Source: Dillenia suffruticosa (Eukaryota > Streptophyta > Magnoliopsida > Dilleniales > Dilleniaceae). Taken from it: a stretch of 64,000 nucleotides of DNA. Position 1 is the stretch's first letter. The number at the start of each line of letters is the position of its first letter. The notes under the pieces were generated by a model. The model had not been told where the DNA came from. It saw only the letters and a program-made list of their open reading frames with translations, and made no database searches. This document shows, in pieces, positions 1 through 64,000 of the stretch. The position numbers were made by a program, and so were the translations under genes. The DNA is taken from contig JAVTVX010000017.1 of assembly GCA_033439265.1 (NCBI GenBank), positions 7,462,001-7,526,000 of the forward strand, given 5' to 3'.

Positions 1-1391
1 TCCCCTTCGAAGGTTACACTTCATAATCAAAGTGATTTTCTAACATAGGCCACAACGCTTTGATCGGCTGCCACTCACCATATTCTCATTCTCTCTCTCT
101 CTCCAGCGATGAAGACGAATAATTCTCTCGCAGTCTCAGCCAGTAAATTTTATCGTGGGTTTCCCGTGATACACGGAAACGCCCGTTAGGTTGCCTTTCG
201 CGTTTTCGGCATGTACCAGGAATGAAAACTATATGATAAAGCCAAAAAACGCCTTGGTCGGCGAATCATCTCACAAGTTGCCTCCGCGAATCATTCCCGT
301 AACTTTACATAAATTCCAACTTCAATTACATATCATTCCACGACCCATGACACCTTGATAAATTCCAATTTCAAATAAAATTTTACTTGTTAACGCATAA
401 TTTAACTGAACATAAATACAAAGAAATTTAATTAAAATTCGAAGTATGAACCTTTTGACTTCTATAAATTCAATGCATCTTTTGTAATGTCTATGAAAGC
501 CGTTGGTGCACCTTCTGTAATTTCTGTGAAGGCCAATGCTATGCCTTCTGCAATTTTTATGAAAGCCGGGACTACATCTTCTTTTTTCTCTTTCTTCTTC
601 GGCCGAGGCTGCATCTTGTTCTTCCCCTCTCTTCTTCTCTTTTCAAAGTGAGTTGCTAATTTTACACAATAATATATTTTCTTCCATCACGGGTTGCCCT
701 ACTAGTCTACTGTGCTCCTATTATGCATTAAAAACTTTTGGACGTGGTTTCTATTAAAAAATTCCCATCCCATTTACATTTACTTTACGCTTTAAAATCA
801 ATTTCATTTGCCGAATTTGCATTTATATTTCCTTGTATTTTTTTTTGTATTTTATGTGTTTGATTAATAGTTTAGGAAATACTATTATTATTTATAATAC
901 TATTTTAATTTTTTTATTTTTATCATAAAAGATGATTATTTTATTATTTATATAAAATAATAATATTTATATAAAAATTTTTATATTTTTAATATATATA
1001 CTTTTTCTTGTTTCCCATTTCGTATATTTTAAAAAAATATCAGTTTTCTTCCGTTTCTCGTTTCTGTTTCGGTACAACAACATAGGGTTTCACTCCTATT
1101 ACGTCATACACTCTTTCCTGCTATTTCTTTCCTTTTGAGATTATTTAGGAGAAGTTGAAACAAATTTACGTACCAGAAGGAATAATTGGAATGTAAGGAC
1201 AATATCGGGATGACAAAATTGAGAAACTAGGGTTTCAAAAACTGACATTTCAATTAGTAATGTGAGTGATGTTCAAGGTTTGAATTCTTGTTGTATTGTA
1301 TGCATCAATTTATTGGTTCTGGAAATGTACCAACAGTGTTCCTTTGATTCTTTCCTGCATTAATCTACTTCTTTTTTTTTTCCTATAACAG
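1..1391. other. AT-rich flank upstream of the carrier pseudogene
   Basis: I recognise no gene here. The 5' exons expected for the carrier remnant, including its transit-peptide region, were not found. The stretch holds a short 33-bp triple repeat at 475-573 (listed separately), a CT-rich run near 575-640 and strongly AT-rich DNA from about 830 to 1060. Confidence 0.5.
475..573. repeat. Three tandem 33-bp units
   Basis: Three consecutive 33-bp units start at 475, 508 and 541. All share the pattern of a CATCTT/CCTTCTG start, a TGTAAT-like core and a TGAAAGCC-like end. The unit is a multiple of three, so one forward frame stays open across it with an 11-codon period, but no start or known protein was recognised. 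Confidence 0.7.
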
Positions 1392-2871
1392 ATGCATGGA
1401 ATTATGCATGTGAGGGTTCTCTGCAGGCACCCAAACAGATGATTGCATCAGCTTGCAGCGCCCAGGACAAGCCATTCAACTTTCTTCGTACTCTCTTTGG
1501 TATGTTTATGTTTATTGTCTGGGTAGACTTCTGAAATGTCTGTTGCAATGTGCTTCCCTTCCTCATGGAACTTTTACTGCTTAATGATGCACCTACTTTT
1601 CCTTTTGAACTTTTAACTGTTGGGTTAACTTAAATGATTGTCATGTTCTTGGAATGTCAAAATTTGCAGTACATGCTTGTGCCATTTTTGTAAACATTAT
1701 TTTTTTTTTCCTTCAATCAATTTTGCTGAGGGTTCTGTGGCTGGAGGTGCTGCTGGTGTTGTTGTTGAAACAGCTCTATACCCAATTGATACAATAAAAA
1801 CACGGCTGCAGGCAGGTTAACTGAACCGACATTCTTGCCCATCAATTTCTTTGTCTTGCAGTTGATGGGCTCCCTTGCGTAGCAATTGTGTAATCAAATG
1901 AACTTAAACATTGGCCCTTGGATTATCAATGTTGTATTCCCATATCTCCATGGGCCACTGAAATGCCATTATAATGATCAATAACAATGTTGTTTTTTCA
2001 CATGATGTTAGAGTTGTATCCTAGTGGAATGAGAAAATTTGTATCCTAAATGTGCTGAGAGCAGAGACCAGTAGTCAAACTTGTTTCCTTTAAAAATGAG
2101 TCAATCCAAGCTCAGCCCATTTACAAGCATGATTAGTAGTCTTCGAACTTGGTTAATTGTATTGATGAATGAGTTTAGATGCATTTTAAATGAGCTTAGT
2201 CATGAGTTATTGATGAATAATTTGGTATTTTTCATCCTTTGGTATATGTTATCATTTCCTGTTCATTGTTGTCCCACCACCCCAATTTTCAATTTATTGT
2301 TGTAATCAGTCTTGTATTAAATGGAATCTGTGCTTTTCAATATATATTACATCTAGGATTCGTACGTGTCTTTGAATATTTGCAACTAATTGCATTGTCC
2401 ATGCTTCTTAAAATTGGCAGCTTGTGGTGGTGGGGAAATTGATCTAAAGGGTCTCTATTCTGGATTGGATGGGAATCTCGTTGGTTTGCTACCGTAAGCA
2501 TTCTTGTTAAGTATATCCCATCTTTTCTGAATGATTTCAAAGTTGTCAGGTGCAAGATAATTTTCTTGAAAGTGATGAGTGAGATCCCGTCAACATATTG
2601 TCATCCTCATGTTAAATTCAGCTATTAAATAGGCCGCTTGGGTGTATGATGAGTGCAGTTTACCGTTTTCTGTCTGAAATCATTCAATAATTTTTCCTGT
2701 TATTTTTGGTGGTTGCAGGGCGTCTGCCATTTCTGTGGGGGTCTATGAACCAACTAAGCAGAAATCGTTGAAGACTTTCCCCGAAAATCTTAGTGCTCTT
2801 GCTCATTTGGTAAGTGGGGCGTGGACACATAAGCTTTGTTACGGTAGAATATTGTAAAGTTCATTTCTACA

Positions 2872-3059
2872 AGGGTGAGCTTGGTGCAACGGTTGAGTTG
2901 CTCCTCTGGTGACCTCGAGGTCAAGCGTTCAAGGCTTGGAAGCAGGCTTTTGCAAAAAATGCAAGGGGAAGACTGTGTACATATACCTCAATCCTCCCTT
3001 TACCCCGCATTAAGCCGGGGGAGCACTTAGTGTATGGGGTGAGCATTTCCTTTCATTGT
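2872..3059 (+). mobile_element. tRNA-derived SINE (TS-like) with 15-bp target duplication
   Basis: A 188-bp insertion in a carrier-remnant intron. It has a pol III box A-like stretch near its start (gagcttggtgcaacggttga), a box B-like stretch (ggtcaagcgttcaagg), and a body resembling the Solanaceae TS SINE type with AAATGCAAGGGGAAG and a CCCCGCATTAAGCCGGGG stem. It is flanked by a perfect 15-bp direct repeat, aagttcatttctaca, at 2857-2871 and 3060-3074, which fixes both ends. An intact duplication suggests a fairly recent insertion. Confidence 0.88.
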
Positions 3060-4155
3060 AAGTTCATTTCTACACTCATAATGCTTTGTTTCCTTGTTTA
3101 AGACCCCTAACATTCTCTACATTGTTGGATTATGTATCATATGAAAAGCAGCAAGAATGTCTTCTCGCATATAAAGTAATTTGTCATCTGGGCACAAAAT
3201 ACTTTTGTTGCCCTTGCATTATGGATTAAACAGTTGCATTTCTCTGAAGTGATTTAAAGAAAGAATTGGGTAGTTAGTTTTAATTAGCTGGGATAAGATA
3301 AGGCCTCAGTTGTCATGTACCCTCTCTGGTCATCGCCACAGTTATATATAAGGACTACTGCCTTTCTGCAACCTCTGATGTTCGGGTGGCCTTGCTAACT
3401 GTTGATACTGAATTGATCTGTAGCTCAGCTCATAATTGTCGAGCTGATTAATTGTTGGCCTAATGGTTTCCTGGTTTTGCATTAGCAATAATACATGTCA
3501 TTGTTATTCACCTTGAACTGCAGCAGGAGAACTTCACTTTAGGGGATTTTCTTGTTTTCTAGAAGGTTTTGAATTCTCACAGACTGCAGGTGCTATTGGA
3601 GGGGCTGCTTCTTCTCTCGTTCGTGTACCAACAGACATAGTTGAATATAACTTCATTCTGGGTTCTTTGTCTCTGGCAAAATAAGCTGAATGATTTTGAA
3701 TTTGACATTGCGCAGGTTGTTAAGCAAAGGATGCAAACTGGGCAATTCACAGCAGCTTCTGAAGCTGTTCGCCTAACTGTTGCTAAGGAAGGAGTCAGAG
3801 GCCTTTATGCAGTAAGTGATGTTTTGTTGTCTCAAGCTTTTCCTCAACTTCTGAGTCCACAACGTCCATCAAACTACTTTGTTAGATACTAATTGGAAAA
3901 TCTACTTCTCTGTTTTCTTTTCTTTTTTTTTTTTTTTATCAATTTTATTTTTGAGCGTGCAGGGATATGGATCCTTCTTACTACGGGATCTACCTTTCAA
4001 TGCCATTCAGTTTTGCATCTATGAGCAGCTAAGGATGGGGTATAAGCTAGCTGTGAATTCTTGATATTTCTATTCTCTGTTTGACATGAAAGTCTGAATC
4101 TTTTCTATGAACCCATGGCAGTTCTAGGGGACCAGAGAAGATTCGAATATGGAAC

Positions 4156-4561
4156 TAGGGCTGTTATGCGAATTTAGTCCAATTCAAGTTGCTTGCAAGA
4201 AGTTCGGTCAACGGCTCGATTCAACCCAATTTTGACTGAACTCGAGTTGAGTTTGAGTAGTACAATTTTAGAATAAAAAAGTCATCGAATAATTCAATAA
4301 CATATATTAATATTTATTATACACATACTTATATATAATTATAATATAAATAATTAAATTAAATAAAATATATTAACATATTATATAAAAATCAAGTTTT
4401 CGAGTCAAATTTGAACGATTTCATTATACAATTGAGTTGAGTTCGAGTTTTATTATTACTTCTCGTTGAGTTCGAGTTTAAGTTTGAATTAGGTTAAAAA
4501 ATTCAAGTTTGAGTTCGAACATAGCAATATTTAGGATCGATTTGACTTGAAAACACCCCTA
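4156..4561. mobile_element. hAT-type MITE, 406 bp, perfect 8-bp target duplication
   Basis: The ends are short inverted repeats: the left starts TAGGGCTGTT and the right, reverse-complemented, starts TAGGGGTGTT. They are flanked by an identical 8-bp duplication, TATGGAAC, at 4148-4155 and 4562-4569. An 8-bp duplication with TAGGG-type ends is the hAT signature. The interior is AT-rich with repeated GAGTTCGAGTTTGAGTT-like phrases and no transposase, so it is non-autonomous. It lies where a linking exon of the carrier gene would be expected. Confidence 0.85.
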
Positions 4562-5475
4562 TATGGAACACTGAGAACGAGAACTATCTTTTATCGTTCT
4601 ACCATTTGTCAACAGTATGATTGTTATGCTTGCTTCTTGCTCGTGTGTCTTGGCAATATTGCTGGTCACTGTTACTAGCCTTCATGGGCTATCAATGACT
4701 GTTGTTAATTAAAATGTGGATGCCATTTTGAAAAAGGCAATTGTGATGGATAAATTGATGGAAACACCAATCTGTGTTCATCATATGGTGGCCAGACTGT
4801 AGGGTTTGGTTTACCAAAGGCATGCTTTCTCATGGCAAAAACCCCATAAATGCTACTAGTTCAAGAACTGGCATAAACAACGATACTACGTTTGGAAGAT
4901 GATCATCTTTTAGGCATAGAACCCCATACAGATATTGCTGACATGAAGCACAATGAGAGTGTCGGTAGCTTCTTAACTAGCTCGCAAACCTGCAACTGCG
5001 TGGTAGTCTTCTCAGGCCATACTCATGCATCACTAATGGCTGTGTCCTTAACGCTGAATTTTGTTGATAGGTCTTTGCCTTCTTATGGAGTAACTGTCGA
5101 CTAGCTACACTCTTCTCATTTTCCTACCGTACACTGTTCTCATTTGGTGTGTATATGTCTTGTTTTCTGGTGGTAACTTTTTCCCTTTCTGCACACGTGG
5201 AGGCAATATTATTCTTTGGGACAAATCCAAAGCTCAACTCTCTTTTCAGGTGCAATTACTGGAGGTGTAACTACGCCTTGGGATGTGATGAAGACTAGAC
5301 TAATGGTTCAGGTAGACGTTATTTGTATTTGTCCCTCTTCTTGGACGATTGTTAATTTTAATTTTCCTTTTGATTGTGCCTTTGACTATTTTAGGGCACA
5401 TCAAACCAATATAAAGGTGTGATGGATTGTGTTAGGATGATGGCAAGGGAAGAAGGCACTAATTCTCTTTTCAAG

Positions 5476-6156
5476 GTATGACCATTTTGCACCACATATG
5501 TCCCTCCCTTTCTCCTCTGATGGAAATTTTGCTGAGATATCACTTAAAAGCAACCTGGTCAGACAGATCTGGTTTCTTGTAAGAACCATCCATTGTGATT
5601 CCTAATAATTACGATAAGGAGAGAATTGTAGATTCCAAATGAGTGGAATGGAATTCCGCTGATTTAGATAGAGAAAATTTTAGCATATGCCATGCGTGAA
5701 ATTTAAATTAATAATTAATCTATAGGGCTAATTGTGATCACTGACTATGTTGCCATTTCGGACTGCAATTTCAGTCATCCAAGATTTTTTCTATGATTGG
5801 TTTGTTCTTTGCAACAAGAACGAAATTGGCAGTTTTGTGAACTTATTCATTCGTTGGTCAAAAATTGGATTGGGGAGAGAGAGGGAGAGGGTAGGAGATG
5901 TTACCGCCCGCTGAATTGTTTGAATTGCCACACGCGGTTGCAATTACCGCCGGGGCCAAGATCAATTGGGTGCACCATATACCAGGTGTTGAGTTAGAGA
6001 AGAAGATGCCTAATACTGCAGAAAGCAGCCAGAGAAGAAGATGCAAGTCGACGGACAAAAATGAAATAAGGAAAAGGAAAAGATTAGGTCCGTGGAGAGG
6101 TGATTTCTCTGGCTTGAAGTGGAATTTGAATGTGTCGCTAAGAGACGGAGAGAGAA

Positions 6157-6187
<31 letters not shown>

Positions 6188-6446
6188 GACTAATACTGTT
6201 ATTTTTAAAAACCATCCATCTTAGATAATGATTTTTCAATCACATGTAATAAAAGAAATAATTACTGATTAAACCACTAAAACTGAAAAATAAGTTTGGG
6301 AGGTCTCAAAATTATTATTATTTTTTTTATTTTTGAATACTAAAATTAAGCTTTACTCCAATTGTTATTATTATTATTATAATTATATCCGTTGGCTCCC
6401 AAATATTTATCTTAAGCTCGTTGGCTCTAACCCGTCACTAGATTCT
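5476..6446. other. Gene-free stretch after the carrier remnant
   Basis: I searched this for the missing last exon of the carrier and did not find it. It holds an ATA/TAA trinucleotide run at about 6157-6184 and otherwise unremarkable DNA. Short open frames on both strands show no recognisable protein. Confidence 0.5.
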
Positions 6447-6632
6447 TTTTCCTTTTTTTTTTGTGGATATCACGTGTTGGACACCGTCCGGTATCCAGAG
6501 TTTCGTCTTGACTAATCCGGACTCACTGCTGCAGTGGTTCCTTTCGAAAGACAGTCTCCTAATGGGGAACGCTCTATATACATGAAGACCCGATACTCCC
6601 GACAAGAATCGAACCCCGATTATACTTAAAGG
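6447..6632 (-). mobile_element. SINE, minus orientation
   Basis: The poly-T at the left end is the A-tail of a minus-strand insertion. Reverse-complemented, the right end has a box B-like GGTTCGATTCTTG. A 13-bp imperfect direct repeat (gtcactagattct / gtcattagtttct) at 6434-6446 and 6633-6645 flanks it, with two mismatches, indicating some age. Confidence 0.65.
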
Positions 6633-6674
6633 GTCATTAGTTTCTATAATAGCACTTCAAGTCCACTTAGAAAC

Positions 6675-6857
6675 TTTCATTTTTTATTTGGTTTTTATCG
6701 TTGATATCTTGACTTTATTTGATTAATCCGATTCGAACACTGTGAGATTTATTTTAGGGATGACCTCTCTTAAGTCTTTTTTCACTATTTTTAGAATTTG
6801 AACTTGATATCTCTAATTAAGAGAGTGTGACTAATTATTCAATTCAAAGAAATTTGA
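6675..6857 (-). mobile_element. SINE, minus orientation, same family as 16674 and 49029
   Basis: It shares the phrases AATCCGATTCGAACACTGTGAG, seen here in slightly diverged form, and TTTTTCACTATTTTTAG with the copy at 49029-49193. A TTAGAAAC direct repeat at 6667-6674 and 6858-6865 is a plausible target duplication. Together with 6447-6632 this makes two SINEs almost back to back. Confidence 0.55.
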
Positions 6858-7438
6858 TTAGAAACCTACGTATGTACATCGCAAATTTGATTTCAAATCC
6901 GAAAGTTCAACGGACTTATTAGTTGAGTTAGACTCAACTCATTATTACTTTTATAAAGATATAAATTTTTTCATAAAAATCCTTCACAAGAGGCCTTCTC
7001 TTTCTTAAGATGAAAGGGCAGGAGAGCAGAGTTGATGGGAGGGACCAAGGAGGGAAGTGCAGTTAAAATTTATTAAAAAAATGCAATATGTATATTTATT
7101 AACGTTATTTCAATGAGTACTATTAAAAATATTGTTAACATTTTTTAAAATTTTATTATAATTTTTTGAAAATATTCTTCATTCTGAAAAATAGTAATTT
7201 TTTATTCTTCTTTTTTTATATTCTTTTTCTATTATACTTCATTCTTAATATAAATTTAAAATTTTAATTTTGCTTGGCCAAGGACAAGAGCGAGCTCGTA
7301 TTCTTATTGGCTTAAACCACGGCATTTTCAAGGGGGACAACAATGGATGGACGACTGCGCCGCGTTTCGATCAAGCCATTTCAAAATTTTAATTTAATTT
7401 AATTTAATTTAATATATTTTTTTTAGGGAGTGCGTGGT

Positions 7439-7636
7439 GGGGTCGGAACGACGTCGTCCATTAATTTGATTCCGCTTTGCATGAGCTCTCTCTACATCTG
7501 TTAATGGTACAAAAGCTTTCAAACTTAACACCACATGGTATACAATATTACATTTGACCGACACAACTGCAAACTTTCTTCCGGAAATTGAGCGCCAAAT
7601 GGGGTCGGAACGACGTCGTCCGTCTATTTTGATTCC
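7439..7636. repeat. Direct repeat with a 10-bp palindrome
   Basis: The phrase GGGGTCGGAACGACGTCGTC occurs at about 7440 and again at about 7600, each time followed within 15 bp by TTGATTCC. The core ACGACGTCGT is a perfect 10-bp palindrome containing the ACGT core bound by plant bZIP factors. Whether it is a regulatory pair or an old duplication cannot be told from sequence alone. Confidence 0.6.
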
Positions 7637-9182
7637 CCAAGGCATAAGTTTGACTCTTTCTCCCCCACAGCTTTATGGCGAAAAAGCTTCAAAACCGAAT
7701 GCAACAAACTATTCCAATTGGACCCAGAATTGATTAACTTTGAAGCTTCTGACACTTTATTTCGTTTTTCAAATGTTAATTCTAAGTAGATTTACATAAA
7801 AAAAAATATATATGTTTGAGAGCCTATAACACAGTGATCTTCTCAATAGCCTTTCAATTTAAACAAATTATGTCTGTATTATTTTTATGTATTTATTTAT
7901 AAAGAAAATTTAATTTTTATTGTACGTTTAAAATATTTTTAAGAAAAAAAAAATGAAAACGGGTCCATCAATTATTTTATTGGTGGGTAACTATATTAAA
8001 TTATTTTTAATATTAATTAATTTTGAAAAACTTTGTACTTAGATATGGGGTTTGTGTCACGAGTATTTGCTTGGAAATTATTATTTTTGAACTATTACGT
8101 ATATTTAATAAATTTATTTATAAATAAGAATGATAGAAAATTTTAATATTATAAGAAAAAATTAATTAACGTTGAATGTGAACTAGATTTTTAAACATTT
8201 TACTTGTTCACGCAAAAGTCGTTTTCTCAGGGAAGGCTTAAAAAAGTAGAATTTTCTTGTACCCAATCAGATTCTGGAAAATGGAACAATATTTCGTCAT
8301 AGATATGTATGATTGATCATAAGAAAATATAAGCAACTGTTTTCTGTCTATTTTCTTCCCACTAATAGTCTATCTAAGATGATGGGCCGGTATGACCCTG
8401 CAAATAATTGCATTACTTTTGGTGGTCCACAAAGCTTTTTTTATTTTTATTTTTGAAAAAGAAATATTCATCATTTTTTATTCAAAATATTTATTTCTTT
8501 TAATCTTGGTCGGTGTTAAAAAGAGACAGCAATTTTGGAGAGGCATAAATGTGAACATTGAGAATGAAAAAATAGATATCAAGAGTATTTGGTTTCATAA
8601 TATTTGAATATGATTAGTTTTACAAACTTGATATCGGTGGTAAGTAAGAAAAAAAAAAAAAAAGAAAAAATAGATGGTGTTTGGAAAACTTTAAGGGAGT
8701 TTAATTTTTCTCAACTAACTTTCGTTTTATCTAATTTTATGAATATTATTCTTCAACTTATTTTTACAAATAAAAGTAAAATTTTCAATAAAGAATTTAA
8801 TTTTTTTTTCATTAAGTCATGCACAATCTGTATTCTTTGCGTAGAGAACATCAATTTTCCCAAATAAACTATAATATAAGGGACAATATTTTTTTTAGTT
8901 CAAAATAAAAATTATTATCTTAAAAATACATGATTAAACCTTTGGCGGGCAGATTTGAAGCTTTTCAGTTTTAACTTCCTCCAAGACTCCCAAAAGTTTC
9001 CATATATATTGTCTAAGTCTAGGCTTGATCTCTAGTTTGGATTGGATACCCTATGGATACTCTATTAGCTAAAAGAATAACTGGCAGTCTAGAACGTATC
9101 TGATTAAGTATGATTTTGAAGTTGACTTCCTCTGGATGCATTATTTATGTTTCCATCTTATTTGGTATTTTTTGTACAATAA

Positions 9183-9187
<5 letters not shown>

Positions 9188-9240
<53 letters not shown>
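9188..9240. repeat. TA and TATG microsatellite
   Basis: About 28 bp of TA repeats run directly into about six GTAT units. Confidence 0.9.
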
Positions 9241-10279
9241 TGTGTAGTATAGAATTGAGAAATTCCATACTTTTCTATAACATTTTTTTATATTAAATTT
9301 TTTGTTAGTAATAGAGTGGAAATAAAACTCAACTCTAGAATCTAAAATGCTGTAATATGGGGCAAAGCACGATTAATTTTTTTTTATATTATTTATTTCA
9401 TTTCTTTTCAACGTAACCTTACACGATCGCTGCCGGACACACTACAACTTTTCGGAAGAGAAAATTATATGTTCAGGCCACGTCACCCCGAATTCAAATA
9501 CTCTCTCCCCTCTTGTATCTTCCTCGTCCTTCTCTCCTCTCTCTAACCCAAAAAAAAAAAAAAAACACTCCTCTTACCCCTTTTCTCTCTCTCCTCTCTC
9601 TCTCTCTCACCGGGAAAAAAAAAAAAAAAAAAAACTCCTCTCTCCTCCTCTCCCTTTCTCTCTCGCTTCTCTCCTCTCTCTCAACGGACAAAAAAAAAAA
9701 ACTCTTCGGTCTCGAGGGTTGGTTGGGAATAATCTTATTTTGCTGTTCTCGGCGGCGTCCAAGTCCCGGCAATGACTCCAATCTTTCTCTTCCGTCCGTC
9801 GGTGATTTTGCTGTTCTCCTGTCTCTAAATAAGATTCCCCGTGTTTTTCTTTTTCTTTTTCGTATAAAGTGTAATATTTGTTTGCCCATCACGTGTTTGT
9901 GAAATTGCTTATGCTTGTCTGGTTGTGGAAACCATTGATCCTGAACCTCTCCCCAAACCCCTAAATTTTGGTCAAAATTAATAAACGAAATTTAATGAAA
10001 AAAATGGAAGTAACTTTTAATCTTTTAATGAAAAAATTCAACGCTCGTGGAGGAAGCTTCCCGCATGGAGTAAGCTTCCCCGCAAAGACTTCCATTAATC
10101 TTTCATTCCAAATGGTGTGAAATCAGGCCCGTTTATTTAAAAAAAAAAATCCAATTAATACCCAATTTTATTCATTTTTATTCTCTTTAATTTCTCATAA
10201 TACTCTCTATTTCCTCAATGAATTTAAAATTTCCATTGTTTCGTCAATTTCCTCTGTGAATCAAAATTTTCCATTAATA

Positions 10280-10825
10280 CTCTCTCTATTTCACAATCAA
10301 TGACGAGATTGATTCACTTGGATGACTCAAGATGAATTAAAGAAACCCAACAAACAGAAAAGGGTCTGGCGAAAAAAAAAGAAAAACATTGAAAACCCAT
10401 ATCCGTACCCGCAGATGAGGTCATCGGGAAAAAAAATTAAGCGAAGAAGGAGAAGGTCGGAGATTAGTTCGATTTCTCTGGTTCTTTGATCAAGAGGTTG
10501 AGTCAATATTTTTTTGATAATTTCTCGTCAATACTCCTTCATTTTTCCATTAATACACATCTCTAATTCCCAATCAGAAAAAAATAAATGAATAAAACGA
10601 AGAAAAAGATGAGGAGGAGGTCTAAAGAAGAAACAAAAATCCCATCCGGTAATCTCTCTCTATTTCACAGCAAAAAAAAAAAAAGGGTGAAGAAGCAGAA
10701 AAAATCCCAAATCGACATCTATTCACAGAGTGAAAGCCTGGAAAAAAAATTAACTGAAGAAGACGAAGGTGCTTGCATATCCCTGATTCTTCAATGACGG
10801 GGTTGAGTCAATTGTTAATCAACGC
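10280..10825. repeat. Diverged internal direct duplication
   Basis: Two blocks share the same order of landmarks: a CTCTCTATTTCACA start, A-rich GAAAAAAAATTAA, GAAGAAG with GAAGGT, then GGTTGAGTCAAT. The first lies at about 10285-10515 and the second at about 10655-10820. The second runs into the pseudogene exon. Confidence 0.5.
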
Positions 10826-11415
10826 TGGGGTCTGCAATTGGTCACTCTAGACTGTCGCACAGGACCTTTTGCCTCTTCCTCCCCTATTTCCAGGAACCAT
10901 CTCAAATCTCCTCCTCCTCCTCCTCCTCCTCCTCAAATTCCTCTTATGGAATTAAAATTTGAGTTTCTTGTGGTGGGAAGCTCAAAATCCAGTAGATGGT
11001 CAAATGTAGGCTTGTATAAAGTAGATGTAGCTATTTGATTTTTGATTTTTGATTTTTTTTTGGGGGGTTAAAGGATAAGGAAGACACTGGTCTTTTCATC
11101 ATTGATGAAATCGGCAAGATGGAATTGCTCAGTCCCTCCTTCTTCCCTGCTGTTCTCGCTGTTTTGCAATCCAATGGTCCTGTCTTGGCTACAATCTCCA
11201 TCCCTAAATTTGGTCGTGTTATCCATCAAGGTTCTTAGATAAAATTCCCCTTTTACAGAATGTTTTTGCAACGTCCTATGCTAACACAACACCAACACAG
11301 TTGCAAGATTGAGGAATCATCCGGTTGCAAACATTGCACATTGAACGTCAACAAAAGACATGGCCGTTCAACCAAATTGCTCGATCGATGTTGTTGGGTT
11401 GCATCTGAAATTGGC
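10810..11415 (+). pseudogene. Fragment of an NTPCR/THEP1-type nucleoside-triphosphatase gene
   Basis: Three coding blocks match plant cancer-related nucleoside-triphosphatase homologues, small P-loop NTPases. The block at about 10815-11035 reads VTLDCRTGPFASSS and, after a proline-codon run, GLYKVDVA. The block at about 11074-11230 holds the Walker B region FIIDEIGKMELLSPSFFPAV and IPKFGRVIH. The block from 11301 reads ARLRNHPVAN and, after a one-base frame change, TLNVNKR. A 70-bp GT-AG intron (11231-11300) separates the last two. The P-loop (Walker A) exon is missing upstream, the first block runs into a stop, and the last is frame-shifted, so no working enzyme can be made. Retained introns rule out a processed copy. 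The position inside mobile-element arms suggests DNA-level capture. Confidence 0.75.
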
Positions 11416-11466
11416 AGTCCTGTTCAGAGGTGGATTGTTATGGGTCTTAGCAAGAGAAGAGGACTG

Positions 11467-11471
<5 letters not shown>

Positions 11472-11513
<42 letters not shown>
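11472..11513. repeat. GA microsatellite
   Basis: About 21 GA units, just downstream of the phosphatase fragment and inside the probable mobile element. Confidence 0.95.
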
Positions 11514-11517
<4 letters not shown>

Positions 11518-12068
11518 TTTTTATTTTTCAACAGTAATTTTTACCGGCGTGCCATGCCACGTCGACAATTATAACCACGTTGAAGCTATGTGAGAAAGTA
11601 TCCTCCATATCATCTGTCCTCTGAGTCAACTTTTGAAGATTGACATGTTAATAATGTGTTATGAATTTTTTTAATTGTTACGTTTTAAAATTTAGAGATT
11701 AATTTATAAATTTGAGATAAAAAGTTAAAAAAAACTTGTCATATAATTTTTTCAGGGATATTTTATTAAATTCTTATTTCTTTAATTTCCAAAAAAAAGA
11801 AAAAAAAAAGTATTCATTAATGGTAGCTTTTTCTGTTTTTGTTTCATGAGAATAGCCGGTACGAGTAAGTCGGTGCTTGGCAAATACGATATGGGCTTGA
11901 CCTTATCATGGCCAACCGACATATCCCAGCGGAAGGACGCTGACGTGGCAAGAATAGACCATAATCCAAAAAGGAAAAAAGAAATGAAAAAACCAGGAAT
12001 CTTTCGTAAAACCATAATCCAAAGATCATTATTTTTCGAAGAAGATTCAACCCGTATCACTCGCCATA

Positions 12069-12134
12069 CACGTGTTCCAGTCCGCGTGACTTCTTTCCAG
12101 CGAAAACCCCAATGTCTCTGACACTATAAATATA
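12069..12134 (+). promoter_or_regulatory. Core promoter of the choline kinase gene
   Basis: A G-box CACGTG lies at 12069-12074 and a TATA box, TATAAATATA, at 12125-12134. Transcription would start at about 12155-12165. The 5' leader probably contains an intron starting near 12334 (GTTAGT) and ending just before the coding exon. The leader intron is inferred, not proven. Confidence 0.6.
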
Positions 12135-12950
12135 AACACGGAGATGGGGAGGGAGACGGCGGAGAGAGATTGTATTCACAAAAGCTGCATAAGCGGGATA
12201 TTTTATTAAACAGTTGAAAGCAAAATTCAAGGGCATTTTTCTTTTTTACTTTTGTCTCGAGAGGATTAACGTGCAGGAAACCTGAATTTCGCCACTGTCA
12301 GGCTCTTGTTCTGTTTCCTCAGTTTGGAGTCTTCGGTTAGTCATGAATCTTTCTTTGACATCTTTTAATTTTATTTCTTCTTTCTAAATTAATGGGGATT
12401 TCTTGTTTCTCCAAATTGTTAACTTCTCTTTTATGGCCTCTCTACGTTTAGTCTGTTTCACTAGGGTCTTCTGAATCTTTAATGGTAATTTTGGATCACT
12501 GTTTGACTGATTTTCTCCTTTTTCTTGGGTGTGATTTAGAACTCAAAGATTTTATCTGGGTCAGTTCTGAAGTCGTAGATTGCTTCTTGTTTAGGTTTTC
12601 TACGCAGAAAGTTTTGTTCTTATATTTCTTTGGAAATGGTTTTAAAATTTTGACATTGAATGTATTTCTTGTAATTTTCAATTTCTACTTGTTTTGGTGG
12701 CTGAATTTGGAAGAATCTTGAAGCCAAGTTCTTTGATTTTTCACCTTTTGAGGTGTACTTGCGTTGGATTGCACCCTAAATTCCTTTTAACTAGAATTTA
12801 TGTAAACTTTGATCTCTCTTTTTCACTTTCTAGTTTCATTTGAATTTTGGGTAAACCCCGAATTGGTGCAAAGATTATAAACTGGAATTTATATCGTTTA
12901 TGTTTCATTTTCTCGAAGGATTAAGGTTTGTTGCATAAAGAGACCATTCA

Positions 12951-14892
12951 ATGGCGGTGAAGACGAATGGATTCACGGAGGGTTCTCTTCCAGAGGAGTT
13001 ATGGAAGATTTTGCTATCATTGGCTTCAAGTTGGGGTGATTTGATTGATTTGAATGCATTGAAAGTGATTCCACTAAATGGAGCTATGACTAATGAGGTT
13101 TATCAGATAAACTGGCCTACACAGAATGGAGATCCTCATAGAACAGTTTTGGTCAGGATGTATGGAGAAGGTGTTGAAGTGTTCTTCAACAGAGATGATG
13201 AGATTAGGACATTTGAGTGGCTGTCCAAACATGGACAAGGGCCTCGTCTTCTGGGGCGGTTCGATGATGGACGTGTTGAGGAATTCATTCATGCTAGGGT
13301 AAGTAAAAGTTTCAAGTTCTAGTGTAGGTGCTTCGTGGAAGAAGATGATATTCTTTAGAGCCCGAGCTGTTGCACTTTGATTGGCCAGATCTATCTGTGC
13401 CATCTCAAACCCTGAAGAATGGATTAATCCTTCGCAAGTTACGAATCATGTTCTTTGTTAGTATTTGGTTCCTGTCTTTGTGCTGAAATGTAACAAACAT
13501 TTATCTGATGATATGCTCTGTACCATAGAGGATAAAGACCTCAAGTGGATTCTTTCTGAATTAATTTGTTGTTTGGTGAAAAGGGTTAAAAAGGGAAAAC
13601 AACATTTATTAACAAGAAAAATGTGGATCAAATGAAAGACCAGGATTCTAAAACTTATTTGTTAGGTTATGATTTAAATGTGTGACTTTAGGAAACAGAT
13701 CAACAATGGGGCTTCCTCGTTTCCTGACCACCATTTCTTTTCACATGTTTTATTATTTACAAGTTGCTTTTATGTTGTCTTCAGAGATTAGCCAACTAAA
13801 TTAGAAACTTTTGCCGCTGTCTTGCTCATTACATCCTTATATATTTTATTGACTGCTCTAATCTAATGTTGATTACTTGTCTCAACCTGTCCATAACATA
13901 CAGACACTATCAGCTGGTGACCTCCGCGACCCTGAGATATCTGCTCTAGTTGCAATGAAGCTGAGGGAATTTCACAGTCTGGATATGCCAGGTCCCAAAA
14001 ATGTAGACCTCTGGAAGAGAATGAGGTACTACTTATAATTGTGCAACAAAACCACAACATGAGAGTGACTGAATTTGAATACCGACCTTACTAATTACCC
14101 TTCATTGTGTACCCAGGAACTGGCTCACTAAGGCAAAGAGTTTGTGCTCATCCAAAGTTGCAAAAGAGTTCTGCTTGGATACTTTGGGGGAGGAAATTAC
14201 TATGCTTGAGGAGTTGTTTAGGAAGGATCAAGAAATTGGTTTTTGTCACAATGACCTTCAATATGGAAATATTATGATAGATGAGGAGACAAAGTCAATC
14301 AGTATAATTGTAATCCCTTTCTTTCTGTTAGATGAAAAATTATTTGAAAGCTCCCTCTTTCGTTTGTTCTCAAGTTTTCTGAATGTGCTCTTCTTGAAAC
14401 TCTCTTCAGGATTACGAGTACTCGAGTTACAATCCCGTAGCTTATGACCTTGCAAATCACTTCTGTGAAATGGCAGCAAATTATCATTCTGAAGCACCTC
14501 ATATTCTAGACTACAATAGATACCCTGGTAAGTAAAAAATTGCATTTAAGTGTTGGACAGTCAATGGTGCTTTGAAGCTTGAATAGTCTTTAACTGATCG
14601 GAGTTTCTCCCATAATACTAACAGATTTAGAGGAACGCCGGCGATTTGTCTGCAATTATCTGAGTCTTTCAGGTTAGTTAATCTTCTTGGTATTTTAGTG
14701 TAAAAAGACCATATCGTGTAGTTTTTGGACAATGAAACTGAAAGCGACGCCTTTTGAAATTAAGGTATCTTAGAGCTTTTTTCTACTCAAAGGGTTGGTA
14801 CTCCCAAAAAGGTTTGTTATTTGTCTACCATTTGGCATCACCCTTTGACTTATAGCATCAGAAAGAACCGTGCAAGTTGATTAACATGAATA

Positions 14893-14977
<85 letters not shown>

Positions 14978-15912
14978 AATTTTTTGACCAAAGTTGGCTT
15001 CTTGCAAGTTTATGTTTGTATAAACCCGAAAAGACGTGGTTATAATCGACCATTTTCTCTTCATTTTTCACTTTATGGATTTTTGAAAAAATAAAAATAA
15101 AAATCTTGATGCATTTTCTCTGCTAAGATGGAGCTTTTGAATCAGAGAGAATCATAAGAGTTGCAAGATATAAACAAATAAATATTTATTCTTTTTTTGA
15201 GCATATTCAAACGTGGGGGAAAAAAAATTCCTGAACGAAAGGAGAAAGGAGAAAGGAGAAAGGAGACGGGATGGTTAAGAGGCCAAAATGCCAAACAGAG
15301 CCAAATGGTTTATTGAAGAAAATTTTGGTAGTTCTGACTTTAGGGGTTGTGGAGAGGGTCCCCTTGGGCCCCCTCCTTGAGATCTGTCTGTGCCGCCCAA
15401 TCTCCATATACGATTAGCGTGCGAGCATGACCCCAATCTGGAATTGATAGCTATTGACCCTTGCACACAAAAAAGACATTGTAAATAATAAAATATTTCC
15501 TATTGACCATTTGCAATTTAACCATTTACCTGTGTGGCACGCCCATTCTTTGTTTTTTGTTCACAATTTTGATCTATATATTAATAATTGAATCTAGGCA
15601 ACAAACCAAGGGAAGAAGAAGTGGAGCAGCTTGTCCAAGATGCGGAGAAGTATAGCCTTGCAAACCATCTTTTTTGGGGTTTGTGGGGTATTATCTCGGT
15701 ATGCATAACATAAATACATATGTACATCAACTTTACATATGGTTTTTGTTACCCTTTTTACTTGAAATAGCGAAGAGAAGATTGCTTAACATAAATTAAT
15801 TCTTCTGTTTCTGCAGGATTATGTGAATGAAATTGACTTTGATTACATGGAATATGCAAGGCAGAGGTTCAAGCAATACTGGTTCACAAAACCCACTCTG
15901 TTGGGTTCATGA
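12951..15912 (+). CDS. Choline kinase, complete, 341 aa
   Basis: It phosphorylates choline with ATP, the first step of the CDP-choline route to phosphatidylcholine, in the cytosol. Seven coding exons: 12951-13298, 13904-14025, 14117-14309, 14410-14527, 14625-14672, 15598-15698 and 15817-15912, all with GT-AG introns and a frame that closes exactly at TGA. The ATG is the first in frame after stops. Length agrees with plant choline kinases (about 350 aa). The kinase catalytic (Brenner) motif H-N-D-x4-N is at residues 201-208 (HNDLQYGN), and the choline/ethanolamine kinase signature [18 protein letters not shown] starts at 222, whose Asp is the metal ligand. Ethanolamine kinase is the alternative, but the N-terminal [14 protein letters not shown] block fits choline kinase better. 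Intron 5 contains a large microsatellite. No damage seen. Confidence 0.95.
14895..14975. repeat. Compound TG / GA microsatellite
   Basis: About 18 TG units are followed by TCGC and about 20 GA units, within choline kinase intron 5 (14673-15597). Confidence 0.95.
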
Positions 15913-16191
15913 GTCGCCAATCACCACAAATAGCTGTCTGCTTTTAGGTTTGGAATGTAAGGATCAGACATTATAATAAAGCATATCAGTTGGCCGGCAC
16001 ATGATGAAATGGAGCTCACTAGATCTCCAGTATAAGTAGCAGATCTTCCACATTATCATATATAGATATTTCTTTTTCTGTCAACCTCTGGGTGGTAGCG
16101 AGTCAATGTCACAACAACTGAAACTATTTTCTGTATTGAATTGTTGGATAATTAAAGATATTTCAGCATAGATTTTATCAGGATTGTGCAA
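15913..16191. other. Shared 3' interval between convergent genes
   Basis: Only 279 bp separate the choline kinase stop (+) from the dehydrogenase stop (-). An AATAAA-type signal for choline kinase occurs at about 15975. Typical plant 3' UTRs would overlap here. Confidence 0.7.
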
Positions 16192-19100
16192 CTATGACGA
16201 GACACCAGATAAGGTACGGAGTTGGTCAATGACTCTATCTATCAAGGAATGAGAACCTTTAGTAGCTGCAAAGGGTAGGTGCTTTGGCGCTTCAGCTCTA
16301 TCGAAATACAATGCACCTGTTGCCAATTTATTCTGGGGCTGTAAAGCCAGCCAGATAATTGTGTCTGCGCCCTGCTCACTGGTTCTTAGCTTTCCCGATA
16401 GCCTGTGGATATTGCAGTGACATTAAAATCAACAGTGTGCTTAAAATTTCATTGAAGAGAAAAAGGGAAAGGGGGAACAGGAGAAGAGTTTCCTACTTCT
16501 CATTAAAACTAGGTAAACTCTTAGAAACTCCAGGTGTCTCAGCCCAACCTGGATGCATGGAGTAAAAACCAATCCCTTTGTTTTTGTACCTTTCTGCCCA
16601 TTTTTCTGTTAAGGCCACCTGCAATGGTAGGATATGTCAAATACAATATGCAAACTCAAATTTAACAACACTTTTTTTTTGTTTTCACCGATCGGTATCA
16701 AGGTTTTTACCTGACTAATTCAATTCGAGAACTATGAGATTTATTAAGTGATTGGCCTCCCAAATCTCATTTTTGTATTCCCAGAGCTTGAACCTAAGAT
16801 CTATAGTTAAGGGAGTATAGCGCCCAACCGCTATATCCATGAGAATTTGGTCAAATTTAACTACACTTCTGCATGATATATCAAATACAACATGCCTATC
16901 AACGATAGTTGGTTTAAGAGGATGGGGTGATAGGTCCCTTAATCAAATGTCGGATTCGAAACTTAGGAATAGAAAAGACTACACTCGGAGAACCGTCCCC
17001 TAAATAGGGTCTCCGGTTCTCCATAGACGCTCAAACCAGATTAGTTGGAATATGGTTTCGCACAGCGGTGGTGGGAACCCAAAAAAAAAAAAAAAAAGAT
17101 TACATGCCCATCCTACCTTGTGCTGTCACCTAAAGGTTACATTTAAGAGTAAGAAGATTGCTCAGCAAACCTTCACCTAAGTAAGCCAAATGATCCTACG
17201 AACAGTGTCTACTGAATATGAACGTTATCAGGGTCTACCATCATTTGTCAAACAGTCAACAAGTGTCCGACACGTAATACTTCCAATTTTTCATACAAGT
17301 TTCAGATATTGGAGTACAATATCCAAACTTGAGAATTAACACCGATCCTTGGGCGGAAAAAAATGGCAAAGGAAAGTAAATGGGAAAAAAGCCAAGCAAA
17401 AGTTGGTTAACTCGATGGTACTAATGGAAATGCATTGATGGCCATAATAAGCCCAGCCCCTGATTAGTGCCAAATAAATAATATTTTCTTTTGGAGAAAT
17501 AGGCAGGATGATTCCTCAAAGCCATCTGGCCCAGAAGATAGCAAATCCCTAGATGAAAATATGAGGTGGCTTCCTTGATGTTTAAAATGTGCTAAAGTAC
17601 CCTATTGTGCTTATTTCCTTTAGCAAAGCGGGGCAACCATTCAAAGGCAAAGGTTCGAATTTCATGGCAGAACTCGTACAGATTAGATGAGGTTTTGCCA
17701 ACCACAAGAGGCAAAGAGAACTTGAATAGCAAAAGTATAATGGAATCGCCACCTCCTAAACAGATGTAAGCACATCAGGGGACCTTGAGATACTTTGAAC
17801 CACAGGGACAGAGAACTTGTCACAGCAAATAATAACAGAACTCAAGGCTGTAACTTGAAAATAGCTGAAAGACTGAAAGCGTGGATAGGTTCTGACAATT
17901 CTCTCTCACTGACTCACTTGCCTTCTCTCTCTGGCTATACGGGAGACATACATTTTCAGGGGCTCTCATCATTATGTTCCATTCTGGACAATCAGTAGCA
18001 ACTAGCTACCTTAGAGCCAGGCAACTTTCAGAGGAATTTGAAATGAATATGAGCTCATGCAGACCCATTTAATACCATAAAAAAGAAGCTTCATCTGCAG
18101 AACTGGGAAGCCGAATGAAAAGTTTGATATAAATTGCTTCATTAAAGTTCAGCAAATGATTTGGAAGTAATGTTGAGCAGCATGATAAACGAGAGACCCA
18201 ACAAATGTCAACCGAGCACTCCACACGAAATAAATCATATATAAGAGAAAAAAATGTGCAAGCTTCAGGTTAAAGACCTAACCTGGATGCGCTTGTTTCT
18301 TGCATACTGTTCTACCCCATTAAAGTTGCTACCACTAAACTGCATTAGAAATTTGATGAAGTACCATAGATCAGAAGTTTTGAGTAAATAAACATCCAAT
18401 TTCCCAATATATGTTACCTCTAAGTCTTCTGTCAACTGAGTTGTGTACATGCCACCTGAGGTTACAGTTATGACTCGAGCATCAGGGGCAGCCTTCTCCA
18501 GAAGTGGCAGCATCAACTCTGTCAAGGCATAAGTTCCCAATACATTTACAGCAAAGTTCAACTCAAACCTGCAAAAACATAAACAGAACAATAGTATTTG
18601 CACTACAGCAGAACCAAAAATGTGGGAAGATATTAATTAGTGAAGCAATTGCCAAGAAACTGTGAAGTGAATGACACAGAAGATGATTGAGAAGAAAGAT
18701 CGCACCCTTCTGAAGTAGTGACCCTGTTATTCTCAAGCAAGCCAGCATTGTTCACCTAAGGCCAGTTAAAATCAGCTGAGTTATGGTATTTATCTATTTG
18801 CACATGCTGCACAAATATGCTAGCATGCACAAAGATATAGACCCAAAATTGTTTTGGATATCTATATAGAAATTGTGGAAGAAGAAAACAAATGTATGAA
18901 AGTAAACATTACTTTCAAGGTAAGAACAATAAGTATCACTTCAATGGCATACTAGACAATAATGAACAGAATGTGACCTCAATATTTGGCTCGACTGAGA
19001 TAAAGAAAATAAGTACATCGAAATATTTCTTTTCCCTTTTCCCTTTCTCCTTCTGTTGGAGCAAAACAGGGGGAAGGGGAGAAGGAAATCTTACCAAAGC

Positions 19101-20571
19101 ATAAATTGGCTGATCCTTTGAAGAAAATTTTGACATGAATGACTTGATCTCTTTGATAGATGATAGATCACACACCTGCATGTTAAAATTGATAAACCAC
19201 ATAAGTTCAGTTCCCAAAAGGAATGCTAGGTCATATTTAAAACAGAGACGATCACTAGCAGTCGTGTGTATAAAAGCAGAGAAATCCGTGACCTCCAGGT
19301 GAACGTTTTGGTTGCCAGTAGCAGAACGGATTTTCGATAAAGCAGCTTCTCCTCTCTCTTTACTACGACAAACCATATATACACTAGCCCCACTGGAATC
19401 GAACAAATTCCACACATTGATGAACAGTGGTTGACTCATTAAACAAAAAAGCAAAAGTTAATGTATTTCAGACCGTGAAGCAAGGCCCTCAGCAGCTGCA
19501 TAACCAATGCCAGAATTTGCACCTGTAACTACACAATTTTTTCCATCAAGTTGCGTTTGCATATCTTCTGGTTTGAAATTTTTTGAGTGTTCTCTGCAGA
19601 AGAATGTGGCTCAGAATTGCTTGGAAATGAAAAGTAATTCCCATATACTTCAAGTTGACCAAGCCAATTTATAGTGCAACTAGGAGTAAGAACCAAGAGC
19701 CAACCATGATGAGTACTTAAACATAAACCATTGTAGGTAAGTGGGGATTGCTATGTTAACTGATTTTCCATTAAATGTCTGGGTAAAAGATAGGACCATG
19801 AACAAGGGGAACTTACTGGGAGACAAACTCAAGCTCCAAAAACCCTTGACCTTAGCTTCTTCCTTTTATGAACAGTTTTCCATGATCCACCAGAATATCG
19901 AATATTTGGGTCGGAAAAAGAGTTACTTGGCAAAGAATGTTTAAAGGGCTACAAAGTCCCATCTTTTCAAGTCATAAAGTTTTGCTTAAGGTTGCTAGTA
20001 GAGATGAATCATGCAACTACAAGAATAAGCATAGGTTGTTCCTCATTCCCAACAATCTTAGGTAATCTCGATCCAAAAGTGAGTCTCAAACTCGTCAGAC
20101 AGGGGATATATGTTTTAGATCCCAAAATTCAGCTAAAAGACATTATAAACAACTGAAGAACCGCGTGGAGAAAGAATTAACATTATGAAGACAGCTGAAA
20201 TTAGGAAAAGTGCTTCGTCAGCAAATTTCAGAACTAGGGCAGATGGCTGAAATTTGTACAACTACTCACAGGAAGCCAAAATCGGTTTGATTGAATGTCC
20301 AGTGAAGTGAGAAACATAAAACAAACAACAAACTATATTGCGCGTTTTAGACCAGAACAATGAGAAAAATCAATTAAGGCATAAGACAACTCCAGCCTCA
20401 TTCATACAGAAGCATTCCTAAAATCAGCAACGGATAAAGAGAATGGAGGAGGTTGGAGAAGAACTACATACAAGAAAGCGGATTTGATGAAATTGAGATA
20501 ACCGTAGACGCCAAAAGCTGTCGTTCTCCATGTCTATCCAAATTAACGACTCATTAGACATTATATTGATA

Positions 20572-20602
<31 letters not shown>

Positions 20603-20623
20603 TAATACCTTGAGAAGAAACAT
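16192..20623 (-). CDS. Short-chain dehydrogenase/reductase, DHRS12-like, complete, 322 aa
   Basis: An NAD(P)-dependent oxidoreductase of the classical SDR fold; the plant substrate is not known to me. Ten coding exons, 5' to 3': 20609-20623, 20472-20533, 19474-19593, 19293-19392, 19095-19175, 18706-18755, 18418-18568, 18283-18339, 16497-16618 and 16192-16402. They sum to 969 nt and close in frame. Motifs: cofactor loop TGANSGIG at residues 49-56, NNAG at 128-131, catalytic Ser in VTSGG near 180, and catalytic YARNK (YxxxK) at 205-209. The N-terminus MFLLKTWRTTAFGVYGYL resembles a hydrophobic membrane-proximal start typical of this subfamily. The first exon is only 15 coding bases. The exon at 18706 ends on a GT donor in GGGTGC, and the one at 19474 uses a weak GTCTGA donor. 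The intron at 16619-18282 holds two SINEs. It lies in tandem with, and downstream of, the phosphatase gene. Confidence 0.92.
16674..16850 (-). mobile_element. SINE, minus orientation, 18-bp target duplication
   Basis: Poly-T at the left is its A-tail. In reverse complement it begins with a box A-like ATATAGCGGTTGGGCGC followed by a box B-like GGTTCAAGCTC, so it is tRNA-derived. The flanking repeat TCAAATTTAACAACACTT / TCAAATTTAACTACACTT lies at 16656-16673 and 16851-16868 with one mismatch. It sits inside a dehydrogenase intron. Confidence 0.88.
16901..17101 (+). mobile_element. SINE, plus orientation, 11-bp target duplication
   Basis: It starts with a box A-like ATAGTTGGTTTAAGAGGATG and has a box B-like GTCGGATTCGAAAC. 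The 3' part, with GATTAGTTGGAATATGGTTTC, ends in a long A-run. The flanking ACATGCCTATC / ACATGCCCATC at 16890-16900 and 17102-17112 has one mismatch. It lies only 32 bp beyond the duplication of the preceding SINE. Confidence 0.85.
20576..20602. repeat. GA microsatellite within a 75-bp intron
   Basis: On the gene strand this is a CT run just after the first donor of the dehydrogenase gene. It makes up about a third of intron 1 (20534-20608). Confidence 0.9.
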
Positions 20624-20830
20624 GATGAGTGGTGAGATGGAAGAGATCCGAACTTGAATTTCAAGTGTTAACATATTAGTGAGAAAGAACTTGGGTAGTA
20701 GACGATAACGTGCAAAGGAGGCGCAGAATTGTGCGTTCACCCTCATCACACGTATCACCACACTCCTGATTTTTCACCTTTATTTTTTTAATCAAATTTA
20801 ATATAATTCTGTACCGATGATGATCTTCTT

Positions 20831-20861
<31 letters not shown>

Positions 20862-21472
20862 AAAAAATACAAAATAAAAATATTATTTAATTAATTAATG
20901 GAGATAAACACCCTAAATTATTTTTTTCTTTATGAATTCCATTTAAAATCAATGAAAAATCAACCTAATGAATCAAGTATTATATCCTTTAATTAAATTT
21001 TATATTCAAAATTTGTGAATAAAAAAATTATATTCAGATCAAATTAATCGAAATATAATTTTAAATACAAATAGATTATTAAAAAAAAAAAAGGTTCCAT
21101 TGAAAATTATAATTAAAACAAACTCAAGGAAGTAATCCTTGCAATGCATTTAGTCCCAACCCCAGCCACATTTTCAACTAAAACATACCATATCTATACA
21201 ACATAAATCAAATAAAGAAGTGCAGAAAAAAATCAAGTGGGATCATGAAAATATTAATCTGCAAATTTTATTGGATCTTTTTTTTTTTATATATTTATCT
21301 CACTTACAAATATATACACACACCACACTGATGTGAGTATTTCTCTCTCAGTTTGACTCTTACATGATCTATTTTCATACACAACATATTTCTAAGAAAA
21401 TCAGGTTAAAAATGAATGAATGAATCCCTAGGGCATGCATAATCACCCCTCAGTGTCATGGGTTTGCTTTAC
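20624..21472. other. Spacer between dehydrogenase start and phosphatase stop
   Basis: It contains the dehydrogenase promoter/5' leader on the minus strand and AT-rich sequence (AAAAT repeats at 20835-20880), then the phosphatase 3' UTR. No other gene was recognised. Confidence 0.5.
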
Positions 21473-28730
<7,258 letters not shown>

Positions 28731-29100
28731 GGGTGTTGCTATAAAATTTGAAATCTAAAACTACAAAGAGCAACAAAATTCAGGTTTTTCCGCTCGAAAG
28801 ATTAAAGAAATTTTTTTGGGTTTCTCTTTCATAAATTTTTGAAGGTTGAGAGAGCATGACTGAACATAACCAACGACCTTCGGTTTTTTAAATAACACTT
28901 CTGGCTCTTGCCGTTGAGTTCGAAGAAAGAGAGAACAAGTCATTTTTTTAATTAAAAGCTTTAACACCAGCGGTGGTGCCATTATGTGCGACTTGTGTGT
29001 GAGAATGGGTTGAACCCAACCCGTGGTCGGTGAAATTGGGCCCGTGGGCCCACAGCGGATGATTCTAATATTAAATAATAATAATAACACTTCGGGTTAA
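28731..29100 (-). promoter_or_regulatory. 5' leader and promoter region of the phosphatase gene
   Basis: The interval immediately upstream of the phosphatase ATG on the minus strand. No clear TATA box was picked out. Open frames here do not resemble proteins. Confidence 0.35.
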
Positions 29101-31785
29101 ATTTAATTCTGTCCAAGGGTCAATTTTGGATGAGCTTAGTTTTGCAATTTTGCAAATCTTAACTTTGATGTTGCTTTCTAGAAATTTCATCCATACACTA
29201 AGTGGTGTTTCTATATTTGAAATTTATTTAGGGAATTCGTGAATACATTTCTCAAAAGTATTTATTAGTTTTTTTTTTTTGGTATAAATTTTGATATTTT
29301 CATTCAAATAGTTTTGAGCCAATAATAATTTTAAAGTATTTTACAATAAATTTTTTCCCAAAGTGGAAGTTTCCCGGAGGAATTGAGCAATCCAAGTATC
29401 AAATGGCCTCATAATGACTCATTTGAGAAAGTGAACTTCAATTATGGCCTTACGTTGCACCTTTATTCTGCAGCATTGATTCCATAGGAATGCAATACAG
29501 GTGAAAGTCACTTTACTTGGGCAACATCATGATTCTTCTCATGCTTTTTTGCTAGCTTTTCAAAATTTTATTTGTTGATGAAAAGCAACTCCATCTGTTT
29601 TCCTTTTTAAAAGCAGCAAAAGATCAACACCACGAAGCTTGGTAAATTTTTCAAAATAGTGGGGTTTTTCTGTAATACTTCATCATAAAAGCCCATAAGT
29701 GTTTTTTCTTTTCTTTTTTTTTTTTAAAATAGAAATATGAGAGTTGGACGGTCAATATATTTAAAAATCCAGTGTTCTGAGATTATAATACTGAAAGATA
29801 AAGCTAATTTCAGTTTTTTTGATAATTAATTAATTAAGAATAAAACAAAAGAAAACAGAAAAAGCGGTGGCACATTACCATCACCACGTAAGCAAAGCGT
29901 GTCGGCTGCACTTAATTAAGCGTCGTGGGACCCTCGCTCTCCACACGTTGAATGCCAAGTTGGCTTCTTCAGGGGTCCTGCATGGCACATGCCCAATATG
30001 TCCTGAATGATGGAAAGGAAAACTCATTTGTGAATATTATTTTGTAATTTTAATCGACACAACTCATTCAACTACTTACATAAGTAGAATATGAGTACAG
30101 TACTTTGATTGTTTAATGTATTAAATTTCTCTTTCGATGTTTTTAATATCTATACGCAATATATATATATATATATTTCTTGAGTAGGACGTGGATTCAA
30201 TATGATCCTTTTTTTTTTTTATATCTTATTTAATTTTAGAAGTAGGAGCGGAGTGGGGGGGTTGGGTTGGAAATGCGATTGTCATGTGCTTTGCTTTTGC
30301 GCAGAAGTCTTTGAACTTTGATTGAGGATCACTTTCCAGCTCAACATCAATCAACCAACACTACGAGAGGAGGGCTTTCCAGAGCTCCAGATTCAACGCT
30401 GCTTCCACCCTCGATTTCTCAGCCAATCATCTAGCTTATAATTCATTGAAAACTTAATCCTATGTTATGAATATTTTAGAAAAGGCCGACTTACGTTGGT
30501 TAAAGAGATAGCTTTAAACTTATCGAAAAAAATAAAATTAAAAATTAAAAGAAAGAAAGAAAGATAGATAACTCATTTTAAGTAAAAGCTTCTCTCTTGG
30601 TTTTGAGAAAAGAAACTTTATCCCAAAAGTCCCCCCCCCCAAAAAAAATAATTAAGCTTATAGGTCGAGTATAAGGGGCACAAAAGGCCACAAACTCTAG
30701 GCTTTGTGTCTAAAGAAAGCTGTGTATTCAAAGGTTCAAGATTTAATTCAATTACACTTTTCAACATGATTTCATTTCCTTGTTCTATCTCGTAGAAGCT
30801 CAATAATCAAGTTGCAGACATTGATTCTTAGTTCTTAAACTATTATCTGATTTCAATTTATTCCATCACACCAATTCATGAGCAATTTTAAATAATACTT
30901 TTTAAACAGATACTATATATTTTCTTTTGAGATGATTGTAGTATTTCTATTTAGAATCTTTAAATTCTTGAAGTTAAAAATAAAGCAAGAAAATGTAGTA
31001 GATGAAAAGAGAAATATAAAAGAAAAGAAACAAATAAATCGAATCAAAACAACCCAAAATTGGACAAGGAATAAGAGAGATGCTGCTACCTTACTATGAA
31101 CTTTGTTTGGTGACCTGGGACTTCGGTTGTCTCCCTTCTTCTCTTCCAACAAAACTGACCCGTGCGATCTGGTCTCTTGATTTGGAAGAAAAACATATGG
31201 GTCACCTCCCCATTTATAGCTCCTTCCAGGTGTCCTGATCGTGCCACGTGGTTTCGTGCCTTTCGCATAACCGTTGATTTGCATACTCACGTTGTTTTTT
31301 TTGTCTTGGATGATTTGATTAACATAATATTTTCCCGAATGAAGTTTCATTGAGAGGGTGACAAAAAAATTATGGTTGTGTCATTTTCACGTCCATCTCC
31401 GCTCTTCATGTGCGCCCTTGACGTCCCCCTTGTCACCTGTGACTTCTGGTCTTGTACTTAACGTGTCTGTTCCAGTCAGTCCCAAGTGGCAGGTATATAT
31501 GACAGTAAACATTAAAGATTATATTAAAATAATTAAGTAAAAATAAAAGTAAGTGCATATTCATACGATCATAGCAGCCAGTTTTGATTATAAACAACAT
31601 ATGTTATTGTGATAAGGATTTTCATATGTTATTGTTAATGGCGAAGAATATGATAATGGTGTTTGCTGAAACTAGATAAGTTTCAATGCCAACTGAGGAA
31701 CAATAAAAATAGAAGCCCATTGAACCCCCCACATGTGAGCAATACTAGGACTTTGGTCCCACCAAGGAATAGCTTCCTTTGTGAC
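29101..31785. other. AT-rich intergenic stretch
   Basis: No gene recognised. There is a TA run at about 30160-30178, G and C homopolymers near 30630, and a possible minus-strand promoter-like GCTATAAATGGGG near 31213, followed by open frames without a recognisable product. Confidence 0.5.
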
Positions 31786-31800
31786 AATGAGCCACCCATT

Positions 31801-31973
31801 TTGGACACCTTTTATTCCTTAAATAGATCGGGAGTTCGATTCTTCTGAATACGAAAAAAATAATATTGGAATACTCACCCACATAAAAAGGACCTTGCAA
31901 TGATCGATCTAAATTAATCAGAGTGAAACTTTAGATATTGTATAATGGCATACAAAATAAAAAAGTAAAAAAA
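31801..31973 (+). mobile_element. SINE with perfect 15-bp target duplication
   Basis: A box B-like GGGAGTTCGATTCTT lies near the start, and an A-rich tail ends at 31973. The direct repeat AATGAGCCACCCATT is identical at 31786-31800 and 31974-31988. The 3' part (CTAAATTAATCAGAGTGAAACT) resembles the ends of the copies at 33649 and 48359. Confidence 0.85.
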
Positions 31974-31988
31974 AATGAGCCACCCATT

Positions 31989-33638
31989 CCATGTGCGGGT
32001 GCCATCGCCTACTCCGGTCTTTGATCATTTTTCAAATAAATATACAAAGCGATTGTGTTCTCATTTTTTGTATATTTCAGTTGTGTATTAAATAACTTTC
32101 TTATACTATTTTAAATCACAATTGTATCTCCATGTCACGTTAAATTATTAAAATTTACTTGTTGTAGTTGTGATTTTTTATTTTTTATTTTTATTTTTGA
32201 TTCTGTTGCGTTAAAACGGCCTCTCTCTCAAATATCATTAATTTTGATTAGAAGAATAATTTTTCATTTTTCTTGATTAAATTTGCAAATGTTATATGAA
32301 ATTATCAACTTATTTTTATCTTTTTTTAAAATTATCAGATTCTATAATTAAATATTAAAGTTAATACTTCTTTGATTTTGTTTATTTATTTTTGTTTTTG
32401 GCTTGGCATCAATCCAATGTGATGATTTGAAACATACCACGTCGAACTTAACCGCACTCAAGACTCGGTAGACATCTTTTTCCCCTCAACCTTTTATGAA
32501 GTCAAATAAATGGCCCATATATTGTTGGCCACTAACCTTGTCATGGGTTAAAGTTACAGAAACTTTTGCTACTTATTATGGAATTTTTCATTTTAATACA
32601 TCATTTTATAATTCTTAAAGTATTAGTATTTATCGAGTTTCTGGCCAACAAGCTTTACCTCCTCTGATACCATTTCTCTTCCCTTTTTTTTAGATCGAAA
32701 ATTTCAAGTTTGAATCTTTTCGATGTAAATATATATATATGTATATATTGAGTTTCTGTTTATTGAATCTTTATTTAATAGTTATCAATTATTTTATATT
32801 TTTATTATATAAAAAATAATAAATGTTAAGTAGTAATCTAATCGTTATAAATTATCAAAATACAATTCATTCTTATATCTCCTCTCACAAGCTTGACCAC
32901 AATTATGTGCATGATCCATCATTCAGTCTTGTTACTTGTATTATTGATTTATACTCAACAATTTGTGTTCTGCTTTTAATGCATTCCAAATTACCATAAA
33001 CATTTTCTCAGATTTGAGAATGTAGTGTTATTTCCTCGTCTTTCACTATTTTACAATATTCAATTTTTTTTTTTTAGTTTATAAAAAATTCAATTAATAA
33101 ATTAACTTTATGGCATGATTTAATTTTTGTTGGTGCTTAACCAAATCTTGTGGGATGGATCTCAAATCATGACTCTACTAGATGGCTGACCCACAAATTA
33201 TTAGAACATTTTTAGTGTTTTTTTTTACCAGTCATTAGCGATGCCATCATGGATAACTCTTGAAATAAAGAAAAAGCCAAAAAAAAAAAGAAAAAAAAAA
33301 GTTATAGTCTTGACTTTAACCTTCAGATATAAAAAATATATATTTGGATGTCCATTCTTGAAAATTCACCCCCTCCCCTAGAGTTTATAGGAGAAATCTT
33401 AGTTGAAAATGACAATTATTTTCACCCCTTAATTAATTGATGGCCGCCATATCAACGGTCTTAATTAAGTCAATGCTCATTAAATAACCATTCTTGATAA
33501 AATCTAAGCACGTCAAATTGGCAAGGGCACATTCTATCAATAATCATTTTTCAAATTGACATTCTTTTCTAAGCAGAATGAGCTATACTATTCACTTATA
33601 AGTCTCTACATCTCGTTTTACCAAGTCTAGAATCAAAG
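31989..33638. other. AT-rich intergenic stretch
   Basis: No gene or clear element recognised. There is poly-T and poly-A and a short TA run near 32729. Confidence 0.5.
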
Positions 33639-33648
33639 TCGCAAGAAC

Positions 33649-33838
33649 CACCAACGGTCAGTTGGTTTAGTGAAATATGACGCTAAATCCCTTAATCAAG
33701 GTTACAAGTTCGATTAACGTCTTAGATATGAAAAAATCTATATTGAGAGGGTAGTTCCTTTAAATGGATTACTGTAAATTTCGAATTGAATTAATCAAAA
33801 TATGATTTCAGTTATTGTTCAGTATAGTACAAAAAAAA
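33649..33838 (+). mobile_element. SINE with perfect 10-bp target duplication
   Basis: A box A-like GGTCAGTTGGTTTAGTG, a box B-like GGTTACAAGTTCGATTAACG, and a 3' end with GAATTAATCAAAATATGATT followed by A-run. TCGCAAGAAC is identical at 33639-33648 and 33839-33848. Confidence 0.88.
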
Positions 33839-33848
33839 TCGCAAGAAC

Positions 33849-35655
33849 TTAATTAAGTGAAAAAAAAAAAGCTATACCACAGGCACAATAATCTAACGAT
33901 CAGAAGAACCATGAGCACAAAAATTCTCGAAGCAATAATCTGTAAATATATATATATATATATATATTATATTCGAAAGGATGTTGGATTACTAAAATAT
34001 TTTAGGGTATCTACCAACAGACTCATTCGATGATTAAGGTCAGAGTTCTTATGTGTCTACCAAGAAAGAAGAAAAAGGAGTTACTAAGAGGGGAAAAAAA
34101 ATATATCAAAACCTTTTCAACACATTGGAATGGGAGAAAAGAAAGAGAGGGAAAAATCGCATATAACATTTTTTTGATCTTCGTATACTACATCTTCATG
34201 TTATTCATATATGCAAAGAATTTACTATTACTAATAAATTGTGGCAATGCTAAACTTAATTGATAACAACTAAAGATAATCTTTCAACAAAAAAAAAAAC
34301 TAAAGATAATCTTGTCTATAGTAACCACCAACAGGCCATATAATATTGAGAGACCCGGTAGTTCTTGTCCTATCTTTATTTTTTTTTCGGTCTACTAAAC
34401 TTGGTCTACCATCAAGTATTTAGAGTTTTGCTCTAATTAATTTTGACCGAGATACAGTCGGGTTCCAATCAGGAGAGCGCACTTCTAACATCATTTTTTA
34501 CTACTATCAAAACTCAAATTTCGATTCTTGATATAGATTGCTAGTATCATTTTCATTAAACCAGTGAAACGTTAGGGTTCATGCGAAAGCTGTATTTTGT
34601 CCAATACTCCAGAACCCCATTTCGATTATTAATTAACCGTGTGATTTGTTCTTTTTGTTATTTTAATGTATTGAACCTTAGACACTAATCGAACCTATGA
34701 CTTCTTTTCTTAGTTAATGTAACAAAAAGGTGGCCGGCTTTAGGCACCGTCCATTTGTTAATAGTTTGGTGTCACCGAAAAGCAAGTCAAGTTCAAAAAA
34801 TAAAATCAAAAGAAAAAAAGAAAAGATGGTTCAAATTCATGTACATTAGACTGCTACCCGAATTAGAATAAACAAATTCAAGTTTATGCCGGAAAAAATA
34901 ATTCCCCCCCCCACCCCACCCACCCCCCCAAAAAAAGGAGAATATGTCCAAACTTTGTCTTGTGGGATATGTGGGAAGGTGAGTGAGAGGCGGAGAAGCA
35001 AACCCATGTTGCTGGAACCTTACGCCATATGGGTTACACATGTCCTGTTTGGATGATGTCAATTTAAAATTTTAATTAGAGTTGTTTCATTGTGCTTTTT
35101 CAATGGAATAAAAAAATAATGTTTTTTTTTTCTTGCTCTTCATGTGAGATAATCTCATCTAACTAGGAAAAATGAAATGGTACAATTCATCTCAAATGAC
35201 AAGATAGAAACCCAGAATTATAATGATCGATTTACTCCAAACATAGTAATTATAACCAAATTAGATATTTCATGATCCATGGAACTCATTTTATAATACC
35301 GAAAGGTAATAGTAATGCTGAACATCATCTCAGATTATTTTCACGCATAATTTTTTTTTTAAAAAATAGTGTACACTCAATAGTCCATAGTCCATGGTGA
35401 TTATTAAGTTTAAAAAGTAAGTGAGCAGTTCACACTCAACCCACAATTTTGTTAAAATTGCTAATGATTGATTTTTTTTCCTTTTTTTTTGGGTGGGGGG
35501 GGGGGAGGGGGCATTAGAAAATGCAAAGTTAATAATTTTCGCAAGTTCTTGTGGGATTATAATTAGTGTCATTAATTAGAAAAAAAAACAAAAATTGAAA
35601 TTAAAATCAATATTAAATTTGAGTCAAAATTGAAATTAAAAATTCCACTCCTTGA
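33849..35655. other. AT-rich intergenic stretch
   Basis: No gene recognised. There is a TA run at about 33945-33967, a repeated AACTAAAGATAATCTT at about 34267 and 34300, and C- and G-rich homopolymer runs at about 34904-34930 and 35490-35512. Confidence 0.5.
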
Positions 35656-35846
35656 TTGGGGATAATCAGCGTAATGGATAAAAATGTTAAATCTTTTAAG
35701 CAAATCTCAGATTTAAAACTTGAGAATGAAAAAAATTACGTTGAAAATATTTCTCCTAAATTAGATTTAAATTCTGATCAAATTAATCAAAATATAATTT
35801 CAAATATCGATCAATTCGATAAAAAAAAAAAAAAAACAAAAAATTC
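35656..35846 (+). mobile_element. Degenerate SINE of the 33649 family
   Basis: It shares the family's order AAATCTTTTAA, a degenerate box B region and AAATTAATCAAAATATAATT, and ends in a long A-run. Flanks near 35641 and 35847 share AATTCC and CTCCTT but with small gaps, so the duplication is only suggestive. Confidence 0.5.
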
Positions 35847-35849
35847 CTC

Positions 35850-37278
35850 CTTAACCGGCCCATTTCGGGCTAGCTTTCAAAAATCGGGCTTTAGTTGAAA
35901 GTGGGAGAACAAATGGACCTCTCTCCTCATCCACCCTTCTGCAAGCCCATTTTGGATCCAAACGAGAAAACATTGAATGGCAATTTTGAATTTGAAAATT
36001 GCCACAAGAAGATGATAATAATAATAATAAAAAACTAAGCGAGAGTATGAATTTGAAAATTAAGCGATTCATAAAAAATCTCTCATTTTCTTAAACACTT
36101 CGACTTTTGATTCATTAGTTCTAGTTCCATTTAACATGCATGCAAATCATTTTAAGAAACAAAAGTGGAGTGATTGCTTTCTTTTTCCCAAAAAAAAAAA
36201 AAACAAACATTATTAAAAATAAACTTCTGAATTTTAGTTGAAATATGTTGCCATTTTTCATTCATGCACGGCCGTCGTGTCTAACAAAGCTTCTTCCTGA
36301 ACACAAACAGTAGATGGAAAATTCATATCCTCAGGGAATGGACATAAAATAATTAGGAGAACAGAATTCAAAAAGCGTCTTCCAAGGGTACCCTTCTGCG
36401 GGGTCTACAAGGAGATGACCCCTGTTCTTTGAGGGATCCCAAACTGTTAAAATGAACATGTTAACATTTATGATTATCATGGAGTAGGTGAGGTTTCATT
36501 TATCTTAATTACTTTTAAATTACACCTATATTCTTTTTAATTTTCTTATAAAATTATCATTATATTTATAATTATTGTATTATTAATTTCTATCTAAACT
36601 CGAGTTTACCTGAGTGTTCTTAAACGGTGCCATATTTATGATAATTACATAGGCCTTGCTTGTAAATTTTCATGGCTTATGGTGGACATACTGGACCCAT
36701 ACCTTGTGACATCTGCTCATAGTACGGGAGAAAAATCAAAGCCATCCACCAAACTTTACCCTAAGCTTTTTTTTTTTTTTTTTAATATGAGATTGGAATC
36801 GTAAATCAAATTTGGGATTGTGACGCTGTAGTAATAATAATGAGTGTTTAGTATGTTTGACTTCTTTGCCCTTGTTAAAATAGTGTGAACTTTAACTCAT
36901 AAGGTCAAATTAGTCCTAAATTTTGATTTCCTACTTGACTCTCCATCCTCTTAAATTTCTTTCCCTATCTTCAAAATTACTCCAAACTAAATCGATGGGA
37001 CTTCATGTGTGACTCTCATTTAGCAACTGCATTCCACGATTTTGTGCTATTTATATGCCACCTCTTCTTTTATAAATAATTTCTATATTTACTTTAAAAA
37101 AAATTATTTTTTTTTGACAAATCTTATAAAAATTGACGCTAGTTGAAAAATGTTATTAGATAGATTAAAATAAAATAAAGGATTCAAAAACTTCCATAAA
37201 ACTTCCATTTCTTTTTTCTAGAAAGAGTAAAATAAATTTCCATCCGCTATCACAAGCAGGGCCAACCATACATGGGTT
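35850..37278. other. Intergenic stretch before the transposon cluster
   Basis: No gene recognised; an ATA repeat lies near 36015-36030. Confidence 0.45.
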
Positions 37279-37286
37279 TCAATTTC

Positions 37287-38068
37287 GAGACATGTACCAA
37301 AATAACAAAAAAAAAAAAATTTTAAATCAACTCCAACTGAAAAATATTTCCTCAAATAACCCAAATTTGTCGGGAGTTGGAGATACGACACACTGTGTTG
37401 CATCTTCAACCCGCGACAACCTAGAGAGAGAAAGAGAAGAGAGAGAGAGAGAGGAGTCCGCGGGGGGAGGGAGAGAGGGGAGGAGAGCGGCGGGGGGTTC
37501 GCCGGGGGGAGGGGGCTGGCGGCGGGCGGCGTATGGCGGAGGGGGGAAGGAGAGAGAGAGGGAGGGCCCCGGGGAGCGGAGGGGGGAGGGAGAGAGAGAG
37601 GGAGGGCCGCGAGGGGGGCGGAGGGGGAAGGAGAGAGAGGGGAGGGGGCTGGCGGCGGGCAGCGGAGGGGGGAAGGACAGAGAGAGGGAGGGCCGCGGGG
37701 GGAGGGAGAGAGAGAGGGAGGGCCGCGGGGGGCGGAGTGGGGAGGAGAGAGACACAACGAGGGTGGAGGGCGGAGGGAGAGAGAGAGAGGGAGGGCCGCG
37801 GGGGACGGAGGGGGGAGGAGAGAGACACAGCGGGGGCGGAGGGGGGAGGAGAGAGACACAGCGGCTCTCCTCCCCCCTCCGCCCCCCGCGGCCCTCCCTC
37901 TCTCTCTCCTTCCCCCCCGTCGCCTGTCGCCAGCCGCCAGCCGCTAGCCCCCCTCCCCTCTCTCTCTCCTTCCCCCCTCCGCCCCCTCACGCGGCCCTCT
38001 CTCTCTCTCCTTCCCCCCTCCGCCGCCCGCCGCCACCTCCTCCCCTCTCTCCCTCCCCCCGCGGACTC

Positions 38069-38126
<58 letters not shown>

Positions 38127-38268
38127 GGGTTGTTGCGGGTTGGAGATGCGACATAGTGTGTCGCGTTTTCAACTCCCGATAAATTTGGGTTATTTGGCGA
38201 AATATTTTTTGGGTGGAGTTGTTTTAAAAAAATTTTTTTTTTTTTTGGTTATTTTGGTACATATCCCC
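37287..38268. mobile_element. GC-rich inverted-repeat (foldback / Mutator-like) element with nested palindromes
   Basis: The terminal inverted repeats are about 150 bp: the left begins GAGACATGTACCAAAATAAC and the right, in reverse complement, GGGGATATGTACCAAAATAAC. They are flanked by TCAATTTC at 37279-37286 and 38269-38276 (8 bp). Each arm contains its own palindrome around CGACACACTGTGT-like cores (about 37376-37412 and the mirror at about 38140-38176). Between the arms, a purine-rich tract (GGAGGG, GAGAGA, GCCGCGGGGGG units, about 37427-37850) mirrors a pyrimidine-rich tract (37861-38126). At the middle, arms of about 20 bp pair across an 11-base loop near 37850-37861. No transposase is present. 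Long ORFs across this block are products of the repeat, not genes. Confidence 0.75.
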
Positions 38269-38373
38269 TCAATTTCAAAGGTACGGTGGGTAGAATCATA
38301 GATGATTTGATACCCAGCTAGCTTAGGTTCCCAGATCTAGTCATAACTTGCAGCATGAATTCTCCGGTCAAGT

Positions 38374-38374
<1 letters not shown>

Positions 38375-38435
<61 letters not shown>
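38375..38435. repeat. GA microsatellite
   Basis: About 30 GA units between the hairpin element and the Pack-MULE-like element. Confidence 0.95.
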
Positions 38436-38438
<3 letters not shown>

Positions 38439-39313
38439 TGTGGGTTTACTTTTTAATATATTTTTATGATTCAATCGCTGTCTAATTTTTGAATTATTCA
38501 ATTCTAACTGTTTTTTAATGATTCCGGTCCAAATATATGTGAACCGTAAATAGACCGGCCTGGGTTTGGCCTTGGTAAAATACTATTTTTAACGCCTCAA
38601 GAAAAGGCATACGCCTCTAATTTTTAAGGATTATTGGGTGGTTTTCTTTTTTTTTTTTTTTTTTTTAATTTTTGTTAAATAATAGTAATATAATTTAAAT
38701 TATGATTTGTTAAATGAGAAAATTATTTGCTTTGCTTAGTCCATAAACTTTGCCCCAATTCACAAATTAGCTCCTGATTCAGAATGTAAGGGTTAGGGAC
38801 CTAAGTTTCATAAATGATAACACAATCCCTCCGATGTCCCGTTAACGGTTAAATGCTGACTTGACTCCGCATGACAGATGACGTGGGAACACAGATCCTG
38901 ACTTAACTTCCAACCGAGCAAAAATCGTTGGTGCGTCACGCAACAGGGCAGCTCCATGCACCAACACGTCAGCACTATGCTGACGTGGCATGACACGTCA
39001 ACATTGGTCTCCTCTCTCGCTGGAAAAACACCCCTTTCTCTCTTCTCTCTTTCTCGGATTAAAACCCATTCTCACGTTAATGTCCAAACACATAATCAAT
39101 TACAACGAAAGCCCAAACTCACACAAGTCAAGCCTAAGGAAGAGAGAAGAACAGGTTTAAGCAATCAAACACAACGGAGGCTTGTTTGTGCGTCCATGGA
39201 AGAGCAGAGCAGAGACAATTGAAGAGTGAAGACCTTAGAAATCTGAAGGAATTGGAAATAGCTGTTGCAAGAATCAAATCAAAGAGAACTTTATTTGTCG
39301 GAACTTTCTGGGT

Positions 39314-39544
39314 TAGACAACCGGTGGCTTTGTGAGCTTTGAGCTGAAGAACCCATGTGAGTTGTTTGGAGTTTTTGTTTCTGCCTTTGTCTCTTGGTGT
39401 TAGATTTTGTGAACCAAGAAGCAAATCTTCTTCTGAAGGAGATTCGAGTTCAACCATGGAGTAATTGGGGTTTTCAATCTTGACAAAAACTGGTGTGCCT
39501 TTGTGGGTGTCTTTAGACCACCATTCAAATGATGGCGGTGACAT
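39314..39544 (-). pseudogene. Captured 5' end of a CSLC-type xyloglucan glucan synthase gene
   Basis: From an ATG at 39544 the minus strand reads about 77 codons resembling the N-terminus of CSLC proteins (CSLC5/8/12 group): [20 protein letters not shown], then [20 protein letters not shown] and NAKQLTWVLLLKAH-like [24 protein letters not shown] enzymes make the beta-1,4-glucan backbone of xyloglucan in the Golgi, but the glycosyltransferase domain and membrane segments are absent here. The similarity stops at the junction with the element's inner terminal repeat near 39314, after which the frame runs into transposon sequence. No stop interrupts the captured codons. About 700 bp upstream (to 40242) may be the donor gene's 5' leader and promoter. 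Confidence 0.75.
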
Positions 39545-40709
39545 TTTGGAGATCTTTCAGAGAAGATCCCAGACGCCGAAATCGGATCTTAAGGATGACC
39601 CTTTTGGATTTAGGGCTTGGATATGTTCAATGAGGGAAGAAATTTCATGAAATTTGAAAAAACCCAGTCGGAGAAATTCGATTTAGGGCTGGCGCTTAAA
39701 CGGGATTTGTTTAATGTGATGAGAGATATTTCATGGAAGTTGGGATTTTGATCTCATTGAGAGACAAGCTCAAAGGGGTTTCTGAAGAGAGAGAGAAGCA
39801 AACACCCCCCTAAGAAAAAGTTATGAGAGAGACTCGTGGAGGATGAAGAAAAAGACGATCAAGACGTCTCTATTTCATGGCGACATTAATGTGCAGAAGA
39901 GATTCAATGGGATTGTGGAGAGAGAGAGAGAAAGAAAGAGAGAGGATAGAGAGAAACGGGTTTAAAGAGAGAGAGAGAGAGGAAACAGCTCACACGTCTA
40001 TGATTTTGATTTAAAAAAAAAAATCATAATAATAATAATATTAATGGTAGTAGTTAAAACACAAAAAGGATTCAAAACAAATAGACAGCAGGCTCTACGT
40101 CAATATCATCACTGACCCCTTCCAGAATCATATCCCTCCTTTTTCATTATTATCACACCCTTCAAACGTTGATCATGAACCTTCATTTCATATGTAGAAA
40201 TTTAAGATCAAAAACACAAAAAAAATCTAAATTTTGGGTCGAAACCCAGAAAGTTTCGACAAATAAAGTTCTCACGGTCGAGAGAGAGAGAGAAAGAGAA
40301 GAGGTTTTTTTTTTCCAGTGACAGAGGAGAGGAGAGAGAGGGGGAGTGGAGGGGAGAGAGAGAGGAGTGCTTTTTTTTTTCAGCGAGAGAGTAGAGGAGA
40401 GAGAGAAAGGGGGGGCGGGGGGAAGGGGAGGGGAGGGAGGGACAGCGGGGGCCGGGGGAGAGAGAGAGAGGAGTGCAACTGATTTGGGGGAAGAGCGTGT
40501 GTGCATTGGGTACATGGCGATGCCACGTTAGTAATAGTGATGATGTGGTAATAATGTGCGTGCGTTGTGCTGACATGTCACTTCACATATCAACAATTCT
40601 TGTCAAATTAAAAATCAACTTAGAAATCTGTATCACCATATCATCTGTTATGTGAAGGCAAATCAGCATTTAACGGTTACAATAACATGGTTACTAATAA
40701 AGGAATCGA

Positions 40710-41184
40710 TAGAAACGTGGCCGGGTCGGTTTGGGCCCAAAAATCTGCCCAACTGATCCAGAAAAAGCTCGGCCCCGTGAACCGGATAGGAGCTATAGTA
40801 ACCCGGCTTATCCGAACTGGGTACTGTAACAGTCTGAGCTGGTTCAATAGATTTTGGGACCAGGAATCGACCCGGAATCGGCCTGGGCACAGAACCGGCC
40901 CGGCCTGGCCAGTTCCAACGGCTCCTTGTCCTTTTTTTTAAAATTTTTTTCAATTTTACCTCTCCTTGTCCCTTCTTTTCGGGCCAAACTGGTCTGACCT
41001 TATGTGAACTGACCAGTCGGTTCCGGTTCAGCAGATCGGGCCAGTTCAACTAAAAATAATTTTGGAACTGGCTCGGCCCGGCCCGGTCCCGGACTGGCCT
41101 AGGAACCGTAGTCAGCCCGACCCGTGATTTCGGGAACCATCATTGAACGGGATCAGATTGGGTCCGACCCGGTTACAACTTTTA
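40710..41184. mobile_element. hAT-type MITE nested in the Pack-MULE right arm
   Basis: 475 bp flanked by an identical 8-bp duplication, GGAATCGA, at 40702-40709 and 41185-41192. The ends are TAGAAACGTGGCCGGGTCGG and, reverse-complemented, TAAAAGTTGTAACCGGGTCGG-like. The interior is rich in GGCCCGG / CCGGGCC phrases. No coding capacity. Confidence 0.8.
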
Positions 41185-41292
41185 GGAATCGATTTGTTAT
41201 CATTTATAAAATTTAAATTTTCAGTATTCTAAAATTTAAAAATTAATTTATGAATTGGGATAAAATTTAGAAATTAGACGAGTAATTTCCTC

Positions 41293-44200
41293 TTGGTTCA
41301 ACATCGTTGCTCTGATTTTGGGAGGCAATAGACAAAGAAGGACTTTCCTACTTGACAAGTAACAGACAGCAGCCATCGAGACAGAAAATTTTGGAATAAA
41401 ACGTACCCTTTCCCGCACAGCGTGGGCGCTATGTCCACAATTCAAATTAACTCTTCTTCCTAACTGTTGGAGTTGTTGCCCATTTACTCGTGTGCAGCTG
41501 ACGTACTAAACACCTTGTCACCGTCAGTTCTCTGAACACTCCCACTCTGTAAAAACAAATGGCATCTACCCTACCCCAATAACCACACTAGATTTTGGTT
41601 TTAATCTCTGTAAAGTCAGATCAATCAGTTCAAACAAATCCCACTTGTCGAGTGCGATACTATTCAAAGTGTTGTGCAGGTTAATTAATTTTTTATTCTA
41701 TTTATAATATTTCAAATTAAAATAATTTTTTATAATAAATATTGAACTATATGAATAAAAGCCTTTTTATTTTTTTATTTTTACACAGGAAAGTGCGTCT
41801 TGTGTTGTGTTCTTTGACTAAAAGTTAGCTAGAGAGAGAATAAGCAAATAGCATTTCTTAAACCGGGAAGAGGGTGACCCTCCTCAAACGAGTTTGCACT
41901 GAATGTATATTTTCAAAAAATCATTAATTACATGCAACGACCATGGAGGATATGACGGACCCGACAATTGTGACTCGATTCTTCACGTTATAATCGAGCA
42001 CCGTTTTCTTCCCGACCAGAATAAATGTGCTCTACAGTTGTTTTCGAACACGACAACCTTTTCTTTTCTAACTTTAAATTTCATTATTTTAATTTATCAA
42101 TTCAATGCATAAACAAACTTAATTTTTTTAAAAGAAAATTAAAAGAATTATCTAGAGGCAGGAAATATGTGGGAAAAATTTGATGCCAAACTGTGAACTC
42201 ACAAGAAAGCAAAAGGATAATTAATTAATATCTATTTACTGAATAATTAGAATGATATTATTTGATATTCAAAAAAATAATTTAGTGATCATAATTTTTC
42301 TTTAGAAGATTTCATGTTAAAATTTTTGTGTAATAAAAAAATTAACATTAATCGAAACAACGTGACACAGAACAAGTGTCAATATGGGCGTGAGATTGGT
42401 TGGGCTCATTCATGAGGAAAACTAGAAAATCGGTGATCAACAAGACCCACGAGCAGACCAAGAAAAAAGAGGGTATTTTGCTGTGTTATTTGTCATCAAA
42501 TGTAACCGTGCAGTGGCCAAATTACGTACCAAGTACAGCTGGTTTTGTTACTGGTTTTATGGCAGCAGCTTGACCCATTAATATGTCATGTTAGGTTTTA
42601 GCGAATGGTGCATCCACCCGGTGATGACCCATACGGATAAGTACAGCAGAATGGTATTCGGTTAAAGAACATAAAATTCAATAATCTAGTAAAATTCATA
42701 TCAATTATTTGAATTAATAAATAAAAGCGAAAGTTTAAAAACAAAATCCTAAAATATGTATTTGTAAAATTTAAGTAAAAATATGGATTTTGTCAGAATT
42801 CACATTAAGCTTTTGATTTTGATTTCAATTCTGGTTTTCGAATGCAAATCAAAGTTTTCGTGTCTTAAAAGGTTTGGTGCATCATTCATGTGACGCTTAA
42901 CCCCTTTAAAGCTACCCAAATCTATAAAACCAAAATTCGGTTCTCAAACTTTTTGTGGGTTGGCAGGATATGTATGAATATATGGTTGATAAACGTGTAA
43001 GGTTTGCTGCCAATTTATTTACCCTTTTAATTGCTCGGCTTTTTGCTTGAGTCATTGGCTGCGCAATATGCTCCCGCTTGAGTTGTAAAGGTATTTTTAA
43101 TAGTTTCTTCGAATAGAAGAATTTGAGACTTGTAGAGAACGCAATTGTTGTTTAAGAGGAGTGAAATTGTTGAGATTTGCTGCGAATGTGGATATAGGTG
43201 TTTGACAAGGGGGTAGCAATTGGCTTTAATCATAGGCTCTTACCTCACAAAAGCTATTGTGATCTTTTCGAATTCAAGGATGATTCAGAAACTCATGACG
43301 AATGGTTTGGAAAATCTTATTTTCTCTCGACTAGTTATTTCAAGAAAATTTTATGTAATAAATTTAGACTTTTTTCAAAAAATAATAAAATCTCTTTACA
43401 AAACATTGACTTAAATTACGCTTTCATTAATAATATTTGTATTGAAAAACTTATTTAATTTAAACTGAGTTTGTTAGCACCCCAGGGTTTTAGTACTTGC
43501 TGATTGGATAGCCAACACACATATATATATATATATCTTTTTATCCCTAAGAATCATTGAGAAAAAGTCGAGATTTAAGGGAGCAATCTGTTCACCAATT
43601 TGTTTTCAGAAGTATCCCTACAGATGAAGACAAAGGTCCATGATCAAGACTCTCTCCCACCTACCAACATATCTTTTTCAGTCTTTTTTCCCAGCAATTT
43701 CCTTTTAATCATTTATTCCGTTTCCTTCCATTACGTCTGTCTCTTAGTTTTTCTTTATTTATCAATATTTTTCTTCTAAGCCTTCTGTCTGAATTTCTTG
43801 GAGCAAGTATCAATTGTAATCTTTTGTCAAGGAGATCTTATATTTATACTCTTCCTCTTATCATCACCATAATAAAATCTATATATATATATATATTTTC
43901 TATTTCATCAATATTCATCTCAGAGACCTATGGAGGAGTCTGAAAACCCATCATCGTCAAACACAATCCCTCTATTGCCTGAACCAAAGATAATCACTAG
44001 ATTCCATTTATGTTGATTTTCACTAAAATTTGCTGATACAATCAGTTAATTCGAAAATTGGTGAACGGAATCTAAACCTTAATTTGCTCACTTAGGTTGT
44101 TAAATGGTTTAGTAATATCAAAATTATAAGTAGTTGCATAGGAAAAAAATTGTATGACAACAATTTATTAAATGAAGATGAGAGCCGGAGATACCTGTGG

Positions 44201-45059
44201 ATGGGCTTCGAAGTCACAAAAGATGAAAGGTTGTCATGAATTTGGTGGAAGGAGGAATACGTGATTATATTAAATAAATAACAATTTAATGCAGATTAAT
44301 TTGGACTAGTAGTAATAATATTATATTTTGGGCAGTAATGATGTTATTCTTTATGCTCAAAAATCATAATTCCTCACGCATTAAAATAGGTTCTTCATGT
44401 TGGTTGAGAACATGGCAGCTCTAGTAGAAAAAAAAAATGTGATTATCATTATAATATTTTTAACTACTAGCTTGTTTAAGTTTACCTTGGTTTGTCTTTA
44501 TTTTAATTTATATTATTTAAAATATCTTTTAATTAAAGTGAAATATTTTTAGCAAAGAATATAAAGTTTTGAAAACAGAGATCGAAATCTTTACAAAGAA
44601 TCAAAATTTTATTACACTAATAATAATTTTCATATTTAATTTTTGTTGAGTGTAATTTTAAGTTTTCCCTTTGTGAACTAATTGGCTCTATCGTTTTTCA
44701 AGTACATAAGTCAACCGGTCAGATTTGTTCCCACGCGTTTTTATTTATTTAAATCACAAATAATTTAACTTTTTTTATTGTCCATGAAGACACCAGGCAA
44801 TTTGGCACTGTCATAATTTCATTCTCAACGGTCCCCTCTCTCTCTCTCGCTCTATACCACCAAACTAGGCCAGCGCCCACGGTTGTTTGTTTAAGCTTCT
44901 CCAAGCACTCGCATCTTGATTTCCATGTGGATACCATAGCATATTACCGCTGCAAAATCTTTAATGCTAGCCATCCTCCTCCTCTTAACCATAAAAAAGT
45001 GAAATGAGAACTTTGAATTCAAATTCAATGCTCTATCTCTCTCTCTAGAAAACTTTTGT
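41293..45059. other. AT-rich intergenic stretch
   Basis: No gene recognised. There are TA runs at about 43520-43538 and 43878-43895. Open frames at 43198-43458 and 41903-42112 are AT-rich without recognisable products. Confidence 0.5.
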
Positions 45060-45061
45060 GC

Positions 45062-45068
45062 TTATAAA
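45062..45068 (+). promoter_or_regulatory. TATA box of the ketoacyl-CoA synthase gene
   Basis: TTATAAA lies about 92 bp upstream of the ATG. The leader downstream is rich in CT, as in many plant genes. Confidence 0.6.
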
Positions 45069-45159
45069 CCATTCTCCACCCCCCGTGAACTCAAATTGCA
45101 CAAAACAATCTCCACATTGAGAACCTCTTTCTCTCTCTCAAGAGCAAATTCCAAAAACC

Positions 45160-46569
45160 ATGAGGTCACTGACAAAAATAAAGCTCCTTCAACTAACAAT
45201 AGCAATATTCCTAATCCTCATACTCGTTCTCCACACACTCTACTCCCATCTCCTCCGCCACTTGATCCTCATCAACCCCACAATTTCTGTCTCTCTTCTC
45301 TCCCTCACCCTTCTCTCTCTTCTTTACTACCTCTCCAACCGCCCCAACCCCGTCTTCCTTCTCAACTACTCCTGCTACAGACCCACCCCGGACCGCAAAT
45401 GCAGCTTCGAAGTCTCCGAATACTTCGTCTACAAAACCCAGAAATTCTCCCCAAAATCCATCGACTTCATGCGTGGAATCTACCTCAAATCCGGCCTAGG
45501 CAATGAAACCTACTTACCCCCTTTCATTTTCGAGACAGGTGATCATAACGCTAAGCTTTGCTCAGCTATTCAAGAGGCAGAGGAAGGCATGTTCACATCA
45601 GTAGATTCTCTTTTGAGAAAAACCCAAATCCACCCTTCGAAAATCGACATGGTTGTTGTCACTTGCGGAAACTTCTCAGCAACTCCTTCACTTTCCTCTC
45701 TCCTTGTCAATCACTATAAGCTTAAATCGGACGTGAAGACCTATAATCTAAGCGGAATGGGGTGCAGTTCCGGCGTGATATCAATTGACCTGGTGCATAA
45801 CATTCTCCGAAAGTCCAAGAAAATCCAATATGCATTAATTGTCGTCACCGAAAACATCAGCCTCAACTGGTATTTCGGAGACGACCGTTCCATGCTCGTC
45901 ACCAACTGCATTTTTCGCGTAGGTTGTGCCGCCGCAATTCTAACCAACGACCCAAGTTGTTCCCCACATGCGAAAATGCAACTCTTGCACACCCTCCGCA
46001 CCCACCACGGCGCCGATGATTCAGCATACCGTGCTGCCATGCAAGAAGAAGACATCAACAACAACGTTGGAGTATCCCTTACCAAGGATTTGATTCGTGT
46101 TGCCGGCGTGAATTTACACGAACATATCCGCATATTGGCTCCTAGAGTTCTCCCACTAAGTCAGCTCGTCAGTTATGCCTATTCCATGGTGATGTCGGCG
46201 GTGATGACGGTGGGGAAGCCGGTGGTGCCAGACTTCATGATGGCGTTTGAGCACTTGTGTATTCATACAGGAGGGAAAGCAGTGATAGAGGCAGTAGGGG
46301 GAGTTTTGAGGTTAAGTGATGAGGTGACTGAACCGGCTAGGATGAGTTTGCACCGGTTTGGGAATACTTCTAGTAGTCTCGTGTTTTATGAGTTGGCTTA
46401 TTTTGAAGCGAAGAATAGAGTTAAGAGGAATGATAGGATGTGGATGCTTGCTTTTGGAACCGGGTTTAAAGTTGGGAGTTCGGTGTGGAAATTTTTGGGT
46501 GATTCCAGTTATGAGAGTGATAATCCTTGGAATGATTGCATCCACAGGTACCCTTTGAAGGCTTGGTGA
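45160..46569 (+). CDS. 3-ketoacyl-CoA synthase, intronless, 469 aa
   Basis: The condensing enzyme of the ER very-long-chain fatty acid elongase, joining malonyl-CoA to an acyl-CoA for waxes, suberin or sphingolipids. The N-terminus has two hydrophobic segments (about residues 9-30 and 36-58) as in KCS proteins. A FAE1/type III synthase domain follows from NYSCYRP. Active-site Cys202 sits in LSGMGCSSG. The family histidines are seen in EHLCIH (365, 369) and LHRFGN (His398), with Asn402 completing the triad. One exon of normal length, as is common in the family. The ATG gives the expected membrane N-terminus. It looks like one of the smaller, less studied KCS clades, but I cannot assign the member. 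Base composition shifts sharply from C/T-rich in the 5' two thirds to G-rich after about 46190. Confidence 0.94.
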   Translation: MRSLTKIKLLQLTIAIFLILILVLHTLYSHLLRHLILINPTISVSLLSLTLLSLLYYLSNRPNPVFLLNYSCYRPTPDRKCSFEVSEYFVYKTQKFSPKSIDFMRGIYLKSGLGNETYLPPFIFETGDHNAKLCSAIQEAEEGMFTSVDSLLRKTQIHPSKIDMVVVTCGNFSATPSLSSLLVNHYKLKSDVKTYNLSGMGCSSGVISIDLVHNILRKSKKIQYALIVVTENISLNWYFGDDRSMLVTNCIFRVGCAAAILTNDPSCSPHAKMQLLHTLRTHHGADDSAYRAAMQEEDINNNVGVSLTKDLIRVAGVNLHEHIRILAPRVLPLSQLVSYAYSMVMSAVMTVGKPVVPDFMMAFEHLCIHTGGKAVIEAVGGVLRLSDEVTEPARMSLHRFGNTSSSLVFYELAYFEAKNRVKRNDRMWMLAFGTGFKVGSSVWKFLGDSSYESDNPWNDCIHRYPLKAW

Positions 46570-48349
46570 GCGGAATAAAAGAAAAATAAGAAAAGTTATA
46601 GATCGTCCGAGTGACATATTATGATTAGATGAAGAAAAAAAAAAAGCAAATTATATATGTGGGGTCTGCTTCTGACTATAAATAATAAATATTTTTAAAC
46701 CGAAAAATAGGTCTTTATGGAAAGACTTTAATACTTAGAGAGAATAAGTCATTTTTATGCTTATATAATGTTACTTAGCCAGATTATTTGTATAATTGTT
46801 TGGCCATTGTTGCTGTATATTTATTAAAATTATAAGTAGTATGAGTTTTGAAAGGCTAAAAAAAAATATTTTGTACTTTTAATAAATTAGCACCAAATTG
46901 TTGTTGCAAATAATTGTAAAATACTTGACGAGCTATCATTATCATTATCATTATTTTCTTTTTTTTTCTTTTCCAATGAATAATTTGCGAAGCAAAGTTA
47001 CCGTTATGTTGTTATTTACATTGTAAGTCTTGCACTTTTATTTTTCGTCTTCTTATTATTGCTGTGATGCGCAAGTTCAAAGTTAAAGATACTTCTCCCT
47101 GTCTTAGTATTGATTCCTTTTCCTTTGTATTGATACCATACACATTGATTTTTGCAAACTTGATTCCTTAAGGTAAGAGATGGCACATCTAGTCATTTGT
47201 TAAATTATTGTTTTAAAAGACATTCAACATAATTTTCGTTGGCACTAATGAGACAGAGAATATAATAAAATAAAATAAAATAAAGAAGCAAGAAAAATCA
47301 GTGGTGGGGATTCATGAAACATCTGAGTTGATAATATAATAATTTAAAAAGTACTTTCACAGTTGATAAAATAAACATACTAAATATGAGTGCAAAGACT
47401 AGAAATGATGTATACTTGACAAAAGTATGACTCGTAGTATTTCTATTTAAGAAGGTTGTAACTTGTAAGACACGAGAAACTTCACATGTTGAGACAAAAT
47501 TTCGAGGAATAATGGGGTTAGGGTTAGTGGCAGATTAAAACTTGCTCTCTCTCCAACCACTGTCATTACGTCTGTTAATCCTAATTTTGGCAAAAGCAAG
47601 CATCATCCCCAAAGAACTTCCTCAATTAATATACTCATTTACCCCCTTTGGCACTCTCACTCACTAAATGCGAATGCATGTGTGATAACAGCTGCACCGT
47701 TGCCAGATGCTTTTGAATTCAAGGGCTTGTCTGAGGTCTGATCCGAGCCCTACATTAAGCAATGGATCCACGTACCCACACCTACGAAGTCAACTTATAT
47801 CCCAATTTTGTAGGTAGGAAAAATGCGTTCTATCTTCTATCTTCATGAAGCATCAAGGCCTCGGTTTTTAAAATTCCTGTTCTTCTATTGAAGTATGAGC
47901 CAAGGAACCGTGGCACCGGGTTGCCTCCGTTGTCTATGTTTTGCCGATGCAAGTCATAACCAGCATAGAATTGGTTTTCCCATTTTTTTTTTAATCTTTA
48001 ATGTCGGGCACCATCTTTGGCATAATCTTTTTAAAGACGTGAATTGTTCTATTTTTTATGTGATTATAGAATAATCCAATTAATCCAAGTGCATAAGTTA
48101 TAAATTACGAGCCCCAAAGAATTACATAGAGTAGGGGAATTATGTCTGTGTATTACTATTATTATTAAGTTGATAATTAATAAATGATTGGGCAAACTGG
48201 AACCGGCAATGAAGTAGTTGGAAGTTGTTTTATTAGCTATAATCGTCTTCTTCAATTAATGGCTTCTGATTATAATTAAGAATCTAAGATTGTTCCGGAA
48301 GAAACCTATAAATGTTTAAATGTCGGCTTAATCTTTGGTGATTCCAATC
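46570..48349. other. Downstream flank of the ketoacyl-CoA synthase gene
   Basis: 3' UTR region (AATAAA-like at about 46682 and 46687) followed by AT-rich DNA. No further gene recognised. Confidence 0.5.
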
Positions 48350-48358
48350 CACTCTATC

Positions 48359-48533
48359 GACGGACAGTTAATTTTGTGAGTAACAGTGATAAAATTTTTA
48401 ATCAAATTTTGAATTTAAAACTTGAAAAAAAAAAACCTATGTTGGAAAAACTTTTCTCTAATTTAAACTCGATAATACTCGAATCGGATTAGTTAGAATA
48501 TGATTTCAGCTAATGATCGTTAAAAAAAAAATT
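48359..48533 (+). mobile_element. SINE of the 33649 family, 9-bp target duplication
   Basis: A degenerate box A/B region is followed by the family 3' end ATCGGATTAGTTAGAATATG and an A-run. CACTCTATC is present at 48350-48358 and 48534-48542. Confidence 0.75.
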
Positions 48534-49028
48534 CACTCTATCATAGAATTTTTTTTTTTAAATTCATATATTTATCTCAATGTATTTTCTTCCTTGTATT
48601 ATCTTTAAAATTCATTTTTTCATTAATATTAAATTTTATTTGCTTAAATTAAATAAAAGAATCATTTTAGTTCAATGCTATAAAAATTTTCGGCAGAAGA
48701 TTTATATATCAAAATAATTTTAATAATCTTTTGTGTTGCTTGTTTTTAAAGAATTCCTGTGGTATTGTGTTAAAAAAATATATTTTTTAAACAATTTTAG
48801 TTATGGGGAGATTATTGTATTGGTAGATATTAATTTTATTTACTTAAAATATTTGGTATATGCCACCACCGTGAAAAAATTCTAATTTTCTAATTTTATT
48901 TACTTTTTGAGATTAGATATATTTATTGACAGAAGATTTATATATTAATTTGGTCTCCAATAATTTTAATAAAACCAAAACATGAATTGAACTACTTACC
49001 TTTTTTGATATATCTAACAAGTCTTTAT

Positions 49029-49193
49029 TTATTTATTTATTTTTTGTTTTCACCATCAGTAATCGAGTTTTACTCGACTACTCCGGTTAGAGCACTGTGA
49101 GACCCATTTCAGAGGTTGGCTCTCCCAAATTCTTTTTCATCATTTTTAGGAATCGATTATGATCACTCTAACCTAAAAAATTTTGGTTCTAAG
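49029..49193 (-). mobile_element. SINE, minus orientation, 10-bp target duplication
   Basis: Same family as 6675-6857: it shares CACTGTGAGACCCATTT-like and TTTTTCATCATTTTTAGG phrases. AAGTCTTTAT is present at 49019-49028 and 49194-49203. Confidence 0.75.
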
Positions 49194-49203
49194 AAGTCTT
49201 TAT

Positions 49204-50800
49204 GTGAACTTAATGACCTTTTTAAGACTTTTATTAAAACCTACTCGATATAAAATAATTGAATTTGAAATTTTCTGAGATCTATTACTCTTTTTAATAG
49301 CTTCACTCGAATATTTTGGAAGTATGAATATTAAAAAAAAAATTATTAACCTTGACTCCTCTTCATTAATGTTTTACATGGTCCGACTCAACCAAGTCTA
49401 CCCAAATGCTCAAGTCTATTTGTAATGTGGTGGGGGGCAATGGTAGCCTAAAAAGCCATGGGCAAGGGCTGGAGGGCGACACTCTTTTTGTGGTGTTGAT
49501 AATAACTATGATGCAATGATTTTCAAATATAAATTTTCATTATTAATTTAAGGTTATGGCGACGTTTGATCAAGGAATACAATGGATTTTGGTGACAGTA
49601 ACTCGATAGAACAAGGAGCAGAGAAAGAATTAGAGAAGAGAGGATAGAGGGGAAAAGGGAGAAAAGAAAGGTAGAGATAGGAAGAGATGTTAGGAATAAA
49701 TAAACTGATCCAATGGTTGAGATTATGAATATTTTTTAAAACACAAGGTTTGAGATCAAGTGAAGCCCACGGTTGAGATAACAAGATTATTAAAGATGGA
49801 CGGGTGAAATTAAAACACATGCATAAATAGTCTTATCCGATGGTTGAGATTATGCATGTCTTAAGACATGAGGTGTGAGATTAAGCGAAACCTAAAAGGT
49901 TTTAAAGATTAAGCGAAACCAAAAAGGGTTTTGAGATATTACAAACTTCCCTCCTTCAAGAACCGCACGTTCCCGTTGGAGAGTACCAGTGTGATATCAA
50001 GTGTACCAACCTCCTAATAGGAGTCCTAATTGGTTCTTTGGATCTTCACAACAATCGAGTGTATATATGCCTGATCATCAAGCCAATAGCATTCAAAATA
50101 TTAGTGTCACGGCCTTTAACAAGTTTGCCTTGAACAAAAATCTGTTAACAAAATTAAGAAAATCCTTTCTTTAGCAGTATTGTAACACTTTACAAGTAGA
50201 AGTTGAACCATCGCACCCAAAGCTTTTGAGCTTGAAGAATCCCAAACTACACTTTCAACATCAGTTTTATTGAAAGGAGATCTAAGCGAGGAATCAGTCT
50301 AGGCGACTCATTTTGGACCAAAGTGAACTTTTTTTCCTTTGGCGACTAGGCTAGAAAACTCCCTCTTTTTGAATCGTGTCCAGGCCCCTCAGATTGAAAC
50401 ATAGATCTTCATGGCTTAGTCTAGGAGCTCTAACCCTGAAATCAATTTCTTGAGCTAAATCCTGATAAATTTTCATTTCCTCTGCTTCTTGTGTTTTCTT
50501 GTACGGAAGGATTTTAATCCCCATCATAAGACCGCTAGCTTTTCTTGTATGGAAGAATTTCTTGTGTTTTCTTGTATGGAAGGAAATTCATGTACTTTCC
50601 TCAGTTTGCAATTTCTAAGTTTCTCATCCGTTCGCAGCTTTTCGAGTTACTATGAAAAGCAGCGTTGTATCGTTCACAATGGGCCCATCGTGGAAGCCGA
50701 TTGCCTGGCTTGGCTAATCCAAAAAATACTTGCGGCATGGCATGGTATCCCCGACTCATTCAAGAGAATTAAATACCGTGTGTACTAGTTTATGCCATCG
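49204..50800. other. Repeat-rich, unresolved stretch
   Basis: It contains a diverged tandem pair (about 49693-49770 and 49822-49893) sharing CCGATGGTTGAGATTATG-like and GAGATYAAGYGAARCC phrases, and a TTTTCTTGTAYGGAAGGA phrase repeated three times at about 50492-50585. It looks like old repetitive DNA. I could not assign a class or find a host gene. Confidence 0.4.
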
Positions 50801-50999
50801 TTGTCGCGTTCAGAAAATTATTATCTCCTTAATTTTGATTATAATAAAATCTATCAAGTATTTATAATCAATTTATTTAATATACAAGATTTTTTATTCA
50901 ATTGAAAAGTGATAAAATCAGTCATACAATCGATCATAAAAACAAAACTTATTTAGTCATAAAAATATGATTTTTTTAAAATAAGTTTTGTTTTATATA

Positions 51000-52300
51000 T
51001 CGGTTGAAGATTCAGCAAGTAAGGTAAGTGTAACTTGAGTACTACACTTAATCTATAATTGATTTTAAATATACATAAAAATACCTCAATATGAGAACAT
51101 TTCATATTCTACCATTTAGAAATTTTTCTAAGTATAAAATAGTGATCATTTGACCATATTTGGACGTTCATTTATTCATATATGCTGAAATACTTTCAAT
51201 ACCGAAAATTCTATTTCAAAAAGAATATATGGAATTTCAAATTCAAGTAATTACAGTACATTTATCTTATTGGAATAGTGGAGAAAATTAGGCCAGAAAT
51301 TGTTTGGTCACTCATTTTATATAGTAGAAATTATGGACAGAATATGGTTTTAAGTGAATATTTGAATCTCGATAACTTCACTACAGGTCATGGACTTATG
51401 AATTTATTTATTCAACATTATATTACTACAGTTGGATAATAAATATGTATTGTTATAGTACAATTTTATCGAGATTTTGGTAGAGAAATAAATTGACAAA
51501 GTTGGCTAGTTGTTCTACAAAATTTATAACATAAGCCTGACTTCCTGAATCTGATTTTGAATTTTTTGGAGGAGCTATCATATACATATAATCCAACCAA
51601 CTTTTGAATATTTTAGAGGGATGTTTAAATTTCAGAATAAAAATATTTACTGCTGGTAAATATCATTATTCAAGAAAAATTTGAAACCTATTTTTCAGGA
51701 TATTGGTGGAGTTATTGTTGGTAACTCTAGAAATTTTTACTGCAGTTAATTGAGTCTCTTTGCCATCAAATACAGTAGTTATCAGCAAGTCTTTTGAAGT
51801 GAGAAAGAATAGAGAACATGAGTGGGTGAATGTGTATCATTTTTCTGAAATTTCATATCACCAAAAAAGAAAAACTCAAGAAAAACTTCTGCAATTCTGA
51901 GAGGGCTGCTGTCACATTTTCTCATATTACATTTGCTGTAAACTTTTGATTGTTTTTATATGTGATTTGTCTTTTATTGTTGGATAAAGGATTTTTCATG
52001 GTATGAAAATAAAAAATCAACAAATGGAGTATATGTTGTTGATTCGACTATAGTGGAAAGTAGCAGATTGCTAAATCCTAGTTTGCTGGTTGGAAAAGTG
52101 GACGTAGGTACAATCTCGAACCACTATAAACAGATTTATTTTTCTATTCTTATTTTATTTTCCATTGCATAAGTATTAATTGATCATAGAATTAATATTA
52201 ATCTAAGTGGAATTAGATTAAAATTTTAAAAACTAATTGAAGACAATCAATTCAACCCGTTCTTATTTGTTACGTGATTTGTTACGTGGACCAACACTAG
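51000..52300. mobile_element. Possible LTR-type retroelement fossil (solo-LTR-like)
   Basis: The stretch resembles a long terminal repeat in texture, and near its end the phrase GGTACAATCTCGAACCACTA resembles the R/U5 border seen in some plant LTR elements. No coding parts accompany it. The ends are not defined. It appears broken and old. Confidence 0.3.
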
Positions 52301-52581
52301 GATTTACTTTATCCAAGAGCACGGCAAGATAACATGCTACAAATATCAATGGGGATGTGACATGCTATATTTATTTCTCATTTACGTTATTGTTATTATT
52401 ATTTTTCGTGCAAACATTTACGTTATGTTTGTATGGATGAGGTAGAGAAAGCAGTCATACAAAATGGTGGAGACATAGTCCAATTATCCAAGACACATAA
52501 TGGACGTAGATGTAACACCATTGGCCACTCATAATCCAAGGACATGGCTGCTTGTCATTGCCCAATGATGGAAAACACCTT

Positions 52582-55500
52582 TTTTTCTTGGTAGATTGGA
52601 GAAGAGCAAACAACAGACAAAGCAAAGGCCCAGGAGGCCCAATAAACCCAACCCAATTACATTAAGCTCCCAGCCCTACAATGAGCCATTTTGGTCGACT
52701 CATTCCCAGCTTTGTCATCCGGTGGCAACGACTGTAGGGAAGGAAGAGGACACTCCAGCAGGGACAAGCCTTGGTGACTAGCTTTCCCCAATCTAGCAAG
52801 GTGATCTGCACACTTATTAGCTTCTCTGTAGATGTGTTTCACTTCAGAGATTCCCAGATCTCTCATAATGTGATTGCAGTCCATTAGAGCATAGAAGAGA
52901 GGGTGAGTGGTGTTGATGTTCCTCTTTAGCAGGTGCATTAAACCAAAACAATCCACTTCTACCTCCACCTCTGTTGCTCCTTTACTCTTAGCGATCCCAA
53001 GCCCTTCTCTCAAAGCCCAAACCTCTACCACTATCACATCTGCTTTTCCTATATTTAGCATAAATCCTACCACCCAGTTTCCATTGCCATCTCGCAGGAT
53101 ACCACCACCACTAGCTATCCCAGTGACTCCATCAGTGTTTAACTTGATTTTTCTTCTCTGAGGAGGATTCCATTTTATATTAATAATGCAAGACTGATTC
53201 AAGAATTGTTTAGTTCTGTGAGCCTCACCCCACGTCATATTGAGATTTTTTGCCATTCTTACTGTTGTCGCTATTCCTTCTCTTCCAAATACACCAGGTA
53301 GTGGTAGCAAATATCTCACTCCCCTGGAGGGTCGTTGAATTGAAAAGCCTTTGCTCACCTTTTTTTAACCAAATAGCAGAATTTCCCACCCAGAAATCAC
53401 TGACCTCGTTGACTTGAGGGTAGGTTAGTCTCCATATTTCTTTGCTCTCCTTACAATCTCTCAAGACATGCAGAACTGATTCTGCATGCTCCCTGCAAAC
53501 TTCACAAAAATCATTGTTCACAAACTTCCTTCTTTTCTTTTCCACATTTGTCATTAATTTCACCCTTACTGCCAATCAAATGAAGAACTTAATTCTCTTT
53601 GGGAAGTTTGTTTTCCAAATCCACTTCCAGTTTACATTTTGCAGAGTTCCTGAATTGTTCATTTCTTGAAGCATATGATAGACATTGGAGACTGAAAATG
53701 TGCCATCCTTTGTTCCTGTCCAGCCCATCAAGTCCTCTGAAGCCCCTGTCCTAAGAAGAGGGATCCCTCGAATTTCCTCCACTTTCTCCTCCATGACCAA
53801 AGCCATCAGCTCTTCAATTTTCCATTGAACCTCCACACTGATAAACTGGCTAACTGTCAGGTTTTGGGTGCTTCTAGTTTGAGGATGGATGACGTACTCA
53901 CCGAGTTTCCCATTCCCCACCCATCTATCTTCCTAAAAATTTATTCTTCTACCATTTCCCATCCTCCATATGGTCCCCATGTCAATGCAGTTCCTGCTTT
54001 TAAGAATGGCCTTCCAGATGTTTGAACCACCGGTTTTAACACTGTACTCCATTAAACTTCTTCTCTTCAGATATTTCTGACTTAGGACTTGGCACCAAAG
54101 AGCCTAGTCCCCTATTATCAATCTCCATCCCAACTTAGCCAGTATTGTCGTATTGTTCTTCCTTATTTCTTGGATTCCCAGCCCCCCATCATGCTTAGTT
54201 TTGCAAACTGCCTCCCAGCTAGCTAGATGGACCTTTCTGTTTCCTTCTTTGCTATCCCATAAAAAATCTATTTTGTCTAGTTTCTTGCAAGTGCTACTAG
54301 AAATCCAACAATCTTGCGTGGAGTACATTGGTATAGCCGATGTCACTGCGTGAATCAGAGTTCTTCTCCCAGTATTACTCAAAAGTTTCGCACTCCAACT
54401 ACTTAGCTTCCCTTGCACTTTGTCTACCAAGTGGTTGTTGAACTCTTTATTAACTTTCCTATGGACAAGAGGGATTCCCAAGTATTTACCCAGATCCTCT
54501 GTGGTAGAGCAATTGCACATATCCGCCAGAGTGCTCTTAAGGAAGTTGGATATTTTAGGAGAGAACCAAACCTTAAATTTAGCCTCATTTATATACAATC
54601 CACTCTCTACTGAAAACTTCTTAAGACATCCTCGTACTACACTTACATTTAGTTGATCTGCTTCCACAAAGAGCACAAGATCATCCGCAAAGAACAGATG
54701 AGAAATAAGAGGACCCTCTCTGCTGAATTTGAAAGGATTCCACACGCCCTTTTTTACCTTCTCTTGGATTAGGCAGGACAGCCTTTCCATTATGAGAATG
54801 AAAAGGTAATGAGACAATGGATCTCCTTGCTTAGGCCTTCCCCGTCTTCATAGCCGACAAAACCTCTCCATTCCAAAGCGAGGAAACCTCACCATTTGTA
54901 ATTGCAAACATGATAATCCTAATTAAAGGGATTGGGAAGTTGTAGTCCATTAGAACCTATCCCAAGTAATGCTGGCTCACATTATCATAAGTTTTACTCA
55001 AATCTATCTTCATGACCATCCATCATTTTTTACTTTAGAGATTTGAATTGAGTGAATCATCTCCTGAGTTACCACTATGTTCTCCACTGTTTCTCTGCCC
55101 AGCAAGAAACTGTTTTGATGCGGACCTATGATATCCTGTGGAAAGGGTCTCATCCTCTGAACTATAAGTTTAGTTAGCACTTTGTAGGAGGTATTAAGCA
55201 AAGTGATGGGTCTGAAGTCATGCATCGTCTCTGGATTATTGACTTTGGGAATTAAGACCATATAGGCTTTAAGGAAATCCGGATAGAAGTAATCATTTAA
55301 CAGAGCTTGGTTTACAAATCTCTTAACATCTTCCTTTATTACCTTCCAATGTTTTTGGTAGAATATCGGCTAAATCCCATCAGTCCAGGAGCCTTCAAAC
55401 CCTGCACGGAGAGCACAGCCCTTTTGATCCCTCCTTACTTGCTTGTTTGATCAAATTTTCATGCTGGTTGTCTCCTATTTTCCTAACCCATTTTTTGAAT

Positions 55501-56768
55501 CTGTCACTTGGAGCAGCCACCTCCTTACCAGACAACATGTTGGTGAAGAAATCTACAGCATGCTTCTTCAACCTCTCTTGATCAGTACACCATTCACCAT
55601 CGAGTTTCAAAGCAGTTATTCTATTTGCATTCCTTCAGACTTTGGTATAAGTACGGAAAAACTTTGTATTTTTGTCTCCTCTTAGCACCCAATTCAGTCT
55701 TGCTTTCTGATGCCAAAAAATTTCATCCCGATCTAAGATTTTGTGGTACACTTTCAATAACTGAATTTCCAACTCCTACAGAAATGCTGATCTCCCATAA
55801 GTAGCAGACTTCTGAATTCCCGCCATCCTGTTTTCAATTTTTCTTTTTCTAGCAAAAATATTTCCAAATTCCACTTTGTTCCAAATTTTCAGCTCATCCA
55901 CTGTATGATTGATAGCTCCAAGAAGGTCTCCACTAGCAGTCTTCCACGCTATCTCAAAGATCTCCCGAAAGTTAGGATGAGTAAGCCATGCTATCTCACA
56001 CCTAAATGGTTTATTGCTGATTAGAAAGCTTAGTATAAAGAAGGAGCGGGTTATAATCTCCATGCTGGCACGGAAGATTGAGGACTTTTAGTTCTGGGAA
56101 TTGAAGTTTAGACTGAAAATTTCCTAGAACTCTATCCAACATCTGCTGCAGAACGATTCTTCCCTACCTCTTTCGAGTCCAAGTGAACTTTGGGCCCAAG
56201 GCTTTTGAGATCTATCAGATTGCATTCCTCTCAATTCTTTTTAAATCTCCTTCCTCTTATCCAACCTTTTACAGTCTTGCTACGGGTCTCCAATCCTCCA
56301 GTATAATCATTAAAATCTCCCATCCCATCCTAAACCATGGACATTGGATACCATTAGCTAGCTCCTTCATTTCCTTCCAAAAAACTGATTTAACATTGTG
56401 ATTTGGTTGAACATACACACACACACACACACGCACGTTAGAAGCCAGCTTTGACTCCCCACACCTATCTACATATGAATCCACTGGTCCGTATGCCTTA
56501 AAACCTCCAGATCCACCTTGTTTCTATTCCATCTGAGCTCGAGCCCACCTTTTAAACCCATTTGATTTAATTACGAAGTCCTCTTCCATTCCATATTTGG
56601 AGAGAAAGTCAGGAAAAGAATTTTTCTTTGCTCTCATCTCTAGCAGACAAATAACTTCTGGCTTGTACCTCCTTACCAGCAGTAACATGAATTTTCATTA
56701 TGAGCCTTCCCTGGCATCATTGTCATTGTCTGCAGCATCATCATCATCCTTATCATCTTCTTCTTCTC
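52582..56768 (-). mobile_element. L1-type LINE, 5'-truncated, defective, with 13-bp target duplication
   Basis: Minus-strand non-LTR retrotransposon, ordered from right to left. Endonuclease part about 56730-55800, with PEVICLLEMRAKK and PNHNVKSVFWKEM. Reverse transcriptase about 55270-54100, with DFRPITLLNTSYKVLTKL, FLLGRETVEN and the catalytic FADD in HLFFADDLVLF. A zinc-binding RT-associated part (about 53900-53400) with CREHAESVLHVLRDC. A C-terminal RNase H (about 53180-52690) with KLNTDG, VEVDC and HIYREANKCADHLA, typical of plant L1. Poly-T at 52582 is the A-tail. TGGAAAACACCTT is identical at 52569-52581 and 56769-56781. ORF1 is missing and ORF2 is broken into at least seven frames, so it cannot move. 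The intact duplication shows it was truncated at insertion. Confidence 0.92.
56413..56434. repeat. CA microsatellite in the LINE
   Basis: About ten CA units inside the endonuclease region of the LINE. Confidence 0.85.
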
Positions 56769-56781
56769 TGGAAAACACCTT

Positions 56782-57056
56782 ATGGTTGCTTGTCATTGCC
56801 GGGTTTTGGCGTTGTTTCTAAGAAAAAGGTTTTGGGCCTGTTACCCCAAAAATGAGTTCATGGGCCTCTTGGACGAATACTACAGCCCAATTTCATTTTT
56901 GTACTGGAGGACCAATGATGAGGCCCATTTGCAAAAGTAACAAAAACGAAAGCATTAGCAAGGCATGCGATGCTATCTATTGAAAATCCACGGGACAACA
57001 ACCTGGCGACCGGTAGGCGTTAAAACAGAGGAATTCATTTGTGTAGTGAAGATAAG
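56782..57056 (+). promoter_or_regulatory. Promoter and leader of the S1-domain gene
   Basis: Only 275 bp lie between the LINE's right target duplication and the ATG at 57057. No convincing TATA box was seen, as is common for plastid-protein genes. Confidence 0.4.
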
Positions 57057-60000
57057 ATGCAATTGCAAACCCATCCCTGCAAGCCTCTGTCTCCTCTCCA
57101 TTCATTCCCATTACTACACACCTTCACAACTGTGAGCATCTTCAAAATCCCAATTTTAAAAAGCCCTTCTAAAACCCTAATTTTTCGCAGAAATTCCCCA
57201 CTTTGGGGAAGAAATACCCACATTCCCTTTTGTTCATCAATCAGCGACTTTGATGAATTCTCGAATACCCAATTGCGGGAAACCCCAGAGAATGATAAAT
57301 TTCAGGAGCTCGATGAGCTTGAATTGCTGGGTAAGCCTAGTCCAAAGCCTGTGAATAACGGGTCCGTCTCAGAATTGGAAAATGAACCTTCGAAACCTGA
57401 TAAGGATGAGGTTTTGGCTCCATTCTTGAAGTTTTTCAAGGGTGGTGATTCATTAGAAGGAGGAAATTTAGAAGATGGCGTGTCAAATTCAGAAAGCAGC
57501 GTTAAGCAAGAGAGTGATAATAGGGTTCAGGTTGAGTATTATCAACCAAAACCCGGTGATTTCGTGGTTGGCGTAGTCGTTTCTGGGAATGAAAACAGGC
57601 TTGATGTGAATGTTGGGGCTGACTTGTTGGGTTCAATGTTGACAAAAGAGGTTCTTCCTTTGTATGATAAAGAGCTTGATTACTTGTTATATAACGTGGA
57701 CAGGGATGCTGAGGAGTTTATGGTTCGAGGTAAAATGGGAATTGTGAAGAATGAGGATGCAATTAATGGGCAATTAATGCCTGGAAGGCCTGTTTTGGAT
57801 CCTGGGACTGTTCTGTTTGCTGAGGTTCTTGGGAGAACACTCAGTGGTAGACCTTTGCTCTCTACACGGAGATTCTTCCGGAGAATTGCTTGGCATCGAG
57901 TGAGGCAGGTTCTTTTCTTACCGATTTTGCATTTTTCTCATTTTTTTTCACGTTACCATTAATTAATTGGAGGATTTGATTATTGGCTACTTGGTTGTAC
58001 CATTAATTAATCGGAGGATTTGATTATTGGCTACTTGGTTGTCTGGCCTTAATTTTTGAAATCTAATAGCATGATAGAACGTTTACTGCTCACAAGACTA
58101 GTTAAGACATATTACTTGAGAAATTCAATGAACAATGCTTCCTACCTTTCTGTTTGATGTTGAATTTTACTTATAAGTCTTATATATTTAGCAGATAAAA
58201 CAACTTAACGAGCCTATTGAGGTTAATATCACTGAGTGGAATACAGGTGGTCTTCTTACAAGAATTGAGGTTTGGGCTTCTTCTTCTTCTTTTATGAATT
58301 GAGTTTTAAGATTACATGAATTTAGGGTTTGCATTTGTCTCAGTGGGATTAATTTGATTTTTCAGGGCTTGCGAGCTTTCCTTCCTAAAGCTGAGTTGAT
58401 GAACAGAGTGAATAGTTTTACAGAGTTGAAAGAAAATGTATGTTAAGATTCTTTTATATTGCCACTCTATATTTTGCTCGTCAATGCTTTTATATGTTTT
58501 TGTTAGGAGGATATGCATGCTTTTCACTTCCATTCACATTCTCATGGTGAATCTTAGACTTCATTTGAGTATCAAGGCATGGATATACTCATGTTTTGAT
58601 GACTAATACTCATGTTTATTTAAACTAAAAACATTACCTGGTAGAGAGGTAGCCTTATGACAAAATAACAAAAGACAGGGCTTTATTTTGTCTCCTATGT
58701 AAAAGTTTTTGGAAATAATCCAACTGAGAACCATGGACCAGGTATTGAGTGGACTCTAAAAGTGACCTTCGTTTCCAAAAACTATAAAAAGATCATGAGG
58801 CATCTAAGATTAACGCATTTTAGAAAGTGCTTCTAGCGGAAAGAGGTATATTAACAAGGAAGAGCTCCTTTAAACCTCAACTTTTCTGTTTTGGTCCTCT
58901 GGTAGGTAGGGACTTGTTGATGTGTCACTTCCGTTTCTGGTCCTTGTTTTCTTTTCCTCTTCTTTTGTGCAAGTTGTGGTGGGGAAGGGAATTCTTTGGG
59001 AGTTGAGTGTGATGCCACAGGGTGGCATTCTGAAGATGCTTGAAACCATGGCCTAGAACTGGGGGAATGCTGGTTCCCCTTCTTTTGTAGTTTGCCATCG
59101 TCCATTAATTAGTGTTTTCTTTGAATAAAATCATGGGAGAGAATTTTCTTTTGTGATTATATTCTTTGCTATGACTGAATCAAACTTTTGGTTTCTTGGT
59201 GTAGGTTGGGCGTCGATTACAAGTGCTAATTAGCAGAATAAATGTATCTACGAATGACTTAATACTAAGTGAGAGGGAAGCTTGGGTCAGTTTCGACATA
59301 TGGCTTTTTGTTAATTCTTTAACTATGCAATTTGTAGTTGTTTATGATTTGTGTTCGATTTTTAATATCTGGATTTATCCACAGCCGCTGAATTTGCTAA
59401 ATTTTATTACAGGAAATTCTACACCTCCGGGAGGGAACAATTCTGGAAGGAACTGTCAGAAAGATTTTTCCTTATGGAGCCCAAATAAGGATTGGTGAAA
59501 CTAATAGAAGGTAAGTGGAAGCTCAATCTTTGTCTTGCAAACTTGATATGGGCCTTTCAAACTTCTCGTCATCAAATGTCTTGTGTTAAGGAAAACTACT
59601 GCGCCTTTCTCCCTCTTCAGAAGTCGCAGACTTATAGTTGGCATGGTTGTGAATATATCTAAAAGTAAGAATCCAATTCCTTAGGAATAGTCAGGAGCAT
59701 TGGTTTCCTTTAACAATTATATGTTTTAGTTTTTCGATGATGGCTCAATAAACATCTTCCAGATGGTCTTTCAGTTTTATGGGTGAGTGTGAGGAAAATG
59801 AAGCTTTGAAGGTAGTATGAGTTGGAAGAAAGGATAAGCCTAAAGCTAAAAGGGTTGACTTCTCTTAATTATCTTTCTTCATGGATTTAAAGTAGCAATT
59901 AGGGCATGTTTCATGGAGTGGAAATGATAGAGGGGAATATTTTGTATGCAGAGTTTTATTTTAGGAACCTAAGATGCTTAATACTTTTTGTAGGGGAGAG

Positions 60001-60906
60001 GGAGAAGGGATATTATAGTTGTCAAAGGGGTGGTAAGTATGGGAATCAAACAATTAGGTAAACGATTGCCTCATTTAAGCGCATAACATTTCCCTTTTGA
60101 TGCAGATGTTAGATCTAGGAGTAAAGGGAAACTATATACAATTATAGAGTACCGTACATGTGTGTGACTTCTGTGGTATTCATAAAATATCTCATTCATA
60201 ATATATCAAAATATATAGTTCAGACTTCGTAGATTCATCCACATACACTCAAAATTAAGAGTATATAAATTATATACAGTTATAGAATACCAATTTTCTC
60301 TCATAGTATATTTTAGAAAATCCCTTTATAAGTCCTGTTCAGTGCTAACCCACACACTAACTATTATTGAATTTGGACTCTATTCGTATTTGGATCTTAT
60401 CCGATTATCAAGTTAAATCATTTTCGACAATTAAAAAACTCACAAACTATAGTTTAAATTTTGATAAAGTGTCCAATTTTATTAATCAGGTACAAACAAT
60501 TTTTTTAGGTTGATATAATCATGATTTATATTTTCAGTATGTACCGTCTACTCGACTGCGTATACAAGTCACACATATTATACAATTTGGACTTTGTACA
60601 TCGACAAATATGTTTATCTATTTGAATAATTAATACAAATATTATCCTAATACCGAGAAGTCAATGCATGGTCTTTTGAACATACAAAATAATAAAAGAC
60701 AGTGGATGATTAACAGCAAAAACACGATGTGTGTTACTATACAACATCATGCATAGCTTGTGCTTGGTATACGTGGAATAGATTGAGCGGAAAATATTAG
60801 ATAAGAAAGATAAAGGGGGAAATGACACCTATGTAATGCTTTCCCTTCATTTTATTCTCTACAATCAGACCATTGTTTTTCTCAGCCTAAAAAAAAATAC
60901 CAAATT

Positions 60907-60941
<35 letters not shown>

Positions 60942-63900
60942 AAACTATATATATTAGTTTTCTTTATCAAAAAAAAAAAATCTAATATTGATTCTCTCTC
61001 TGTAAAATTAAACTCACTAGTTTCTAATTAAAAAAAATTCAATTTAAATTCTTCTCCTTTTCAAATTATCCTAAAAAAAACCAATTTAAGTTAGATTCTT
61101 TATCTCAAACTAAACACAATAGTTTTCTCTCCAAAAAAAAAAAGAAAAAAAAAACTATTTAATTTATATCTTGTCTCTAAATGCATTGGATTTCTAAAAC
61201 TAAACTCTCTCTCTCTCTCTAAAGAAAAAAGTCATTTATTTTTGAATCCTCTCTCTCTAAGTATATTGATTTTCACTTTCCTCTAATAAAAAAAATAATT
61301 TCTCTTTAAAACTAAATACCAAACACATTAGTTTCCTATCTTAAAAAAAAAAAATTATTTAAAGTTTCTCTTTCTAAATGCATTGTTTTTGAGTTGTCTC
61401 TTAAAAAAAATAAAATTTAGTTTTTCTTTCTAGAACAAAGTATATTAATTTTCTCTCTAAATTGTAATGCCATGGTGTATATTTTTTTTTAGATAATATT
61501 ATAGTGTTGGTTGATAAAATTACAGAGGGTATTAGTATTAAATTAGAATTATGGAGGGTCACACTGAAATCTAGAGAATTCAGATTGAGCAAATTCAAAA
61601 CTGAGTATATGAGATGTAGATTTAGCGACAATCATTAGGATGATGAAAAAACAATTAGGTTAGAAGGAAGAGACGTGCCAAAAAGTGAACACTTTTGATA
61701 TCTTGGTTCTATCATTCTGAACGATGAGAATATAAATGGACATGTGAACAATAAGATTTAAGTAGATTAGATGAAATGGAGAAAGGTATCCGAAATTTTT
61801 TGCGATCACACGGTACCATTACATTTAAAGGAAAAATTCTATAGAACTGCAATTAGACCAACACCATTGTATGACATTGAGTGTTGGACCATTAAACAAC
61901 AATAAGAGTATAAAATGGTTATAGTTGAAACGAGAATACTTAGGTGTATGTGTGACAAAACTAGAAAAAATAAAATTAAAAATGAAAGATACGTAATAAA
62001 TTGGGAGTTAGTTTAATTGTGGATAAAATGTGAAAGTATCATCTATCTGGTTTGGGCATGTGCAACGAAAATCTAAGGACGCACTTATTAAGAGACTAAG
62101 AAATTAAATATAGGGAAGTTACTAAAATATAGAGATAAGTCATTGAAAATTTAGATGCAAATTATTCATAAAGATATAATAGTTATGAATTTAGTTGAGA
62201 AAATAATTTTAGATAGAAATGAGTGATAGAGGAGAATCCGCACAAATTAAATCAATATTCTTTTCTTTTTCTTTTTATTTTTTTTTTTACTCTTCAATAT
62301 TTTTCTTTCAAATAACCGATCCCAAAACTTGGGATAGAAGGCCTAGGTGGTGGTGGTGGTGGTTGTTGTTGTTGTTGTTGTTGTAAGTTGTAATACATAA
62401 AAATTATTACTATTTATATTTCTCTCTCTAAATACATTGAGAACTTCTCTTTTAAAAAATTTATATTAAAATTGTCTTTCTAAACACATGGATTCCAAAT
62501 GTTTTTCAGAAATTTATTTTTCTTTCTTATAAACTAAACACGTTAGTTTTCCAGCTCTAGAAAATCTATTTAATTCACATTTTTTCTTTCTAAATGAATT
62601 GGTTTTAAGTTTTCTCTCTCTATTTTTTTTTTAAAAAAATTGTCTTTCCTTCTCTTTTAAAAAGTATATATTAAAATTGTCTTTCTAAACACATTGATTC
62701 TAAATGTTTTTCCAGTCATTTTTTTTTCTTTCTTATAAACTAAACACGTTAGTTTTCCAACTCTAGAAAATCTATTTCTCTCTAAATGAATTGGTTTTAA
62801 GTTTTCTCTCTCTATTTTTTTTTTTAAATTCTCTCTGAATATATTGGTTTTAAATTTTCTCTCTATATTAACTAAATTCAATTTCTCTCTCTCTCTTAAA
62901 GTAAAGACATTAGTTTTTTTTCCTCCCAAAAATATTCAATTGATTTAAACTTTTTTCTTTAAATGCATTGGTTTTGAGTTTTTTCACTAAAAAAACAAAA
63001 TTTAGCTTTTCTATCTCTAAAATGAACACATTAACTTTGTTTATTGTTTCATTTTAGGAGGGAGTATCCTTTTAAATAGGTCAAATGTGGAATCCTTTTA
63101 TCTCATTTTGGGAATACTATTATCTGGTTTATAATATCCCAACTTGAATTTTGCACTCCAAAGAAGGAAAAATGGGATAAAAAGTTGTCTGTCTACATTT
63201 TAGATTCCCTTTTACCCTACACGAAATGCTACCATAATGTTAACTTTGTAACATGTGCTCATCTATTACTTCCCCTTGTACCAAACATAGCCATAACATC
63301 TTCTCAGTTATCTACTTGTTGGCCATCTTATGTCCCTGTTCCTACATTTTGGTCCAGTTGAGTTGCACAGATACAAGTAAATAAGTTGAAAATGCGTTGC
63401 ACTAGGTTTAACCTTTGTCCTCTAGATCTTTATCTTCTTTGTATCTCCTTTGATGTGTTAAAATCCTCTGTTTTTCCAGTGGACTGCTGCATATTTCAAA
63501 CATCAGTCGAGCTCGAGTTACTTCTGTCAAGGATGTGCTTGCAGTGGATGAGAAGGTGAAAGTACTAGTTGTGAAGTCAATGTTTCCAAACAAAATATCT
63601 CTCAGGTAAACAGGGAAAATTACTGTGTTGATGCAGGTTACACATTTTTTATTTTATTTTATTTTTTTGCTTTCATAATGACTCTATGAAGATAAGTGGT
63701 TTCACTGTCAAATGATCTAATTTCCAACTTGAAGCACAATGATGTCTGGGTTTGAAGGGGGCCTTCAAATTTTTTACACAAGAATCTAGGAATTTGTTAG
63801 TTCTAACCACATATCTGCCAAGTCTTTCACTGTATTGGTGGTGCAGTAAGTCCATGGAAAGCTTGTCAGGATCTTTTTCCTCTTCATACGGAATTTTTAC

Positions 63901-64000
63901 TTACCTTCCGACTCCAGACACCCTTGAATATGGGTGTTTCTGCTCATGTTGATTCACATCACCCCTTTTAGCGGGACACTCGCCAAGTTTCCCACAGAAG
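57057..64000 (+). CDS. Chloroplast S1-domain RNA-binding protein, RLSB/PDE338 type, 3' end not in window
   Basis: Plastid-targeted RNA-binding protein; the family binds plastid mRNAs such as rbcL and is needed for normal chloroplasts. Exons seen: 57057-57908, 58195-58269, 58366-58437, 59205-59285, 59413-59510 and 63480-63605, which give 434 codons plus two bases. The start is the first ATG; an upstream in-frame extension begins only at a TTG. The Ser/Pro-rich N-terminus suits a transit peptide. An acidic linker follows. S1 motifs: PKPGDFVVGVVVSGNENRLD from residue 164, a second after WNTGGLLTRIEGLRAFLP, and a third with REGTILEGTVRKIFPYGAQI leading to SGLLHISNIS. After 63605 the expected IADLE...EPGLF exon is not clearly present. 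A weak candidate at 63848 is not convincing, so the gene probably continues past 64000. Intron 5 is about 4 kb and full of repeats. Confidence 0.9.
57955..58041. repeat. 43-bp tandem duplication in intron 1
   Basis: Two adjacent copies of a unit containing ACCATTAATTAAT and GGATTTGATTATTGGC, nearly identical (one clear mismatch), so recent. Confidence 0.9.
61474..62387 (+). mobile_element. RTE-type LINE fragment, 3' part
   Basis: Translated in pieces, it matches the reverse-transcriptase C-terminal part of plant RTE LINEs: LELWRVTLKSREFRLSK then KTEYM, YLGSII, LKEKFYRTAIRPTPLYDIEC and RILRCMC. The 3' end has CCGATCCCAAAACTTGGGAT followed by GGT and GTT repeats, the usual RTE tail. It starts near the RT active-site region, so it is 5'-truncated, and it has several internal stops and frame changes. 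TTGTAATGCCAT / TTGTAATACAT at 61462 and 62388 may be the target duplication. Confidence 0.8.
62349..62386. repeat. GGT then GTT microsatellite tail
   Basis: About five GGT/TGG units and then about seven GTT units at the 3' end of the RTE fragment. Confidence 0.9.

Follow-up and report, generated by a model that had tools for sequence, protein, structure and literature searches.

The element at positions 38716-41292 of the window, i.e., the whole 64,000-nucleotide stretch of Dillenia suffruticosa DNA that was analysed (C17:7462001-7526000 in a searched genome of 596 Mb and 37 contigs), is very probably an old Pack-MULE that carries the 5' end of a CSLC-type gene. The insert was copied from that gene at the DNA level with its promoter included, and, as an additional Pack-MULE, the element has one feature of wider use, which is a fold-back-like joint at which the far end of the captured sequence stands inverted beside its near end. 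An earlier reading that was made from the letters alone (the sequence-only reading) had proposed a Pack-MULE-like element with the start of such a gene; this was borne out by two candidate donors in the genome, whose similarity to the insert stops at its edges. The name CSLC is the call of that reading together with N-terminal features, and it is used here as an assumption. The features of the element are as follows (strand in brackets where assigned).

38706-38715: left candidate 10-bp target-site duplication (TSD), TTTGTTAAAT, 7/10 against the right one as counted by eye
38716-41292: whole element, with the ends GAGAAAATTA (left) and GAGGAAATTA (right, read inward), based on the arm alignment and similar ends elsewhere
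38716-39055 (+): left terminal inverted repeat, based on the arm alignments
39056-39283 (+): segment X, 228 bp, common to the related element L022 (212/228) and a locus on C1 (202/227)
39134-39544 (-): chimeric open frame of 136 codons that begins at the CSLC-type ATG and extends into segment X
39284-39291: filler of 8 nt, GAGAACTT, non-donor, with its inverted repeat at 40266-40273
39292-39314 (-): inverted copy of the far end of the captured promoter (40243-40265), the final GGTT (4 bp) of which is shared with the beginning of the insert
39311-40265 (-): captured start of the CSLC-type gene, made up of 78 codons (39311-39544) preceded by about 720 bp of upstream sequence
40266-40273: AAGTTCTC, those bases of the right junction block that do not come from the donor
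40280-41292 (-): right terminal inverted repeat, its inner part purine-rich, interrupted by a nested insertion
40711-41183: nested insertion of 473 bp in the right arm, with AGGAATCGAT on both sides (40701-40710 and 41184-41193)
41293-41302: right candidate 10-bp TSD, TTGGTTCAAC, 7/10 against the left one as counted by eye

Extent, arms and surroundings

Dispersed copies in the genome have ends that resemble those of the window element, and the copy in L058 stops at the same point as the window element does at 41292. A local alignment of 38708-39055 with the reverse complement of 40458-41303, from which 40710-41192 had been removed, scored 182.5, compared with a maximum of 71 and a mean of 46.3 in 200 dinucleotide shuffles, while the left arm up to 39000 alone scored 166 (maximum of 59 in 200 shuffles). 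The removal of 40710-41192 follows the suggestion of the sequence-only reading. When 38717-39055 was aligned globally to the right arm (from 40294 outward), the two agreed at 228 of 317 aligned bases (72%), and there were 221 gap columns. The arms, which are about 340 bp and longer, are real but divergent and of unequal length. The earlier claim of inverted arms of several hundred bases was correct in this respect, but the part at 39056-39283, which it had counted as arm, is a separate segment. According to excerpts of PMC3310237, MULEs have TSDs of 9-11 bp and arms that are typically 100-500 bp long, and an arm identity of 80% was the cut-off for a tomato library; the window arms, with their 228/317, fall under that value.

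The probability of a match of at least 7/10 at one fixed place is 0.0065, or about 0.02 with a choice of three lengths. A scan for close target-site duplications returned 26 candidates, none of which lay at the ends of the window element, and its own TSD is decayed at best. The 10-bp direct repeat AGGAATCGAT around 40711-41183 is the pattern expected of a nested insertion; this inserted stretch is rich in CCGGGTCGG-type motifs. The longest ATG frame within 38716-41292 has 136 codons.

Directly left of the element, there is a GA/CT-rich inverted repeat (37289-37705 and 37879-38265) with arms of about 400 bp that are 76% alike, and long purine/pyrimidine frames overlie it. On the other side, the right flank in the window is collinear with C20:8065179-8071939. 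It includes a long open frame at 45121-46569, presumably that of a 3-ketoacyl-CoA synthase, which has a collinear duplicate at C20:8070082-8071939 (90%). In the 800 bp of C20 opposite the element that were tested, no match to the element was found. An exact empty site in this duplicate region was considered and dropped because the flanks are too diverged for the target to be placed. Another end of the family lies in the same region (L058, 3125-3420), about 2.4 kb off.

The captured CSLC-type piece

The insert covers the donor's promoter and leader as well as its first 78 codons, with the ATG at 39544 on the minus strand. A genome search with 39300-40250 gave 49 rows, which comprised the window itself, four long pieces, which fall in two loci (C20:5331091-5332171 and C17:4759603-4760649), together with 44 short matches, all of the latter inside query bases 599-689, a purine-rich stretch. 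No long match beyond the window and these two loci and no second copy bearing the CSLC insert were found in this search. The search for a donor that the sequence-only reading had called for thus led to the C20 and C17 loci, which are collinear with each other across 5 kb at 87%. Two of the four donor frames that were scanned contain the GT2 domains PF00535 and PF13632, and the C20 locus encodes a GT2 enzyme. Against both donor genes, the CSLC similarity ends at both edges of the insert, 39311 and 40265. On the minus strand it starts at 39311 and does not pass through the junction, as had been claimed when the codons were said to stop at the inner edge.

The insert as a whole shows an identity of 90.0% with C20 and of 87.5% with C17; the values are 88.1% and 85.3%, respectively, in the upstream part and 95.7% and 94.0% in the codons. 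The insert also differs from the donors by a deletion of some 140 bases and by smaller indels. Of the sites that distinguish the two donors, 54 have the C20 base in the insert, 28 have the C17 base and 6 have neither. Moreover, the joint sequence in C20 is AACCCAG, which is the same as in the insert, while it is AATTTAA in C17. Judging by these sequences, C20 is favoured as the closer donor, although this is not proof because the comparison is without an outgroup.

The sequence-only reading had noted that an ATG, an open frame and perhaps the promoter of the donor were retained. The ATG and the open frame were confirmed, the insert reaches about 720 bp further upstream than the ATG, and the frame of 136 codons runs past the captured part. 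It had further suggested that a chimeric or antisense transcript might be made. Since the promoter region in the insert has the same orientation as the captured codons, a transcript that started there would be sense and chimeric, not antisense. It is conceivable from the sequence that the captured piece acts now, either through the chimeric 136-codon transcript or through small RNA against the donor gene, and the capture of the upstream region together with an open frame fits this idea, as does the mention of captured sequences in maize as siRNA reservoirs against donor genes in excerpts of a 2026 review (PMC13317346). The codon changes speak against it, and we regard it as quite improbable. 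The nine private codon changes of the insert are spread 3, 3 and 3 across the codon positions, and eight are replacements and one is silent, compared with 6.9 replacements expected without constraint; at least eight replacements out of nine were obtained in 34% of the simulations. Between the C20 and C17 donors, there are five silent changes and two replacements. In addition, a frame with nine random changes was still open in 64% of the simulations. The changes in the captured codons look neutral, with no trace of selection on a protein, and the element looks like a neutral relic. A gene function for the captured piece was considered and found to be unsupported, the private codon changes looking neutral.

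Segment X and related elements

Segment X is without a counterpart in the right arm of the window element, and its origin differs from that of the arm. A genome search with 38700-39320 gave 11 rows, of which the best outside the window was L022, an element on C8. Its arms (4129-4490 and 7047-7442) are 73% identical, its ends are GGGATAATTA and GGAATAATTTA, and its TSD is perfect, with TATGTATTAT on both sides (10/10). L022 matches window positions 39008-39288, i.e., the inner left arm and segment X. Between the outer arms of L022 and those of the window element, there was no BLAST match, the end motif alone being alike; the outer arms of the window element match other dispersed copies at 71-83%. 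The second further copy of segment X, at C1:7689691-7689917, has no arms that could be seen, and this locus, L023, was matched to no identified gene. L022 and the C1 copy remain alike for about 190 bp past the point at which the window stops.

L022 carries a piece of another gene at 5420-6692 (1.27 kb), which encodes a coiled coil and which is putatively CRWN/NMCP1-like. Pfam returned no family for the three L022 frames that were submitted. Its identity is 92.8% with C24 and 85.6% with C26, which are 84.1% identical to each other, and a locus on C35 has the right junction of L022 as well. It seems that segment X entered one lineage first and that two of its branches later took up different gene pieces, and the window element and L022 together suggest successive captures in one lineage. 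The private changes in segment X number 7 in the window, 8 in L022 and 17 in the C1 copy. With 57 private changes at the 942 sites that could be aligned with C20, the insert is somewhat higher than segment X with its 7 of about 228. This order is not the one expected if the capture had followed the split from L022, and rate differences or the gappy alignment of the promoter are the only explanations that we can offer for the excess.

The family is larger than these loci. Searches with the inner right arm and with the L022 end gave at least 49 and at least 40 rows, respectively, both including the query's own places and several rows that are adjacent to one another. Among eight further family sites, three (L040, L044 and L047) have separated inverted arms. 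The MULE domain (PF10551) was matched by 150 of the 150 frames scored, out of 737 candidates in the genome, and none of them was tied to the window arms. MULE-domain frames of 870 residues with an identical 63-bit score turn up at numerous places on many contigs, which looks like the recent spread of a transposase family.

The classification rests on these comparisons. The window element shares with the Pack-MULEs of rice, tomato, Arabidopsis and maize its apparently non-autonomous Mutator-like structure, long inverted arms and a gene fragment acquired at the DNA level, as well as, in the relative L022, a 10-bp TSD. It differs from them in arms of 72% identity, a TSD of its own that is decayed, the presence of two foreign segments one after the other (X, then CSLC) and the fold-back-like joint. 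Its own TSD of 7/10, the divergent arms, the unlinked transposase and the L022 outer arms without a BLAST match count against the assignment. The lack of a firm TSD and the strong divergence of the arms would also suit a segmental duplication in which the CSLC 5' end landed by chance between diverged inverted repeats, with no capture by a transposon. We consider this highly unlikely, since the insert borders on element sequence at both of its edges and since segment X and the inner arm are found again in L022, there with another gene piece and a perfect TSD. The same two observations argue for a Pack-MULE, as do the MULE domains in the genome and the lack of a match to the element in the tested 800 bp of C20. 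An argument that the divergence of the arms proves capture by an already dead element was dropped because L022 combines a perfect TSD with equally divergent arms. No mention of the window element appears in the titles and abstract openings among the literature matches listed.

Junctions and proposed route of capture

At the two inner edges of the element, a block of 31 bp (39284-39314) faces its inverted counterpart (40243-40273), and the two are complementary at 30 of 31 positions. The sequence-only reading had correctly described a block that recurs in inverted form at the other edge, but had assigned it to the terminal repeat, while 23 of its 31 bp are donor sequence. At the right junction, the donor sequence ends in ...GACAAATA and is followed by AAGTTCTC, ACGGTC and the purine-rich arm. 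At the left junction, the arm is followed by segment X up to ...TCAAAGA, by GAGAACTT and by TATTTGTCGGAACTTTCTGGGTT, which leads into the first exon at the common GGTT; TATTTGTCGGAACTTTCTGGGTT is the right end of the donor sequence, inverted. This inverted piece beside the first exon is absent in both donors, C20 and C17. The score of the left flank with the inverted donor end was 37, and no more than 17 was reached with any of 500 other slices taken from the insert. A 17-letter pattern for the source of the filler, with up to three changes allowed, was found in no other examined locus save the window copies.

Reading a path from these joints, we infer that the capture would have taken place by repair synthesis within an element that already carried segment X. 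A new strand, starting at the right arm, would have copied the promoter and then the first exon; at AACC, it would have folded back onto its own start via the 4-bp overlap, and about 31 bp of the right junction would then have been copied backwards, before the strand switched, with an overlap of about 2 bp, to segment X and the left arm. Unconstrained decay and the nested insertion would have come afterwards. Template switching with one fold-back would be the simplest path to this joint, and we give it an even chance of being correct. The main rival is that the inverted 31 bp are an extension of the terminal repeat, with conversion of the arms running past the right arm into the captured sequence and no fold-back. 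Excerpts of PMC3310237 do mention acquired sequence in the extended TIRs of Pack-MULEs, in which, as here, an acquired part is inverted at both inner edges. In the window element, however, segment X separates the arm from the block on the left and is missing from the right arm, and the block is, therefore, not contiguous with the left arm; 228 bp of another origin lie between the inverted part and the arm on that side. Moreover, the arms are only 72% identical, whereas the block matches at 30/31. An extension by conversion is weakened by the presence of segment X on one side only, and we think it possible but rather doubtful.

The fold-back path can be set beside previous proposals. The mechanism of acquisition by MULEs is called yet to be understood in excerpts of PMC3310237, and the 2026 review (PMC13317346) discusses capture in plants and leaves room for an undiscovered mechanism. 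For the Pack-TIRs of animals, gap filling or fork stalling and template switching (FoSTeST) were proposed, with plants left open, according to excerpts of PMC8277862. The window element resembles those Pack-TIRs in that template switching is the proposed route and that the overlaps at its breakpoints are short, but it is a plant MULE and has the inverted far end of the donor at the near junction. MULEs may be able to capture genes by fold-back repair synthesis that leaves the far end of the donor inverted at the near junction, a proposition for and against which we would lean equally. If it is true, the inverted far end would be a concrete signature of replication-based capture for which all Pack-MULEs could be scanned.

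In the L022 capture, the best match to the inverted donor is a 9-bp purine repeat with a score of 18, a value obtained without a slice control for L022 (the maximum of the window control was 17). Because this capture is without an inverted donor end beyond the 9-bp purine match, the fold-back trace is present in one of the two captures examined. In the window element, the joints remain readable throughout, i.e., arm, segment X, inverted donor end, 4-bp overlap, donor and arm.
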